64,000 bases of DNA from Hyphomicrobium sp. (GTDB lineage Bacteria > Pseudomonadota > Alphaproteobacteria > Rhizobiales > Hyphomicrobiaceae), in the NCBI RefSeq assembly GCF_019753045.1, contig NZ_JAIELN010000011.1, positions 1 to 64,000 of the forward strand. The letters are read 5' to 3'. The notes beneath the pieces are model-generated. The model made no database searches, was not told where the DNA came from, and worked only from the letters and a program-made list of their open reading frames with translations. Numbering within the stretch: position 1 is the first letter of the stretch; each line of letters opens with the position of its first letter. Shown piece after piece: positions 1 through 64,000 of this stretch. The position numbers and the translations under genes were made by a program.

Positions 1-42
1 GAACGCCCGCCCCGCAAGCAACGACAGATCACGCACGTTCAT
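1..42 (-). CDS. thiG: Thiazole synthase ThiG, N-terminal fragment (partial)
   Basis: Only the first 14 codons are in the window (ATG at 42-40, reading MNVRDLSLLAGRAF). The gene runs off the left edge. The identity rests on position: it lies 48 bases downstream of the ThiS carrier on the same strand, the usual thiS-thiG order, and the 'LAGRAF' stretch resembles the start of ThiG. ThiG forms the thiazole ring of thiamine using sulfur delivered by ThiS thiocarboxylate. The fragment is too short for a firm family call. Confidence 0.45.
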   Translation of the reverse strand, partial: MNVRDLSLLAGRAF

Positions 43-90
43 TTTAACCGTAACTACTCCATTTGACCGCTGAGCATTTACCGCCCAAAC

Positions 91-309
91 TTAGCCGCCC
101 AGGCGAGCGGAAACGATCTCGACGCGGTCGCCGCTGTTCAACGCCGTCGTAGCACGCCGCGCCTCCGGCACGAACTGCCCGTTGAGCGCCGTCGCAACCT
201 TTGCCTCGCCGAGGCCCCGCTCCGCAATGAGGGCAGCAAGCGTACCGGCCTCGCTCACCGTTTTCCGGCCGTTGACGATCAACTCAGTGCTCGCTTCGTG
301 TTGTAGCAT
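91..309 (-). CDS. thiS: Sulfur carrier protein ThiS
   Basis: A 72-residue protein of ubiquitin-like ThiS size. It ends in the diagnostic Gly-Gly (codons just before the TAA at 93-91) that is adenylated and turned into a thiocarboxylate for thiazole synthesis. Other ThiS-like features are the N-terminal strand 'ELIVNGR', the central 'VATALNGQFVP' and the near-terminal 'GDRVEIV'. It lies just upstream of the thiG start. The ATG at 309 gives a short N-terminal extension (MLQHEAS) before the conserved strand, so a slightly later start cannot be excluded. The thiO gene that would normally abut it is about 3.5 kb away, separated by an opposite-strand gene. Confidence 0.85.
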   Translation of the reverse strand: MLQHEASTELIVNGRKTVSEAGTLAALIAERGLGEAKVATALNGQFVPEARRATTALNSGDRVEIVSARLGG

Positions 310-467
310 CGCTCGATTTGACCTGAGGGGCGGACATGGGCATTTAATCGCCGTTTACCAGAGCATTGGAAAGTTTTTACCGCATATAATCCGGACGGGT
401 CAAAGGGACCCGCCAATCCGCCGCAATTAGCATCTGAATCTCAGGCGTCGAAATTGAGGATCGCCCT

Positions 468-3400
468 ATGTTTTCGCGCCTGATGTCGTCTCGCCGTTTC
501 ATGCCGCTCTTCTGGAGCCAGCTTCTGGCCGCCCTGAACGACAACTTGCTGAAAAACGCCCTGGCGATGCTCGTCGTCTACAAGCTCGCAATGGAGAATG
601 GCCCAGCGCTCGGAACACTCGCGGGCGCGGCCCTCGTGCTTCCCTTCTTCGTCTTCTCCGCACTTGCCGGACAGCTCGCCGATAAGTTCGACAAGGCAAA
701 GGTCGCGGTTCGCGTTCGCCTTTTGGAAATTCCGATCGCCGTAATCGCGGCCGCCGGATTTCTTTTGCCGTCGGTGCCGCTGCTGTTTGCGGCTCTCGTC
801 CTTTTCGGCACGCTGAGCGCCTTCTTCGGACCGGTAAAATACGGATTGCTGCCGTCGCATCTCGAAACCAAGGAACTGCCATCCGGCAACGCCCTGATCG
901 AAGGTGCAACCTTCATTGCGATCCTGATCGGAACCATCGGCGGCAACCTGGCATCCGGCGGCGAAACGGAACTCATGGTCGTCGCCAGCGCGATCGTTGG
1001 CATCTCGGTGCTTGGCTGGATTTCGGCTCGCTTCATTCCGCCTGCCCCGTCCTCGGTGCCCGATCTCGTCGTCGATAGAAACGTCGTCACCTCGACCGTC
1101 ACGCTGTTGAAAGACCTGCGCGCCGACAAACGCATTTGGCAAGGCGCGCTCATCACATCGTGGTTCTGGCTTGTCGGCGCCGCAGTGCTGGCGCTGCTGC
1201 AAAACCTCATTCCGCAAACCTTGAACGGTGCGCCGTCGGTTTACACGCTGGCGCTCTTCACGTTTGCAGTTGCCGTCGCATTCGGATCGATCATTGCAGC
1301 GCGCGCCAGCACCAACCGGCCTAACCTCGCCCTCGTCCCCATCGGCGCATTGTTGATGGGGGTCTTCCTCCTCGATCTGGCGTGGGTGGCGTCCGCGATG
1401 AAACCCGCGCCGGCCCCCCTCGGCGCAATGGATGTGCTGACCTCGGTCGAAGGTCTTCATATGCTCGTCGACCTAGCAGGCATTGCAATCGCCGGCGGCC
1501 TCTTCATCGTGCCCTCGTTTGCTGCCGTGCAGGCCTGGTCGCCCGTCGAGCGCCGATCCCGCGTCATCGCCGGATGCAATGTCTTATCGGCCGCATTCAT
1601 GACGCTCGTCGGTATCGCCATCGCAGGGCTCCAGTTCGAGAAGATCCCTGTCGCGCTCCTCTATGCAGGCCTCGGAATTGCAAACCTGATCGTCGTGGTT
1701 CTGGTCCTGCGCGCGTGGGGCGCCGAGGGCGTGAAGGACGTCGTCGTCTTCATGTTCAAGACGTTCTTCGGACTTGAAGTCAGAGGCCTCGAAAACCTCC
1801 CCAAAGCGGGTGAGCGCGCAATCATCGCTCCAAACCACGTCAGCCTCCTCGATGCGGGATTGCTGAACGGGCTTCTTCCCTCTCACAGCGCTTATGCCGT
1901 CGATACCGATATCGCCAAGACGTGGTGGGCGAAGCCGTTCCTGAAGCTCGCGCAGTTCTACACCATCGATCCGACACGCCCGCTCGGCATGCGCCATCTG
2001 ATCCAGGCCGTCAAAGACGGAGCATCACTCGTAATATTCCCCGAAGGACGCCTGACCGTCACCGGCGGACTGATGAAAGTCTACGACGGCACGGCGATGA
2101 TTGCGGATAAGGCGAATGCACCCGTCATTCCCGTGCGCATCGATGGCCTCGAGCGCTCGCATTTTGGCTATCTCAGCAGCTCTCAGACAAAGAAAGTCTT
2201 GTTTCCGAAAACAACTGTCACCGTTCTCCCTCCGGTTTGGCTGAAGGTCGATCCGGCCCTCCGCGGCAAGGCGCGGCGCCAGGCGGCAGGCGCGGCATTG
2301 CAAGACATCATGACTGACTCTGCAGTGCTGACGACGCCGATCGATCAGACGCTCTTTGAAGCGCTCGTCGCGGCCCACAAGACACGCGACACCGGCAAAC
2401 CTGCAATCGAGGATCCGCTTGGAACCAAGCTCTCATACAAGAAGCTGATCGTCGGCGCGCAGGTGCTGGGAGCGAAACTCGCACCGATGCTGCCGCCGCC
2501 CGCATCGGCCGTCGGCGTGCTGCTGCCGAATTCCGCCGGCGTCGCGGTGACGTTCTTCGCACTGCAGACGATCGGACGCGTCCCCGCGATGCTCAATTTC
2601 TCGGCCGGGGCGGCCAACGTCGTCTCTGCCTGCAAGGCGGCGAACGTCTCGGTCGTACTGACGTCACGCGTCTTCGTGGAAAAGGGACACCTGGAGTCGC
2701 TCATCCAAGCCCTCGAAGCGGTCGTGCGCGTGATCTATCTCGAAGACGTGCGCCCGACGATTACGTTTGGCGATAAGCTGAAGGGCCTCGTGCAAGGCGG
2801 AAGGCCGCAAGTCAAAGCCGACTACAATGCGCCCGCAGCGATCCTATTCACATCGGGCTCCGAGGGAACGCCGAAGGGCGTAGTCCTCTCTCATCGAAAC
2901 ATTCTGGCGAACTGCGCTCAGAGCCTCACACGCGTTTCATGCAACGGCACCGACAAGGTTTTCAACGCGCTTCCGGTATTCCATTCGTTCGGCTTGACCG
3001 CAGGCCTGCTGATGCCGCTCGTCGCGGGCGTACCCGTCTATCTCTATCCGACGCCGCTACACTACCGCATCATTCCGGAGCTCGTTTATCAGTCGAACGC
3101 CACCATCATGTTCGGCACCGACACCTTCCTCGCAGGCTATGCACGCGCTGCTCATCCCTATGACTTCGCGCGCCTACGCCTCATTCTCGCAGGCGCCGAG
3201 GCGATCAAGGATCGGACGAGGCAACTCTACATGGATCGGTTTGGCGTCCGTATTCTCGAAGGCTACGGCGTGACGGAAACAGCGCCCGTGCTCGCGATTA
3301 ACACGCCGCTTGCGAATAAGGCCGGCAGCGTCGGCCGCCTGTCGCCACTGATGGAAGCGCGCCTCGATCCCGTTCCCGGCATAGAGACCGGCGGCCGCCT

Positions 3401-3914
3401 CTACGTGCGCGGACCCAACGTGATGCTCGGTTATTATCGCGCTGAAAACCCAGGTGTCCTCGAACCGCCAACGGACGGCTGGCATGACACGGGCGACATC
3501 GTCGACATCGATCCGCAGGGATTCATAACGATCAAAGGCCGCGCCAAGCGGTTCGCCAAGATCGGCGGCGAAATGATTTCGCTTTCCGCCGTGGAGGCAT
3601 TGGCCGCCGAGCTTTGGCCGCACCAGATAACGGTCGTCGTCGCGCTCCCCGATCCGCGAAAAGGCGAGCGCCTGGCGCTGCTGACGACCGATCCGAATTG
3701 TACGCGCGACGTGTTCGCTCAGTTCGTGCGCAGAAAAGGCGTAAGCGAGCTTACGACGCCCGCGGACATTCTGGTCGTTCCGAAAATTCCGCTGCTCGGC
3801 TCAGGCAAGCCCGATTACGTCGCCGCGCTCGACCTCGCGAAGCAAACGTTGGCGGCTAAGGCAAGCCCCTCAGGGAGCAGCGAACAAAGGCCCCTCACGC
3901 CGGTTGTCGGATAG
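468..3914 (+). CDS. Fused lysophospholipid transporter / acyltransferase / acyl-ACP synthetase (LplT-Aas type)
   Basis: A 1148-residue protein that looks like three domains in one chain. Residues about 1-410 are an MFS transporter related to LplT (start 'MPLFWSQLLAALNDNLLKN'). Residues about 425-630 are a PlsC-type acyltransferase with N-H-x4-D (H457, D462) and FPEGR (524-528). Residues about 640-1130 are an AMP-forming ligase with the nucleotide loop TSGSEGTPKG (795-804) and 'GYGVTETAP'. In E. coli LplT and Aas are separate proteins that flip lysophospholipids inward and re-acylate them; the fusion should do both jobs in the inner membrane. The ATG at 468 follows a GAGGA. Its last 45 bases overlap the 3' end of thiO on the other strand. 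Confidence 0.88.
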   Translation: MFSRLMSSRRFMPLFWSQLLAALNDNLLKNALAMLVVYKLAMENGPALGTLAGAALVLPFFVFSALAGQLADKFDKAKVAVRVRLLEIPIAVIAAAGFLLPSVPLLFAALVLFGTLSAFFGPVKYGLLPSHLETKELPSGNALIEGATFIAILIGTIGGNLASGGETELMVVASAIVGISVLGWISARFIPPAPSSVPDLVVDRNVVTSTVTLLKDLRADKRIWQGALITSWFWLVGAAVLALLQNLIPQTLNGAPSVYTLALFTFAVAVAFGSIIAARASTNRPNLALVPIGALLMGVFLLDLAWVASAMKPAPAPLGAMDVLTSVEGLHMLVDLAGIAIAGGLFIVPSFAAVQAWSPVERRSRVIAGCNVLSAAFMTLVGIAIAGLQFEKIPVALLYAGLGIANLIVVVLVLRAWGAEGVKDVVVFMFKTFFGLEVRGLENLPKAGERAIIAPNHVSLLDAGLLNGLLPSHSAYAVDTDIAKTWWAKPFLKLAQFYTIDPTRPLGMRHLIQAVKDGASLVIFPEGRLTVTGGLMKVYDGTAMIADKANAPVIPVRIDGLERSHFGYLSSSQTKKVLFPKTTVTVLPPVWLKVDPALRGKARRQAAGAALQDIMTDSAVLTTPIDQTLFEALVAAHKTRDTGKPAIEDPLGTKLSYKKLIVGAQVLGAKLAPMLPPPASAVGVLLPNSAGVAVTFFALQTIGRVPAMLNFSAGAANVVSACKAANVSVVLTSRVFVEKGHLESLIQALEAVVRVIYLEDVRPTITFGDKLKGLVQGGRPQVKADYNAPAAILFTSGSEGTPKGVVLSHRNILANCAQSLTRVSCNGTDKVFNALPVFHSFGLTAGLLMPLVAGVPVYLYPTPLHYRIIPELVYQSNATIMFGTDTFLAGYARAAHPYDFARLRLILAGAEAIKDRTRQLYMDRFGVRILEGYGVTETAPVLAINTPLANKAGSVGRLSPLMEARLDPVPGIETGGRLYVRGPNVMLGYYRAENPGVLEPPTDGWHDTGDIVDIDPQGFITIKGRAKRFAKIGGEMISLSAVEALAAELWPHQITVVVALPDPRKGERLALLTTDPNCTRDVFAQFVRRKGVSELTTPADILVVPKIPLLGSGKPDYVAALDLAKQTLAAKASPSGSSEQRPLTPVVG

Positions 3915-4868
3915 ATACCCGGCAACGGCTTGAGCAAGCACCGGCGCCAGCAGGAACCCGTGCCGGTACGCACCGTTGACGCGGATCACGCGCCCCGCGT
4001 CCTCGACGATGATCCGCGGCACGTTATCGGAGAAAGCTGGCCTGACCCCCGCGCCCATCTCGAGAACGGATGCCTCCCCGAACGCCGGATGCAGCGCATA
4101 GGCCGAGCCGAGCAGATCAAGCGCCGATCGGAGTGACATCGGACCATCGTCTTCCCGCTCGATGACGGTCGCGCCGACGACAAACCGCCCATCGCCCTGC
4201 GGCACGACGTAGATCGGCTGACGCGGATGCAGGACGCGAACCGGGCGCGACAAGCTCACATCGCTCGTTTGAATGAGAACGCGCTCGCCGCGCACACCCC
4301 TGAGCGTCGGTAGATCTTCGTGGGCGCCGATCCCCCGGCAATCGATCGCAACATCTTCAGCGGTGCCGTCCCAACGACACTCGAAAGAAACATCCGCACC
4401 GAGCAAGCGAAGCTGATCGACGAGCCAGCTCATCGCCTTTTGCGCATCGACGTGCGCTTCGCTCTCGAAATAAAGCCCGCGCTCAAATCGGCCGGCAAGC
4501 GACGGCTCGAGATCTGCAATCCGCGGCCCCGCAACGGCCGCGTGCCCTTCCGTCATGTTGGCAAAGCGCGCGAGATCCCCCGCATCGCGCGCATGCGCAA
4601 CAACCAGCGTTCCATTGCTGACCGTACCGGGATAGGACTCGCGCCATAGGCGAAGCCCCTCCCGGCCAAGATCGCGAACGCTGAGCGGCGCACCTTCGGC
4701 CTCGCACTCAGGTGCGATCATAGCCCCCGCCCAACGGCTCGACGATCGCGCGAACGGATCGCTGCCCGCCTCGATCAGGCGTACGCGATATCCGGCCCGC
4801 GCCAAGGCAAACGCTTGCCAAAGGCCGAATATGCCGGCGCCGACGACGAGAATGGAGGGCTTGCTCAA
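3870..4868 (-). CDS. thiO: Glycine oxidase ThiO (FAD-dependent)
   Basis: A 332-residue FAD oxidoreductase of the DAO/ThiO family. The N-terminus has the Rossmann motif 'VVGAGIFGLWQAFALA' followed by the acidic strand end 'VRLIEAG', and the C-terminus has 'VNGAYRHGFLLAPVLA', typical of the family. ThiO oxidises glycine to the imine used by ThiG for the thiazole ring. It shares strand with thiS and thiG at the window's left edge, so these are probably remnants of one thi cluster now separated by the LplT-Aas fusion. The 3' ends of thiO and that gene overlap by 45 bases, which makes transcriptional interference between them possible. No TPP-riboswitch signature was seen upstream. Confidence 0.85.
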   Translation of the reverse strand: MSKPSILVVGAGIFGLWQAFALARAGYRVRLIEAGSDPFARSSSRWAGAMIAPECEAEGAPLSVRDLGREGLRLWRESYPGTVSNGTLVVAHARDAGDLARFANMTEGHAAVAGPRIADLEPSLAGRFERGLYFESEAHVDAQKAMSWLVDQLRLLGADVSFECRWDGTAEDVAIDCRGIGAHEDLPTLRGVRGERVLIQTSDVSLSRPVRVLHPRQPIYVVPQGDGRFVVGATVIEREDDGPMSLRSALDLLGSAYALHPAFGEASVLEMGAGVRPAFSDNVPRIIVEDAGRVIRVNGAYRHGFLLAPVLAQAVAGYLSDNRREGPLFAAP

Positions 4869-4905
4869 GGTCGAAACTCTTCAGGACGTTTCGCTTCCTC
4901 TAGCA

Positions 4906-6648
4906 TCAATCGCCGATAGCGACACCCTCGCGGCGCGGATCGGCCCCACCTTCGAGACGGCCGTCGCGCCGGACGATCATGTTCACGCCGGACGTCATCG
5001 TCGCCCCCGAGACCGTCTGGCCGTAGGACGTCAGTTCGTATGCCGGCCACACGATTGGCAGGGAATATTCGATCAGGAAGGGTCCGCCCTGACTGCCGAA
5101 ATTCGTCAGCGACGCGGCTTGCTGCGCGTCGAGGCCCCAATCCAGTACGGCGACAAGGGCCTTCACGACGTAGAGGATAATCTGCGAACCGCCCGGCGAA
5201 CCGGTAACGATCTCGGGCGTGCCATCCGGAGCCAGAACGATAGTCGGCGCCATCGAGCTTCTCGGCCGCTTTCCGCCCTCTATCCGATTGGCCACGACCA
5301 TGCCGTTCGCATCAACCGGCACGAATGAGAAGTCCGTCAGCTCGTTGTTGAGAAGAAAACCTTTCGCCCAAAGGTGCGAGCCGAACGCGCTTTCGATCGT
5401 CGCCGTCATCGACACCGCGTTGCCGTCGCCATCGACGATCGAAACCTGCGTTGTACCCGGCACTTCGTACGTCGCATCTTGACCGAACGACTTTTTGGCA
5501 AGACCCGGCGGCAATCCGGGCTCGGCCTTCGCCATCGCCTTCTTGGGATCGATGAGCTTCCGCCGCTCGGCAAGATAAGCGTCATCGAGCAATCCGGTCG
5601 GCACCGCACCCCGATCCGGATCGGCGATGTACATATTGCGATCGGCAAAGGCGAGCTTCTCCGCCTCGCCAATGATCTGCAAAGCCGGTGCCGTCATCAG
5701 CGCCGATGCGCCCTGTACCTGAGAAAACGGCTCGATGAGTTTCAGCACCGCGCCGACGGTGAGTGCGCCCGACGAGGGCGGCCCGACGCTGCAAACCTGC
5801 CGGCTGCGATAGGCGACACAAACCGGCTCGCGCTCCTTCATGCTATAGGCCGCAAGATCATCGGCGCTCAAATCACCGGGTATGGTGTGCGCTTCTCTGA
5901 CGGCCTTGACCATCGCGTCCGCAATGTCGCCGGTGTAAAACGCATCGGGCCCGCGCTCTGCAATCGTCCTGAGCGTCACCGCGTATTCGGGATTTTTGAG
6001 CAGCGATCCTGCAGCCCTCGGCGTGATGCCGCCCACATAGAAATACGAGCGCGCATCAGGCGCGAACCTTTCCGCGCTTTCGGATTGCAGAAGAACGCTG
6101 AGCCGCGGCGATACGGGGAATCCATTCTCGGCTAGCTTTATCGCCGGCACGAAGAGCTTCGCCCACGGCAGCTTCCCGTATTTCTCGTGTGCAGCATGAA
6201 GCGCGCGAAGCAGGCCCGGCACGCCGACGCTCAAGCCCGAGTTCACAGCCTCCTCGAACTTCATCGGCTTCCCGTCCTTGAGAAAACGGTCGGGCCGCGC
6301 CGCAGCCGGCGCCGTTTCGCGGCCATCGAACGTCGTCATCGAACGCGTTTTGGCATCCCACAAGGTAATGAACGCGCCGCCGCCGAGACCTGATGACTGC
6401 GGCTCCACAAGGCCGAGCACCAGCTCCGTCGCAATCGCTGCATCAATTGCGGATCCGCCTTGCCGCAATATTACGCGGCCCGCCTCAGCGGCCAGGGGCT
6501 CTGCAGCAACGACCATGTGCTGCTGAGCGACGACGAGAGATTTCTCGCGCCTGCCCGACGCACCTTCAGGAACCGGCCGGAATTCCTGCGCCGACGCCGT
6601 GACTGCGACAATCGAGCACAAAACCGCGAGCAGAATTCTCAAAGTCAT
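4906..6648 (-). CDS. ggt: Gamma-glutamyltransferase (periplasmic)
   Basis: About 580 residues from the ATG at 6648, which follows GGGGA and begins a clear signal peptide (MTLRILLAVLCSIVAVTASA). A longer in-frame start at 6750 would add 34 residues before the signal peptide and is disfavoured. Family motifs include 'QPQSSGLGGG'-like sequence ('EPQSSGLGGGAF'), the autocatalytic cleavage site 'VPGTTQVSIVD', where the Thr becomes the N-terminal nucleophile of the small subunit, and the late 'TGSPGGSQI'. The enzyme cleaves glutathione and other gamma-glutamyl compounds in the periplasm. It is transcribed away from a cupin gene. A link to glutathione or sulfur recycling is plausible but not shown by context. 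Confidence 0.93.
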   Translation of the reverse strand: MTLRILLAVLCSIVAVTASAQEFRPVPEGASGRREKSLVVAQQHMVVAAEPLAAEAGRVILRQGGSAIDAAIATELVLGLVEPQSSGLGGGAFITLWDAKTRSMTTFDGRETAPAAARPDRFLKDGKPMKFEEAVNSGLSVGVPGLLRALHAAHEKYGKLPWAKLFVPAIKLAENGFPVSPRLSVLLQSESAERFAPDARSYFYVGGITPRAAGSLLKNPEYAVTLRTIAERGPDAFYTGDIADAMVKAVREAHTIPGDLSADDLAAYSMKEREPVCVAYRSRQVCSVGPPSSGALTVGAVLKLIEPFSQVQGASALMTAPALQIIGEAEKLAFADRNMYIADPDRGAVPTGLLDDAYLAERRKLIDPKKAMAKAEPGLPPGLAKKSFGQDATYEVPGTTQVSIVDGDGNAVSMTATIESAFGSHLWAKGFLLNNELTDFSFVPVDANGMVVANRIEGGKRPRSSMAPTIVLAPDGTPEIVTGSPGGSQIILYVVKALVAVLDWGLDAQQAASLTNFGSQGGPFLIEYSLPIVWPAYELTSYGQTVSGATMTSGVNMIVRRDGRLEGGADPRREGVAIGD

Positions 6649-6752
6649 GAAATCCCCGATGATGAGCCGAACAAGCGAAGCAATCGACGAACCGCAAAAA
6701 GCAAAGATTAACGTCCGTACACTATTTATGCGCAAAAACATGGGTGGCAACG

Positions 6753-7202
6753 ATGTCTCTTACCATAAGCAAAAAAGTCCTACTGGCACTGTCCGCGCCT
6801 GCGCTCTTCGCCCTCGGCGCCGCAACAGCGATGGCGCTCGCGCCATCGATAACGTTCACGCCCCTGCTTGAAACGTCGAGAACGGTTGCGGATGAGCCGA
6901 TCGTTTATCCGACCGGCGCACCCGCGAAGATCACCGCCGGATATATCGATGTGCCGCCGGGCGCCTCCACTGGCTGGCATCAGCACGGTATTCCTCTCGT
7001 TGGGATGGTTATGGAAGGCGAGCTGACGGTCGATTACGGAAACAAGGGCAAGCGCACCTATAAGCCGGGCGATACCTTCGTCGAAGCGATCCACCAGACG
7101 CACCAGGGCACCAACATGGGGACTAGCCCTCTCCGGCTTCTGGCCATTTTCATCGGCGCGGAAGGCATGCCGACCTCGATCCCGGAAAAGGCCCCGGAAT
7201 AG
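6753..7202 (+). CDS. Secreted cupin-domain protein
   Basis: About 149 residues from ATG 6753 (a GTG three codons earlier at 6744 is the alternative). The start is an N-terminal signal or anchor segment rich in Ala/Leu to about residue 32. A single cupin fold follows, with 'GWHQHGIPLVGMV' (metal-type His pair) and 'YKPGDTFVEAIHQTHQGTN'. The histidines fit a mononuclear metal site, but the substrate cannot be read from sequence. It is divergent from ggt across about 100 bases and convergent with a second, unrelated cupin gene 14 bases downstream. Confidence 0.75.
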   Translation: MSLTISKKVLLALSAPALFALGAATAMALAPSITFTPLLETSRTVADEPIVYPTGAPAKITAGYIDVPPGASTGWHQHGIPLVGMVMEGELTVDYGNKGKRTYKPGDTFVEAIHQTHQGTNMGTSPLRLLAIFIGAEGMPTSIPEKAPE

Positions 7203-7216
7203 ATCCGCACGCAGAT

Positions 7217-7642
7217 TTAATAGCTCTGCTGAACGAAGCTTTCCGGCGTGCCATCCTCCGGATTGACGAAAATGACGTCCTTCGGATCGCGCCGTGGCGT
7301 ATCGACCGACAGAAAAACAACCGGCTCTTCGATGATCTCCGGCAGGGCGTGAACCGTTCCCTTCTCGAAGAACAGCAATTGCCCGGGACCGAACTCCCCG
7401 ATCGTCGAGGCGTCGCCCATCCAGAAGGTGCCGCGCCCCGAAAACACATAGAGGTATTCATCGCACGTCGCGTGATAATGCGGCGGTGTCGGCTTGTAGA
7501 CGCGAAAGACTCGGGCGCTAGCCGCTTCGCGATTTGTCAGATAGCGGTCGACAAGCAGCGTCGTCGCGGATGACGGAAACGACGCAGCGACCTCGCCGAT
7601 ATCGAACCGGCCAACGCTCGCCTGTTGCGCTTTCTCGTCCAT
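7217..7642 (-). CDS. Cytoplasmic cupin-domain protein
   Basis: A 141-residue single-domain cupin without a signal peptide. 'TPPHYHATCDEYLYVFSGRGTFWMG' provides the first cupin motif (two His and a Glu) and 'FGPGQLLFFEKGTVHALPE' the second, ending in the expected His. Such proteins include sugar isomerases, dioxygenase-like enzymes and ligand sensors; nothing here decides between them. The ATG at 7642 gives a compact N-terminus. Its 3' end faces the secreted cupin on the plus strand with only 14 bases between the stop codons. Confidence 0.72.
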   Translation of the reverse strand: MDEKAQQASVGRFDIGEVAASFPSSATTLLVDRYLTNREAASARVFRVYKPTPPHYHATCDEYLYVFSGRGTFWMGDASTIGEFGPGQLLFFEKGTVHALPEIIEEPVVFLSVDTPRRDPKDVIFVNPEDGTPESFVQQSY

Positions 7643-7821
7643 GTGCTCGACCTCATTTCAATTATCACGAATTCGTAAGGTTCGCCGCTCCGCCCGCCCG
7701 TTCAGTGGCAATTCCGGCACGCCCCTCTATTCCTTTGTGCATACCATAACGAGTCCGCCTGTCCTTCGGTTGAACCCTCGACTAATTTCCGGCCGGAAGA
7801 CGGGACCATCTGGAGGGGCAA

Positions 7822-8079
7822 ATGCGCTCATTGAAACTCGGCGTCGCTGCGGCTGCGGTGATGGCGGCACTTTCCGCGACAGCTCAAGCCGGCGATTGCG
7901 TCCGCGTCGGAGCGATTGGCGATGGGCTGACGCACGACCTCGCGGTTATCATGTCGACGCACGGCTTGGCGAACATCATCGAAGCCAAGGGCCGGTCGCC
8001 GAAGGGCGCGGTCCACACGTCCTGCACGCCGGGCACGTTCGGCACCCAGTGCCAGTCGTCGCAGATGGCCTGCAAGTAA
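7822..8079 (+). CDS. Small secreted cysteine-containing protein of unknown function
   Basis: An 85-residue protein with an obvious signal peptide (MRSLKLGVAAAAVMAALSATAQA, cleavage after about residue 23). A mature part of about 62 residues follows, with four cysteines (GDC at its start, then 'HTSCTPG', 'TQCQSS', 'MACK' at the end). An even number of Cys in an exported protein suggests two disulfides. GGAGGGG lies seven bases before the ATG, a strong ribosome site, and a good intrinsic terminator follows the stop, so it looks like a free-standing expressed gene. I do not recognise the family. Confidence 0.7.
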   Translation: MRSLKLGVAAAAVMAALSATAQAGDCVRVGAIGDGLTHDLAVIMSTHGLANIIEAKGRSPKGAVHTSCTPGTFGTQCQSSQMACK

Positions 8080-8110
8080 CAAGACGCTCTGAATTTCGAG
8101 GGCTAACGAG

Positions 8111-8144
8111 CATCATCGTGCGGAACTCCGCACGGTGATGTTTT
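8111..8144 (+). terminator. Intrinsic terminator after the small secreted protein gene
   Basis: A 14-base stem (catcatcgtgcgga against tccgcacggtgatg, one G.T pair) closes a two- to four-base loop and is followed by TTTTC on the plus strand. It lies 31 bases after the stop at 8079. dnaE2 ends at 8148 on the other strand, but there is no T-run on that side. Confidence 0.8.
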
Positions 8145-8147
8145 CAT

Positions 8148-11100
8148 TTAGTGGAAATCCCGTGATTTCGGGATGACGCGAACATTGCGCGGATGACGCG
8201 GCTTCGGCTCGCGCGAGAAACGCGGATGTATCCGCCGCTCGTCTTTTCGGCTCGGATGCGCGGAGCCGGGCTCCGGGTGCAGCACCTCATCCGCATTCGC
8301 CACCGGCACATCCATGTCCGCCGCCCATTCGGAAAGACGCAGCAGCCAATCGCTCCTGTCGACAAGCTTCGTCGACACCACATGAATGATATCCGCGTGC
8401 TTCTCGACCTGCCTTTGCAGACGGCCTTCAACCACGATGAGCCGCGACGTCATCACGACCTTGCGAAAACGTTCGAGCAGCTTCGGCCAGACGATGACAT
8501 TGGCAATGCCGGTCTCATCCTCGATCGTCATGAACACGACGTTGCCCGTTCCCGGCCGTTGCCGGACGAGCACGACGCCCGCCACTCGAACAAAGGAGTC
8601 GTTTTTCGCTTGTCCCAATTCCTTGCAGGACAGCACGCGTTCGCGGCGAAAATCCTCGCGCAGAAACGACATCGGATGCGCCTTGAGCGAAAGACGTAGC
8701 GTCTGGTAGTCGTTGACCACATGCTCCGAGAGCGCCATCTCGGGCAATTTGACGTCGGCCTCCTTCCCAACGTCTCGCGTCTCGCTCCAGGAAAAGAGCG
8801 GCAGCGGCGGCGCATTGGAGAGCGCCTTGACTTCCCAGAGAGCCTGTCGTCTGTCGAGCCCCAGCGAGCGAAACGCATCCGCCGCCGCGAGCTTCTCGAG
8901 TACAGGAACACGTAATCTTCCGCGCGCAACGAGTTCGGAAAGAGTGTCCAAATTCCCCCTCTCCCCATGCCCCTGCACTCGGCATGGGGAGAGGGTTGGG
9001 GTGAGGGGCTGCTGCTCGCTCGGTGGTTGGAGCAGCCCCTCACCCTGACCCTCTCCCCGCTCGCGGGGAGAGGGGAGATCGAGCGAGCACGACAGACCGT
9101 CGATATCATCTTCCGAAAGGCCATCGACGAGCCGCAAACCAAGCCGCAGAGCCGGTGGCCCCTCGTCATTGTCCTCAAGCGTCGAATGCCATGCCGAGAA
9201 CGAGACATCTGCCTCCCGCACCTCGACGCCATGCTCGTGAGCATCGCGCACGATCTGCGCGGGCGCGTAAAAACCCATCGGCTGCGAATTCAAAAGCGCG
9301 CACGCAAACGCCGCCGGATGATGACATTTGATCCAGGACGACACATAGACGAGCAGTGCGAAGCTCGCCGCATGGCTCTCGGGAAAGCCGTATTCGCCAA
9401 AGCCCTTGATCTGGGCAAAACAACGCGCCGCAAATTCCTCTTCATAGCCGCGCTCGACCATGCGCGAGACCATCTTCTCTTCAAGGAGACCGATCGTGCC
9501 GACACGGCGAAACGTTGCCATCGCCCGTCTGAGATCGTTAACCTCCTTATCGTTGAACTCGGCGGCAACCATCGCAATGCGCATCGCCTGCTCTTGAAAA
9601 AGCGGCACGCCCAATGTCTGGCCGAGAATGTTCTTGAGTTCGTCTTCGTCGCCGCCCTTTGGATAAGGATAGACCACGGCCTCGAGCTCGTTGCGGCGCC
9701 TGAGATAGGGATGCACCATGTCGCCTTGGATCGGCCCCGGACGCACGATCGCGACCTCAATGACGAGATCATAGAATTCCTGCGGCTTCAGCCTTGGCAG
9801 CATGTTCATCTGCGCCCGGCTTTCGACCTGGAACACGCCGAGGGAATCCGCGCGGCACAGCATATCGTAAGTCGGCTTGTCCGCGCGCGGCACGGTTGCA
9901 AGCGTATACGTCTCGCCATGATGCTTCTCGATCAGATCGAAAGCCTTGCGAATGCAGGTCAGCATGCCGAGCGCCAGAACGTCGACCTTCATCAATCCCA
10001 GCGCCGCGATATCGTCCTTGTCCCATTCGATGAAGGTGCGGTCCGCCATCGCCGCATTGCCGACCGGCACGACCTCGACCAAAGGACCGCGCGTGAGCAC
10101 GAAGCCGCCGACGTGCTGCGACAGATGCCGTGGAAATCCCATCAATTCCTGCGCAAGCTTCATCGCCGCCGCAAGCGTCCGGTCCGCGGGATCGAGCCCC
10201 GCGCCGCGAACGTGCTTTTCCGGCGGAACGCCGCCCCCGTGCGTTCCCCACACCATGCCGGCAAGCGCCGAGATCGTATCTTCCGAAAGGCCGAACACCT
10301 TGCCGACATCGCGCACGGCCGATCGCGAACGATATGAAATGACGGTTGCGGTCAGCCCTGCACGGTCGCGGCCATAGCGCTCATAGATCCATTGAATGAC
10401 CTCTTCGCGCCGCTCGTGTTCGAAATCGACATCGATGTCGGGTGGCTCCAGGCGCGCAGACGAGATGAAGCGCTCGAAGAGCAGATTGACCTCGATCGGG
10501 TTCACCGCCGTAATGCCGAGGCAGTAGCAGACGACCGAGTTCGCAGCCGAACCGCGCCCCTGGCAGAGAATGTCCTTGGATCTCGCGAACGCGACAATGT
10601 CGTGGACGGTCAAAAAATACGGCGCGAACTGGAGCTCGCCAATCAGCTTGAGCTCTTTCTCGATCGTGTCTCGAACTTTTTCCGGAACGCCTTCGGGAAA
10701 GTGGCTTTGAGCACCTTTCCAGGTCAGCTCGACAAGATGCTCCTGCGGGGTTTTGCCCGGCGGCACCGGCTCGTCCGGATATTCGTATTTGAGATCGCCG
10801 AGCGAAAACCGGCAGGCTTCGACGATGTCGAGCGTCCGCGCCAGCGCCGCTTCATGACCTCTGAAGAGGTGCGCCATTTCTTCCGCACTCTTGAGGTATC
10901 GCTCGGCATTGGCCTCGAGCCGAAGGCCGGCTTCGCGAAGCGTCGTCTTTTCGCGAATGCAGGTGACGACATCCTGCAGCGGACGGCACTCGGCATGATG
11001 ATAGAGCACGTCGTTGGTCGCGACGATCGGCGTGCCCGCCCGGTCGCCAAGCACGGCGAGCGCCGCGATGCGCGACCGGTCATCCCCGCGATAAGTATGC

Positions 11101-11681
11101 GAAGCCGCAAGATAAAGGGGCGCATGACCGAGAGCGCCTTTGATCCGCCGCAACGACGACTGAAGCGTCCCCGGTTTGGCGGCGTCTTCCCCAGCATCCG
11201 ATGAGGGTGGAAAGCGAAAAATCTGCGCGCTCTGTGTCGAGGAAAATTGAGAAACTTCGCGCCAATCCCAGTCATCCGGAGGCAGAGCGATGAAGATCTG
11301 GCCTTCCGCATGCGCGGCGACATCGGCGAGATAGAGAATGCACTTGCCTTTGTCCGCCCTGAGTTGCCCATACGAGAGCAAGCGGCAGAGCCGCCCATAG
11401 GCCACGCGATCCGTCGGATAGACGAGCAGGCTCGGCGCATCTTCGAGATCAAGACGCGCGCCGATCACGAGACGAATTTTAGGTTTCTCTTCCCCCTCAT
11501 CCGGTTTCGCCGCCACGTACGCACGCACGACGCCGGCGAGCGAATTGCGATCCGTCACCGCAATCGCCGAAAGACCCAGCGCCTTCGCCTGTTCGACAAG
11601 ATCTTCCGCATGCGAGGCGCCCCGCAGAAACGAGAAGTTCGTTGTCACCTGAAGCTCGGCGTAGCGAAGCGTCATCGGCAT
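8148..11681 (-). CDS. dnaE2: Error-prone DNA polymerase DnaE2 (ImuC)
   Basis: About 1177 residues from the ATG at 11681, four bases after the imuB stop (a further in-frame ATG sits at 11675). The N-terminus has the PHP domain ('TTNFSFLRGASHAEDL', 'AVTDRNSLAG'). The palm carries the catalytic acidic motif 'PDIDVDFEHERREEV', and 'GVFQVESRAQM' and the OB-fold region 'RVAGVVLVRQRPGTGNV' follow. DnaE2 works with ImuA and ImuB in SOS-induced translesion synthesis. The protein is longer than most DnaE2 because an in-frame block of about 40 residues (encoded by 8955-9075, reading DLPSPRERGEG...HGERGN) is a palindromic repeat, placed after 'DDIDGL' in a region between conserved blocks. Regulation is expected through the LexA box before imuA. 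Confidence 0.95.
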   Translation of the reverse strand: MPMTLRYAELQVTTNFSFLRGASHAEDLVEQAKALGLSAIAVTDRNSLAGVVRAYVAAKPDEGEEKPKIRLVIGARLDLEDAPSLLVYPTDRVAYGRLCRLLSYGQLRADKGKCILYLADVAAHAEGQIFIALPPDDWDWREVSQFSSTQSAQIFRFPPSSDAGEDAAKPGTLQSSLRRIKGALGHAPLYLAASHTYRGDDRSRIAALAVLGDRAGTPIVATNDVLYHHAECRPLQDVVTCIREKTTLREAGLRLEANAERYLKSAEEMAHLFRGHEAALARTLDIVEACRFSLGDLKYEYPDEPVPPGKTPQEHLVELTWKGAQSHFPEGVPEKVRDTIEKELKLIGELQFAPYFLTVHDIVAFARSKDILCQGRGSAANSVVCYCLGITAVNPIEVNLLFERFISSARLEPPDIDVDFEHERREEVIQWIYERYGRDRAGLTATVISYRSRSAVRDVGKVFGLSEDTISALAGMVWGTHGGGVPPEKHVRGAGLDPADRTLAAAMKLAQELMGFPRHLSQHVGGFVLTRGPLVEVVPVGNAAMADRTFIEWDKDDIAALGLMKVDVLALGMLTCIRKAFDLIEKHHGETYTLATVPRADKPTYDMLCRADSLGVFQVESRAQMNMLPRLKPQEFYDLVIEVAIVRPGPIQGDMVHPYLRRRNELEAVVYPYPKGGDEDELKNILGQTLGVPLFQEQAMRIAMVAAEFNDKEVNDLRRAMATFRRVGTIGLLEEKMVSRMVERGYEEEFAARCFAQIKGFGEYGFPESHAASFALLVYVSSWIKCHHPAAFACALLNSQPMGFYAPAQIVRDAHEHGVEVREADVSFSAWHSTLEDNDEGPPALRLGLRLVDGLSEDDIDGLSCSLDLPSPRERGEGQGEGLLQPPSEQQPLTPTLSPCRVQGHGERGNLDTLSELVARGRLRVPVLEKLAAADAFRSLGLDRRQALWEVKALSNAPPLPLFSWSETRDVGKEADVKLPEMALSEHVVNDYQTLRLSLKAHPMSFLREDFRRERVLSCKELGQAKNDSFVRVAGVVLVRQRPGTGNVVFMTIEDETGIANVIVWPKLLERFRKVVMTSRLIVVEGRLQRQVEKHADIIHVVSTKLVDRSDWLLRLSEWAADMDVPVANADEVLHPEPGSAHPSRKDERRIHPRFSREPKPRHPRNVRVIPKSRDFH
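8955..9075. repeat. Three-hairpin palindromic repeat inserted in frame in dnaE2
   Basis: Three perfect hairpins lie head to tail: 15 bp arms at 8957-8971/8981-8995, 15 bp arms at 8999-9013/9031-9045, and 12 bp arms at 9049-9060/9063-9074 with a two-base loop. The outer hairpins share CCCTCTCCCC...GGGGAGAGGG and the middle one is GGGTGAGGGGCTGCT. The layout is a cloverleaf-like miniature element. It stays open in the dnaE2 frame and adds about 40 residues. Repeats of this CTCTCCCC type are familiar between genes in Hyphomicrobiales; here one sits inside a coding sequence. Confidence 0.9.
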
Positions 11682-11685
11682 CGAC

Positions 11686-13284
11686 TCACGCAAATAGCCC
11701 ATGCAGGAACCACGAGGGCCGCTCGCTTCCCTCTTCGCCCTCATAAAGGCCATGCCGGAAGACCCAGTACATCGCGCCTTGCTGGTCCTCTATCCGGTAA
11801 TAGTCGCGCGTGCGCGGCCGCTTCTGATCTTCATCGAGATAGAGCGTCCGCCACCATTCAGGCGCGATGCGCTCCGGTCCTTCGGCCCGCGCCACGCGAC
11901 GCTCGACACGCCGCCAGATGAAACTCGCCGGCGGTCCATCCGGCACACCGGCCGTAACTTGAATCGGCTCAGGCCGCGAAAGCATGAAAGCCGGACGAAG
12001 CAATCGCTTCGGATAGGGCCAAGGCGGCGTGTATGACGCAACGCGCGAAGACGTTTCAGCCGCCAGCACATCGAGCGCCGGGAGCCGAATTTCCGCACGT
12101 TCCGGGATGTGGCTGCCATTGGGACGCAACACCGTAATCGCGTCGCGCCCGAGTCGATTGACGAGACGGTCGACAAGCTCCGAAGGATCGCGAAAGGCCG
12201 CGCCCTGAGGCGAGCCAAAACCCTTTTGGTTGGCTCCGCGCTTTCCCGCACGCACCGCGTCGAGCCGGAGAATATCGACCCCGAAGCCCGCGTCGATGCT
12301 CGAAAATTTCTCGCTGAGCAGCGCCATCATGTGGCGGGCGTCATGACAAGGCGTGCTCATGGCAGCGGCAATTGTCCCGCTCGTGCCGTCGGCGCGATAG
12401 AACGTCAGACGAAGAACCCGCACGCCGAGATCCTTCGCCGCAAGCGCGGCTGCGAGTTCGTTCGCAAGTTCATTCGTAAAGGCCTCCAAGGCTTCCGAAG
12501 AGATCAGAGGCTCCGCGAAAGCCCGCGCCACCGAGAGGACGGGCGGCGGCAGCATCGGCCGGCGCGGCTCCTCCATCGCGCCAAGGGCCTGATCGAGCCG
12601 CACGAGAACGGCGGCGGCAACGTCAGAAGAACGAAAGCGCCGCGCCAAGCTATCGCGTGGAATATCGTAGAGCTGACCGATGTGGCGAAGGCCCAACCGC
12701 TTCAGCAGCAGAATCCGCGAAGCATCGAGCCGCAGCGCCTCGACAGGAAGAAAACCAATCGCCGCGTGCGTCTCGGAAACGGGCGCCATCGACCACGCAG
12801 CATCGGGTGGGCAACCGAAACGGGCGAGCGCATGCGCAGCGCCAAGCGTATCGGCAAGCCCGGCCTGCACGGCAACGCCGAACGACAAAAGATGCTGCGT
12901 CATGTCATTGAGCAAGTTCTCTTCGCCCCCGAAGAGATGAGCGACGCCGCTAACGTCGATCCACAAGCCGTCATTTCCGTCGATGTGCCGGTTCGGACCG
13001 TAGCGGCCGGCCCAGCGCGCGAGCTTCAAAAGCGCAATGCGATCTTTCTCGGGCTCGGCGGGACGCGACAGGAGATCGGGATGCGCCGCCCTGGCATCGG
13101 CCAGCGATGTGCCGGCCTCGATCCCGAGACGCGCGGCAGTCTCGTTGACGGCCACGATCGCCAGACCATGCGCTCCGCTCTCAATAAGCGCGAACGGCTG
13201 CTGGGACGGCACGGCCGTCGGCTCCGCGCGCCTGAGCCGGAATATCGGCCACGATGGAAGCCAAATCGAAACGACGCGTTTCAT
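11686..13284 (-). CDS. imuB: Y-family polymerase-like protein ImuB
   Basis: About 532 residues from ATG 13284 (MKRVVSIWLPSWPIFRLRR). An open frame extends 74 codons further up but is low-quality sequence inside imuA. ImuB belongs to the DinB/UmuC fold yet lacks the catalytic acidic residues: where a polymerase has DxD, here the strand reads 'SIWLPSWP'. It acts as the hub linking DnaE2, ImuA and the beta clamp during mutagenic repair. Visible family segments include 'GIEAGTSLADARAAHPDL', 'LWIDVSGVAHLFGGE' and a C-terminal 'YYRIEDQQGAMYWVFRHGLYE'. It overlaps the imuA 3' end by 104 bases and precedes dnaE2 by four bases, so the cassette is one transcript. Confidence 0.93.
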   Translation of the reverse strand: MKRVVSIWLPSWPIFRLRRAEPTAVPSQQPFALIESGAHGLAIVAVNETAARLGIEAGTSLADARAAHPDLLSRPAEPEKDRIALLKLARWAGRYGPNRHIDGNDGLWIDVSGVAHLFGGEENLLNDMTQHLLSFGVAVQAGLADTLGAAHALARFGCPPDAAWSMAPVSETHAAIGFLPVEALRLDASRILLLKRLGLRHIGQLYDIPRDSLARRFRSSDVAAAVLVRLDQALGAMEEPRRPMLPPPVLSVARAFAEPLISSEALEAFTNELANELAAALAAKDLGVRVLRLTFYRADGTSGTIAAAMSTPCHDARHMMALLSEKFSSIDAGFGVDILRLDAVRAGKRGANQKGFGSPQGAAFRDPSELVDRLVNRLGRDAITVLRPNGSHIPERAEIRLPALDVLAAETSSRVASYTPPWPYPKRLLRPAFMLSRPEPIQVTAGVPDGPPASFIWRRVERRVARAEGPERIAPEWWRTLYLDEDQKRPRTRDYYRIEDQQGAMYWVFRHGLYEGEEGSERPSWFLHGLFA

Positions 13285-14158
13285 CACTCCACTCCAGAAG
13301 CATAGGAGACCGCGCGGCGCTTTCGGGACGCGCCCTGCAGCGCTCCAGCGCGATCGAAAAGCGCGGAGCCCCTGGCGCACGCGGGTCGAAAGTGTGCGGC
13401 GCACTCCCGCCGCGCTGCACGCGCCATCGGGTTGCCGTTGCCCCGGCGGGCTCGGAAGCGGGATGCGTGACGAGAAGGCAAGGCGTTGCCGTCTCTCCGG
13501 CCGCAAGGCTCAAGCGGCGCGCCGGCGTCAACTCCGCCTCTTCGACAATGCCGATGACAACGGCGAGGCTCTGAGCCCGGAGACTCTCTTCGATCGCGTT
13601 CAACGCGTCGCCCGCACGCGCCGTCTCGACGATGATGAGGCGCGATGGATCGAGACCAAGGCTCGCAAGGCCCGCCGCCGACGGAGAGCCGAATTCGCCG
13701 GCAAGCTGCCGCGGCCAGCACCACAGCACCCAAGGCCCAATCCCGGAACCAGCCATCGAAGAGGAAGCATGTGCCTCTTCGCCGGCCGCGAATGTATCGA
13801 TCCGGCGAACGGCAAGGCGAGCCGCAAAACCTATCCCGGCCATCCAGTCGGCCGCCGACGCGCCATGAATGGCAGAAGGCACGCCCTTGATTTCATGAAG
13901 GGAATTCGCCTCGAGCCCTCTCGGCAGAAGATCGTCGCAGGCCGGACAGCCAAGCTCCCAACGCAACCGCCTCCGCGAGCGGGGCAATGGTGAATTTTCC
14001 GGAACCGCAGATGCCCCCCGGCGCGGAGCATGTCGTTCGATATGTAAAATGCGGGAGCGTAAGCTTTCGATAACTGAATCTTTAACTGCATCCTTCCCGG
14101 GATCTGGGGATAGACCCGAGACGGCAGGAGAAACTCTCGAGTCCAATAGGAACCTCAT
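13181..14158 (-). CDS. imuA: ImuA, RecA-like protein of the SOS mutagenesis cassette
   Basis: A 325-residue protein of the ImuA/SulA-like group that heads imuA-imuB-dnaE2. The recognisable core starts near 'LHEIKGVPSAIHGASAADW' and continues with 'WVLWCWPRQLAGEFG' and 'LDPSRLIIVETARAGDAL'. The C-terminal block 'MLLEWSDETRRFDLAS' is characteristic of ImuA and lies in the overlap with imuB. The first 35 or so residues are poorly conserved in appearance, so a later start is possible. An alphaproteobacterial LexA operator lies 49 bases before the start, matching the DNA-damage induction known for this cassette. Confidence 0.88.
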   Translation of the reverse strand: MRFLLDSRVSPAVSGLSPDPGKDAVKDSVIESLRSRILHIERHAPRRGASAVPENSPLPRSRRRLRWELGCPACDDLLPRGLEANSLHEIKGVPSAIHGASAADWMAGIGFAARLAVRRIDTFAAGEEAHASSSMAGSGIGPWVLWCWPRQLAGEFGSPSAAGLASLGLDPSRLIIVETARAGDALNAIEESLRAQSLAVVIGIVEEAELTPARRLSLAAGETATPCLLVTHPASEPAGATATRWRVQRGGSAPHTFDPRAPGAPRFSIALERCRARPESAARSPMLLEWSDETRRFDLASIVADIPAQARGADGRAVPAAVRAY

Positions 14159-14206
14159 GGTAAAGAAGTCCGTTTAGGGAACGCTTTCGAGCGATCCTCC
14201 AATAAT

Positions 14207-14221
14207 GTTCATCGTTTGTTC
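14207..14221 (-). promoter_or_regulatory. LexA operator (SOS box) before imuA
   Basis: The plus strand reads GTTC, seven bases, GTTC (14207-14210 and 14218-14221). GTTC-N7-GTTC is the established LexA site of Alphaproteobacteria. It lies 49-63 bases upstream of the imuA start, the right place to repress imuA-imuB-dnaE2. The direct-repeat site is not strand-specific; it is assigned to imuA because no plus-strand start is near. Confidence 0.85.
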
Positions 14222-14344
14222 TAATGACAACCCTTCGATCCGTCAAGTCTGCGCAGACAAAGAACGAACTCAAATTACGCCGTCATCGAACCGCAACACA
14301 TCGTTCTAAAATTCGTAAAACCCTAGGAAAGTCAGAGGGGAGCG

Positions 14345-14494
14345 ATGCAATCCGTATGGAACTGTGACTTCCCTGCTCTGCCGACGGCATCGAGACTGAA
14401 TTATACCGGCTCTTCACCATTCGAAGCACAGGATGACCCCCTCGTTCTGTGTTTAGTATATTTGTTGTTCACCAACCGGAGCATCCCCCGATGA
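14345..14494 (+). CDS. Possible 49-residue ORF coupled to the L,D-transpeptidase gene
   Basis: ATG at 14345 is preceded by a strong GAGGGGAG. The frame runs 49 codons and its TGA (14492-14494) overlaps the next gene's ATG (14491) as ATGA. The product would be mostly polar with a C-terminal hydrophobic run 'PLVLCLVYLLF', suggesting a membrane tail. I know no homologue. The ribosome site and exact overlap argue for translation; the short length and unremarkable composition argue for chance or for a leader role. Confidence 0.35.
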   Translation: MQSVWNCDFPALPTASRLNYTGSSPFEAQDDPLVLCLVYLLFTNRSIPR

Positions 14495-15753
14495 GCCTGC
14501 GCTTCCTCAGCGGATTAACCCTTGCAGCCATCGTCACGGCGGGCGGGTTGATGTCCGCATCATCGGCCAAGGCCGAAGACCTCATAGATTTCCTTTGGGG
14601 CGGCAGCGCCGAATATGGCGGCGGTCGCAGCATTGTGTCGTTCGATCCGAAGTACAAACCCGGTCAGGTGATCGTTTCGTTCTCCGACCGCCGGCTCTAT
14701 TGGATCACGAAGCCGGGCGAGGCGATGACCTATCCCGTTGCGGTTCCGAAGGAAGGAGCCCGTTGGCAGGGCGTGACCTCGGTGACCAACAAGCGCATCA
14801 ACCCGCCGTGGACTCCGACGCCGGAAATGGTCAGCAAAAACCCGCGCCTGCCGCGTTGGGTCCCAGGTGGCCATCCGATGAACCCGCTCGGCATCCGGGC
14901 TCTGTACCTCGGCAGCAGCACCTACCGTATCCACGGCACCGACGCGCCCTGGACCATCGGCCAAGCCGTTTCCGCCGGCTGCATCCGCATGACCAACGAA
15001 GACGTGCTCGATCTCTATCCGCGCGTACCCATGGGGACGCGGGTGACCGTTACTTGGCAGCAGTTCTCGACGCAGCCCATCGCGTCCGGCGACAAGTACC
15101 CGCGCTACGGCGATGCCGATTCGAACCCTCGGGCAGCCTCAGCTTCGTCCACGTCGTCCGCTTCGGCTAACTCGGCCCCCAAGGCCTCTGCCGAGGCTTC
15201 TTCGTCGAACTCGTCGTCCTATGAATACAGAGCTTACAACTCGGGCAAAGCGCAGAACGTCCGCGCCACCAGCACCGCATCGAACGACGATGGCGTGAAT
15301 AACTATTTCTGGGATGAGAAGCCGAAGAAGTCTATTTCCCAGGCCGCTCAGGAAGCACGGGATGAAGCATCCCAGGACGCCACGCAGGACGACGACCTGG
15401 CGATGACCCAGAAGTCGGATCCGCAGCAGCGGGACGCTGAGAAGGCGCCCAAGCAAAAAGCTGCTGAGGCAAAATCCGAAACCGAGCCGTCGGCATCATC
15501 GGAGAAGAAGAAAGTTGCCAACACTTCAAGCTCGACATCGAGCGGGAAGAAGAAAGCAACGTCCTCTTCCGTGTCCGATCCTCATGTTGACCCGGTTATG
15601 AGCCCCGCAATGGCTGTTCCGGACCCGGTAAAGCCGAGCGCAGTGTCGGCTCCGTCAAAGGAATCGGATTCCAGCGCGGCGACGACGCGGGCATCGGCTT
15701 CAGAAGCAGACGGACTTCCCGTCCACAAGGCTGCTGCCGTCCAGGTTCAGTGA
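14491..15753 (+). CDS. L,D-transpeptidase (ErfK/YbiS/YcfS/YnhG family) with Ser/Lys-rich tail
   Basis: About 420 residues from ATG 14491 (GGAG ten bases before; a GTG at 14449 is disfavoured because the signal peptide starts at 14491). The signal peptide ends near 'SASSAKAED'. The YkuD catalytic domain spans roughly residues 45-190, with the active-site set 'HGTD' and 'SAGCIRMTNEDVLDLY' (Cys nucleophile). The second half of the protein is low complexity: Ser/Ala runs, then Lys/Glu/Asp-rich repeats without folded-domain character. The enzyme makes 3-3 peptidoglycan crosslinks or attaches proteins to peptidoglycan in the periplasm. The tail may span or bind the wall; that is inference. An intrinsic terminator follows. 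Confidence 0.9.
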   Translation: MSLRFLSGLTLAAIVTAGGLMSASSAKAEDLIDFLWGGSAEYGGGRSIVSFDPKYKPGQVIVSFSDRRLYWITKPGEAMTYPVAVPKEGARWQGVTSVTNKRINPPWTPTPEMVSKNPRLPRWVPGGHPMNPLGIRALYLGSSTYRIHGTDAPWTIGQAVSAGCIRMTNEDVLDLYPRVPMGTRVTVTWQQFSTQPIASGDKYPRYGDADSNPRAASASSTSSASANSAPKASAEASSSNSSSYEYRAYNSGKAQNVRATSTASNDDGVNNYFWDEKPKKSISQAAQEARDEASQDATQDDDLAMTQKSDPQQRDAEKAPKQKAAEAKSETEPSASSEKKKVANTSSSTSSGKKKATSSSVSDPHVDPVMSPAMAVPDPVKPSAVSAPSKESDSSAATTRASASEADGLPVHKAAAVQVQ

Positions 15754-15785
15754 CGCCGCACCTAAAATCCATCATCGAGAATTTG

Positions 15786-15814
15786 AGGGCGGCTGATGAA
15801 GTCGCCCTTTTTCT
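15786..15814 (+). terminator. Intrinsic terminator after the L,D-transpeptidase gene
   Basis: Stem gggcggc against gtcgccc (one G.T pair, optional extension) with a seven-base loop, directly followed by TTTTTC on the plus strand. It starts 33 bases after the stop codon. Confidence 0.75.
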
Positions 15815-15927
15815 TTGACGTCTTCAACGTCCGATCCCACATGAGGGACCGCACACGCCCGCATGAACAGGCGTCTGTTACATTCCGCCTGCAGCAGCTA
15901 GTATGTTGCGACAGTTATCTTTAGCCG

Positions 15928-16896
15928 ATGGCAGCCTTGGTGACATTGCTCGACAGTACCGGCACGACGCCGCGCCCGCGCCACCCCGAGAAGGTCGCGC
16001 ATTCCGAAACGCCGACGTTGCCGAAACCGAACTGGTTAAGGGTCCGTGCACCGGGCTCCCCCGGGTACGACCATACGCGGGCCATCGTTCGCGAACACAA
16101 GCTTCACACCGTCTGCGAAGAGGCCGCCTGCCCGAACATCGGCGATTGCTGGCAAAAGCGGCACGCGACGATGATGATCATGGGCGGGATTTGCACGCGC
16201 GCGTGCGCATTCTGCAACGTCGCGACGGGCCTGCCATCCGCTCTCGATGCCGGCGAACCGCAACGCGTTGCCGAGGCCGTCGCCCGGCTGGCGCTTGAAC
16301 ATGTCGTCGTAACTTCAGTCGATCGCGATGATCTCGCTGACGGCGGCGCGCGGCATTTCGCAGAAACCATCCGCGCGATTCGAACGGCTTCCCCAGGCAC
16401 GACGATCGAAGTCCTGACGCCCGACTTCCTGCGCAAACAGGGTGCACTGGAAATCGTGATCGCAGCGCAGCCCGACGTCTTCAACCACAATCTTGAAACC
16501 GTGCCGGGCCTTTATCTCCGCATTCGCCCTGGCGCCCGCTACTTCCATTCACTCCGGCTCCTGCAGCAGGCCAAGGAAATCGACGCCAAGACCTTCACGA
16601 AGTCTGGGATCATGGTCGGCCTTGGAGAAACACGCGAAGAAGTCCTCCAGGTCATGGACGACCTCCGGTCGGCGGGCGTCGACTTTCTGACGATCGGCCA
16701 ATACCTGCAGCCGACGCGCAAACATGCCGCTGTCGCACGCTATGTTCCGCCGGAAGAGTTCGAAGGCCTTGCACAAGCCGCACGCGCCAAGGGATTCCTG
16801 CTCGTCGCCGCATCGCCTTTGACGCGATCGTCCTACCATGCGGGCGACGATTTCCGCCGCCTTCAGGCAGCCCATCGCGCACACGCCTCGACTTAA
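15928..16896 (+). CDS. lipA: Lipoyl synthase LipA
   Basis: A 322-residue radical-SAM enzyme of normal LipA length. Both iron-sulfur cluster motifs are present: the auxiliary-cluster Cys set '[15 protein letters not shown]' and the radical-SAM '[10 protein letters not shown]'. The C-terminus keeps the 'SSYHAGDDF' segment carrying the conserved Ser ligand. LipA inserts two sulfurs into octanoyl groups on the E2 subunits of 2-oxoacid dehydrogenases and on GcvH. It is followed 28 bases later by hydroxypyruvate isomerase, probably co-transcribed. Confidence 0.97.
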
Positions 16897-16924
16897 TCGA
16901 ACTCATCTCGCAAGCAGAGCGATC

Positions 16925-17719
16925 ATGTTAAAATTCGCAGCCAATCTATCGCTGCTGTTCAACGAGATGCCGTTTCTCGATCGCTTCGAAGCAGCCGCCG
17001 CGCAAGGCTTCGAAGGCGCCGAATTTCTGTTCCCGTATGAGTTCAACGCTGACGACATCGCCGCGCGTTTGAAGGCGAACGGATTGCACCAGGCGCTGTT
17101 CAATTTGCCCGCAGGCAACTGGGAAGCCGGCGACCGCGGCATCGCGATTTATCCGAACCTCGTCGGCGAATTCCGCGATAGCGTTGCCCGCGCCGTGAAG
17201 TACGCAAAGGTGCTCGGCTGCAGGCAGCTCCATTGCCTTGCAGGCATCGCCCCCGTCGGTGCCGACCACCGGGCGATGCGCAAAACCTACGTCGAAAACT
17301 TACGCTTCGCCTCGCACGCCTTGGCGGATGAAGGCATGACGCTGCTGATCGAACCGATCAACACGCGCGACATTCCAGGCTACTTCCTCGATTCAACAGC
17401 CAAAGCGGCCGACATCATCGAAACCGTGGAAGCGCAGAACCTGCGTCTGCAATACGACGTCTATCACATGCAGATCATGGAAGGCGACCTGACGCCGACG
17501 ATCGACAAGTACCTGAAGATCATTGCCCACATTCAGATCGCCGACACGCCCGGCCGACATCAGCCGGGCACAGGGGAAATCAACTACCCCTTTATATTCA
17601 GCCATCTCGAACGGATCGGCTACAAAGGATGGGTCGGCTGCGAGTACAGGCCGCTCACCGGCACCTATGACAGCCTCGCGTGGTTCCGCGCGCAGAAGGC
17701 GAAAACGCCGACCGCTTGA
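16925..17719 (+). CDS. hyi: Hydroxypyruvate isomerase (Hyi/OtnI family)
   Basis: About 264 residues starting at MLKFAANLSLLFNEMPF (ATG 16925). An in-frame extension to 16838 lies within lipA and is rejected. It is a TIM-barrel AP-endonuclease-2-like isomerase. Family blocks include 'FNLPAGNWEAGDRGIA', 'LLIEPINTRDIPGYF', 'LQYDVYHMQIMEGDLT' and 'QIADTPGRHQPGTGEINY', holding the metal-binding Glu, Asp, His and Glu residues. It interconverts hydroxypyruvate and tartronate semialdehyde, or acts on related 2-oxo-tetronates; sequence alone does not decide. In a serine-cycle methylotroph hydroxypyruvate would be a central metabolite, but no other serine-cycle gene is in view. Confidence 0.88.
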   Translation: MLKFAANLSLLFNEMPFLDRFEAAAAQGFEGAEFLFPYEFNADDIAARLKANGLHQALFNLPAGNWEAGDRGIAIYPNLVGEFRDSVARAVKYAKVLGCRQLHCLAGIAPVGADHRAMRKTYVENLRFASHALADEGMTLLIEPINTRDIPGYFLDSTAKAADIIETVEAQNLRLQYDVYHMQIMEGDLTPTIDKYLKIIAHIQIADTPGRHQPGTGEINYPFIFSHLERIGYKGWVGCEYRPLTGTYDSLAWFRAQKAKTPTA

Positions 17720-17749
17720 CGTCGTCCGTCATCGAGCATGCCAGCCGCG

Positions 17750-18679
17750 TCAGTCGGACGGCGAAGCAATGCCGTCCTTGATGACCTTCTCGTTGAGAGC
17801 CGGCGCGCAAAGCTCGATGAACCGGTAGGCGAAGCCGCGTAGAAAACGGCCGCGGCGAAGCGCGATGCGCGACGTCGATTTCGGGAACAGGTGCGTTGTA
17901 TCGAGAAGCGTCAAACCCTTGTCGCGGCTTGCATCGTAAGACATCGACGCAACGATGCCGACGCCGAGACCGACTTCGACATAGGTTTTGATGACGTCGG
18001 CATCGAGCGCGACCATCACGATATCCGGCGCGAGGTTGGCCGAGGCGAACGCCGCATCGATCGCGGGGCGCCCTGTGAAGCCCTCGTGATACGTGATGAT
18101 CGGCCAATCGGCGATATTCTCCAGAGTCACCGGAGTCTGGCTTTCAAGCGGATGCCCTTTCGGCACGACCACGCCATGATGCCAGGAATAGAACGGAAAG
18201 GTCACGTGCTCGGCCGTGTCTTCCAGCGCTTCGGTCGCAATACCGATGTCGGCCGTGCCATCGTTCAGCATCGCCGCGATTTCCCTCGGCGTCCCTTGGT
18301 GCAAAACGAGATGGACGTTCGGAAACTCCTTCCGGAACGCCGCGATCGGCCCCGGCAGCGCATAACGCGCCTGCGTGTGCGTCGTCGCGATGAGAATCTC
18401 GCCGCGATCCGACCCCGCAAATTGATCGGCAAGCCGTTTGATGTTCGCAGTATCGAGCAGGATCCTGTCGACGATCAGCGCCAGCTCTTTGCCGGGCTCG
18501 GTAAGACCGAGCAGCCGCTTGCCGCGGCGCACGAACAGCTCAACCCCGAGTTCATCTTCGAGGTCTTTAATATGTTTCGAGACGCCGGATTGCGACGTGT
18601 AGAGCGCGTTCGCGACTTCGGTAAGATTGAAATTGCGGCGGAGCGTTTCGCGGATAATGCGGAGTTGCTGGAAGTTCAC
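17750..18679 (-). CDS. cysB: LysR-type regulator of sulfur assimilation, CysB-like
   Basis: A 309-residue LysR-type regulator with a GTG start at 18679, set by its overlap with the cysA stop (GTGA). The N-terminal winged helix has the CysB/Cbl form '[45 protein letters not shown]'-like segments. The effector domain carries '[13 protein letters not shown]' and '[10 protein letters not shown]', where CysB-type proteins bind sulfate or acetylserine. It is the last gene of cysT-cysW-cysA-cysB and so is made together with the transporter it probably controls, which would give feedback on its own level. 17720-17749 separates it from the convergent hyi gene. Confidence 0.88.
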
Positions 18680-19773
18680 GATGCGGCCTGTGTTCCGTTC
18701 TGATCTGCAAAGACGCTCAACCGCCGCCCTATGAGCTTGACGTGTTGCCCCGTCGAAAGCCCGAGCGACTGCACATCGGAGCCAGGAATTTCGACTTCGA
18801 AAAATTCCTTGCGGCCCTCGCGCGCCTCGCCATTCGCCACAAGTTCTACCCGCGCGACGGCGCCGGTGCCAAGAATTCTCTTGATGCTCGCGGACACGCC
18901 GTCTTCAGACTGCGGGTTCGCCACGATTTCGGTGTCGTGCGGACGGCTGAACGCAATGACCTCTTGCCCGTCTTTGAACGTCCCCGTCTGGAAACGCAGC
19001 TTCTCATCCCCGACGCGGACGAAGTCACCGTCGACGCGGCCGCGGAATTCGTTAACCGAGCCGATAAAGCTATAGGCAAACGCCGTCGCCGGCTGCTCGT
19101 AGATCTCTTTCGGCGTGCCGATCTGCTCGACCTGCCCCTTGTTGACGAGAACGATCCGGTCCGAAACCTCGAGTGCCTCTTCCTGATCGTGCGTCACGAA
19201 TATCGACGAGATGTGCAGTTCGTCGTGCAGGGTGCGAAGCCAGCGCCTCAGCTCTTTTCTGACTTTGGCGTCGAGCGCGCCGAACGGCTCGTCGAGAAGC
19301 AGAACGCGCGGTTCGACGGCAAGTGCCCGGGCGAGCGCGATGCGCTGCCGTTGGCCGCCAGAAAGCTGCGACGGGAAGCGGTTCGCCACCCATCCGAGTT
19401 GCACGAGATCGAGCAGGCGGTTGACCTTCGCGCGAATGTCTTTCTCGCTCGGCCGCTCACGGCGCGGGCGAACGCGCAGACCGAAAGCGATGTTCTCGAA
19501 CACCGTCATGTGCCGGAAGAGCGCGTAATGCTGAAAGACGAACCCGACCCGGCGTTGGCGCACGTCTTTGTCCGTCGCGTCCGTGCCGTCGAGCACGATG
19601 CGACCGGTGTCCGCATGTTCGAGGCCCGCGATGACGCGCAGGAGCGTCGTCTTTCCGCAGCCCGACGGGCCGAGAAGCGCGACGAGCTCTCCATCCGGAA
19701 AATTGAGCGAGACGTTGTTCAGCGCTTTGAATGTGCCGAACGTCTTGCTGATGCCAATGACCTCGATGCTCAT
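18676..19773 (-). CDS. cysA: Sulfate/thiosulfate ABC transporter ATPase CysA
   Basis: About 365 residues from ATG 19773, overlapping the cysW stop as ATGA; a longer open frame upstream is an artefact inside cysW. Walker A 'GPSGCGKTT', signature '[15 protein letters not shown]', Walker B '[12 protein letters not shown]' and the switch His in '[10 protein letters not shown]' are all intact. A CysA-type regulatory domain follows from about residue 240 ('[11 protein letters not shown]', then a TOBE-like region near '[12 protein letters not shown]'). It energises import through CysT and CysW. The stop overlaps the cysB GTG start. Confidence 0.94.
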
Positions 19774-20666
19774 GAAACCTGTTCCCCGGCTACCGGACGG
19801 TGGGAGCGCCACTCGACGTAAGTTTTCAAGACGAGCGTTACCAGCGCCAGCAGCGCCAATAGCGATGCCACTGCAAAAGCGGCGGCGAATTGATATTCGT
19901 TGTAGAGAATCTCGACGTGCAGCGGCATCGTGTTCGTTTCGCCGCGAATATGGCCCGAGACGACGGACACCGCGCCGAACTCGCCCATTGCGCGAGCGTT
20001 GCACAGGATGACCCCGTAAAGCAGCGCCCATTTCACGTTCGGGATCGTCACGCGCCAGAACGTCTGCAGACCTGACGCGCCGAGCGATATCGCAGCTTCC
20101 TCTTCGTCGCGTCCCTGCGCCTGCATCAACGGAATGAGTTCGCGCGCGATGAACGGAAACGTGACGAAAATCGTAGCGAGGACGATGCCCGGCACTGCGA
20201 AGATGATTTTTATGTCGTGCTCATGCAGCCAGGGACCGAACCAGCCCTGCAATCCAAACACCAACACGTAGATCAGACCGGCGACCACAGGTGACACGGA
20301 AAACGGCAGATCGATGAGGGTGATCAGAAAGTTCTTGCCGGGGAATTGAAACTTCGCGATCGCCCAGGCCGCCGAGACTCCGAAAACGAGATTGACCGGC
20401 ACGGCGATTGCCGCCGCGAGGATCGTCAGACGAATTGCCGACAACGCATCGGGTTCGACAAGCGCCGCGAAGTACGTACCCGCGCCTTTGCGGAAGGCCT
20501 CAACAAACACAGCGATCAACGGCAGCAACAGGAAGACGGCGAAATAGGTGAGCCCGACGCCGATCACCAGGTACTTCACCCAAGTAGAATCCCGCGTCGC
20601 CGGATTGGCTTCGAATTTACTGGCCGTATCGGACCGGGCGTCGAATGTTGCAGCAACGGCAGCCAT
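19770..20666 (-). CDS. cysW: Sulfate ABC transporter permease CysW
   Basis: About 298 residues from ATG 20666, which shares its A with the cysT stop (TGATG); the 11 extra codons upstream are disfavoured. Several membrane segments are visible, starting at '[27 protein letters not shown]'-like sequence. The cytoplasmic loop that docks on the ATPase reads '[23 protein letters not shown]', and '[25 protein letters not shown]' is characteristic of CysW. It pairs with CysT to form the inner-membrane channel for sulfate or thiosulfate. Confidence 0.93.
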
Positions 20667-21499
20667 CAGATCGCCCTCCCCGTACGTCGTGCAGTCCATG
20701 CCTGAAGGCCATTGATCACCAGCAGCAGCACGAACGAGATAACCAGCATGACGGACGCAACGGCGGTCGCGCCCTTGTAGTCGAACTGCTCGAGCTTTGT
20801 GATGATGATGAGCGGCGTGATTTCGGAAACCATCGGGATATTGCCGGCGATGAAAATCACCGATCCGTATTCCCCGACAGCACGCGCGAATGCCAGCGCG
20901 AAACCGGTCAGCAACGCCGGAAAGAGCGTCGGGAACACAACGCGCTGAAACGCCTGCCAGCGCGTCGCCCCAAGGCTCGCAGCGGCTTCCTCATACTCTG
21001 TCTCGAGATCTTCAAGCACCGGCTGAACCGTCCGGACAACGAAAGGCAGCCCGATAAAGGTCAGCGCGACGAGAACGCCGGGAGGTCCGAACGCGATTTT
21101 TATTCCGAGCGGTTCGAGAAGCGCGCCTATCCATCCGTTTTTCGCGTAGATCGCGGTCAGTGCGATACCCGCAACAGCCGTCGGCAACGCGAAGGGAAGA
21201 TCGATCAGCGCGTCGACAATCTTGCGGCCCGGAAACGTATAGCGCGTCAAACCCCAGGCGAGCAGCAAACCGAAAACGGCGTTGATCGCCGCGGCCAAAA
21301 ACGATGCCCCGAATGTCAATTTATAGGACGCGACGACGCGCGGCGCCGCAACCGCATTCAAGAATTCGTCCCAGCTCATCGTCGACGTCTTGAGAAAGAC
21401 GGCTGACAGCGGAATGAGAACGATCAGCGACAGGTACACAAGCGTAAAGCCGAGCGATAGCCCGAAGCCCGGCAGCACCCTCTTATTGACCCCAGACAT
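20666..21499 (-). CDS. cysT: Sulfate ABC transporter permease CysT (CysU)
   Basis: A 277-residue permease with about six membrane helices. The ATPase-docking loop is 'EEAAASLGATRWQAFQRVVFP' and the CysT-type block is 'ARAVGEYGSVIFIAGNIP'. The ATG at 21499 is preceded by GAGGGGCGGGG. It is the first long gene of cysT-cysW-cysA-cysB. A 31-codon ORF on the same strand ends nine bases before it. The matching periplasmic binding protein is encoded separately at 25069-26103. Confidence 0.93.
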   Translation of the reverse strand: MSGVNKRVLPGFGLSLGFTLVYLSLIVLIPLSAVFLKTSTMSWDEFLNAVAAPRVVASYKLTFGASFLAAAINAVFGLLLAWGLTRYTFPGRKIVDALIDLPFALPTAVAGIALTAIYAKNGWIGALLEPLGIKIAFGPPGVLVALTFIGLPFVVRTVQPVLEDLETEYEEAAASLGATRWQAFQRVVFPTLFPALLTGFALAFARAVGEYGSVIFIAGNIPMVSEITPLIIITKLEQFDYKGATAVASVMLVISFVLLLVINGLQAWTARRTGRAI

Positions 21500-21508
21500 C
21501 CCCGCCCC

Positions 21509-21604
21509 TCAAATCAGCACGGCCAGCACGACGACGAATCCGGCAGCCGCGAAAACGCCGGCCCAGGAAAGCGCCCTGCCCAAAATGGTTCCGTCGAGAG
21601 TCAT
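21509..21604 (-). CDS. Candidate 31-residue single-helix membrane protein before cysT
   Basis: ATG at 21604, TGA at 21511-21509, nine bases before the cysT ATG. The product begins MTLDGTILGRALSWAGVFA and then runs AAGFVVVLAVLI: a short polar head and one clean hydrophobic helix, ending at the stop. A GACGAG lies in the ribosome-site window. The size, position and near-butt joint to cysT suggest a small accessory subunit or a coupling leader for the sulfate permease. No named family is known to me. It is too short for ordinary gene finders. Confidence 0.5.
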   Translation of the reverse strand: MTLDGTILGRALSWAGVFAAAGFVVVLAVLI

Positions 21605-21724
21605 TCACTCGTCTTTCTGCTAAAACGACCGACGCGCACACTATTTGAGAGCCGCCCCGCGGCTAACGAACAATAGCTGCTAAGCATATGAGATTATCGG
21701 GGGTTGCTCAGGTCGGGAGCGATC

Positions 21725-22366
21725 TTAACCCTGCCGGCCCCGCGAGTTGGAACCGTCGAGTCCCGTGACGACCAAGAACGCTTTTGCGTCCTCGTCCCCC
21801 GGATTGTGAAAGTGATGCGGAGTATCCGCATTGAAGAGGATCGCATCACCCTCGATCAGCCGGGCGGGAGAATCCTCTCCCACGACGATCTCCACCGTGC
21901 CCTTTACGACGACGAGGTTTTTCTTGGCGCCCGCCGTCTGCGCCGCGAACACTTCGCGATGCTGGGCGCCGATCGTCACATCATAAATTTCAATGCGTTG
22001 TGGATCCCCCCAGGGGAAAAGTGCGCGGCTGACGAAACCACCTTCGCTCGACGAAACCACCGTCGCTCGGTCGCGCGGAACAACGACCGTGCCGCCCACG
22101 CCTGGACTGGAAATCAGGCTTGGCACCGAGACCTTTAACGCCTCGGCAATGCGGCCCAATAGGTTGATCGTCGGCGCGCTCTTGCCCGTTTCGATCTGCC
22201 CGAGCATCGCGCGGCTGACGCCCGAGATGACACCAAGCTGTTCTAACGACAGACCGCTTTTGCGCCTGAGATGACGCAAATTTTCCCCGACGATAATGGA
22301 AAGCTTCGCCGGTCCGCTGTCTGCACCTTCGAGAGTCTCGAAATCTTCTTTTCTCGCCATTACCAT
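21725..22366 (-). CDS. XRE-family regulator with C-terminal cupin sensor
   Basis: About 213 residues from ATG 22366 (an ATG at 22402 would add 12 basic residues; another lies at 22360). Residues about 25-80 form a helix-turn-helix ('GENLRHLRRKSGLSLEQLGVISGVSRAMLGQIETGKSAPTI' region). Residues about 130-205 form a cupin ('VVVKGTVEIVVGED', 'IEGDAILFNADTPHHFHNPG'). Such HTH-cupin repressors often control neighbouring amino-acid, polyamine or sulfur genes in response to a small ligand. It lies just upstream of the cys operon on the same strand, with 120 bases between, so it could act on that operon; this is inference. Confidence 0.85.
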   Translation of the reverse strand: MVMARKEDFETLEGADSGPAKLSIIVGENLRHLRRKSGLSLEQLGVISGVSRAMLGQIETGKSAPTINLLGRIAEALKVSVPSLISSPGVGGTVVVPRDRATVVSSSEGGFVSRALFPWGDPQRIEIYDVTIGAQHREVFAAQTAGAKKNLVVVKGTVEIVVGEDSPARLIEGDAILFNADTPHHFHNPGDEDAKAFLVVTGLDGSNSRGRQG

Positions 22367-22507
22367 CGCCGCCGACTTTCGCAATCGCGTTTGCGTCTGC
22401 AAATACGGATAACCGAGCGGCGATACCGGCGGAACGAAGAAGAAATTATGAGCTTATGAGTGAATTGCTTGCCGCGAGCATGGCTCAACGCGGCGGCGCA
22501 TCGCGCG

Positions 22508-22547
22508 AAAAAGGCGAGAAGGAAAACCTGAGGGCCGTCCTTCTCGC
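22508..22547 (-). terminator. Intrinsic terminator after the porin gene
   Basis: On the minus strand a perfect 10 bp stem (gcgagaagga / tccttctcgc, 14-base loop) is followed by CTTTTTC. It lies 55 bases past the porin stop at 22603. Confidence 0.85.
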
Positions 22548-22602
22548 ATGTGATCTGACGGGAGCGTCAGACGTTCCTGACTTCCGAAACGGCAGTGCCG
22601 TC

Positions 22603-23919
22603 TTAGAAGTTGATCTTCATACCGCCGACGACCTGCTGCAGCGCCGAAAGATCGGTCGCGCTGCTAGCACCCGGCTTCGTCAGCTCGCCATCGACATGCT
22701 GATAGACGAGGTAGAGGGTCGATTCCGCCGCCTCGAGGTTCTGCGCCGCGCCGATCGCCCAGGTGTTGATCTCGGCCCCGTCGGTCCGCACCGTGCCAGT
22801 GCCACTGACGCTCGAGCCCGCGTCGTCGCGACGGTATTGGCCGAAGAAGTTGGTCTTGCCGAGCGGGAAGAACTTCTTCTCGATGCCGCCCTGCACGAAC
22901 CAGGCCTGCGAGTCTTTGTCCAGAATAGCCGCATCGATGCCCGTATTCTTCGAGCCGTCGCGCTGGTCGCCATAGCCGGCGAAGACGAACAGACCCGTCG
23001 GCTTGTGCTGCAGGAACGCCGAGACGCCCCACCACTCACAGTCCATCGCATTGTCCGGGGCGGTGCTCGAGCCATGGCACGGCGAGGAGACACCGTCCGT
23101 AGACTGGCCGTAGCCGGCACGCGCGTTCAAGTCGAAATCGCCGAGCTCGCCCTTATAGATGACGGCCATGTCCCACGTATCGTCTTCACCCCAGCTCGTC
23201 GCGATGCTGAAGCCCGCGAACGTCGGCGTGTCGTAGCGCACGATGTTGCGGCGGCCGTTATCGCCCGGCGTCGAATTGAAGAAGCCGCGCAGCGCATCGC
23301 TCCATTTCAGGCTGCCGATAGGGGCGCCTGTCGCATCGCGTAGCAAGAACGGCCGGGCGTAAATCGCCGAGGCTTCGCCGTCGTAGAAGTTACGAGTCAT
23401 CGTGGTATCGGCGTCGTCGAGCAAATGGTAGGTCGCCGTGCCGTCCTGTCCGACCGTCACCTTGCCGAGGGTCTTGCTCTTCAAGTACCAGCTGCTCTTA
23501 CGAACGGAGACGCTGTTGGGAGTGGCGCCATCAGGAGTATTCTGATCCCAGCTGTTGCCGCTGGCGCCGTAAATACCAAATTCGAGCGTATAACCGGCCG
23601 AAACGTCCGGCGTGACCTTGGCTTCGCCGACGAAGCGGACGCGGCTCTGCTCGACCGGATTGGTGCCGACGTAGACGTTCGACTCCGAACCGTCGTCCCA
23701 CCACATCACGCTCTCGTTGATCCAGCCCGAAACCGTCAGGCTGACCTTGCGATTGCCCTTGCGCGCCGTCGTGGCCTCAAGTTCGGCGACGCGCTCTTCC
23801 AAATCCGCGCAGCAATCGCCGCCGAGATCGGCAGCGGCGGCGGGCATAGCCCATCCGGTGACCATCAAGGCAGCTACCCAGAGACCCCAGTGGCGTCCCC
23901 TTCTCTGTACTAGCTTCAT
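22603..23919 (-). CDS. Rhizobial-type outer-membrane porin (porin_2 family)
   Basis: A 438-residue beta-barrel porin. The signal peptide ends near 'AMPAAAADL'. The mature start 'GGDCCADLEERVAELEATTARKGNRKVSLTVSGWINE' region is the hallmark of Hyphomicrobiales porins: a Cys pair, a short coiled coil for trimer contact, then the first strand. The C-terminus ends in 'GGMKINF', with the terminal Phe used by the BAM assembly machinery. It provides passive entry of small solutes. The 135 bases upstream are unusually AT-rich for this window, as expected for a strong promoter and untranslated leader. A clean terminator makes it monocistronic. Confidence 0.9.
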   Translation of the reverse strand: MKLVQRRGRHWGLWVAALMVTGWAMPAAAADLGGDCCADLEERVAELEATTARKGNRKVSLTVSGWINESVMWWDDGSESNVYVGTNPVEQSRVRFVGEAKVTPDVSAGYTLEFGIYGASGNSWDQNTPDGATPNSVSVRKSSWYLKSKTLGKVTVGQDGTATYHLLDDADTTMTRNFYDGEASAIYARPFLLRDATGAPIGSLKWSDALRGFFNSTPGDNGRRNIVRYDTPTFAGFSIATSWGEDDTWDMAVIYKGELGDFDLNARAGYGQSTDGVSSPCHGSSTAPDNAMDCEWWGVSAFLQHKPTGLFVFAGYGDQRDGSKNTGIDAAILDKDSQAWFVQGGIEKKFFPLGKTNFFGQYRRDDAGSSVSGTGTVRTDGAEINTWAIGAAQNLEAAESTLYLVYQHVDGELTKPGASSATDLSALQQVVGGMKINF

Positions 23920-24054
23920 GTGACTTCAGACCCCCGTCTGTTTAATTAGATGAATCTCTGATTAGTTAATTGATTTTTCAGGTATTTTTTACGATCCCCT
24001 TCCCAAGTCAATTGCTTGTCCTCAGTACAATGCTGATCTGCTATAGCGGCGTGG

Positions 24055-24777
24055 CTATCTGGCACCATGGGCTGTTACTGCCGGAGCACCCACGGTCCAG
24101 CCGGCCGCGCGAAGCAGCGCCGCGGCGCCGGCGAGATCGCGACGATCGATCGATTGAGCGCCCCGTCCCAACGCATATCGCCTGCGAGCGAGCCAGTGCC
24201 GTTGCAATGGTTGAGACTGAGACAAATCCAAAGCGGCAAGCCGTTCCGCCGCCGAGCGAAATTCGCCGGCGCGACGTAACCTTTCGAGCAGCGCGAGCCC
24301 TTCGGGCCACGGGCCGAAGCCGGCCTCGGAATTGATGTGCCCGGCATCGCCGAGATCGACGAAATCGGCTCGCCAGAGATCAGCCCAGCGACGCGCCTTA
24401 TCGAACGCCATCCAAGGATCGTTCCTGCTGGCAACGACGATCACGGGAAAGCCCAAAGGCTTCGTCGGCAGGAATTCCGCGACCCCGAAGGCTTCGGGAT
24501 CCGCTGGAGCGACAAGAAGTGCTCCGGTGATTCGCTCCGCGTGATCGCTCGCGGCCTGTACGGCGGCCAAGGCGCCGAACGAATGCCCAGCGATGAAAAT
24601 TGGTCCCGTTGCGCGGACAATTTCGCGACGGACGCGCGCCGACCATTCGGGCAGATGAGGATCGTTCCAGTCGCGCTGCGTGATGCGGACGCTGCCGCTG
24701 ACGCGGCGCTCGAGCCAGGTTTGCCAGTGGGTCGGCCCGCTCGATCGAAGGCCAGGTACGATGAGAGTTGTCGACAT
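24055..24777 (-). CDS. RBBP9/YdeN-type serine hydrolase (alpha/beta fold)
   Basis: About 240 residues from ATG 24777 (MSTTLIVPGLRSSGPTHWQ), preceded by AAGGGTGA; the 45 extra upstream codons look non-coding. The nucleophile elbow is 'IAGHSFGALAA', an early 'PGLRSSGPTHWQTWLE' is typical of the RBBP9/YdeN family, and the catalytic His is in 'LGDAGHINSEAGFGPWPEG'. The substrate is unknown. The C-terminal 50 residues after 'AALDLSQS' are unlike the core and may be a lineage-specific extension. It lies between the porin and the sulfate-binding protein without tight coupling to either. Confidence 0.82.
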   Translation of the reverse strand: MSTTLIVPGLRSSGPTHWQTWLERRVSGSVRITQRDWNDPHLPEWSARVRREIVRATGPIFIAGHSFGALAAVQAASDHAERITGALLVAPADPEAFGVAEFLPTKPLGFPVIVVASRNDPWMAFDKARRWADLWRADFVDLGDAGHINSEAGFGPWPEGLALLERLRRAGEFRSAAERLAALDLSQSQPLQRHWLARRRYALGRGAQSIDRRDLAGAAALLRAAGWTVGAPAVTAHGAR

Positions 24778-24978
24778 TGAATTCACCCTTGATGCTGAGC
24801 CATTGGAGGGATTCTGGCTCTGGTCTGTTCGGGTCTGCGGCGGACTTAGCGCGCCGCTCGAACGGCAATCACCGGCTTTCGCGCCGGTTAGCGGACAGAC
24901 GACCCGCAACACCTTTCTCGACCACGTTCTGAAATCAGCATTGTTTTGAATTCCGTGACGAAGTGATCACATGCCCGC

Positions 24979-25048
24979 TTCGTGCGTCGCCTAGTTCTCA
25001 TTCCGAAATGGTCTGGAGGAGCTTCCGGCCGAGAAGGCGACGCACGAA
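24979..25048. repeat. 14 bp inverted repeat downstream of the sulfate-binding protein gene
   Basis: ttcgtgcgtcgcct (24979-24992) is perfectly complementary to aggcgacgcacgaa (25035-25048), with a 42-base loop. It lies 20 bases beyond the sbp stop on the minus strand. There is no T-run, so it is not a classical terminator; it could stabilise the 3' end of the sbp mRNA or be a mobile-repeat remnant. Confidence 0.7.
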
Positions 25049-25068
25049 TTCAGGTTCTAGAGAGACGT

Positions 25069-26103
25069 TCAGCTCTTGTTGCCGGCCGTGTAGATCTGAT
25101 CGAACACGCCGCCGTCCTTGAAGTGTTCCGCCTGGGCCTTGCCCCAGCCGCCGAACACCTCGTCGATCGTGAAAGTCTTCACCGGTCCGAACTGGCTCGC
25201 GTATTTCTGCGCAACCTTCTCGTCGCGAGGGCGATAGAAGTTCTTCGCCGCGATCTCCTGGCCTTCTTCGCTATAGAGATGCTTCAGATATTCCTGGGCG
25301 ACAGCGCGGGTGCCGCGCTTGTCGACGACCTTGTCGACGACGGCGACGCTCGGCTCAGCAAGAATTGAAATCGACGGAGTAACGATCTCGAACTTGTCGG
25401 CACCAAGCTCCTTGACGGAGAGATAGGCTTCGTTTTCCCAGGCAATCAGCACGTCGCCGATACCGCGCTCAACGAATGTCGTCGTCGAACCACGAGCGCC
25501 CGAGTCGAGAACCTTGGTGTTCTTGTAGATCTTGCTGACCAGATCTTTCGCCGTCGCGGCGCTACCGCCGGGCTGCTTCAGCGCATATCCCCAGGCAGCG
25601 AGATAGTTCCAGCGCGCGCCGCCCGACGTCTTCGGGTTCGGAGTGACGACTTCAACGCCATCCTTTGCGAGATCCGACCAATCCTTGATGCCCTTCGGAT
25701 TGCCCTTGCGAACGAGGAAGACGATAGTCGACGTATACGGAGCCGAGTTGTCGGGAAGGTTCTTGATCCAATCCGCTTTGACGAGATCGCCATTCTTGTG
25801 GAGCGAATCGATGTCCCCCGCGAGCGCGAGCGTCACGACATCGGCATCGATACCGTCGATGACCGAGCGAGCCTGCTTGCCGGAACCGCCATGCGACTGC
25901 TTGATGGTGACGTCATCACCCGTCTTCGCCTTCCAGTACTTCGCGAAAGCCACATTATACGCTTGATAGAGCTCGCGCGTTGGATCGTAGGATACGTTGA
26001 GCAGCGAAATCTCGGCGGCCGAAGCATAGCCGGAAAGGCCGGCGAGGCCGAGGCCGAGCACGGCCCCGATGGCTGATCTGCGGGTCAGGGGTAGGAACGA
26101 CAT
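25069..26103 (-). CDS. sbp: Periplasmic sulfate-binding protein
   Basis: A 344-residue solute-binding protein of the Sbp/CysP family. The signal region '[18 protein letters not shown]' contains a twin-arginine pair and ends near 'GYASAAE', so Tat export is possible. Mature motifs are '[17 protein letters not shown]', '[17 protein letters not shown]' (ligand-binding Ser/Gly loop) and '[12 protein letters not shown]'. It delivers sulfate or thiosulfate to CysT-CysW-CysA, encoded 3.5 kb downstream on the same strand but split from it by the hydrolase, porin and XRE-cupin genes. It therefore needs its own promoter, in the 240 bases upstream. Confidence 0.93.
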
Positions 26104-26346
26104 CAGAACCTCTCAAGTTGGAATTGCCCTGAGAGCAAACCTATCGAGCGCTATCCCGCCAACGAACGAAGAAGAAATGCTGAGCTTATTAGACGTTTCG
26201 CTGCTCGAAATCCCAACGCTGCCGGGCTCACGTCTGCCAAAATGGAAATCTAAGGCAGAACGATAAAGCGGAATTTTCGCGTCGCCGCTGCACGAAACGC
26301 GATGACGCATGCATGGCGGAAGACTTAACAACCCACTCCGTTGCAG

Positions 26347-26922
26347 CTACTGCTTTCTAAGCTCCACGCTGTCGGCCGTGATCGTATAGCCGGCGTCGGC
26401 GAGACCCGTGAAAGCTTCGCTCGTGTTGATCTTGCCGGTCACCGTCACCGGATCGAACATGCCGCCGACTTCAAACCCTTTGTCGGTCTTCACGTAGATG
26501 ATTTGATTGGCCGGCGGCGGCGGCACGTGGATGCAGGCACCGACGAATGGCACGAGAAGGAATTCCTTCACCGTCGTCGCGTCGAAGTCGAGGGGAACGA
26601 CGTAACCGCCGATCGAAACGCTTTGTCCGTCGAGTTCCGCAACGATGGCAGGTGGACGATCGCTACCGGGCTGCCGGCGCTTGACCGCCATGAACTTGCC
26701 CTCGGGAAGCGGGGCCGGAGGTGGCCCCGCATCCGTCGTCGGCGGCACTGAACCACCGAAAAACGTCTTAGACTGCATCGTTGACGCCGCGGGCACGCTC
26801 TTGGGAACGAGATCGGCCCACTTGAGTTGCCGCGGCGTATCGGCAGCGACGTTCGACGCCGACCCGACCGCGAGCACCAGATTGAGCACGACGCTCAGAG
26901 CGAAAACATACTTCGATGCCAT
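26347..26922 (-). CDS. DUF3299 periplasmic protein, ZrgD-like component of metal ABC system
   Basis: A 191-residue exported protein with a signal peptide to about residue 28. The DUF3299 core is visible: 'VSIGGYVVPLDFDATTVKEFLLVPFVGACIHVPPPPANQIIYV' spans roughly residues 98-145, with one Cys and one His in 'GACIHVPP' as probable metal ligands. It follows the permease gene by 29 bases and closes the ZrgA-ATPase-permease-DUF3299 run. Proteins of this kind travel with DUF2796 proteins and FtsX-type ABC transporters; in Vibrio cholerae such a set (zrgABCDE) serves zinc uptake. The metal here is inferred from that parallel. Confidence 0.75.
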   Translation of the reverse strand: MASKYVFALSVVLNLVLAVGSASNVAADTPRQLKWADLVPKSVPAASTMQSKTFFGGSVPPTTDAGPPPAPLPEGKFMAVKRRQPGSDRPPAIVAELDGQSVSIGGYVVPLDFDATTVKEFLLVPFVGACIHVPPPPANQIIYVKTDKGFEVGGMFDPVTVTGKINTSEAFTGLADAGYTITADSVELRKQ

Positions 26923-26951
26923 ATCCGCACCCTTTCAAGAAATGAACCTGC

Positions 26952-28211
26952 TCACACTCTGACCATCATCCCGTCCGCCAGAGACAGCCGGTAAGCACGG
27001 ATCGCAGGCAACAATCCAGCGACGAAACCGGCGGCGACGATCAAGCCGAGCTTCAGCCATTCGTCGGTCCGGGGTGGATCGATCGCGAGGCTCAGCCCGT
27101 ACGTGTGATCGATGTACGGACGCGCCAGATAAAGACCCACGTAAAGCCCGACAGTACCCGTGATGACGCCGGCCAGCGTCAACAGCCCGCCTTCGGCCGC
27201 AAGCAGACCCAGCACCGTCGTCGGCGTTGCCCCGACCGAGCGCAGGATAGCCATTTCGCGTCGCCGCTCGTTGAGCGTGGTCAAGATCATCGTCACCATC
27301 CCGAGCAACGCTGTCGCAACGACCATCGCCGAAACGACCGATAGCGCAGTCTCGGCCGTACCGATGAGACCCCACAGCTCTTGCAGCGCGACGCCCGGCA
27401 TGATCGCCGACAGCGGCTCCTCGGCATAATCGTTGATCCGCCGCTGAACCTTGAATGTGGCGAGCTTTGAATCCAGACCAACCATCGCCGCCGTGATCGC
27501 GCGCGGCGTGAGATCCATCTTGCGAACCGCATCGGCCGAAATGCTTTCCCCGGGGATCGGCGCCCCGCTCTGCCAATCGATGTGAATGGCTTCAATCGCC
27601 TCGAGACTGACGTGAACCGTGCGGTCTATCGGCGTCCCGGTCTTCGCAAGAATACCGGAAACCCGGAACGGCTTGTCCTGATGTTCGACGAACGAGATCG
27701 ATCCGACGCCGTGCGCGACGATGATCTTGTCGCCAACTTTGTAGCCGAGTGCGTCGGCGACGTCTGACCCGATGACCGCATCGAACAAATCCGTAAAGGG
27801 ACCACCGGCGGAGAACGTCATGCTCTGCCCGCGGCGGAATTTATAATGCGTGAAGTAATCGCCGTTCGTGCCGAGCACGCGGAACCCATGGTGACTGTCG
27901 CCGAGCGATATGGGAACGATCCATTTGACTTCAGGCATCTTCGCGATGTCCTGATAGCTCTTCCACGTCACATTGTTGGTCGCGTTGCCGATGCGGAAAA
28001 CGGAATAAAGAAGCAGGTTGAGGCTGCCGCTACGCGCACCGACAATCAGATCCGTCCCGGAAATCGTATCGGCGAAGCTTTGCCGCGCGCCTGTGCGCAC
28101 TTTCTCTACGCCGAGCAGCAGCATGACGCTCTATGCGATCGCGAGGACCGTCAGACATGCCGTCACCCAGCGGTTCATCAACGATTGAAATGCGAGGCGG
28201 AAGATCATCAT
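26952..28211 (-). pseudogene. FtsX-like ABC permease (ZrgC-like) with in-frame TAG at codon 27
   Basis: The natural start is ATG 28211, overlapping the ATPase stop as ATGA, reading MMIFRLAFQSLMNRW then VTACLTVLAIA. The next codon (28133-28131) is TAG, after which the frame continues as SVMLLLGVEKVRTGARQSF and on to a normal C-terminus. Related permeases have Leu at this place, so a single TTG-to-TAG change explains it. The stop falls in the first membrane helix. The downstream ATG at 28124 could restart 390 residues but without most of that helix. The rest is intact: a large periplasmic loop and three C-terminal helices. Either the transporter is dead, restarts, or relies on suppression. Confidence 0.88.
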
Positions 28212-28966
28212 TGCTTGGCACCTCGCGATGAGACAGCAATGTCCTGAAGACGCACAACGCGGTCGAAATGTGGGGCCAATCCTTCATCGTGGCTGACCAT
28301 GATAACGCTCGTGCCGGCCTTCTCACTTTGCGCGAATAAGAGCTTCAGAAACGCTTCTTCCGTGTTTCGATCGAGCGCGGACGTCGGCTCGTCCGCAACG
28401 AGGATCGGCGGCGCGCCGATCAACGCCCGCGCCGCGGCGACACGCTGTTGCTGCCCGACGCTCAGGTTTGCCGCTTTGACCGTCGCGATCACCGTCTCGT
28501 CGAGACCGAGCGCCGCAAGCAATCCCCGCGCAACCGCATCGAGCGATCCATCGCTCTCGGCATTTGCTCGTCGCGTTCGCGAGAACCGAAGTGGAAGCAG
28601 AACATTGTCGATGAGAGATGCGTAAGGGAGCAGATTGAACATCTGGAAGATGATTCCGAAGTGGTCCACGCGAAACCGGTCCCGCCCGGAACCGCTGAGC
28701 TTGGCCATCTCGGTTCCAAGCACATCGATCCGCCCTTCGCTCGGCGCAACGATGCCCGCAAGCAAGCTGAGAAACGTGCTCTTGCCGCTTCCCGATGGGC
28801 CGACGAGCAGAAGCTTCTCCTCGCGCCGCAGCGTGAATTTCTTGATCGTCAGCGAGAACGGTGACGGTCCGGGCCACGAATACCGCACGTTCGAAAACGA
28901 AACCGCATCAAGAGGGCTTTCGCCCTCTATCCGCGTATCGCGTGAAGACACGATGATGTTGCTCAT
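28208..28966 (-). CDS. ABC transporter ATPase (LolD/MacB-type, ZrgB-like)
   Basis: A 252-residue ATPase with Walker A 'GPSGSGKST', a slightly divergent signature 'LSVGQQQRVAAARAL', Walker B 'ILVADEPTSALD' and switch His 'MVSHDEGLAPHF'. The class is that of LolD and MacB, which drive FtsX-like permeases rather than classical importers. It starts two bases after the DUF2796 gene stop and its own stop overlaps the permease ATG, so the genes are translationally linked. If the permease is truncated this ATPase has lost its membrane partner in the locus. Confidence 0.87.
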   Translation of the reverse strand: MSNIIVSSRDTRIEGESPLDAVSFSNVRYSWPGPSPFSLTIKKFTLRREEKLLLVGPSGSGKSTFLSLLAGIVAPSEGRIDVLGTEMAKLSGSGRDRFRVDHFGIIFQMFNLLPYASLIDNVLLPLRFSRTRRANAESDGSLDAVARGLLAALGLDETVIATVKAANLSVGQQQRVAAARALIGAPPILVADEPTSALDRNTEEAFLKLLFAQSEKAGTSVIMVSHDEGLAPHFDRVVRLQDIAVSSRGAKQ

Positions 28967-28968
28967 AG

Positions 28969-29544
28969 TTACATCACGCCCGTGAGATCGAGGGTTGGCT
29001 TATCGCGCGTCATCTGCGCCTGGGTCTGCCCCTTCGGTGTCGTGACGTTGACGTTCAGAAGCTGCGCGCCGGCAAAGTTCGAGAAATAGACAGTCTCGAG
29101 GCCGGTTACACGTTCGGGCGCTTCGCAAGTGATTGTATAAGTCGCATGAAACTCTGAGTGCTGCGGCGCGCCGGGCTTATCGTCATCGTCGTCGTCCTTC
29201 TCGCCGGGCTTATGCGTTTCCTTCCGGTTCTCGACGTTCGCCGTCTCTGCCTTGCAATTGGCCGCCGCGGGAAGTTTGAAAACGGCCAATACGTCGGCGA
29301 GCTTCGCCTTCGCCTTCTCGACCGCCGCTTTCTGCTCGTCAGTCGAAGCGATGTGCTCGAAGCCGACGATATCCATGCCCGGAGAAACAAGCTCCATTTC
29401 GATCTTGTTTCCCTCGATGGCGATATCGAGCGTTCCTTGTCCGTGCACGTGTGGGCCGAGTTGTCTGTGGTCGGCCTGATCCGCGAAAGCGGGAGCGGCA
29501 ATCAAGATGGCCATCGAGGCCAGACCTGACAAAACTTTCGACAT
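28969..29544 (-). CDS. DUF2796 periplasmic protein, ZrgA-like metal binder
   Basis: About 191 residues from ATG 29544 (MSKVLSGLASMAILIAAPAFA signal peptide; an ATG at 29556 is the alternative). The mature start 'DHRQLGPHVHGQGTLDIAIEGN' is the DUF2796 signature with clustered His. A low-complexity acidic tract of six Asp (within 'EKDDDDDDKPG') and 'HSEFHATYTITC' follow. In Vibrio the homologue ZrgA belongs to a zinc-uptake ABC system. The His and Asp clusters fit periplasmic metal capture. First long gene of the run ending in DUF3299. Confidence 0.82.
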   Translation of the reverse strand: MSKVLSGLASMAILIAAPAFADQADHRQLGPHVHGQGTLDIAIEGNKIEMELVSPGMDIVGFEHIASTDEQKAAVEKAKAKLADVLAVFKLPAAANCKAETANVENRKETHKPGEKDDDDDDKPGAPQHSEFHATYTITCEAPERVTGLETVYFSNFAGAQLLNVNVTTPKGQTQAQMTRDKPTLDLTGVM

Positions 29545-29700
29545 CGTTCTCTCCAATTGGATGATGAGTGCTGAGGCGCGCCATTGCGCGGTGTCAGCCC
29601 AGCTGTGCCGAAGCGCGATTGGAAATCGCGCAAAACACAGCCGGATACGAAAAAGCGTTATGGGATAAAGAAACGAAGACGCCGGAGCGATCTTCGAATG

Positions 29701-30072
29701 TCAGCCGACATTCGCCGCGGGCGGGCCACGCGCACGCTGCTCGTAGCAGCGGATTATGCAGCTCTGAGCGCTGAGTGGCGTCCGAAGCTGAGCAAAAGCA
29801 ATTTCAGAGGGTGCGGGAAAATCAAAAAGCGAAGGCACGAGCGACGTCGCGGCAACAGCCGCTGCCCAACACAATGGGCAGCCACCGTGATCGTCACTGG
29901 CCGGCGGGCAAGGCTTCGTGGCCGTTGAGACGCAATGGCCCGTAAACGCAAGGATGGAACGGTCGCCGATATCCCGGCTTGTATGGTGATGGAACGACGC
30001 GACGGCCAACTGCACGCTGAAGGCAAACAGCGTGAGCAAAACAAGCCTGATGCGGAGTCGCGATGAGGTCAT
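29701..30072 (-). CDS. DUF2946-like small membrane or periplasmic protein
   Basis: A 123-residue protein. An N-terminal hydrophobic helix ('RLVLLTLFAFSVQLAVASF') is followed by 'HHHTSRD', then 'CVSTATKPCPPASDDHGGCPLCWAAAVAAT'. The HHH plus the late 'CPLC' motif match DUF2946-type proteins, which commonly accompany copper, zinc or other metal transport genes. It lies about 155 bases upstream of the ZrgA-like gene on the same strand and probably belongs to the same metal-responsive unit. I saw no convincing Zur or Fur box upstream. Confidence 0.65.
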   Translation of the reverse strand: MTSSRLRIRLVLLTLFAFSVQLAVASFHHHTSRDIGDRSILAFTGHCVSTATKPCPPASDDHGGCPLCWAAAVAATSLVPSLFDFPAPSEIAFAQLRTPLSAQSCIIRCYEQRARGPPAANVG

Positions 30073-30209
30073 GATCTCCGGCCGTCTTCTACGTACCCAG
30101 CATTCGACTGTTCCTGTGTCACAAACGTGGCAGTTGAATACCCGCTCTCCTAGTTATCCCCACAACGGCCACAGCGCGCTTGGCAAAATGCCTCTTTCGC
30201 CCAAAAATT

Positions 30210-30234
30210 GGAACCATTGCAGGTCTCGCGCATT
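30210..30234 (+). promoter_or_regulatory. EcfG-type promoter candidate for the HWE kinase gene
   Basis: GGAAC (30210-30214), 16 bases, CATT (30231-30234), one mismatch from the GGAAC-N16/17-CGTT consensus of alphaproteobacterial general-stress promoters. The kinase start lies 53 bases downstream. Confidence 0.5.
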
Positions 30235-30286
30235 TGGTCTCAGGCGAGATTCTCTATAGCCCTTCCAAGACGATAAGAAGAAAATC

Positions 30287-32296
30287 GTGAATACTGATCC
30301 ACCGGGGAGGGCGGGCCGGCTTCGGCAAGCCAAATTCCTAGGCCAATTAATTATCTTTCCCCGGCTGTCGTTGAGGGCAACGGCTTACCTTGTCTGGCTG
30401 GCGTTTCTCATTCCAACCCTGGGCCTTGCTGCGTATCTGTTGAACGCGGTGCATTCCCAAGAACTTACTGTTCTGCAGGCGGACGCCCGAACTCGGGCCT
30501 TGCTCGCGGCAAGTTTCGTCGACGATCAAATGGACACCCTTCTCCGCACCCTCAAGGCGCTCCCGGCGGAGGACGTCACTCAAAACACTGAAAACCGCAT
30601 ACGCACCGAGCTTGACGGAAAAGGCATCGTGCTCTTCACGCGAAGCGAAAAGCTCGACGTCTTGTCACCCGTCGGCGGGCTCGATTCGGGCGGGATCACG
30701 CTCGATGGCGCTTCCCGCTCCGCCGCGGCAGCCGCTTTGTCGAAGCAGGCGCCTCAAATCACGGCATATGACAACGCACGGGACAACGGCATCGATGTTT
30801 GGCTGGCCGCCGCATCGAATGATGCGAAACCCATCCTCATCCAGGCACATATCCCGTCGACATTTTTGGCCTCCGCGCTCAAGAAATTCGCAGCCGGTGG
30901 CCCATGGTCGATTTCCGTTGTTGGACCCGACGGCCAAATACTCGCCAGAACCCGGGCCAAGGCAGGCACGGCAGCAAGTGCCGATAATGCGAACCGTACA
31001 GCCCTCGTAGAAGCCGTTGCCGACACTTCACAGTTTGGCTGGAAAGTTGCTGCTCAAATTCCAGAAAAAGCGGCGAGGCTGCGCGCTGAACGCAACTGGA
31101 TAACGTTTGTCACGCTTTCCTCATTGTTGGCAGTCGCATCGCTGGCCGGCGCGACGTGGTTGACGCGGAACATTTTGGAAGATCCGAACGCTAGCAATTT
31201 GCCCCCCTCAGCGGGGCGATCGGGCGAAACGCCAGGCCAATCAGCAGGCATGCCATTGCAGTTCGACAGTCAGGATAAGCGACCCCATCAACAACCGCCG
31301 GATGGCGCGAGAGAACAGCGGCTGCGCCAAGCGCTGCGCGCGGGCAATGTTGGCGTTTGGGAGTGGAACCTCACGACGGGCAGCATCCGTTGGGATACAG
31401 AAATTGCCGACATTTTTAATGATCTCGAGCCTGGATACGAGTACCCGGCGCGAACACTTATCCGCCGCGTCGACCGGTGTGACCGCCGCCGATTGTTGAA
31501 GGCGATCGGCGCCGCCGTCGCTGGATCGAAACCCCTTGCGCTAGAGGTTCGCATTCTCCGCCGCAACGGGGATATCCGTTGGATCGCAATCCGCGGTGCG
31601 ACGAACGAAGCGGACGGAATGGAAGCAAAGACTCTCTCGGGCGTTGCCTACGACGTGACGGACCAGAAGCTGAGCCTCACGCGCACTGATGCCCTCCTCC
31701 GTGAAGTTTCGCATCGCTCAAAAAACCTGCTGGCATTGATCCTCGCGATGGCACGATTGACGGCCCGCGATGCGGTGGACGTCAAATCTCATCTCAAGGA
31801 TTTCACACTTCGCGTCGCGGGCCTCGCCGCATCTCAGGATCTCATCGTCGCTTCAGATTGGCAGAACGTGGATCTTGCGACTTTGGCGACAGCTGAGATC
31901 GGCGCAGTCGCGCGTACCGACGCCGATCGCGTCGCGATCAAGGGGCCGCAGGTCATGCTCACACCGGAAGCCGCCCAGACATTGGGAATGGTTCTGACCG
32001 AGCTCGCGCTCAACGCCGTCGAGCACGGGGCACTGTCCACCGCAACCGGCAAAGTGCGGCTCTCGTGGTCATTTCCCGATCCTACTACAATCCTGATTTC
32101 ATGGCGTGAAACCAGCGGGCCACCATTCGTCGCCGACGGCCTGAAGGGATACGGCATGTCGGTCGTCGAGCGTTTCTCGACGCAAGGCCTGAAGCTTTCT
32201 GCTCACGCTGTTGGTAATGCCGACGAGTTCACGTGGACATTGACCGGCCCTCTCGTCAACATCGGGCACGCACCCACAATCTCAGGCCAAGCCTAA
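30287..32296 (+). CDS. HWE-family sensor histidine kinase with periplasmic sensor and PAS domain
   Basis: A 669-residue membrane kinase, GTG start at 30287. Two membrane helices (about residues 30-53 and 277-296) enclose a periplasmic sensor of about 220 residues. After a Pro/Gly-rich linker, a PAS domain runs from about 350 to 465 ('GNVGVWEWNLTTGSIRWD'). The H-box 'LLREVSHRSKNLLALILAMARL' and N-box 'LTELALNAVEHGAL' are of HWE type. In Hyphomicrobiales such kinases phosphorylate PhyR-type or lone response regulators. An EcfG-like promoter precedes it and a single-domain response regulator follows 90 bases later, in the same neighbourhood as phyR. Confidence 0.9.
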   Translation: MNTDPPGRAGRLRQAKFLGQLIIFPRLSLRATAYLVWLAFLIPTLGLAAYLLNAVHSQELTVLQADARTRALLAASFVDDQMDTLLRTLKALPAEDVTQNTENRIRTELDGKGIVLFTRSEKLDVLSPVGGLDSGGITLDGASRSAAAAALSKQAPQITAYDNARDNGIDVWLAAASNDAKPILIQAHIPSTFLASALKKFAAGGPWSISVVGPDGQILARTRAKAGTAASADNANRTALVEAVADTSQFGWKVAAQIPEKAARLRAERNWITFVTLSSLLAVASLAGATWLTRNILEDPNASNLPPSAGRSGETPGQSAGMPLQFDSQDKRPHQQPPDGAREQRLRQALRAGNVGVWEWNLTTGSIRWDTEIADIFNDLEPGYEYPARTLIRRVDRCDRRRLLKAIGAAVAGSKPLALEVRILRRNGDIRWIAIRGATNEADGMEAKTLSGVAYDVTDQKLSLTRTDALLREVSHRSKNLLALILAMARLTARDAVDVKSHLKDFTLRVAGLAASQDLIVASDWQNVDLATLATAEIGAVARTDADRVAIKGPQVMLTPEAAQTLGMVLTELALNAVEHGALSTATGKVRLSWSFPDPTTILISWRETSGPPFVADGLKGYGMSVVERFSTQGLKLSAHAVGNADEFTWTLTGPLVNIGHAPTISGQA

Positions 32297-32330
32297 ACAA
32301 CGTCCATTAACGACAACATTGTTCGTTCAT

Positions 32331-32355
32331 GGAACCGTGACCGCGCCCGCAAGTT
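32331..32355 (+). promoter_or_regulatory. EcfG-type promoter candidate for the response regulator gene
   Basis: GGAAC (32331-32335), 16 bases, AGTT (32352-32355): one mismatch from GGAAC-N16-CGTT, 31 bases before the start at 32387. Weaker support than the site at 34599. Confidence 0.4.
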
Positions 32356-32386
32356 CTTGCCCGTAGGGCCAATGACGGGGGGCGCC

Positions 32387-32818
32387 ATGAAAATTCTCAT
32401 CACCGAAGATGAAGCGATAGTCGCCGACGAACTCGAAGCGATCATCACTGATTTGGGGCACCAAGTCGTCGGCATTGCTGGGTCGTCTCTTCGCGCTTTG
32501 AAGCTTGCGGAGACGACCAGCTGCGATCTGGCATTCGTCGACGTCCACCTGAGTGATGGAATGACAGGCCCTGCCGTCGCACGCCACCTTAGCGAAGACG
32601 CGCACGCGACAGTGATCTTCACAACATCGAACCCCCACCACGTACCGGCAGACTTCGCCTCAGCCTGCGGTATTCTGGTGAAGCCTTACTCCGTACATTC
32701 CGTGAAATCGGCGGTCGCATTCGTCGTTGATTGCATGGAAACGGGTTGCTCGCGGCGCCCGAAACCACGCGCTCTTGAGCTTTCGCCGGCATACGCGGAG
32801 CGCTGGAAAGTGAGTTGA
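32387..32818 (+). CDS. Single-domain response regulator
   Basis: About 143 residues from ATG 32387 (preceded by GGGGGGC; an open frame to 32357 is disfavoured). It is a receiver domain only: acidic pair 'ITEDEAIVADEL', phospho-acceptor Asp in 'LAFVDVHLSDG', Thr/Ser switch in 'VIFTTSNP' and Lys in 'ILVKPYSVHSV'. There is no output domain, only a short basic tail ('SRRPKPRALE'). Lone receivers beside HWE kinases act in alphaproteobacterial general stress signalling as phosphate sinks or relays (SdrG/MrrA-type). That role is inferred from the neighbours. Confidence 0.85.
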   Translation: MKILITEDEAIVADELEAIITDLGHQVVGIAGSSLRALKLAETTSCDLAFVDVHLSDGMTGPAVARHLSEDAHATVIFTTSNPHHVPADFASACGILVKPYSVHSVKSAVAFVVDCMETGCSRRPKPRALELSPAYAERWKVS

Positions 32819-32837
32819 GGAAGCTATTAAACTCTTC

Positions 32838-34337
32838 TTACGCCGTTGTGGTCTTCGACACCTTCACGGAACGAATAGCGGGCTCATCCTCAGGAACCGA
32901 CAACGCCAACTCCGTCAATTTGATCGTGACGCGCGTTCCCGGCCTGACATGTCCAGGGCGAACGGGTTCGTATGCGATCGCACCGGCGAACTGACGAGTC
33001 AGCAGAGCCGCGATTTTTGTTCCCAATCCATCGCTCGCATGACCGGCGCTTCCGTGCAGAAGCTTGTCCATCTCATCGCCCCCTCCCGCATAGAGGTTGG
33101 CATCGACCCCGTTGCCATCATCTTCGACAATGAGCTCAGCTCCGGTCTCACCGGACCGATAAAGGCGAACGCCGACATGGCCTGAACCATCTTCGCCAAA
33201 TGCATGCTTGAAGGAATTCACGACAAATTCTTGCGTCAGAACGCACAGCGACGTTGCAACCTGAGCAGGCGCAAGAAGCGGCGGAACATCAACCGTTAGT
33301 TCAATTCGCCCTTCACCGGCCGTTTCGACCACATCGTCCAACACGGCTTGAATGAGCGTGTCGATGCGCACGAGTTCGAGATCGTTGACGACATTCATAC
33401 GCCGCTGCGCACTCGCGATCGCATGGATACGATCGCGCGCGCCGGTGAGGGTTTTGAGAGACCTTGGATCGGACGTGTGCCTGATGTGCAGGTTGATGAA
33501 GCCGACGACGAGCGACAACGTATTGCCGATCCGATGCGTCACATCCCGCAGCAGCGCTTCGGCACGCTCTCGTTCGCCTTCGGCGCGATCCCGTTCGATT
33601 GCAAGCTCTTCGGTACGCGCTTTCACTCGCGCTTCCAGAGACCTGTTGGCGGAGGTCAGCGTCAGAGCGGTAATTTCGAGCGCTGCCACGCGCTGACGCT
33701 CGCGTATCAACGCGACCATCGCCAAGGCGGCGCAAGCGAGCAATATCGCGAGCATTGCAGCGAGGAGCCAAAAGCTCTGATCGTGGAATTGCGCGACGCT
33801 GACTTCGAAGAGGCGGCGTTGCTGTTGTTCCGTGGCACCGATCTGGTCGCGCAACCGGTTTGAGAGTTCGATATTGAGACTATTAGCGGCATGCTCCGCC
33901 GCTGCATTTGGACTGCCTCTTGCAACGTCCGAAATACTCTTGTCGATCGCTGATAGATGTTCCTGCTGCGCCTTGTCGACGGCCTCGATCCGCGCAAGCA
34001 GCTCTTTGTTGTTCCGCCCCAGCCTGACGAAATCGGAGTGGATGCCGTCGACTGCCTTCTTCGCCGTCTCATACGATGCGAGATATTTCGGATCTCTGGT
34101 GAGCATGTATCCACGCTGCGCGATTTCGAGATCCTGCGCCGCGCTGAGCCACTTCGTGAGACCTTGCTGATAGAGTAGCGTCTGCGCCACGCGATCGCCA
34201 GCCGCAACTGTCCATTGCCAGGCAACGATTGCTGCGAGACCGGACAGGATGGCAATCGAAACCCAGACCAACAGCGTTCGCGTCGCGCTCGACGTTAGAA
34301 ACGCTGCAAATCTCCGCGATATTTGATGGCGGCCCAT
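32838..34337 (-). CDS. CHASE3-domain sensor histidine kinase, HisKA_2/HWE type
   Basis: A 499-residue kinase. A first membrane helix (about 20-42) is followed by a CHASE3-like periplasmic helical domain ('LTKWLSAAQDLEIAQRGYMLTRDPKYLASYE' region), a second helix near 190-212 and a coiled coil ('ANRSLEARVKARTEELAIERDRAEGERERAE'). The H-box is 'LLRDVTHRIGNTLSLVVGFINL' and the N-box 'LTQEFVVNSFKHAF'. 'VEDDGNGVD' and 'GLGTKIAALL' form the ATP lid. Such kinases are typical PhyR kinases. It is convergent with the lone response regulator (19 bases between stops), which makes this a compact two-kinase signalling island next to phyR. Confidence 0.9.
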   Translation of the reverse strand: MGRHQISRRFAAFLTSSATRTLLVWVSIAILSGLAAIVAWQWTVAAGDRVAQTLLYQQGLTKWLSAAQDLEIAQRGYMLTRDPKYLASYETAKKAVDGIHSDFVRLGRNNKELLARIEAVDKAQQEHLSAIDKSISDVARGSPNAAAEHAANSLNIELSNRLRDQIGATEQQQRRLFEVSVAQFHDQSFWLLAAMLAILLACAALAMVALIRERQRVAALEITALTLTSANRSLEARVKARTEELAIERDRAEGERERAEALLRDVTHRIGNTLSLVVGFINLHIRHTSDPRSLKTLTGARDRIHAIASAQRRMNVVNDLELVRIDTLIQAVLDDVVETAGEGRIELTVDVPPLLAPAQVATSLCVLTQEFVVNSFKHAFGEDGSGHVGVRLYRSGETGAELIVEDDGNGVDANLYAGGGDEMDKLLHGSAGHASDGLGTKIAALLTRQFAGAIAYEPVRPGHVRPGTRVTIKLTELALSVPEDEPAIRSVKVSKTTTA

Positions 34338-34598
34338 AACCTATGGAAGCATTGATCGAGGGAAGGATATGCAATGCCACGACTTAGCCGTCGTGCCAAC
34401 CGCTTGTTAGGCCAATTTTCTTATAACGATACTACCATTGGGCTGATCAGATCTCTCGAACTCGCACCACATTTCGCGCAGCAGATCTACTCAATCTATT
34501 TGCATATCGGTCAGTACGTCGCATCGACGCATTTGAATCGAAACCAAGCTAGTTCCTCAGCCCACGTACGCTTCTCAGAAATCCGGCCAAATATCCCG

Positions 34599-34623
34599 GG
34601 AACCGATGCACGCGCGCTACGTT
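34599..34623 (+). promoter_or_regulatory. Perfect EcfG (general stress sigma) promoter upstream of the sRNA candidate
   Basis: GGAAC (34599-34603), exactly 16 bases, CGTT (34620-34623): a full match to the alphaproteobacterial EcfG consensus, in the intergenic region beside the stress locus. A start of transcription near 34630 would run into the terminator at 34696-34740 with no long ORF between. Confidence 0.8.
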
Positions 34624-34629
34624 CTCCCT

Positions 34630-34741
34630 ATGTGGCCGTGCCCGCATACTCCCTCCCCACTCCCCCGTGGCCCAAGGGTACGGCATCACCTAAGAGAGTT
34701 CGCGACCGCTTTCCCCCGGGCGGCGCGAACTCATTTTTTTC
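34630..34741 (+). ncRNA. Candidate EcfG-dependent small RNA with C-rich loop (GsrN-like in design)
   Basis: About 110 bases bounded by a perfect EcfG promoter (34599-34623) and a strong intrinsic terminator. The 5' half folds as a nine-pair stem (34635-34643 with 34676-34684, one G.T). Its 32-base loop holds a run of C and T at 34649-34666 (ctccctccccactccccc), complementary to purine-rich ribosome sites. This is the layout of alphaproteobacterial trans-acting sRNAs such as Caulobacter GsrN, the general-stress sRNA. No flanking gene explains the terminator, because the upstream neighbour is on the other strand. Relationship to GsrN by descent is not claimed. Confidence 0.7.
34696..34740 (+). 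terminator. Strong intrinsic terminator in the intergenic region
   Basis: Perfect nine-pair stem gagttcgcg (34696-34704) / cgcgaactc (34724-34732), extended inside by partly pairing bases, then A and seven T (34734-34740). It acts on plus-strand transcripts, and the only candidate is the sRNA. Confidence 0.9.
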
Positions 34742-34862
34742 TGCGCCATCTCTTCAGTGCCGCCCTACTGCGACCTAGGACCGCAAGCTCGGCCGCAATT
34801 TTCTTCACGCGTGCGCTGATCCGAGCCCGAGATTGATCGATCGGCAAATGATCAGAAAGAAA

Positions 34863-34887
34863 GGAACAAACAATTCGCGAATGCGAT
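34863..34887 (+). promoter_or_regulatory. EcfG-type promoter candidate for the PRC-barrel gene
   Basis: GGAAC (34863-34867), 16 bases, CGAT (34884-34887), one mismatch from CGTT. The gene starts at 34923 with AGGAG at 34908-34912, giving a leader of about 30 bases. Confidence 0.55.
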
Positions 34888-34922
34888 TGATCCAGCGCAA
34901 CGTCACTAGGAGATGAGCAACA

Positions 34923-35363
34923 ATGAACAAACTGACCTTGAGCCGTGCTTTCATGATCGCCGGCCTTGCCGTAGCGCCCGTAGCGATCAATTCGTCGGCA
35001 CAGGCCCTTTCGTTCGTCAAAACGCAATCCACCGGCGAGCAGAGCACATCGAGCCTTATCGGGTTGCGCGTCGAAAACACCGCTGGCGATAACCTGGGAG
35101 ATATCAACTATCTCGTTCTCGACGAGGCCGGAAAAATCAGCACCGCGGTGATCGGCGTAGGCGGCTTTCTAGGCGTCGGAGAAAAGAACGTCGGCATTCC
35201 CTATAATGAACTGAAGTTCTCCGACAAGGACGGCACGCGCGTCGCCGTCATCGAAGCCAGCAAGGATAATCTGTCCGCCGCGCCAAACTACGTTTGGACT
35301 GAAAATTCCTCGGCGAAAAAGCCGGCTGACGCCACGACGCAAACCCCATCGCAAACTCAATAA
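34923..35363 (+). CDS. Exported PRC-barrel domain protein
   Basis: A 146-residue protein with a signal peptide (cleavage near 'SSAQALS'). A PRC-barrel spans about residues 43-115: 'SSLIGLRVENTAGDNLGDINYLVLDEAGKISTAVIGVGGFLGVGEKNVGIPYNEL' covers most of it. A Thr/Gln/Pro-rich tail follows. PRC-barrel proteins are frequent members of the general stress regulon in Hyphomicrobiales; their biochemical role is unclear. The EcfG-like promoter upstream and the position next to phyR support stress control. Its terminator is clear. Confidence 0.82.
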   Translation: MNKLTLSRAFMIAGLAVAPVAINSSAQALSFVKTQSTGEQSTSSLIGLRVENTAGDNLGDINYLVLDEAGKISTAVIGVGGFLGVGEKNVGIPYNELKFSDKDGTRVAVIEASKDNLSAAPNYVWTENSSAKKPADATTQTPSQTQ

Positions 35364-35373
35364 AACAAATAGA

Positions 35374-35412
35374 AAGGGCGCGGCTCCGAATGGAGACGCG
35401 CCCTTCTTTTTT
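35374..35412 (+). terminator. Intrinsic terminator after the PRC-barrel gene
   Basis: Stem aagggcgcg (35374-35382) / cgcgccctt (35397-35405), 14-base loop, then C and six T. It lies between the convergent PRC-barrel and phyR genes; on the minus side only a short T-stretch (from aaa at 35373-35375) is available. Confidence 0.88.
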
Positions 35413-35428
35413 CAGAATTCGAAATTCA

Positions 35429-36235
35429 CTACGCAGCGCGTTGACCGGACTTCTTCGAACGAAGCCCGAAGAAGAGCGATTGGCTGATCATCGCCTTCAC
35501 AACAGCAGGCTCGAACGGCTTGGTTATGAGGAACACCGGTTCCGGCTTGGTGCCCGTCAGCAACCGCTCGGGAAATGCGGTGATGAAAATGACGGGAACG
35601 CTGATCGTTTCGAGAATTTCATTCACGGCCTCGAGCCCCGAACTTCCATCCGCCAGATGAATGTCTGCGAGAACCAGAGACGGCGCCTTCTTTGCAACTT
35701 CCGCAACGGCTTCCTGATGGGTCCTCGCGACACCCTGCACGCGATGACCGATATCGACGACCAGCGCTTCGAGATCCATCGCGATCAGCGGCTCGTCCTC
35801 GATGATCAGCACGTCTGCCGAGAGTTGCTCCGCGATTTCCGCGCCGGCCAACTGCAGGAGCTCGGTCACGTGGGCGGGAGTAACGTCGAGAACCTGAGCG
35901 GCTTCCGCCGTTGAAAATCCTTCCACAGAGACGAGAAGGAAGGCCTGTCTCGGAAGGGGCGTAATTGAATCCAAACGCCTTTCTGCCAGCGGCTTGTCGA
36001 GCTGGCGCATGTCGTCGGACACACGGTTCACGGCGAGTGAATTCCAGACTTTGGTGAATGTGCGGTAAAGCGCAACGCGTGGCGCTATCGATCTGTCGAA
36101 CGCATCGGAATCCGCAATCAAGGTTTCGAGCACCGCCGCGACGTAGTTGTCGCCGGATTGCTGGCTACCCGTGAGCGATCGCGCGTACCGGCGCAGATAC
36201 GGCAAATGGGGAGCTATGGATTCGGCTATCGACAT
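35429..36235 (-). CDS. phyR: General stress response regulator PhyR
   Basis: About 268 residues from ATG 36235 (MSIAESIAPHLPYLRRYARSLTG); 20 more in-frame codons upstream are disfavoured. The N-terminal half is sigma-like: sigma2 ('YLRRYARSLTGSQQSGDNYVAAVLETL') and sigma4 ('LPRQAFLLVSVEGFSTAEAAQVL'). The C-terminal half is a receiver: 'VLIIEDEPLIAMDLE', Asp in 'LVLADIHLADGSSG' and Lys in 'FLITKPFEP'. On phosphorylation the sigma-like half binds NepR and releases EcfG. It follows ecfG on the same strand with 129 bases between, rather than being divergent from nepR-ecfG as in many relatives. Confidence 0.96.
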   Translation of the reverse strand: MSIAESIAPHLPYLRRYARSLTGSQQSGDNYVAAVLETLIADSDAFDRSIAPRVALYRTFTKVWNSLAVNRVSDDMRQLDKPLAERRLDSITPLPRQAFLLVSVEGFSTAEAAQVLDVTPAHVTELLQLAGAEIAEQLSADVLIIEDEPLIAMDLEALVVDIGHRVQGVARTHQEAVAEVAKKAPSLVLADIHLADGSSGLEAVNEILETISVPVIFITAFPERLLTGTKPEPVFLITKPFEPAVVKAMISQSLFFGLRSKKSGQRAA

Positions 36236-36364
36236 TTTGCACCTCGTAATCTCGTTTAACGACAAGATGATCAACATGCCGGAGCACACGATCATCTCCG
36301 GAAAGACGTTACGTCCGTGTACTCCATGATGCTGTCCGTCTCAATTCCACGAGTGATCCCGGAG

Positions 36365-36919
36365 CTAACCCCGGCTAACCGATCGCGCAACCCCGACGAA
36401 CTCGCTATTGGAATTGAAATTTTCGCCGACCTCAAACCCGAGGGCCTTGTTCAGAGCCACACGGGCGCGGTTGACGCGGCTTTTCACCGTGCCGACTGCA
36501 GCGTTGGTGATTTCGGCCGCCTCTTCGTATGAGAAACCTTCCGCGCCGACGAGCAGCAAGACTTCCTTCTGATCGTCGCTGAGCACGTTGAACGCTTTCT
36601 TGAAATCGACGAGATCCATATGGACGTGCTGCTCCGGCAGAACGGACATGCGCTCAGCCATTGCGCCATCTGCATCCTCGACCTCGCGGCGCCGCTTGCG
36701 GAGTTCGGAGAAATAGGTGTTGCGCAGGATCGTGAACAGCCACGCTTTCAGGTTGGAGCCTTTCTCGAATCCGTCGAGATTGGACCAAGCCTTGACGAGT
36801 GTATCCTGCACGAGATCGTCGGCACGCGTTGGATCGCCGCAAAGCGAATTCGCAAATGCGCGCAAATTGGGAACGGCCCCGATCAAAAGAGCTTGTAGGT
36901 CGTCGTCACTTTTCGTCAC
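36365..36919 (-). CDS. ecfG: General stress ECF sigma factor EcfG
   Basis: A 184-residue ECF sigma factor of the EcfG group. Region 2 is 'LRAFANSLCGDPTRADDLVQDTLVKAWSNLDGFEKGSNLKAWLFTILRN' and region 4 is 'SDDQKEVLLLVGAEGFSYEEAAEITNAAVGTVKSRVNRAR'. It directs RNA polymerase to GGAAC-N16/17-CGTT promoters under starvation, heat, desiccation or oxidative stress. Its start overlaps the nepR 3' end by 14 bases, so sigma and anti-sigma are made together. Confidence 0.96.
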   Translation of the reverse strand: MTKSDDDLQALLIGAVPNLRAFANSLCGDPTRADDLVQDTLVKAWSNLDGFEKGSNLKAWLFTILRNTYFSELRKRRREVEDADGAMAERMSVLPEQHVHMDLVDFKKAFNVLSDDQKEVLLLVGAEGFSYEEAAEITNAAVGTVKSRVNRARVALNKALGFEVGENFNSNSEFVGVARSVSRG

Positions 36920-37115
36920 GACTCTCCTCCTTACTCTCCTCCTCGCGCTGTTTGAGCTTTTGTAGCAGCGTAACGAACCGATCAGGGACTGGCTCGTTAA
37001 TGAGCTCGATATAGGCTTCCCTCAAACGCTGCCCTATCTGCCCCTGAAGCTCCACCGGTAGCGGTGCCTGCATAGTGACTGAATCCCCTCGCTTGGGATC
37101 ACTGCCCGTGCCCAT
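36906..37115 (-). CDS. nepR: Anti-sigma factor NepR
   Basis: A 69-residue protein with the NepR core 'LQGQIGQRLREAYIELINEPVPDRFVTLLQKL', whose two helices clamp EcfG or, after stress, phosphorylated PhyR. The C-terminus is charged (KQREEESKEESRDEK) and overlaps ecfG. A start at the internal ATG (residue 15) is possible. An EcfG-like promoter 67 bases upstream would make the locus autoregulated. Confidence 0.93.
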   Translation of the reverse strand: MGTGSDPKRGDSVTMQAPLPVELQGQIGQRLREAYIELINEPVPDRFVTLLQKLKQREEESKEESRDEK

Positions 37116-37181
37116 TTCTCAAGACCCTATTGACGGAATTCCGAAATACTCGTTTGCGCACGCCGGGTTCCAGACAACCTA

Positions 37182-37206
37182 AATGCGCAAGGTTCGAAAA
37201 AGTTCC
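37182..37206 (-). promoter_or_regulatory. EcfG-type promoter candidate for nepR-ecfG
   Basis: On the minus strand GGAAC (37206-37202), 16 bases, CATT (37185-37182): one mismatch from GGAAC-N16-CGTT. It lies 67 bases before the nepR ATG. Positive autoregulation of ecfG from such a site is usual in the group. Confidence 0.6.
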
Positions 37207-37286
37207 GAAACCTCCGTTAACTTGTCATACCGGCGGCGTACGCGCGATCTTGGAAATCTAGCCGGGAAAACCGAAGAAAGCGCCCG

Positions 37287-38624
37287 CTATTTATCAATAA
37301 AATGAAAAAACGTGCCCGTAACGAGCCCCTTGCGGCTCCCGCCCGCAGGAAGCGTCTCTCCGTCCGAATTCTGCATTTTGAACAGGGGGGCGTCCGGCGA
37401 GGAAAGAACGCTGGCGTAATGAAACTCGTGGCCCATTAGGACCTCACCAACGACGCCCAGCGGGCAGTCCGCGACGAGCTCCGCCCGGCGATACCCGAGG
37501 TTCATTTTCCGAGCCGCGAAAGAGGTTTCGAGGCCCAAAAGACCTATCATTTCGTGGCTGTGGCCTGCCGCGTCAACGAGACCCGCCCCAAGCGCCATGT
37601 ATCCTCCGCACTCTCCGTGAACCGGACGTGAACGCGCGAATTCGGCCATGGACGATTTGAAGCGACGTGCATTGGCCAATGCGCCCGCGTGAAGCTCCGG
37701 ATACCCCCCTGGCAACCAGACGAGATCGGCGTCCGGATCGGGTGCTTCATCGCCAAGCGGTGAGAACGGAATGATTTCCGCGCCGGCTGCGCGCCAGCCC
37801 TCGAGGAGATGCGGATAGACGAACGAGAATGCCGCATCCCGCGCCAGAGCAATCCGTTGTGCGGGCGGAACGACGTTCACCCGATTTCCGGCGTACGCTG
37901 AGTTCAATGTTCCGGGAGTAGCGAGCTGCAGCAGTCGGTCGACATCCACATGCGCTTCGACGAAATCCGCCAACGCATCGAGGCGGGAATTGATTTCCGC
38001 TGTCTCCTCGGCCTGCACCAACCCCAAGTGCCGCTCCGGCAGCACAACAGTCTTTTCCCTCGGCAGGGCGCCGACGACCGGAAGCCCCGCCGCTTCGAGC
38101 GCCTCCGAAGCGAAACGCACGTGGCGCGGACTGCCGGCGCGATTGAGAACGACCCCCGCAATCGTCACGCCCTCGCGGAAACCCTGGAAGCCGCGAGCGC
38201 CGGCCGCCGCCGTTTGCGATTGGCCGGAAACATCGAGAACCAGGATCACGGGCCATCCTGTCTTGGCGGCTAGGTCGGCGCTGGCACCGTTGCCCCACGC
38301 CCCCGCTTTGGAAACGCCATCGAAAAGGCCCATCAAGGCCTCGCAAACAACGACGTCCGCACCGCTTACCGAACTGGACAGAACGTCGGCCGCACGACCC
38401 CAGCTCATCGCCCAGCTGTCGACGTTATACGATGGCCTAGCCGCCGCGACTGCGTGAAACGCCGGATCGATGTAATCGGGACCGCATTTGAACGGTTGCA
38501 CCTTGAGCCCGCGCCGGACGAGCGCGCGAAGCAGACCGAGCGTAACAGTCGTTTTGCCGGAGCCCGAGCGCGGCGCCGCAATCATCAGTCCGCGCGGCAA
38601 CGTCACAGTCTCAGGCATGCTCAA
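37287..38624 (-). CDS. cobB: Hydrogenobyrinic acid a,c-diamide synthase CobB
   Basis: A 445-residue amidotransferase. The N-terminal ATPase part starts 'GLMIAAPRSGSGKTTVTLGLLRAL' (P-loop) and has 'KCGPDYIDP'. The C-terminal class-I glutaminase-like part has 'GECGGYMALG' with the nucleophilic Cys. It amidates the a and c side chains using ATP and glutamine, just before cobalt insertion in the aerobic route. Last gene of the minus-strand cob run; its start is ten bases after the cobM stop. Confidence 0.96.
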   Translation of the reverse strand: MSMPETVTLPRGLMIAAPRSGSGKTTVTLGLLRALVRRGLKVQPFKCGPDYIDPAFHAVAAARPSYNVDSWAMSWGRAADVLSSSVSGADVVVCEALMGLFDGVSKAGAWGNGASADLAAKTGWPVILVLDVSGQSQTAAAGARGFQGFREGVTIAGVVLNRAGSPRHVRFASEALEAAGLPVVGALPREKTVVLPERHLGLVQAEETAEINSRLDALADFVEAHVDVDRLLQLATPGTLNSAYAGNRVNVVPPAQRIALARDAAFSFVYPHLLEGWRAAGAEIIPFSPLGDEAPDPDADLVWLPGGYPELHAGALANARRFKSSMAEFARSRPVHGECGGYMALGAGLVDAAGHSHEMIGLLGLETSFAARKMNLGYRRAELVADCPLGVVGEVLMGHEFHYASVLSSPDAPLFKMQNSDGETLPAGGSRKGLVTGTFFHFIDK

Positions 38625-38633
38625 CCGCTCACT

Positions 38634-39389
38634 CTACCCGCCGCGAAAGCGACGGCGGTAATCGACGCTATAAAGAGCGCTCTCTCGGAAATCATCGCAG
38701 CCGAGCGCCTCACCGACCAAAATCAGCGCCGTTCGTTCGGGTCCCGCCTCAGCCGTCTGCGCAGCGATCGTTTGAAGCGTGCCGCGAATGATCTGCTCTT
38801 CCGGCCACGATGCACGATAAACGACAGCTGCAGGACAATCCGGTCCATAGAACGGCACGAGACGGCGAACTACGTCTTCGATTGCATGAATCGAGAGATG
38901 AACCGCAAGCGTCGCCCGCGTCGCGGCGAACGCCTCGAGTTGCTCCGTTTGCGGCATGGCGGAAGCCCGGCCCGACGTGCGTGTCAACACCACGGATTGA
39001 GCAACCTCGGGAAGCGTCAGCTCGCGCGCCAACACCGCGGAAGCGGCGGCGAATGCGGGCACACCGGGCGTGATCGTATAGCGGATGTCGAGTTCATCGA
39101 GGCGACGCAACTGCTCGCCGAGCGCGCTCCAGATCGACAGGTCGCCGGAATGAAGCCGCGCCACATCGTGGCCGTCGCTGTTCGCCTGAACGATCCGCGT
39201 AACGATCTCATCGAGCGTCATTGGCGCGGTATTGATAATTTCGGCTCCCGTCGGGCAATACGCCAGCAGTCCCTCCGGAATGAGCGAGCCGGCATACAGA
39301 CAAACCGGGCAGCGAGCGATCAGATCGCGCCCGCGCACCGTGATGAGGTCCGGCGCTCCGGGACCCGCGCCGATAAAATGCACTGTCAT
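38634..39389 (-). CDS. cobM: Precorrin-4 C11-methyltransferase CobM
   Basis: A 251-residue SAM-dependent tetrapyrrole methylase. '[20 protein letters not shown]' is the conserved N-terminal loop, '[17 protein letters not shown]' and '[14 protein letters not shown]' follow, and 'LYAGSLIP' is typical of CobM/CbiF. It converts precorrin-4 to precorrin-5. The ATG overlaps the cobE stop by four bases, indicating translational coupling. Confidence 0.96.
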
Positions 39390-39772
39390 TTCGGTCGCTT
39401 TCCAATATCGACAGATCGCGCAGCCGCAACCGTGATATTTCCGATGATGCGTCTTGGCATGACGAGTTGGGAACCCGGCCCCGCTGCAAATAGTGCCGCG
39501 GCTTCGGCGATCGAGTTGATGCCATAGAGCGACAAGGATCGCTCCGAGCGCGTCACGCAGTCTCCGCTTCTCTCGCGCAGCGCAATCAACATCAAGGGGC
39601 GAAAGGGAACGGACGCCTCCTTTGCGGCGGCCTCGGCGCGAGGGGCAAAGGAAGCGGTGGCAAGCGTCGCAACGGCATCGCCGCCTCCGAGTTCACGACG
39701 CGCGGACTCGATAGCGTCGCGAAAATCGCGCTCGGTTGCGAGACTGTTGCCGCCTATGCCGATAGCAATCAT
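39386..39772 (-). CDS. cobE: CobE, small cobalamin-pathway protein
   Basis: A 128-residue protein of the CobE/GbiG C-terminal family: '[20 protein letters not shown]', '[20 protein letters not shown]' and '[20 protein letters not shown]', with '[19 protein letters not shown]' near the end. CobE is needed in the aerobic route but its exact reaction is not settled; it resembles the C-terminal part of CbiG, which opens the lactone in the anaerobic path. Coupled by four-base overlaps to both cobL and cobM. Confidence 0.9.
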
Positions 39773-40992
39773 GCGTCACCCGAGGGCTTTGAGGAAACCC
39801 ACTGTAAAACCGGCATCGCCGGACGCCACGCAGTCAACCGCCCCACGGGCTCCGCTCGCTCGACGCCGAAGCGCGTCAACGATCCGCCATGCTCGTGATA
39901 TGCAGCAAGCAATGCAGCCTCCGACTCGATGGTCACGGCGTTGACGACGATCCGCCCGCCCGGCTTCAATGCCGCCAAGCAAGCCTCGATGACTTTACCT
40001 CTCCCCGTGCCGCAGCCGATAAAAATCGCATCCGGCTCAGGGAGACCAGTCAGTGCATCGGGTGCCGAGCCCTCACGAATGTCGAGATGCGGCACACCCA
40101 GGGCAACCGCATTTCTGACCGCACGCGCCGCGCGCTCAGCGTCACGCTCGATGCCGATTGCCGTGTTGGCGGGATGCGCGAGCATCCACTCGATGCCGAT
40201 TGCCCCGCTTCCCGCTCCGACATCCCAGAGCAACTGACCGCCCCCCGGCTGAAGTGACGACATCGTAACCGCGCGGATCTCGCGCTTGGTCAATTGTCCG
40301 TCATTCTCGAAATACGAGTCGGGCAATCCCGCAGTGTAGGGAACGGGTGCGGCACCTGCACTCGCAACAACATCGACGCCGATGACGTTGAGCGGATCGA
40401 CTTCGGCGAAATCGAAATCTCTTGCCCGTACGTTTCGAATACGTTCGCGCGGGCCGCCGAGCGCCTCCATCACGACGATCGCGCTCTCACCAAACCCGGC
40501 GCCAGTCAAAAGCGCCGCCACTTCGCGCGCCGTATCGCCGTTGAGCGCCAGCGCGAGGATACGCCTGCCGTGATGCAGGTGACGCCGGATGAGCGGCGTC
40601 AATCCTTTCATATTGAGCCCAAGCGTCGTCACGTCCTGCAAGGACCAGCCGAGGCGCGAAGCGGCAATCGAGAAACTCGACGGCGACGGCACGACCTGCA
40701 TATCCTCTAGCGGTATGGATCGCGCGAGCGTCACGCCCGCTCCGAACCAGAATGGATCACCCGAAGCCAGCACCGCGACCGGTGTTCCCCGCCGGGCCAG
40801 GATCGTCGTGGCTGTCGCCTCGAGCGGCTTCGCCCATTCCATCTTCTCACCCGGAGTTTCGCCGACGAGATCCAGATGACGCCGCCCACCGACGACAAGT
40901 TCCGCCCGCTCGATCAACGCACTTGCCGCCGGAGACAACCCGGCTCGCCCGTCCTCCCCGATGCCAATGATGGACAACCAGCGTCCGCTCAT
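39769..40992 (-). CDS. cobL: Precorrin-6Y C5,15-methyltransferase (decarboxylating) CobL
   Basis: About 407 residues from ATG 40992 (MSGRWLSIIGIGEDGRAGLS); 27 more upstream codons are disfavoured. The N-terminal CbiE-like half has 'VLASGDPFWFGAG' and 'SPSSFSIAASRLGWS'. The C-terminal CbiT-like half is a Rossmann methylase with 'LLWDVGAGSGAIGIEWML'. It methylates C5 and C15 and removes the ring C acetate carboxyl. It begins 17 bases from the divergent cobK start, so its nearest upstream minus-strand gene, cobJ, is about 775 bases away across cobK. It either has its own promoter or depends on a transcript running antisense through cobK. Confidence 0.95.
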   Translation of the reverse strand: MSGRWLSIIGIGEDGRAGLSPAASALIERAELVVGGRRHLDLVGETPGEKMEWAKPLEATATTILARRGTPVAVLASGDPFWFGAGVTLARSIPLEDMQVVPSPSSFSIAASRLGWSLQDVTTLGLNMKGLTPLIRRHLHHGRRILALALNGDTAREVAALLTGAGFGESAIVVMEALGGPRERIRNVRARDFDFAEVDPLNVIGVDVVASAGAAPVPYTAGLPDSYFENDGQLTKREIRAVTMSSLQPGGGQLLWDVGAGSGAIGIEWMLAHPANTAIGIERDAERAARAVRNAVALGVPHLDIREGSAPDALTGLPEPDAIFIGCGTGRGKVIEACLAALKPGGRIVVNAVTIESEAALLAAYHEHGGSLTRFGVERAEPVGRLTAWRPAMPVLQWVSSKPSGDA

Positions 40993-41009
40993 GGCATTGG
41001 CCTCCTGGC

Positions 41010-41795
41010 ATGATGACGAAGCTCGACAACCCGTATCGCATTTTGCTCCTCGGCGGAACGAGCGAGGCGACATCCCTTGCGCAAAGTCTCGCCGACCAAA
41101 ACGGCATCTTCACGATTCTGTCGCTCGCCGGCCGCACAGCCAATCCCGCGGCGAGCCCACTCCCCGTTCGCGTCGGCGGCTTCGGCGGCGTCGACGGGCT
41201 CACCGAATATCTGACGAGCGAGAACATCGATCTCATCGTCGACGCCACGCATCCGTTTGCCGCCCGCATCAGCAACAACGCCATCGCGGCGAGCGTCGCA
41301 GCTCACGTTCCGTTGCTCGCAATCGAGCGGCCGCCGTGGACGCCGGCCGGCACCGACGAATGGAGCGAGTTCGACAGCGTCGACGCCGCAATCGCGGCCC
41401 TGCCCGACACGCCGCAAGACGTCTTCTCCGGTCTCGGCCGACAGGCGATCAATGCGCTGAGCGCCGCGCCACAACATCGCTATGTCATCCGCGTCGTCGA
41501 CGCGAGCGAACCGCCCACGAACCTTCCGCACGCAACGATCGTCGCCGCGCGCGGCCCATTCCGCACCGAAGACGACATCGAACTTTTCCGGAAGCACGGC
41601 ATCAGCCACGTGCTCGCCAAGAACTCCGGCGGCAGCGCTGCCTATTCCAAGATCGAAGCGGCGCGCATGCTCGGCATCAAAGTTCTCATGGTTCGGCGTC
41701 CCGCGATTGCGCCCCGGAAGACCGTCACCTCCGTTGAAGACGCTCTCGCCTGGATCGAGACCCATCATCAGCGTCGCTCCGAACGCGGCGTATAA
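41010..41795 (+). CDS. cobK: Precorrin-6A reductase CobK
   Basis: A 261-residue NADPH-dependent reductase. 'RILLLGGTSEATSLAQSLA' is the nucleotide-binding start, 'IVDATHPFAARISNNA' is the CobK/CbiJ signature, and 'HVLAKNSGGSAAYSKIEAAR' lies near the end. It reduces precorrin-6A to precorrin-6B. It is the only gene on the plus strand inside the minus-strand cob series, divergent from cobL by 17 bases and overlapping the cobJ 3' end by 28 bases. Its second ATG at 41013 is an alternative start. Confidence 0.95.
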   Translation: MMTKLDNPYRILLLGGTSEATSLAQSLADQNGIFTILSLAGRTANPAASPLPVRVGGFGGVDGLTEYLTSENIDLIVDATHPFAARISNNAIAASVAAHVPLLAIERPPWTPAGTDEWSEFDSVDAAIAALPDTPQDVFSGLGRQAINALSAAPQHRYVIRVVDASEPPTNLPHATIVAARGPFRTEDDIELFRKHGISHVLAKNSGGSAAYSKIEAARMLGIKVLMVRRPAIAPRKTVTSVEDALAWIETHHQRRSERGV

Positions 41796-42523
41796 ATCCA
41801 GGCGCGGCCATCGGCAGACTTCACCTGCCGCGTCGCCCGCGATCCGATGATAACGAGCGTGCGCATATCACACTGCATATCCGCGGCTTCCGCGAGCGTC
41901 GCAATGTCGATCTCTTCGTCCGGCCTGCCGACGGCCCGCGCGAAGACGACGATCGTTTCAGCAGGCAGCACCGCACTCAAGATGTGGAACGCCTGTTTGA
42001 TCTGCTGCGGCCGCGCCTTCGATGCCGGGTTGTAGAGCGCAATCACGAAGTCGGCCTCGGCGGCGAGCCGAAGGCGCTTCTCGATTGTCGCCCACGGCTT
42101 CAAATTATCCGACAGCGAAATTGCGCAAAAGTCGTGACCCAGAGGCGCGCCTATCCGCGCCGCCGCCGCGAGCATCGCCGTCACGCCGGGCTCGACGCGA
42201 ATGTCGACACCATCGGCCGAAGCCGGATTGCTTTCGACCGCCTCGTAGACCGCAGCCGCCATCGCAAAGACCCCAGGGTCTCCACCGGAAACCACGGCGA
42301 CCCGCTTTCCGCCTGCGGCCAGCGTCAGCGCGCGTTGCGCTCTCACGAGTTCCTCGCGATTGTCGGACGCTTCGAGAACTTGCCCCGGCCTCGGCGCAAT
42401 ACGGTTTACGTAAGGCGTGTAGCCGAGAATGACATCGGCTGCCGCGACCGCGACCGTTGCAGCAGGTGTAACCCAACCTTCGGGACCAGGCCCAAGCCCG
42501 ACGATGACAAGATCACCCTTCAT
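41768..42523 (-). CDS. cobJ: Precorrin-3B C17-methyltransferase CobJ
   Basis: About 251 residues from ATG 42523, overlapping the cobI stop as ATGA; the longer frame upstream lies in cobI. 'LVIVGLGPGPEGWVTPAA', 'VSGGDPGVFAMAAAVYEA', 'VEPGVTAMLAAAARIGAPLGHDF' and 'LYNPASKAR' are CobJ/CbiH blocks. It methylates C17 with ring contraction, giving precorrin-4. The stop lies inside the cobK 3' end on the opposite strand. Confidence 0.95.
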   Translation of the reverse strand: MKGDLVIVGLGPGPEGWVTPAATVAVAAADVILGYTPYVNRIAPRPGQVLEASDNREELVRAQRALTLAAGGKRVAVVSGGDPGVFAMAAAVYEAVESNPASADGVDIRVEPGVTAMLAAAARIGAPLGHDFCAISLSDNLKPWATIEKRLRLAAEADFVIALYNPASKARPQQIKQAFHILSAVLPAETIVVFARAVGRPDEEIDIATLAEAADMQCDMRTLVIIGSRATRQVKSADGRAWIYTPRSERR

Positions 42524-43263
42524 GCGATGCGGCGTCCACGACCGCCCGGCAGCAACACGATCGAAAAATATGGAACCGCACAATCGCCAAGATCCGCAAG
42601 CGGAACGATCCGCTCGCCCGGCATCGTTCCGCGCTCGACATAAATCGCGTCGTTGAAGCGCCCGGCATCTTTCAGCGCCTCTTTGATTTTCTGCAAATTG
42701 TGGCCAACCTTCATGATGACCGCGGCATCAGCGCCTTCGAGATGCTTCGCCAGCACCGCGCGGTCCAATGTGCCGGGCAGCACCGTCAATATATCGTCCC
42801 CGTAAGTGATCGGCGCGCGCGCCGCTGTCCAGCAGCCGGACATGCCCGTAATGCCGGGTATCACAGTCACCGGATGAGCTGTCTTGATGCGGTCGTACAT
42901 ATGCAGAAACGATCCGTAGAAGAATGGATCGCCCTCGCAGAGCAGCGCCACATCCCGTCCCTCGGCGAGATGTCCTGCAATCGTCTCCGCGCACTCGATA
43001 TAGAACTCACGGATGGCGGAGACATACCCCTCTTCCCGGAAATCGATCTCGGTCGTCACCGGATAATCGAACGCGGCTTCGGTCGCCGTCTCTCGGATAT
43101 GCGCACTTGCAATCGTGCGCGCGTGCCCGGCCCTTCCGCTCTTACGAAAATGCGCCACCACCGGCGCTGTACTCAACACACGCACCGCCTTCAGCGTCAT
43201 GAGCTCCGGATCTCCGGGCCCAAGGCCGACACCAAACAACGTCCCCGATCGCACCTCGCTCAT
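42520..43263 (-). CDS. cobI: Precorrin-2 C20-methyltransferase CobI
   Basis: A 247-residue SAM-dependent methylase. 'LFGVGLGPGDPELMTLKAVRVL', 'LLCEGDPFFYGSFLHMYDRI', 'VIPGITGMSGCWTAA' and 'IMKVGHNLQKIKEAL' are CobI/CbiL features. It makes precorrin-3A, the first step unique to the corrin branch after CobA. Start and stop overlap cobH and cobJ, showing tight coupling. Confidence 0.96.
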   Translation of the reverse strand: MSEVRSGTLFGVGLGPGDPELMTLKAVRVLSTAPVVAHFRKSGRAGHARTIASAHIRETATEAAFDYPVTTEIDFREEGYVSAIREFYIECAETIAGHLAEGRDVALLCEGDPFFYGSFLHMYDRIKTAHPVTVIPGITGMSGCWTAARAPITYGDDILTVLPGTLDRAVLAKHLEGADAAVIMKVGHNLQKIKEALKDAGRFNDAIYVERGTMPGERIVPLADLGDCAVPYFSIVLLPGGRGRRIA

Positions 43264-43889
43264 TCGGCCTCACTTGCAAGCGCGTTGACGGCGGCGGCAG
43301 CCATGGCGCTGCCGCCCTTGCGGCCGCGCACGATGGCAAATGGAATGCGCGCGTCAGCTGCCAGCGCCTCTTTGGATTCAATTGCGCCAACGAAACCGAC
43401 GGGCATGCCGATGACCGCCGCCGGCTTGGGCGCACCCGCATCCATCAGTTCGAGAAGCCTGAAGAGCGCCGTCGGCGCATTACCGACGACGACGACTGAA
43501 CCCGCTAGATGCGGCTTCCAAAGCTCCATAGCGGCAGCCGTCCGGGTATTACCGATACTGGCCGCGATCTCCGGCACACTGGGATCTCGAAGCGTGCAAA
43601 TGACGGAGTTTTTCGCGGGCAACCGCGCGCGCGTAATTCCGTCGGCCACCATCATCGAGTCGCAGAGAATTGGCGCGCCAGCTTCAAGTGCCGACGCGGC
43701 GCTCCGCGCAAATGTCGGCGACATGATGATGTCGCGCGCGATCTCGACCATGCCGCACGCATGAATGATGCGTACCGCGACGCGCTCCTCCTCCGGCGAA
43801 AATCGCGCGAGATCGGCCTCAGCGCGAATGATCGCGAATGAGCGCGCATAGATCGCTGCGCCGTCCCGGATATAGTCCTGAACCGTCAT
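43260..43889 (-). CDS. cobH: Precorrin-8X methylmutase CobH
   Basis: About 209 residues from ATG 43889, overlapping the cobG stop; an open frame to 44075 is within cobG and rejected. 'RIIHACGMVEIARDI' contains the catalytic His that shifts the methyl from C11 to C12, 'PILCDSMMVADGI' and 'VVVVGNAPTALFRLLEL' are family blocks, and 'IVRGRKGGSAMAAAAVNALA' ends the protein. The product is hydrogenobyrinic acid. Confidence 0.96.
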   Translation of the reverse strand: MTVQDYIRDGAAIYARSFAIIRAEADLARFSPEEERVAVRIIHACGMVEIARDIIMSPTFARSAASALEAGAPILCDSMMVADGITRARLPAKNSVICTLRDPSVPEIAASIGNTRTAAAMELWKPHLAGSVVVVGNAPTALFRLLELMDAGAPKPAAVIGMPVGFVGAIESKEALAADARIPFAIVRGRKGGSAMAAAAVNALASEAE

Positions 43890-45172
43890 GATGCGGATTC
43901 CATGATGAAGCGTGATACGGCGTTGCCGATATCGCCGGGTTCGACTTCGGCCAACGCGACGAAAGCCCCCAGACCGGCGAGTTGAGGCGTTCCGTTGCGA
44001 ATAAGATCGTAGCGCCCTTCGCGTGCGACGAGCGTGAAATCCGCTGAAGACCGCCTCGCGCAACCTTTCTCGCACCCCGAGACGTGAACCGTATAACCAC
44101 TGAGCGAACCGTTGAGAGCGTCAACGAGACGCTGCGCATCGCCGCGTGTATCGGTTGTTGCATTCTTGCATCCGGGCGATCCGGGGCAAACGTCCATGGC
44201 CAGGCGAACGTCCCTGCCGGATGCAATCAAGCCGAGGTCGTCGGCAACTTCCAGGAGCGCCTTGGCGCGTGCGCGATCGTTGACCGGGAAAATGAGAATT
44301 CGTTGCGGGCTTGTGAAAACATTGTTGAGCTTCGCTGTCGCCGCATCCTCGCAAAGGCGAACCAGTTGATCGGCAACGATCCGTCCGAACGGAAGCCCGA
44401 TGCCAACCCCGAACACGTGTTCTCCGCTGCTCAGCAATCCACCGGGCGGAGGCGGATCGATCGCAGCCTCGACTGGCGACGACGTTACGCGCAATTCCGC
44501 CGCAGCAAAAATTGCGGCAGCCCCACGCGCCGCAACTGCATTTCGCATGCGCCTGACGCTCGGATCGTTCGCCGCCAAATCGAGAAAGACGAGTGCGAGA
44601 CCGCGAACGGCTGTCGGCACATCGCTTTCCGAAACGGCACACGAGACGTCTGCCGCGCCATCGAGAAAGACGGCGAAGCGATCGCCGTCCGATGCGATCA
44701 TAATGTCGGTCGCCCTGCCGCCGACGCGCGGTTCCGAAGTCCCCGAGAAGCTGACGCCGAATTTTCCCGGCAGCGCCCAGAGGCGTGCGTCATCCACAAG
44801 TATGACTTCGATCGCAGCCGCGAGAGCCCTGACATCGCTCCGCGCTGGATCGATGCCGCTTAGCGGATCGACGACAACATTGCGTACCGCTTCGATCTGA
44901 GCCGACCCGTCGATCAAACCCGCTGCACGAAGCGCGGCGATTGCCGCATCGTAGCTATCATCCGAAACACCGCGCAATTGTAGATTGCCGCGGTTCGTAA
45001 GATCGATCTCGCCCGAGCCAAAGCGCGCCGCCGCATTCGCAATCACATGTAGCGCCGAAAGGCTGAACGCTCCCGCGCGCGGCCGCACGCGCACGAGCAG
45101 CCCATCGCCCGAGCGCATCGGCCGAAGCGCACCCGGACACCATCCCTTTCGCAAATGCGCCGCGCCTGTCAT
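43886..45172 (-). CDS. cobG: Precorrin-3B synthase CobG
   Basis: A 428-residue protein related to sulfite/nitrite reductases. The N-terminal ferredoxin-like half has 'LLVRVRPRAGAFSLSALHVI' and 'LTNRGNLQLRGV'. The 4Fe-4S/sirohaem-type Cys sets are 'MDVCPGSPGCKNATT' and 'VHVSGCEKGCARR'. CobG uses molecular oxygen to hydroxylate C20 and form the lactone of precorrin-3B, which marks this pathway as the aerobic type. Its start overlaps the cobN stop. Confidence 0.95.
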   Translation of the reverse strand: MTGAAHLRKGWCPGALRPMRSGDGLLVRVRPRAGAFSLSALHVIANAAARFGSGEIDLTNRGNLQLRGVSDDSYDAAIAALRAAGLIDGSAQIEAVRNVVVDPLSGIDPARSDVRALAAAIEVILVDDARLWALPGKFGVSFSGTSEPRVGGRATDIMIASDGDRFAVFLDGAADVSCAVSESDVPTAVRGLALVFLDLAANDPSVRRMRNAVAARGAAAIFAAAELRVTSSPVEAAIDPPPPGGLLSSGEHVFGVGIGLPFGRIVADQLVRLCEDAATAKLNNVFTSPQRILIFPVNDRARAKALLEVADDLGLIASGRDVRLAMDVCPGSPGCKNATTDTRGDAQRLVDALNGSLSGYTVHVSGCEKGCARRSSADFTLVAREGRYDLIRNGTPQLAGLGAFVALAEVEPGDIGNAVSRFIMESAS

Positions 45173-48100
45173 TCAGCGGCCTCGCGTGGCTTATGCGGAC
45201 CCGCGTTCAAGTCGTTACGGCGTGGCTGCCAGAACCCGCGAGAAATCGCTTCCGCGAAACGCCGGCGCATTGCCTCCATCGCCGCCGGATTTTCCCGTTC
45301 GATGAACGCCGCCACGGCGGGATCGCCGAGATAAGCGTTGTAGAGCCGCTCAAAACCGCCGTTATCGACGGCTGCTGCAGTCGCCGCAAAAGCAAATGCC
45401 GCATCGACGCTCTGAACCATCTCCGCAGCACCACGGAAGCCGTGACGCATCTGCCCTTCGATCCATCGCGTATTGGCGGCACGGCCATGAATGACGCGTG
45501 CGCATTCTTCTTGCAGCGTCCGTACGCGTGGTTTCTCGGGCTCTGCCGTATCGCCATGATAGAGCGCGACACCACTGTTGCCGACGGTAGCAGCGGCAGC
45601 TGCGAAGCCGCCTTCGTGTGCTGCGAAATCGCCACCCGTCAGCAGATCAATCTCGCCGTGGTCCTGCACATGGACAAAGGCATCCGCAGCGGCGACACGA
45701 TCTTTGAACTCTCCAGCGGCATCTGTGCCGCTACTTTCATTGCGATAGCTTTGCGACGAACTCTGAAGATAAGCGTTCCCGAGTTCCTCCCGCTTCGACC
45801 AATCGCCGCGATCGATGTGCTGCATGACGCCGGCGCCGTAACTGCCGTCCGCCGGACCAAAAATCCGATCGAGCCGGACGCCCTCGCGATGCGCCGCGCG
45901 CAGCGGATTGTCGGCTACGTCCTCGGCAAGACCCGCAACGAGCGCCACGGCGCTATCGAATAGCGCAAGCTGCGCTCCGAAAATATCGCGAAAAAGCCCG
46001 GAAATGCGGAGCGTAACGTCAACGCGCGGCCGGCCGAGCTCCGCCTGCGCCTCTGTCTCGATACCCGTGATCCGATAGGAGCGATGGTCCCACACCGGAC
46101 GGACGCCGAGAAGCGCCAGCGCCGTAGCAAGCTCTTCGCCCCCCGTGCGCAGCGTCGCGCTACCCCAAAGGTCGAGCACGATGGCGCGCGGCCAATCGCC
46201 GTGATCGCCGGCATACCGATCAAGAATTGCTTTAGCGGCGCGTTTTCCATTTGCCCACGCCGTCGGCGTCGGCACACTGCGCGGGTCGACGCTATAGAGA
46301 TTGCGGCCCGTGGGCAGCACGTCGGAGCGGCCGCGGCTCGGCGCGCCTGCTGGGCCCGGCTCGATGAATTTTCCGTCGAGCGCGCGGACGATGGCATCAA
46401 GCTCCCCGTCGTCAAGCACGTGCAAGCCGTCACGGATCGCGAGCTCTTTCACATCGCAGAGAAACGCATCGATACGCATCAAAGCGTCGTTGGGCGACAT
46501 ACCGGCTTCAAGCCCGCAGCGCTCCGCGATCCCCGCGCGAAATGCAGCATCGACGATCTCTCCGGACAGCACCTTGCGCCGTCGCGGATCGAGACCATCC
46601 GCCGACGAAAATTCATCGACCAGCCGCTCGACCTCGTTCAATGGACCGGACAAGCCAGCTTCTACCATGGGCGGCGGCCGGTGTCCGAGCGTCACGGCCG
46701 CAAGCCGTCGCTTTGCTTGCGCAGCTTCTCCCGGATCGTTGACGATGAACGGATAAATCATCGGCACCGGCCCGAGCAAAGCGCGCGGCCCGCAAGCTTC
46801 GCTTCCGGCGATTGCCTTCCCCGGCAACCATTCGAGCGTGCCGTGCGCGCCGAGATGGATCAGCGCATCGATGTTCGCGACATGCTTCAGCCACAGATAA
46901 AACGCGACGTAGCTATGCCGCGGCGGCGTCGACGGATCGTGATACTGCGCCTTCCGGTCTTGAACTTGGCCGCGCTCCGGCTGCAATCCGATGAGCAAAT
47001 TGCCGAACCGCGCAACGCGAAATGAAAAAGCGCCATCGACGGCAAAGTCGTCTTCGTCCGGCTCACCCCACGCTGCAGTGACGCTATCACGGAACGCTTG
47101 GGAAAGCTGACCGAAGGCCGCGCGGTAGTCTTCGAGCGGCCAACAGATTGCCGGTGCTTCGGAGCTGAGCAGGCGGGCAAGATCTTTCGACCCATCCGGC
47201 GCAGAAGAAAGCAAATAGCCTTCTTCACGCAATCGCGCCGCGATTTTGCACGCGCTTTCGAGCCCATCGAGACCGACAGCGTGGGCGATCTGATCCGGTC
47301 GCCCCGGATAGGTCGATAGCAGCAGCGCGACACGGCGATTTCCGCGCGGCGACGTCCTCAACGTCGCCCAAGCGGCGGCGAGATCTGCGACGTGTCCGAT
47401 GCCGGCATCGTAGGGAGCATGTCGAAGCAACGAAATTCCGAGGTCGCTGCCGAGACCGTCTTCTTCTTTGAACGACACAACACCGGTAAACAGCCGGCCA
47501 TCGAGTTCGGGGAGAACGACGTGCATCGCAAGGTCGGATGCACCAAGGCCCCGTTGCGAATTGTCCCATCCGGCGCGCGATGCATTCGCAAGCGCAACCT
47601 GCAGAACCGGACAATTGGATCGGTCGAGCGGCGACCCATCGGCGCCGTCACGCGCGGCAAACGCCGTGGCATTGACGATCACATTCGGCCGAAGTCGGCC
47701 GAGTTCCGTTTCGAGCCACGCCGCTGACTCCGGAGCCTTCAGACTTGGCACGTACAAAGCGGTGGTCGCTAGACCACGTTGATCCAACGCATCGATCAGG
47801 CCGTCGATCGGCGCAACGTCGCCTGCGAGCAAATGCGAGCGATAGAAAATGACGGCCGCCGTCCCGAGGCCATCGGCCGCGAGTTCGTCTTGAGGCGCCG
47901 CACTTTCGCGATAGATGCCAAAGCCGGGAATAACCGACGGCTCTGGAATGCGGGCATCGCCGCCCTTCGCTCGCATGAGCAAGCCATTCAGCGCCGCACG
48001 CGTATTCTCAACACCGCCCGCATCAAGAAGCGATTGCAGTCTCGTCAGATCATCTGTCTCGATTGTCGACAACGCACTGAGCCGAATATCCGGCCGCCCG

Positions 48101-48453
48101 TCGCCCGGCACGATGGCCAAAGAAATTCCAAGCTCGCGGCAATACTTGCCGATCTGCTCGCCGCCATAGCGCCAATAATCGAGCCCGCCGAGCAAACGGA
48201 CGAGGGCCGCCTTCGTGCCTCTGAGCGTCGTGTCCGCAAAAATATCGACCGACATCGGATGGCGCAGCGCATTGAGGTTCGCGATCCGAAGGCTCGGACG
48301 TTCGTCTCCGGCAACAGAACGAAACGCCGCGGCCGCCATTGCCAAATCGGAATCGGAAAATGAAAGAAAGACGATATCGGCGGGCGCAAGTCCGAGATCC
48401 TGAGGCACGGCGGCCTCATCGAGATCTCGGCTCTCGCGGACGACGATATGCAT
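45169..48453 (-). CDS. cobN: Aerobic cobaltochelatase large subunit CobN
   Basis: About 1094 residues from ATG 48453, which shares one base with the cobW stop (TAATG). CobN/ChlH blocks include 'LGISLLRHAPYDAGIGHVADLAAAW', 'HLGAHGTLEWLPGKA', 'IVLDLWGSATLRTGGEE' and 'AYSYG'-like region 'ADGSYGAGVMQHID'. It holds the corrin ring while cobalt is inserted with CobS and CobT, which are not in the window. It is shorter than the well-studied Pseudomonas denitrificans protein (about 1275 residues), but both ends look natural. Confidence 0.95.
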   Translation of the reverse strand: MHIVVRESRDLDEAAVPQDLGLAPADIVFLSFSDSDLAMAAAAFRSVAGDERPSLRIANLNALRHPMSVDIFADTTLRGTKAALVRLLGGLDYWRYGGEQIGKYCRELGISLAIVPGDGRPDIRLSALSTIETDDLTRLQSLLDAGGVENTRAALNGLLMRAKGGDARIPEPSVIPGFGIYRESAAPQDELAADGLGTAAVIFYRSHLLAGDVAPIDGLIDALDQRGLATTALYVPSLKAPESAAWLETELGRLRPNVIVNATAFAARDGADGSPLDRSNCPVLQVALANASRAGWDNSQRGLGASDLAMHVVLPELDGRLFTGVVSFKEEDGLGSDLGISLLRHAPYDAGIGHVADLAAAWATLRTSPRGNRRVALLLSTYPGRPDQIAHAVGLDGLESACKIAARLREEGYLLSSAPDGSKDLARLLSSEAPAICWPLEDYRAAFGQLSQAFRDSVTAAWGEPDEDDFAVDGAFSFRVARFGNLLIGLQPERGQVQDRKAQYHDPSTPPRHSYVAFYLWLKHVANIDALIHLGAHGTLEWLPGKAIAGSEACGPRALLGPVPMIYPFIVNDPGEAAQAKRRLAAVTLGHRPPPMVEAGLSGPLNEVERLVDEFSSADGLDPRRRKVLSGEIVDAAFRAGIAERCGLEAGMSPNDALMRIDAFLCDVKELAIRDGLHVLDDGELDAIVRALDGKFIEPGPAGAPSRGRSDVLPTGRNLYSVDPRSVPTPTAWANGKRAAKAILDRYAGDHGDWPRAIVLDLWGSATLRTGGEELATALALLGVRPVWDHRSYRITGIETEAQAELGRPRVDVTLRISGLFRDIFGAQLALFDSAVALVAGLAEDVADNPLRAAHREGVRLDRIFGPADGSYGAGVMQHIDRGDWSKREELGNAYLQSSSQSYRNESSGTDAAGEFKDRVAAADAFVHVQDHGEIDLLTGGDFAAHEGGFAAAAATVGNSGVALYHGDTAEPEKPRVRTLQEECARVIHGRAANTRWIEGQMRHGFRGAAEMVQSVDAAFAFAATAAAVDNGGFERLYNAYLGDPAVAAFIERENPAAMEAMRRRFAEAISRGFWQPRRNDLNAGPHKPREAAE

Positions 48454-49490
48454 TAGGCAGCGCCTGTCAGAGTCCTGGTGATGCTCTCGCGGTCGAGACC
48501 TTTCTGACCGATGACGACGAGCTTGCCGAGCCGCGGCTCGCCGTCCCGCCACGCGCGCTCGTATCGCGTATCGACACGTTCGCCGACGCCCTGCAATAAC
48601 AGTCGCATCGGCTTTCCATCGATTGCTGCAAAGCCCTTGATGCGCAGCACTTCATGAGCATTGGCGATTGCCTTGGCTCGTGACGCGAGATCCGCAGGCG
48701 AAGCGAGCGCCGGTACCTCGACAATGAATGTCTCGAAATCGTCGTGGTCGTGGTCCGGCTCGTTGTCGTGATGGGATGGACGGGCGGCAAGATCGTTCTC
48801 TGCCGCTGCCGAAAGCCCAAGCAATACACTCGCGGGAACGCGCCCCTCGCGCGTCGCCACGATCTTGATGCTGCGCGGAACGCCGGCTCTGATCTCTTCC
48901 GTGATCTGATCCACTTCTTCGGCCGACATCAGATCGCTTTTGTTCAGAACCACGAGATCGGCGCAGAGAAGTTGATCCTCATAGACCTCTTCCAGCGGAT
49001 TTTCATGATCGACGGAAGGATCGGCTGCGCGCTGCGCCGCGACCTTCACGGGGTCGTCTGCGAACCGCCCTGCCTTTACTGCGGGCCCATCGACGACGGT
49101 CACGACGCCATCGACTGTGACGCGGTTGCGGATGTCCGGCCATTCGAAGGCTTTCACCAGCGGCTTCGGCAAAGCCAGACCCGACGTCTCGACGATGATG
49201 TGCTCGGGCGGTGGATTTCGCGACAGCAAAGCCTCGAGCGTCGGCACGAAATCGTCTGCGACCGTGCAGCAGAGGCAGCCGTTCGTCAGCTCGACGATAT
49301 TTTCCTCGGGGCAATTCGCGATACCGCACGAACGAAGAATAGCGCCGTCGACGCCGACATCGCCGAATTCGTTCACGATCAAGGCTAGGCGACGGCCTTC
49401 GGCATTCTCGATCGCATGCCGGACGAGCGTCGTTTTGCCCGCGCCCAGAAAGCCCGTAACGATGGTGACAGGCACCTTGCGCGCGCTCAT
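48453..49490 (-). CDS. cobW: CobW, cobalt-related GTPase metallochaperone
   Basis: About 345 residues from ATG 49490, with GGAG nine bases before. P-loop 'TGFLGAGKTTLVRHAIEN', zinc/cobalt-type 'TNGCLCCTV', the G-domain 'VVLNKSDL' and a His/Asp loop 'HHDNEPDHDHDDFETF' are visible, followed by the CobW C-terminal domain. G3E GTPases of this kind deliver metal, here probably cobalt to CobN. A longer open frame to 49607 is not needed because a separate 49-codon ORF on the same strand overlaps the start as ATGA. It is the first large gene behind the cobalamin riboswitch. Confidence 0.95.
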   Translation of the reverse strand: MSARKVPVTIVTGFLGAGKTTLVRHAIENAEGRRLALIVNEFGDVGVDGAILRSCGIANCPEENIVELTNGCLCCTVADDFVPTLEALLSRNPPPEHIIVETSGLALPKPLVKAFEWPDIRNRVTVDGVVTVVDGPAVKAGRFADDPVKVAAQRAADPSVDHENPLEEVYEDQLLCADLVVLNKSDLMSAEEVDQITEEIRAGVPRSIKIVATREGRVPASVLLGLSAAAENDLAARPSHHDNEPDHDHDDFETFIVEVPALASPADLASRAKAIANAHEVLRIKGFAAIDGKPMRLLLQGVGERVDTRYERAWRDGEPRLGKLVVIGQKGLDRESITRTLTGAA

Positions 49491-49636
49491 TGGCAAAACT
49501 CCGAGTTGAAGTTGGTATGGTGAGACATGCGGGCAAACGGTCCCGCCGCCGCGGCCCCGGCCTGAGCCGCACGTTTGAACATCCACGCATGATGGGATGG
49601 CGCGCAATGGGGTGCGCAGAGCATTCTGAAAGTCAT
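49487..49636 (-). CDS. Candidate 49-residue ORF between riboswitch and cobW
   Basis: ATG at 49636 follows GAGAAAGG. The frame runs 49 codons and ends in TGA (49489-49487) overlapping the cobW ATG. The product begins MTFRMLCAPHCAPSHHAW and ends NFNSEFCQ; it has three Cys and five His in 49 residues, so it could bind metal, or it could be a leader whose translation opens the cobW ribosome site. Its ribosome site is the first one after the riboswitch and would be the direct target of translational control. I recognise no family. Confidence 0.45.
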   Translation of the reverse strand: MTFRMLCAPHCAPSHHAWMFKRAAQAGAAAAGPFARMSHHTNFNSEFCQ

Positions 49637-49676
49637 GTTAACCTTTCTCGCCCCACCGGCGACGGGCTGATCCTTC

Positions 49677-49837
49677 TACGACGGCAGGTCTCCTGGCTCG
49701 CGGGTCTCAGCGTCTGACGACCTTCCCGGGCATCGGCCCAGTGGTCATATCGCCAGCGCTCGCCGCTCACAGTTGCGGGGGCAGCTGCGGAGTAAATACC
49801 GCATTCCCTTTGAACCCTCTTGCGAGGGACCGTCGTC
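49677..49837 (-). promoter_or_regulatory. Cobalamin (AdoCbl) riboswitch upstream of cobW
   Basis: On the minus strand the order is classic: closing-stem strand GACGACGG (49837-49830), 'AAAGGGAAT', the core 'CTGCCCCCGCAACTG' (49783-49769), the hairpin near 'CCACTGGGCC', the B12 box 'AGCCAGGAGACCTGCC' (49698-49683) and the pairing strand CCGTCGTA (49684-49677). It lies about 40 bases before the first ribosome site downstream. It should shut off the cobW-cobN-cobG-cobH-cobI-cobJ unit when adenosylcobalamin is plentiful. Confidence 0.95.
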
Positions 49838-49909
49838 CCCATCGATAAGTGAGCCACTATCCTTCGTCAATCGCCATCAGCGTCTTCCTGGACCATCCGA
49901 AAGCAGCTC

Positions 49910-50434
49910 ATGCCAACGCCAACCCTGCCGCAGCTGACATTGGTTCTTGGAGGCGCGCGTTCGGGCAAAAGCCTCTATGCCGAGCAGCTTTTGACGAGCC
50001 AGCCGGGGCCCTGGGCCTATATCGCCACCGCCGAAGCCTTCGACGACGAGATGGACGAGCGGATCAAGCTGCACAAAAGGCGTCGCAGCAGCGGCTGGGT
50101 TCAGCACGAAACCCCTCTCGACATCGCCGATACCTTGTTGAACCGGACGTCCGAACTGCCGTCCCTCGTCGACTGCCTGACCTTATGGCTGTCGAATTTG
50201 ATGCACGCGGAACGTTCGATCCCCGACACGACCGACAAACTGATCGCGGCGCTCTCGAAGCGGATCGCCCCCTGCGTCATCGTTTCGAATGAAGTCGGTC
50301 TCGGCATCGTACCCGACAACGCGCTCGCGCGAGCGTTTCGGGACGAGGCCGGCCGTCTCAACCAAAAAATTGCGGCCGTCGCGGACAAAGTCGTCTTTGT
50401 CGCTGCCGGCTTGCCGCTGACCTTGAAAGGCTGA
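49910..50434 (+). CDS. cobP: Adenosylcobinamide kinase / guanylyltransferase CobP (CobU)
   Basis: A 174-residue bifunctional enzyme: P-loop 'LVLGGARSGKSLYAEQLL', 'YIATAEAFDDEMDERIKLHKRRR' with the guanylylated His region, and 'EVGLGIVPDNALARAFRDEAGRLNQ'. It phosphorylates adenosylcobinamide and attaches GMP ready for nucleotide-loop assembly. First gene of cobP-cobO-cobQ. Its promoter must lie in, or overlap, the 73 bases between the start and the riboswitch, or inside the riboswitch DNA. Confidence 0.95.
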   Translation: MPTPTLPQLTLVLGGARSGKSLYAEQLLTSQPGPWAYIATAEAFDDEMDERIKLHKRRRSSGWVQHETPLDIADTLLNRTSELPSLVDCLTLWLSNLMHAERSIPDTTDKLIAALSKRIAPCVIVSNEVGLGIVPDNALARAFRDEAGRLNQKIAAVADKVVFVAAGLPLTLKG

Positions 50435-50437
50435 AAC

Positions 50438-51055
50438 GTGACCACCGATCCGACGATAGACGAAGCCGAGCGCCACAAGGCCAAGATGGCCAAGCGCAAA
50501 GCCGTGCAGGACGCCGAGGTCGCCTCGAAGTCGATCGAAAAGGGCGTTCTCCTCGTTCACACGGGCCCCGGAAAAGGCAAGTCGACTGCTGCGTTCGGAC
50601 TTGCCTTGCGAGCGCTCGGCCACGGCTGGCGCGTCGGCGTCGTGCAATTCATCAAGGGCGCTTGGACAACGGGCGAACGTGACGCGCTTCGCATGTTCGG
50701 CGATCAGGTCTCCTGGCACACGATGGGCGAAGGCTTCACTTGGGAAACCCAGGATAAGGCGCGCGACATCGCGGCGGCCGAGCGCGCGTGGGCGAAGGCC
50801 AAACAGCTGATGGCGGACCCCACAATTCGCCTTCTCGTTCTCGACGAACTCAACATCGCGCTCCGCTACGATTACCTTCCGCTCGATGACGTCATCGAAA
50901 CACTCCGCAACCGCCGCGCCGATCTCCACGTCGTCGTCACCGGCCGCAATGCCAAGCCGGAGCTGATCGCGCTCGCTGACGGCGTGACGGAAATGGCAGC
51001 CGTGAAACACCATTTCGCGGCCGGCATCAAAGCGCAGGAAGGCATCGAGTTCTAA
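50438..51055 (+). CDS. cobO: Cob(I)yrinic acid a,c-diamide adenosyltransferase CobO
   Basis: A 205-residue CobA/CobO/BtuR-type enzyme with a GTG start three bases after the cobP stop. '[22 protein letters not shown]' is the inverted P-loop, and '[13 protein letters not shown]' and '[16 protein letters not shown]' are family blocks. It transfers the 5'-deoxyadenosyl group to cobalt. The stop shares a base with the cobQ ATG (TAATG). Confidence 0.95.
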
Positions 51056-52527
51056 TGCCAGCGCGAACCTTGATGTTTTCGGGCACCGGCTCGGACGTCG
51101 GCAAATCCCTGATGGTGGCGGGCCTTTGCCGTCTGCTCGCGAACCGCGGCATCCGCGTCGTGCCCTTCAAGCCGCAGAACATGTCGAACAACGCCGCCGT
51201 GACGGCCGACGGCGGCGAGATCGGCCGCGCACAGGCATTGCAAGCGCGTGCGGCGCGCGTCGCGCCATCGGTTCATATGAACCCCGTATTGCTGAAGCCC
51301 GAAAGCCAGACAGGCGCGCAAATCGTCGTGCAAGGCAAAATGATCGGCTCGGCGAAGGCGCGCGAATTCCAGGCGAAGAAGCCTGAGCTTTTGCCGGCGG
51401 TTCTGGAAAGCTTCGGCCGGCTCAAAGCGGAAGCAGATTTCGTCCTCGTCGAAGGCGCGGGTAGCGCTTCCGAGATCAACCTCCGCAAGAACGACATCGC
51501 GAACCTCGGCTTCGCGCGCGCGGCCGGTGTCCCCGTTATCCTGATCGGCGACATTGATCGCGGCGGCGTCATCGCCAGTCTCGTCGGAACGCAGCGTGTC
51601 CTGGAGCCGGAGGACGCGGCGATGATCAAGGGATTCGTCGTCAACAAGATGCGCGGAGATCCGACGCTCTTTGCCGACGGCATGTCTGCGATCTCGAAGA
51701 TGACAGGATGGGCCGCGCTCGGCCTCGTGCCCTATTTCGACGCCGCACGGAAACTTCCCGCCGAAGACGCGCTCGCCCTGCGCGATCTTGCGAAAACATC
51801 GAAATCAAAGGGACCCGTGAAGCTGCGCATAGCAGTGCCTGTGCTGCCGCGCATTTCGAATTTCGACGACCTCGACCCCTTGCGGAGCGAACCGGGTGTT
51901 GCCGTCGATTTGATCGAAGCAGGCCGGCCAATTCCAGCAGAGGCCGACGTCATTCTCCTTCCGGGCTCGAAAGCCACGATCGATGATCTCGCCGCACTGC
52001 TTGCCGAAGGCTGGGACATTGATATCAAGGCGCACGCTCGCCGCGGCGGCCGCGTGCTCGGCCTTTGCGGCGGCTACCAGATGCTGGGCAAACGCCTTTC
52101 CGATCCGAACGGCATCGAAGGCCTGCCCAGAACCGTAGAAGGTCTCGGACTTCTCGACATCGAGACGGAATTTGGAACGGAGAAAACACTCGCAGCCGTC
52201 GAGGGAACGCTTCATTTGAACGGCGCGCCGTTTCAGGGCTACGAGATGCACGTCGGCCGCACCGGCGGGCCGGACACAGCTCGCCCCATGGTGACGTTCG
52301 CCGACGGCCGGAGCGACGGCGCATCGTCGCCAAATGGCCACATCGCCGGATGCTATGTGCACGGCATTTTTGCGTCTGACACGGCCCGCGCCGCCATCCT
52401 CGCAACTTTCGGCGCCGAAACATCGGGCAACAGTTACGAAGCGGAAATCGATGGCATTCTCGATGGCTTCGCCGAGCACCTCGCCCGCCACGTCGCGATC
52501 GACGAGCTTCTCAGCCTCGCAAAATAG
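51055..52527 (+). CDS. cobQ: Cobyric acid synthase CobQ
   Basis: A 490-residue glutamine amidotransferase. The N-terminal synthetase part has '[23 protein letters not shown]' and '[16 protein letters not shown]'. The C-terminal glutaminase part has '[18 protein letters not shown]' with the nucleophilic Cys and 'GCYVHGIF' with the His. It amidates the remaining four side chains (b, d, e, g). Its 3' end overlaps cobD on the other strand by 17 bases. Confidence 0.96.
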
Positions 52528-53485
52528 CGGCGAAGAGCAACAAAACAGCGATCATGATCGCCCATGCGATCATCGCGAGGCGAAGCGCCGCGTCGATGTC
52601 GTCCGGCCCGAGATCGCGGCGGCCGTCTCCCATATAGGCGTCCTCGACGCGCACGTTGCCATAGACCTTTGGACCGTTGAGCTTGAACTCCAGCGCCCCC
52701 GCCATCGCGCTTTCTGCCCAGCCTGCGTTGGGTGACCGGTGCTTGGAAGCGTCGCGAGACATCGCCTCGAGCGCCGCCGCAGGCGAAGCCTTCGGCACGA
52801 AGAGAGCAGCCCCGGCGAAAAGCAATCCCGTCAGACGCGACGCCGGTAGATTGACGAGATCGTCAAGCCGGGCCGCCGCCCACCCGAACGCCTCGTGCCG
52901 CGGCGTCCGATGACCGATCATGCTGTCCGCCGTGTTGATCGCCTTGTAGACGGCGAGACCGGGCAGCCCGAAAAAGGCAAACCAGAACACCGGCGCGACG
53001 ACGCCATCGGACGCATTCTCAGCCAGACTTTCAATCGCTGCACGCGCGACACCGTGTTCGTCGAGCGTCTCAGGATTGCGACCGACGATACGGCCGACCG
53101 CAAGGCGCCCGCCTTTGAGGCCATCGTTCGCGAGAGCGCGCGCGACGGCGGCGACATGGTCGTAAAGACTCCGGCTCGCGATGAGCGTCGAAGCCAGGAC
53201 AGCGATCAGAATTTCACCAATCGCACTATACGCCGACGCACGCTCGATGACCCAGGCCACCGCTCCGACAATCAGGACGATGATGCCGAGCGCCAGAACG
53301 CCCGCCAAACGACGTGCCTCGACGCTTTCGCTTTCCTGATTGAGCCGATGATCGAGTGCGGAGATGAGCGAGCCGATCCACGTTACGGGATGCCCGACGC
53401 GCTCATAAAGCCAATTCGGATACCCAAAGAGTGCTTCAAGCGTGAGCGCACCGGCGACGATGAGAAGTGTCTGGGCCTCACTCAC
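52511..53485 (-). CDS. cobD: Adenosylcobinamide-phosphate synthase CobD (CbiB)
   Basis: A 324-residue integral membrane protein with several helices. '[30 protein letters not shown]' opens the CobD/CbiB family fold, and '[41 protein letters not shown]' is its most conserved stretch (spread over about 41 residues). It attaches the aminopropanol arm to cobyric acid. Its partner CobC, which makes the amine, is not in the window. Convergent with cobQ. Confidence 0.93.
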
Positions 53486-53533
53486 GGAAATTGCACGTGA
53501 TGCTGGTGTGAGAGACGCGCACGGCGGCCGATC

Positions 53534-55030
53534 TCAAGACTGCTCCGGCAGAACGCCGTGGGTTGCAGCGATCGCCTCAGCCTGCTTCGCAGCGTCTCGG
53601 GCCGTCGCATAACGCAAAGCCTCCCCAAGCATCACAAGCACCGGTCCTTCCGGATGCGCCGCTTCAAGCGCCGTCGCAATAGCTCCGATCGTCGAGATGA
53701 AAACGCGTTCGTCCGGCCGCGTCGCATTCGCGACGGCGATGGCCGGCGTTTTCGGGTCGAGCCCATGCACGAGCGCAATCTCGGTAAGTTCCGCGAGCGT
53801 CCGTTTCGGCATGTAGACGACTGTCGTCGCTGCGCTGTCGGCGACAGCACTCCAGTCGATGTCCTTGGGCAGCTGTCCGCGACGGTCGTGCGCCGTTATG
53901 AACTGCAAACGGCGCGCGTGATCCCGATTGGTCAGCGACACCTTGAGATTGGCCGCCGCGCCCTGCGCCGACGTCACGCCCGGCACGATGGTGATTGGAA
54001 TGCCTGCCGTCTCGCACGCTTCAATCTCTTCGCCCGCGCGGCCGAAAATCAGCGGATCGCCCGACTTGAGACGCACGACATTCAGCCCCTCGCGTGCAAG
54101 CGATACCATTTGCGCATTGATGTCGGGCTGCTTGCACGACTGCCGGTAGCCGCGCTTGCCAACATCGATCAGGCGAGCACCGGGGCGGACCAGATCGAGA
54201 ATGGGCTTGGCGACGAGATCATCGAACAGCACCGCATCCGCCGCTTGCAGCGCATTCAGCGCCTTGATCGTCAAAAGCTCGGGATCGCCCGGCCCCGCGC
54301 CAACCAGCGCGACTGCGCCCTGACGCTTTGTGTCTGCCGGTCGAGATCCCGTCTCGCCGGTCGCGAGCGGCCCCGAACCAACCGTAAAATGACGCGTATC
54401 GAAAGCTGTCCGCGGCTGCCATCCGTGCCGTTCGAGCTCGGGATCGAGATGTTCTTCGACCGGCCAACCGAGCGAGAGATATCCGACGAGCTTCCACTCG
54501 GCAGGCACGCCAAGCACCCGCGAAACTTCTGCCGGATCGATGATTGACACCCAGCCCAGCCCAAGGCCGGCCTCGCGTGCAGCAAGCCACAGCACCGTCA
54601 CCATGCACGCGCAAGAATGGTCGAGCGCTTCCGGCATCGTATGCCGCCCGAGCCCGTGGCCCTGAAGCGTGCCATGATCGGAAAAGATCGCGAGATGCAC
54701 GGGCGCCGCGTTCAATCCCTCGAGCTTCAATCGATTGTAAAGATCAGCCTGATCGCCGTCGTAGCTTGCGCCCGCTCGGCCCCGCGCCCCTTCGAAGTTC
54801 TTCGCAATCTCCGCCCTGACGTCCGGAGACTGTACGTTGACGATCCGCCACGGCTGACTGTTGCCGACCGACGGCGCGAGATCCGCGAGCCGCAGAAGCC
54901 GGTCGATCAACGCATCGGGAACCGCATCCGTCTTGAAACGGCGTACGTCCCGGCGCCAGCGGATAAGCTCCTCCAGCGTCGCGCGCTCTTCCCCGTTGGG
55001 GCTCTCATTCTCGGGCTTGCGAATAGTCAT
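53534..55030 (-). CDS. BluB-CobA fusion: DMB synthase + uroporphyrinogen-III C-methyltransferase
   Basis: One 498-residue chain with two complete enzymes. Residues about 15-215 are BluB ('IRWRRDVRRFKTD', 'LAPSVGNSQPWRIV' at 51-64, 'GLGLGWVSIIDP' at 155-166), a flavin-destroying oxygenase that makes the lower ligand 5,6-dimethylbenzimidazole. A linker of about 20 residues leads to residues 239-485, CobA ('VALVGAGPGDPELLTIKAL', 'RLKSGDPLIFGRAGEE', 'IVPGVTSAQGAAA'), which makes precorrin-2. The fusion joins the first corrin step and lower-ligand supply. There is no stop or frameshift between the halves. No riboswitch is visible in the 150 bases upstream. Confidence 0.93.
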   Translation of the reverse strand: MTIRKPENESPNGEERATLEELIRWRRDVRRFKTDAVPDALIDRLLRLADLAPSVGNSQPWRIVNVQSPDVRAEIAKNFEGARGRAGASYDGDQADLYNRLKLEGLNAAPVHLAIFSDHGTLQGHGLGRHTMPEALDHSCACMVTVLWLAAREAGLGLGWVSIIDPAEVSRVLGVPAEWKLVGYLSLGWPVEEHLDPELERHGWQPRTAFDTRHFTVGSGPLATGETGSRPADTKRQGAVALVGAGPGDPELLTIKALNALQAADAVLFDDLVAKPILDLVRPGARLIDVGKRGYRQSCKQPDINAQMVSLAREGLNVVRLKSGDPLIFGRAGEEIEACETAGIPITIVPGVTSAQGAAANLKVSLTNRDHARRLQFITAHDRRGQLPKDIDWSAVADSAATTVVYMPKRTLAELTEIALVHGLDPKTPAIAVANATRPDERVFISTIGAIATALEAAHPEGPVLVMLGEALRYATARDAAKQAEAIAATHGVLPEQS

Positions 55031-55180
55031 TGCAAAAATGTTCGGTCAGGAGGGATGGGCCTACCAGCTATATCATTATTCCAGCCCCGGCCAGCAAGCT
55101 GGCATATACGGCATCTAAGGCGGGGTTGGGTGAGGTCAGAAAGCCTCTTTTTAGCGGTGGCGGAGCGATCCCGGCTGGAT

Positions 55181-56017
55181 TTAGTCCGCGTTGACCATTG
55201 TTTCGCGGCAACCAGAACAGACCGCGGTTTCGCCGTCCCCGCTCGGCCGCCTGATCGGAAATCCGCATTCGGAGCAGAGCGTGTGATGCCCCTCGCGAAC
55301 CCCGTGCTCCAGCGCGACCCGCTCATCGAAAACGAAGCATTCGCCACGCCATAAGCTTTCTTCCGGCGCAACCTGCTCCAAATAACGCAGAATGCCGCCG
55401 TTGAGCTGATAGACGTTCGAAAAGCCCTCGCGAAGCATGAAGGCACTAGCCTTTTCGCAGCGAATGCCGCCCGTGCAGAACATCGCGATCTTACGTTTCG
55501 GGTCGTCCGAAAGCGCCCGCTTTACATAATCGGGGAATTCGTTGAATGCCCGCGTTTCCGGATTATGCGCACCCTCGAATGTGCCGACCTGGAACTCATA
55601 ATCGTTCCGCGTATCGATCACGAGAACATCCGGGTCGGCAATCAGGGCATTCCACGCGTGGGGCTCGACGAACGTGCCGGTTGCGATGGAAGGCCGGGCA
55701 TCGGGAACGCCGAACGTCACGATCTCCTTCTTGATCTTCACCTTCAGCCGCTGAAACGGATGCGCGCTCGCCTGCGAATATTTGACGATCAGATCCGAAA
55801 ATCTCGGCTCCGCTACGAGCGCCTCGATCAGAGCATCGATATCATTCCCGGCACCCGAAACGGTGGAGTTGATGCCCTCAGCTGCAATCAGGATCGTGCC
55901 CAAAATTCCGCGCGCCGCGCAAAGCTCGCGTAGGCTTGCCTGCAGCGTCTCGGGCTCGTCGATCTCGACGAATTTATAGAAGGCGGCGACTTTGACCGTC
56001 ACGCACGTAGCTTTCAT
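55181..56017 (-). CDS. trhO: tRNA uridine(34) hydroxylase TrhO (YceA-type, rhodanese domain)
   Basis: About 278 residues from ATG 56017 (MKATCVTVKVAAFYKF); 35 more upstream codons are rejected. The N-terminal domain has 'RGILGTILIAAEGINSTVSG' and the rhodanese domain has 'VLVIDTRNDYEFQVGTF' and the active-site loop 'MFCTGGIRCEKASAFML'. The C-terminus adds 'LCSECGFPIRR' and 'AVCSGCRETM', two CxxC pairs forming a likely zinc ribbon. The family makes 5-hydroxyuridine at the tRNA wobble position. No functional link to its neighbours is apparent. Confidence 0.9.
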   Translation of the reverse strand: MKATCVTVKVAAFYKFVEIDEPETLQASLRELCAARGILGTILIAAEGINSTVSGAGNDIDALIEALVAEPRFSDLIVKYSQASAHPFQRLKVKIKKEIVTFGVPDARPSIATGTFVEPHAWNALIADPDVLVIDTRNDYEFQVGTFEGAHNPETRAFNEFPDYVKRALSDDPKRKIAMFCTGGIRCEKASAFMLREGFSNVYQLNGGILRYLEQVAPEESLWRGECFVFDERVALEHGVREGHHTLCSECGFPIRRPSGDGETAVCSGCRETMVNAD

Positions 56018-56158
56018 ATATGAACCGGTGGATCGGCAAATCAGGGACAGCCGTCCGAGAGTTACGCCCGCTTCCATACGGTCATGCCCCCCGAAGAGCA
56101 AGCCGCGGCATTTTGGCGGCATCCCGGGCGCACGCCGGCTGCCTTTGACTGTTGGCGA

Positions 56159-57037
<879 letters not shown>

Positions 57038-57047
57038 GTGCGCGTGC

Positions 57048-58004
57048 TCATGCGAATTTCCCGGCGCTATTTATCTTTTGCGAATGTTCCGCCGCTTCCT
57101 CGCGGGGAGGACCGGCGAGCCGATCCAGGCAATCGGAAAGCGCTTCTCTCCACGACCGGAGTTCAAGCCCGTAGACGTCGCGGAGCTTTTCCGTCGAGAG
57201 CACCGAGTAGGCAGGACGCAAAGCCTTGGTCGGATAATCTTTGGTGCCGATCGGCAGAACCCCGACATCGCGCCCGCCACGGCGCGCCGCGCCCTCGATG
57301 ATCGCCTGCGCAAAGCCGAACCATGTCGTCTCGTCGCGATTGACTGCGTGAAAGACACCGAACATCCGCGGGTCCGGCGAGGATGTGCTCGCGGGAGGAA
57401 TGAGTTGGCTGACAAGATCCGCCAGGTCCGGTGCGAACGTCGGGTTGCCGCGCTGATCGGCGACGACTTTGATTTCCGGGCGTTCCACGCTCAGGCGCAG
57501 GATGGTCCTGACAAAATTGCTTCCGAACGGGCTGAAGACCCAAGCGGTGCGAAGAATGATGTGCCTCGGATTGGCTTGAGCGACGCGATCCTCGCCCTCT
57601 TGTTTGCTGCGTCCGTAAATTCCGAGCGGCGCCACGGGATCTGTCTCGACGTAAGGCACGCGCTTGCTGCCGTCGAACACGTAGTCGGTCGAGAAATGAA
57701 TGATCGTCGCGTCGACATCCGCGGCTGCCTTTGCGGCAGCTTCCGCACCAGCGGCGTTTACGGCGAAAGCGGCATCAGGTTCGTCTTCTGCCTTATCGAC
57801 GGCCGTATAGGCTGCCGCATTGACCACGACGCTCGGCCGAGCCGCGAGAATGGCGCGTCTCACGGATTGCGGATCGCGAAGATCGGCCTCCGGCCGCCCG
57901 ACGACAGTGAAACGCTGGCCGCCGGCCTCCAACAACTCGATAAGAGATCTGCTGACCTGACCGTGCTGACCGATGATGAGTATGCTTCGCTCGTCGCTGG
58001 TCAC
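57048..58004 (-). CDS. rfbD: dTDP-4-dehydrorhamnose reductase RfbD
   Basis: A 318-residue short-chain reductase: '[20 protein letters not shown]', '[25 protein letters not shown]' and the YxxxK in '[12 protein letters not shown]'. It performs the last reduction to dTDP-L-rhamnose. The ATG overlaps the rfbB stop (ATGA at 58004-58001). The C-terminus has a 15-residue polar tail after 'LDRLAG'. Confidence 0.94.
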
Positions 58005-59092
58005 ACGACCGACTCCGCCAGCGCGACGTCATCCGGCCTTGGCGTCTGGAGCAAGCCAAGCCTGTTCCCCGCGTAGACTTTCTCGCGCAGCGGCCGCCAC
58101 CACCACTCATTGCTCAAGTACCATTCGACAGTCGCCGCGATGCCGCTGTCGAAGGTCTTCTCAGCGCGCCAGCCAAGCTCCGTCTCGATCTTGCCGGGAT
58201 CGATCGCGTAACGCCTGTCGTGTCCGGGGCGATCGGGAACAAATGTAATAAGGCTTCGGCGCGTCTCCCCGCTTGGCCGAAGGCTGTCGAGGGCATCGCA
58301 TATCCGCTCGACCACCGAGATGTTCTCCATAGGCGCTCGCCCGCCGATATTGTATGTCTCGCCTACGCGGCCTCTTTCGAGAACCGACGTAAGAGCCTTC
58401 ACGTGGTCCTCGACGTAGAGCCAATCCCGGACCTGCCGCCCGTCGCCGTAAACCGGCAGCGGCCGCTTCTCGAGCGCATTGAGCAGAACAAGCGGAATGA
58501 GCTTTTCCGGGAAATGATACGGACCATAATTGTTTGAACAGTTCGTGATCAGCGCCGGGAGCCCGTAGGTTTCTCGCCAAGCGCTCACGAGATGATCGGA
58601 CGACGCTTTGCTTGCCGAATAAGGCGATCTCGGATCGTAAGCCGTGCTCTCGACGAAGAAGCCGCCGTCGTCGAGGCTGCCATAAACTTCGTCGGTCGAT
58701 ACATGCAGAAATCTGAAAACCTTGCGTCCTTCCGCGCCAAGCCCATTCCAATAATGGCGGCTGGCCTCGAGGAGGACGTGAGTGCCGAGAATGTTCGTTT
58801 TGATGAATTCGGCGGAAGACGTGATCGACCGGTCGACGTGGCTTTCAGCGGCGAGATGCATCACGGCATCCGGCCGGAATTCCGTGAAAACCCGATTGAT
58901 CGCATCGGCATCGCAAATGTCTGCAAGGACAAACCGGTAGTTTGATTTATCCGATAGCGACGAGAGCGACTGCAAGTTGGCGGCATACGTCAACTTGTCG
59001 ACGTTCAGCACGTCCCAGCCCCGGTCCAGGACGAGGTAGCGAACGAGTGCCGAGCCGATAAATCCGGCTCCGCCCGTAACAATGACTCTCAT
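58001..59092 (-). CDS. rfbB: dTDP-glucose 4,6-dehydratase RfbB
   Basis: A 363-residue extended short-chain dehydrogenase: '[17 protein letters not shown]', '[12 protein letters not shown]', '[10 protein letters not shown]', '[13 protein letters not shown]' (Tyr-Lys pair) and '[18 protein letters not shown]'. It converts dTDP-glucose to the 4-keto-6-deoxy sugar. It lies 26 bases after rfbC and overlaps rfbD. Confidence 0.96.
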
Positions 59093-59118
59093 CCCCCGCC
59101 CCCGCGTTCAAATGACGT

Positions 59119-59670
59119 TCAAACTGTCCCCGCGATGTCTCTCAGCAAAGGAAGCTTTGCATCCTTGTCCGAGACGACCGCATCCCCTGCGTTGACCGGC
59201 CATACAATACCGAGCTCCGGATCGGACCATAAAACGCCTGCTTCTGCCCCAGGAGCGTAGTGACTGGAAACTTTGTAAACGACCTCGGTGTCGGGTTCCA
59301 GCGTGCAAAAGCCATGCGCAAAGCCGTCAGGGATATATAACTGCTGCCCATTCTCAGCCGATATCTCAATGGATACATGCCGTCGATAAGTCGGCGACGA
59401 TGGCCTGAGGTCTACGGCGACGTCGAGAATGCGGCCGCGGCTGACGCGAACGAGCTTGGTTTGAGAATAGGGCGGAACTTGAAAATGCAGGCCCCGGACC
59501 GTGCCGGTCTTCGAGGACAGAGAAAAGTTATCCTGAACGAACACATCCCGGATGCCAGCCTCTGCGAGTGCCTTACTGTTATAAAGTTCAGTAAAAAATC
59601 CTCTCGTATCTTGAAAGCGCTTTGGTGTGATTACGATCAAGCCGGGGATATCGAGTTCAGTTATTCGCAC
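59119..59670 (-). CDS. rfbC: dTDP-4-dehydrorhamnose 3,5-epimerase RfbC
   Basis: A 183-residue cupin-type epimerase: 'VITPKRFQDTRGFFTELYN', 'VRGLHFQVPPYSQTKLVRV' with the catalytic His, 'ILDVAVDLRPSSPTY' and 'LYIPDGFAHGFCTL'. First gene of the rhamnose set. It is divergent from the glycosyltransferase genes across 320 bases, which should hold promoters for both directions. Confidence 0.95.
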   Translation of the reverse strand: MRITELDIPGLIVITPKRFQDTRGFFTELYNSKALAEAGIRDVFVQDNFSLSSKTGTVRGLHFQVPPYSQTKLVRVSRGRILDVAVDLRPSSPTYRRHVSIEISAENGQQLYIPDGFAHGFCTLEPDTEVVYKVSSHYAPGAEAGVLWSDPELGIVWPVNAGDAVVSDKDAKLPLLRDIAGTV

Positions 59671-59736
59671 GCGAGATTTCCAAGTGACTGTTCGGCCTCC
59701 CTATGTGCCGGTGGCGAATAGTTCGCATGTCGAGCC

Positions 59737-59994
59737 TTGAAAGAACAATCCCAGACTGACACGAGCGTGCGCGAAGGCCGGCAACATTCGTCACCGTGTG
59801 CTCGATGCGTCACGCCAATTGGTCTAGTTCACCTGATCGAAGCCCGTTTCTGCGGCGTCTGCCGTTGCCGCCTTTACGAACGGTTGAGCAAGCCATTTGA
59901 TCCGCCGAAAAGAGCACGGCCTGACAACGAACTTGACACCACTGCCGCGCATCGCGAACCTAGTAGGCCCGTCCGCAATTCTCACGTTATTTGA
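59737..59994 (+). CDS. Doubtful small zinc-ribbon-like ORF
   Basis: An 85-codon frame (TTG start at 59737) in the 320-base gap before the glycosyltransferase genes. Its middle reads 'CARCVTPIGLVHLIEARFCGVCRCRLYERL', with CxxC ... CxxCxC spaced like a small zinc ribbon. The start codon is weak and the ends are low in character. I list it because the Cys pattern is unusual for a chance frame; it may be non-coding. Confidence 0.25.
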   Translation: MKEQSQTDTSVREGRQHSSPCARCVTPIGLVHLIEARFCGVCRCRLYERLSKPFDPPKRARPDNELDTTAAHREPSRPVRNSHVI

Positions 59995-60080
59995 ACGGGT
60001 GTTTTGAAGTGCTCGATACGGCGAACGGCTCGCCGCGCAAAATTAGAACCATTCCAAGCAATGGGGCCATCACCGCAGCA

Positions 60081-61016
60081 ATGCCCGTTAGTTATCTAGT
60101 CAGCTCATATAACAAGTCCGAATATCTCGTCTCGGTGCTGGAAAGCGTTGCCGCTGAGCTCGCCGTGACCGGCGGGGACGTTTTGATCATCGACGATGGA
60201 TCGAAGGATTCGTCGTGGCCTCTCATCCGCGAGTTCAGTGCGAGAGATCCCCGCATCACGTGCCGGCGTCAGGAAAATCGGGGCATTTTCAACGTCACCA
60301 ATCAACTGATCGCATCCTCGACCGGGGAGTGGCTGCGCATCATCGATTGCGATGATCCTCTCATCATCGGATCGACGTCGTTCATGATGCGAGTCGCCAT
60401 GGACAATGACGCCGATTATGTCTTCGGCTCGACGTCGACTTACGGGCCGGAACCATTGGCCGGCGGACCAGCCAAACTCGGCGAGCAGCATCGATCGACT
60501 GCAACGATAGTGTCCGATCCGCTGAAATACGCGATTAGAGACTTCAATCACATCCCGACAGCGGCCTTGATACGACGCCGAAGCATTCCCGCTTCTCTTC
60601 GGCTCAACGAGGACTTGATTTCGTGCCAGGATCTCGCTCTCGCACTGCCGGTCTTTGAGCACTCTCGAGTTGCAAGGATCGACACGGCCGTCTGCCACCA
60701 ACTCGTTCAAAGCAGCAAACGGCTATCCGCGAACGAAGCCCTCACTTATTTTCAAACCATTCAGATACTCAAAGAGTTTGGCGCCTCCAAATTCGATGAG
60801 GAATACAGATACATCACGATGAGGAAGATCGTTTCGCGGGCGCTGAAATGGATGCGGCACGAAAAACTGATTACGACCGCTCCAATGTTGTATTCACGCC
60901 TTTTGTTTCTCTACGTAACGTTGCTGGTATCAAATCCGGCGCGATGGGAGTACTATCTTGACTCCGCCGCTGAGAGCTACGTAGGCTTTATTCCCGCGGA
61001 CGGGCGCGTGTATTGA
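60081..61016 (+). CDS. Family 2 glycosyltransferase
   Basis: About 311 residues from ATG 60081 (MPVSYLVSSYNKSEYLVS). In-frame GTG (60009) and TTG (59991) starts would add 24 or 30 residues. GT-A fold motifs: 'SSYNKSEYLVSVLESV', 'VLIIDDGSKDSSWPLI' and the metal-binding 'RIIDCDDPLIIGS'. It probably adds a sugar to a surface polysaccharide from a nucleotide-sugar donor. First of three plus-strand cell-surface genes. Confidence 0.87.
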   Translation: MPVSYLVSSYNKSEYLVSVLESVAAELAVTGGDVLIIDDGSKDSSWPLIREFSARDPRITCRRQENRGIFNVTNQLIASSTGEWLRIIDCDDPLIIGSTSFMMRVAMDNDADYVFGSTSTYGPEPLAGGPAKLGEQHRSTATIVSDPLKYAIRDFNHIPTAALIRRRSIPASLRLNEDLISCQDLALALPVFEHSRVARIDTAVCHQLVQSSKRLSANEALTYFQTIQILKEFGASKFDEEYRYITMRKIVSRALKWMRHEKLITTAPMLYSRLLFLYVTLLVSNPARWEYYLDSAAESYVGFIPADGRVY

Positions 61017-61080
61017 TAATGAATTAGCCTCGCTTTCAAGTTATTTGATCTCAACAGATTGCAGGCCGACGGTTCATATT

Positions 61081-62241
61081 ATGCGCATATTGATGTTTTT
61101 ACCCCGGCATATGCGTTTCGGTCCGAGCAACGCATCCTCGATTGACCTCTGCGTTCGCGATCTCGTCGCGGCGAGCCGGTACCGCCAAACGACGACGGTC
61201 ATCTGCTGCGAGAACGAAACACTCTTTCCCGGCATCGACGTGATGACCTACTCACGTGCCGTCGACGACTCACGACGCCGCAAGGTGGCGTTTGCGCTGC
61301 GCGAAGTTGCGCGCATATCGCCGGATCTTATCGTTGTGCAACAACATCTTCCGACAGCCGCTGCGCTCGCCTCGCGCACCCGCGTCCCGGTGCTTCTTCA
61401 CAAACACAACATGATCAAGCCCGTTCCAACGGGCAGTTTATTCAATTGGCTTCGGCGGCAGTTTAAGCTCCGGCAATATCGCGGGCTCGCCGGTATGATT
61501 TTCGTCAGCGACTTTTGCCGGAAGACGTTCGACGCGGACTGGCCAGAGGTCCGCCTGCCGACGTCCGTCGTTTACAACGGCCTCGATTTTTCACAATGGC
61601 GGCCGTCGAAGCACAAGCTCGACGAGATCATTTGCGTTGGGCGCGCAGCCCCCGAAAAAGGAATTAAGGAGGCGGCGTTGGCGGTCGCCGCCGTCTTGAA
61701 AAAGCAGCCCGGCTGGCGGGCGCGTTTCATCCTCAGCGAACCGGAACGCTTCCCGGCCTATCTGGAGGAAGTTCTTGCTGTCATTCGCCCCTTCGAAAGC
61801 AAGATAACGGTAGAACTGAGCCTGCCTTTCGCCGTGGTGAAAGAGCGCTATGAGAACGCGGCAATCGCAATCGTTGCTTCCAGATGGCAGGAACCCTTTG
61901 GCCGCACGGCTCTCGAAGCGCACGCCGCAGGCTGTGCCGTGATCAGCTCAGGCACCGGGGGAATGGCCGAAATTTCACCGGCCGGCACTCTGATCTTGCC
62001 TCTGGACTTCACGCCCGATCACATTGCTGCGCACTTGCACACACTCCTCCTCGATCGGGACCTGTGTGTTCGGCTTGGCGAGACTGCACGAGAATTTTGC
62101 GCAAAAAAATTTGCACTCAGCGAAGTTGCTCGCTCAGCGGACGATTTCTACGAACTCGCAACGGCCGGCCGAACAAGCGGCATCGTCTCCGTAAACACAG
62201 CCGGCTCTGAAACATCTGCGAGAGTCAGCAGTCTCATTTAG
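61081..62241 (+). CDS. Family 4 glycosyltransferase (GT-B)
   Basis: About 386 residues from ATG 61081 (MRILMFLPRHMRFGPSNASS). The C-terminal Rossmann half has 'IICVGRAAPEKGIKEAALAV' and the donor-binding 'EPFGRTALEAHAAGCAVISSGTGGMAEI' with the E-x7-E pattern. The N-terminal half includes 'VLLHKHNMIKPVP', likely acceptor side. It retains configuration in GT4 enzymes; donor and acceptor are unknown. It follows the GT2 gene by 64 bases. Confidence 0.9.
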   Translation: MRILMFLPRHMRFGPSNASSIDLCVRDLVAASRYRQTTTVICCENETLFPGIDVMTYSRAVDDSRRRKVAFALREVARISPDLIVVQQHLPTAAALASRTRVPVLLHKHNMIKPVPTGSLFNWLRRQFKLRQYRGLAGMIFVSDFCRKTFDADWPEVRLPTSVVYNGLDFSQWRPSKHKLDEIICVGRAAPEKGIKEAALAVAAVLKKQPGWRARFILSEPERFPAYLEEVLAVIRPFESKITVELSLPFAVVKERYENAAIAIVASRWQEPFGRTALEAHAAGCAVISSGTGGMAEISPAGTLILPLDFTPDHIAAHLHTLLLDRDLCVRLGETAREFCAKKFALSEVARSADDFYELATAGRTSGIVSVNTAGSETSARVSSLI

Positions 62242-62322
62242 GCTGTGGATTGCTCACTGTACGGCTCTAGATTCCTTGCCGAGACGCCTGCTGCAACGTA
62301 ACGAGAGCATAGTCGAAGCGTA

Positions 62323-63426
62323 GTGCTCGCGGAGTGGATTAGCCGAATGAGGCCTCAACGGATCTTCGAAACACCCGCACCAATTTTTCAACTCGCCAAA
62401 TACAGCCGCCGCGCCGCGAGCCTGGCGATCTTCCTGCGTGCAGCTCTTCGCCATCCGGCAAATCAGCGAAAGCGCCGCCTCTCTTTTGAAAGAGCGAACG
62501 CCTGGATCGATGACGAATTGCCTTTCGAAAAGTGGATGCATCCGCGGAAAACTCCGCAGGACGACCATTGCATACGCTTTCCCGAAGACCGGCCCATTGA
62601 TCGCGATGGGCACTCGCAACCCATGAGGGTCGCCGTCGTATGCCACCTCTATTATGATGACCTCGCCGAGGAAATAGGGACGCGCCTCGCGGTCATTCCC
62701 ACGAAGTTCGATCTTCTCGTATCGACCGACACCGCGGAAAAGAAAAGCCGCATTGAAGCCGCGCTCTCGTCAAGCACAGCATCGAACGTCGTCGTTCGAG
62801 AATTTCCGAATGTTGGCAGGGATATCGCGCCGAAGCTGATGGCCTTCAACGACAAGCTCAATCAGTACGATGTGGTTTTATTCATTCACGGCAAGAAGTC
62901 GGTATTTTCTTCGACGCTCACAGATTGGCGTCAATACATTTTTGATGCTCTGATAGGAACGCGGGATCGCACCCAATCCATATTGTCGTCGTTCCAAGAC
63001 ATCCCGGAATTAGGGATGATTGCCCCGGAACATTTTGGCCCTGTCAAAGGCGTTGGCTGGAGAGACAATCTAAAAATTGCCGACGGGCTCTGCACCAAAT
63101 TGCTGGGCGATAAATACGCGTTCAACTATTTGGACTTCCCATCCGGATCGATGTTCTGGTGCCGCCCGGCTGCCCTGAAGCCACTGCTGAATCTCGATTT
63201 GAGCCTGAAAGAGTTTCCGGCGGAGCAAGGCCAAATAGACGGCACGCTCGCACATGCGATCGAAAGATTTTTTTTCGCCTCATGCGAACTCGCAGGGCTT
63301 CGCTGGCTGAAAACGACAGCCGACGAAACAAAAATCTTGCCGGTGGAAATCATCGACGTCGGGTCGAGCACTGAGGTTCGGCAAGTCTTGGCGCGGGAAG
63401 GCGGCCGGGTCCTCGCGCCACGGTGA
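62323..63426 (+). CDS. RgpF-like rhamnan/polysaccharide synthesis protein
   Basis: A 367-residue protein (GTG at 62323; ATG 62347 possible). After a basic 100-residue N-terminus, the RgpF-type core begins 'MRVAVVCHLYYDDLAEEIG' and continues 'VVREFPNVGRDIAPKLMAFND', 'YDVVLFIHGKKSV' and 'FPSGSMFWCRPAAL'. Related proteins assemble rhamnose-containing polymers, which fits the rfbCBDA genes next door. The reaction is not established for this branch. Confidence 0.8.
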   Translation: MLAEWISRMRPQRIFETPAPIFQLAKYSRRAASLAIFLRAALRHPANQRKRRLSFERANAWIDDELPFEKWMHPRKTPQDDHCIRFPEDRPIDRDGHSQPMRVAVVCHLYYDDLAEEIGTRLAVIPTKFDLLVSTDTAEKKSRIEAALSSSTASNVVVREFPNVGRDIAPKLMAFNDKLNQYDVVLFIHGKKSVFSSTLTDWRQYIFDALIGTRDRTQSILSSFQDIPELGMIAPEHFGPVKGVGWRDNLKIADGLCTKLLGDKYAFNYLDFPSGSMFWCRPAALKPLLNLDLSLKEFPAEQGQIDGTLAHAIERFFFASCELAGLRWLKTTADETKILPVEIIDVGSSTEVRQVLAREGGRVLAPR

Positions 63427-63441
63427 GATAACTCTCGACAC

Positions 63442-64000
63442 TCACGCGCCTGGACTAATTCTTTCAACCACGGCCTTTGTCAACGCCATGACCTCTGGCA
63501 GCGCACTTCCGTATTTGTCGCGCGCCGCGCGAAACACGCCGAGCCCTGGATGCGTAGCCGCATTCTGAAGCGCGCTTGTGTAGGGCACGGGCCTCGCAAT
63601 TGCGTTGAGATGGTGCAGGCCCTGCTTGATGTGATGCAGCATCTCGCGCTGCACGGTATTCGTTGCCTGATACTGCGTGATGAGCGGATGGACTTTCACC
63701 TGCGACGCAAGATCGAGATCGTCGGCAAGAATGAATTTCAAGAAATCCGTGAGGGTCGAATACGCGTTCGTCTCAAGGCTCGTCGGGGCTACTATGTGCT
63801 CGGCCAGCCTCATGGCCGCGAGCCCAAGCACGCCGGGCCCCGCCGGACAATCGATCAGAACGGCGTCGTAGTTCGGTTCGACTTTCGAAAGCTCTGATCT
63901 CAAAGCATCCGATAACAGGACATCGAGACGATCCTTGCGCTTCTTTCGCCGCGCCACGTGCTCGAAATCGGCCATCTCGCGAAGAAGTTCGTGATTGGAC
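63442..64000 (-). CDS. ParA/MinD-type ATPase, C-terminal part (partial)
   Basis: The frame is open to the window's right edge, so the start and the P-loop are outside. The visible part has 'YDAVLIDCPAGPGVLGLAAMRLAEHIVAPTSLETNAYSTLTDFL' (Walker B and the following ParA strand) and then 'HPLITQYQATNTVQREMLHHI' and 'PYTSALQNAATHPGLGVF'. ParA-like ATPases position DNA or protein clusters. The stop at 63442 lies 16 bases from the RgpF-like stop on the other strand. An internal ATG at 63975 is only a frame artefact of the window edge. Confidence 0.85.
   Translation of the reverse strand, partial: SNHELLREMADFEHVARRKKRKDRLDVLLSDALRSELSKVEPNYDAVLIDCPAGPGVLGLAAMRLAEHIVAPTSLETNAYSTLTDFLKFILADDLDLASQVKVHPLITQYQATNTVQREMLHHIKQGLHHLNAIARPVPYTSALQNAATHPGLGVFRAARDKYGSALPEVMALTKAVVERISPGA

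Follow-up and report, generated by a model that had tools for sequence, protein, structure and literature searches.

A predicted EcfG-controlled small RNA gene with a conserved C-rich loop in the general stress response locus of Hyphomicrobium

GsrN, a SigT-dependent RNA of ~106 nt in Caulobacter crescentus, has a C-rich 5' loop that pairs with G-rich sites, for example in the katG leader (PMC5869019). BLASTn matches to GsrN are reported to be confined to the Caulobacteraceae, and the homologues typically lie near ecfG-nepR-phyR, although the C. crescentus gene does not (PMC5869019). The same paper also predicts that RNAs like GsrN are encoded at the stress loci of Rhizobium, Sinorhizobium, Brucella, Agrobacterium, Rhodopseudomonas palustris, and Bradyrhizobium diazoefficiens (PMC5869019); from these predictions in the Rhizobiales, one would expect to meet a member in a further genus of this order. 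ReC64 of Rhizobium etli is an 88-nt RNA with an EcfG promoter; it is dependent on EcfG1 and is encoded downstream of phyR-tcrY (PMC3892343). GsrN (PMC5869019) and ReC64 (PMC3892343) are thus experimentally supported RNAs of such design or neighborhood, and small RNAs (sRNAs) of Sinorhizobium meliloti are counted among the components of the RpoE2 circuit (PMC3616915). Among the papers listed in searches of the open-access literature, no title or abstract dealt with an EcfG-dependent sRNA in Hyphomicrobium.

Hyphomicrobium is a genus of methylotrophs. We analyzed a window (the whole stretch of DNA under study, 64,000 nucleotides from the start of a contig of Hyphomicrobium sp.) for which a first-pass annotation, made from the sequence alone, had proposed an EcfG-dependent regulatory RNA of this lineage.

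The stress locus and its RNA gene

A Pfam search of the window's proteins showed that a complete general stress response locus surrounds the RNA gene (Table 1); an HWE kinase and a receiver protein are encoded further upstream. The ECF sigma factor is named EcfG because its gene sits between nepR and phyR. Hfq is also encoded in the genome (108.4 bits; cut-off, 27). Elsewhere in the window, an Rfam search placed a cobalamin riboswitch at 49666-49849 on the minus strand (130 bits).

Table 1. Features of the RNA gene and its neighbors (window coordinates)
Feature	Coordinates	Strand	Basis or detail
Sensor histidine kinase, CHASE3 and HisKA_2	32838-34337	-	Pfam; divergent upstream neighbor of the RNA
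Sigma-EcfG-type promoter, GGAAC-N16-CGTT	34599-34623	+	GGAAC, 34599-34603; CGTT, 34620-34623
sRNA transcript, ~111 nt, predicted	34630-34740	+	Fold, BLASTn relatives, covariance model R1
5' stem-loop	34635-34684	+	Nine-pair stem, 34635-34643/34676-34684; 32-base loop, 34644-34675
C-rich putative target-binding tract, CTCCCTCCCCACTCCCCC	34649-34666	+	Within the 5' loop
Intrinsic terminator	34696-34740	+	Bulged 9+6-pair hairpin, C5 loop, seven T
PRC-barrel protein	34923-35363	+	Pfam; taken as a separate transcription unit from the RNA
PhyR, anti-sigma antagonist	35429-36295	-	Pfam PhyR_sigma2, PhyR_sigma-like, Response_reg
EcfG-type ECF sigma factor	36365-36919	-	Pfam Sigma70_r2, Sigma70_r4_2, PhyR_sigma2
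NepR anti-sigma factor	36906-37115	-	Pfam NepR, PF18557

The promoter, the nine-pair stem, the 32-base C-rich loop, the terminator, and its seven T all lie exactly where the first-pass annotation had put them, and the upstream neighbor, the kinase gene, is on the opposite strand, as it had said. The start of the RNA was placed at 34630 on the basis of its spacing from the -10 element and of the onset of conservation. The predicted 5' loop is long and composite, consisting of ACUCCCUCCCC plus a UCCCCC tip, and a small inner hairpin (34657-34660/34667-34670) has the last six bases of the C-rich tract as its loop. The C run of the loop is, in the window, five C plus CUCCCUCCCC; several relatives have six or more C. 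In the terminator, the outer stem has nine pairs (34696-34704/34724-34732), to which six inner pairs are added, and the T run occupies 34734-34740. Folding of the predicted transcript gave -47.9 kcal/mol (z = -4.72), and none of 200 shuffled sequences was as stable.

Conservation of the promoter, structure, and loop

The first-pass annotation had described a perfect GGAAC-N16-CGTT promoter. The motif is indeed present, but the match by itself is within chance: GGAAC-N16/17-CGTT occurs 110 times genome-wide versus 108 times for the reversed control pattern, and the three matches in the window (1.33 expected) were equaled or exceeded in 18 of 100 shuffles. Because the motif alone is unremarkable, the case rests on comparison. 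BLASTn matched the RNA gene in 14 of the 22 genomes of the genus, one of the matches being 97% identical over 151 of the 156 bases, and the promoter columns were scored in an alignment of these 14 relatives that was not anchored on the promoter. GGAAC was present in 14 of 14, the next C in 13, and GTT in 14, with no gaps in the 25 columns; the first base of the -10 element was C, giving the full CGTT, in 12. Mean majority frequencies were as follows: spacer, 0.49; 20 bases upstream of the promoter, 0.50; six bases separating the promoter from the start, 0.48; RNA, 0.85; and the loop from 34649 to 34673, the best-kept part, 0.91. The invariance of the promoter amid a diverging spacer and flanks is the strongest evidence for the predicted control by EcfG.

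The structure is conserved as well. In a MAFFT alignment of the 14 relatives, standard pairs make up 97.5% of 355 cells, a percentage biased toward the model because the structure was derived from the same alignment. Two-sided changes occurred in 9 of 26 pairs versus 3.0 in shuffles (none of 500 was as high), and in 0 to 1 when the partners were slid. Helix 1, the 5' stem, has 11 pairs and helix 2, the terminator, has 15; two-sided changes occur in four and five of these pairs, and 96.8% and 98.0% of the cells are paired, respectively. Small length changes aside, the C-rich loop, ACTCCCTCCC..CTCCCCC..GTGGCCC, is near-invariant in the 14 relatives, and in the examples that were folded its last C run lies in the loop of the small inner hairpin. 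An alignment across Hyphomicrobium genomes had been suggested as a check on whether the promoter and terminator are retained, and among the 14 relatives the promoter and the terminator hairpin were kept while the T run varied. The run is at least five T in 7 of the 14, four T in another four, and three T in G005, G019, and G002, which argues against a strong terminator in every relative.

These results bear directly on the idea that promoter and hairpins have come together by chance, or that the region holds a terminator only. The genome-wide frequency of the motif, about the same as that of the control, would allow such an arrangement, but the invariance of the promoter in 14 relatives, the covarying stems, and the fold z score of -4.72 contradict it and make it very improbable.

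A second alternative is that the region encodes a small stress protein. The first-pass annotation had described it as having no ORF; in fact, two mechanical ORFs, 34374-34778 and 34606-34836, run across it, although the relatives preserve no frame of uniform length. An ATG at the inferred start opens 68 codons in the window, and a GTG three positions further on is common to at least 11 of the 14 relatives. However, the frames from this common GTG vary from 18 to 64 codons among relatives, and those from an internal GTG near the loop vary from 9 to at least 100 codons (among the three longest frames listed for each genome). The lengths of several indels are not divisible by three, and the changes at paired positions compensate for each other. 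We therefore give the coding interpretation scarcely any credence.

The RNA could also be the leader of the downstream gene, an attenuator or 5' untranslated region whose hairpin is a conditional terminator. The PRC-barrel gene lies on the same strand 183 bases downstream, and the short T run in half of the relatives would fit a conditional terminator. But the downstream gene varies while the RNA is retained in all 14. A gene for a DUF1328-like protein of ~57 residues is next in 11 of the 14 (L004 to L014), where it has its own GGAAC-N17-CGTT past the RNA terminator; the identity of this protein was tested on one representative, L004 (Pfam, 52.9 bits; cut-off, 27). In the window, G003, and G020 this gene is absent and the PRC gene is next. 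A leader is thus highly unlikely. The further EcfG promoter at 11 of 14 loci indicates that the locus makes use of promoters of this type. We also observed a CsbD-like gene downstream of the RNA in L009 and, by look, in L010 (one CsbD representative was tested).

Distribution in the genus and beyond

In all 14 relatives the RNA gene has the primary PhyR on one side and a relative of one of the two window kinases on the other. A covariance model, R1, built from the transcripts of the 14 BLASTn relatives with the promoter excluded, added G007 to the carriers. Two more, G016 and G017, were added by a promoter and architecture scan of phyR regions; they have diverged sequences in the same place and are missed by R1. 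Both have the promoter, a C-rich stem-loop, and a terminator, and their assignment is by promoter, architecture, and synteny; G016 has the weakest fold (z = -2.78), with a stability reached by 2 of 200 shuffled sequences. All three added carriers have the promoter, but G016 and G017 were picked partly by means of it, whereas G007, which has GGAAC-N16-CGTT at the right place, was found without it.

All 17 genomes with a primary PhyR (76 to 100% identity) thus carry the RNA gene next to the primary phyR, and these are 17 of the 22 genomes of the genus. R1 gave no match at an E value of ≤0.01 in the five genus genomes with only a ~55% PhyR, and a scan of the paralogous phyR loci of three of these five noncarriers (G010, G011, and G012) yielded no candidates. 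A second PhyR of ~48 to 55% identity is present in most genomes of the genus; the copy in the window's own genome is at G000:C4:299716-300495.

At the level of sequence, the gene, its promoter, structure, loop, and terminator hairpin, and the locus are conserved. This conservation and the 17-of-17 co-occurrence support the proposal of an EcfG-dependent regulatory RNA of the lineage, for which the kept promoter, covarying stems, and kept loop all argue. The Hyphomicrobium stress locus very likely contains a genuine sRNA gene under the control of EcfG. Its control by stress would follow from what is known of EcfG.

Beyond the genus, two genomes of the family, G101 and G102 (genus g25), have an R1 match together with GGAAC-N16-CGTT, in G101 at ~8 kb from phyR. 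Candidates of similar architecture were found near phyR in G026 (with GGTT and a 15-base spacer) and 4.7 kb away from it in G097. Across the order, R1 matched in 6 of 397 genomes, 5 of them in the genus. A match in G545 (E = 0.001) was rejected, having no EcfG promoter within 300 bases, and the weak matches L030, L031, L033, and L035 to L039, which have no properly placed EcfG promoter, were left out of the gene counts. Three of these weak matches, L031, L033, and L036, from other genera of the family, show a C-rich hairpin and a terminator with no Rfam match at the gathering score; they are perhaps a separate C-rich RNA family.

The genus and family scan covered 40 regions, 39 around phyR and one (L073) around an R1 match. 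It gave nine loose and seven strict candidates, compared with 0.15 and 0.05 per shuffle. The scan was not blind, because R1 had already pointed to L042, L072, and L073, and the shuffles overstate its significance because real promoters are destroyed in them too (164 versus 8.9, strict). Seven of the nine candidates are plausible. The other two were set aside: L040:5420 is antisense within ecfG, and in L044 the T run comes only 50 bases past the promoter. At the level of the order, 60 phyR regions, about one per genus and drawn among the matches listed (154 of the 219 genomes with a match), gave three sporadic candidates (L198, L222, and L232) versus two in 20 shuffles combined. The class-wide pattern GGAAC..CGTT..CCCCCC was found in 53 of 387 genomes, and its reversed control in ~69; because the control exceeds the pattern, the pattern says nothing about distribution. 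In Rfam release 15 no family reached its gathering score at the RNA, and the best match below it, BcKCsr2 (12.8 bits versus 40), is at chance level. By sequence, the family is essentially one of Hyphomicrobium, and the design of the RNA may be wider than the genus.

Proposed action, targets, and comparison with known RNAs

Taken as a whole, it is quite likely that the RNA is a trans-acting sRNA of the Hyphomicrobium general stress response that works as follows. Activated PhyR would take NepR off sigma-EcfG, and EcfG-RNA polymerase would then initiate at about position 34630 from the GGAAC-N16-CGTT promoter and stop at the terminator, at 34740. The ~111-nt RNA would adopt the 5' stem-loop and the terminator hairpin, and its C-rich loop, probably with Hfq, would pair with G-rich leaders or Shine-Dalgarno regions and so alter the translation or stability of mRNAs. 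We infer the pairing mechanism and the use of Hfq; that the RNA acts through pairing of the C-rich loop is reasonably probable from the analysis.

We looked for targets in several ways. KatG was found in 8 of the 22 genus genomes, some of which are incomplete assemblies, and in only 6 of the 17 carriers (G000, G007, G015, G016, G017, and G020). Pairing with the katG leader is therefore not a conserved feature, and a conserved target, if there is one, would be other than katG. The complement of the loop, GGGGAGTGGGAGG, searched with one mismatch in 22 genomes, gave 49 matches (6 of them the RNA gene itself) versus 78 for the control; this complement fits the loop type of most relatives, and the window loop has one extra C. 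When the window loop was paired with eight leaders in the window, ecfG was best (-31.1 kcal/mol), with 1% of shuffled loops as strong. Among the carriers, however, the ecfG pairing fell below 5% in the window only and was at 20% or worse in 13 of 17 genomes, so we rejected the idea that ecfG is a conserved target. In the window, the C-rich loop is strongly complementary to the purine-rich stretch around 36919, at the start of ecfG, where this gene overlaps nepR. Pairing with the PhyR leader reached 2 to 3% in G014 and G005 only.

Thus, the coarse searches (the loop complement in 22 genomes and ecfG pairing in 17) found no conserved mRNA target. This result, and the fact that the single-stranded C-rich loop is the most constant part of the RNA, could mean that the RNA acts as a sponge, for a protein or another RNA, rather than as a regulator that pairs with mRNA. 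But the target searches were coarse, and pairing of a C-rich loop with G-rich mRNA sites has been demonstrated for GsrN (PMC5869019). We regard a sponge as unlikely and prefer an mRNA-pairing regulator.

The class-wide pattern search also revealed a second RNA gene of this kind in the same genome, outside the window, at G000:C1:392932-393056 on the plus strand (locus L124:2433-2557). Downstream of its GGAAC-N16-CGTT lie three hairpins that have C runs in their loops (z = -10.8). BLASTn found it in 7 of the 22 genus genomes, the match in G013 being a partial one of 29 bases. The six full copies have a promoter spacing of N16 in three and N17 in three, and their hairpins are conserved in the alignment. 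In Rfam, this RNA gave matches below threshold only (6C, 37.1 bits versus 47; ar14, 30.4 versus 58.8). Within the genome, neither RNA matches the other by BLASTn, which means that the two share a design, not a sequence.

Two such RNAs raise the possibility of a posttranscriptional arm of the stress response in which C-rich loops act as anti-Shine-Dalgarno decoys that lower the translation of many mRNAs with G-rich leaders under stress, rather than as an activator specific to katG. We offer this idea tentatively and consider it doubtful. If it is true, the C-rich EcfG RNAs would be a convergent stress output of the alphaproteobacteria and not one inherited gsrN. Apart from this, the stress response of Hyphomicrobium gains an RNA gene that has a precise location and whose promoter, structure, and loop are conserved; the rarity of katG among its carriers and the second EcfG-type C-rich RNA in the genome add interest to it.

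The closest experimentally tested counterpart by place is ReC64, which lies in the ecfG1-phyR region (PMC3892343). SmelA075 and SmelA099, from the Rhizobiales, resemble the Hyphomicrobium RNA in having C-rich loops able to pair with Shine-Dalgarno sequences, but they have three or four hairpins, each with CCUCCUCCC (PMC3927594), whereas the RNA described here has one C-rich 5' loop of another sequence.

The first-pass annotation had drawn a parallel with GsrN, and for the mechanism the parallel is apt (PMC5869019). Compared by design, the two RNAs are alike in EcfG/SigT-type control, size, a 5' loop with a C run, and an intrinsic terminator, features that in the Hyphomicrobium RNA are predicted. 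GsrN exposes a run of about six C in its 5' loop, and such a run is found in the Hyphomicrobium RNA also; the long, composite loop of ACUCCCUCCCC and UCCCCC is, however, unlike that of GsrN as described there. Like the GsrN homologues of the Caulobacteraceae, the Hyphomicrobium RNA is encoded near ecfG-nepR-phyR. GsrN is cleaved to a stable 5' isoform, and its full-length form is dependent on Hfq, which the Hyphomicrobium genome encodes. Where the parallel fails is in the target, since katG, the proven target of GsrN, is mostly absent from the carriers of the Hyphomicrobium RNA. This difference makes it testable whether C-rich EcfG RNAs share a general role or have recruited their targets lineage by lineage.
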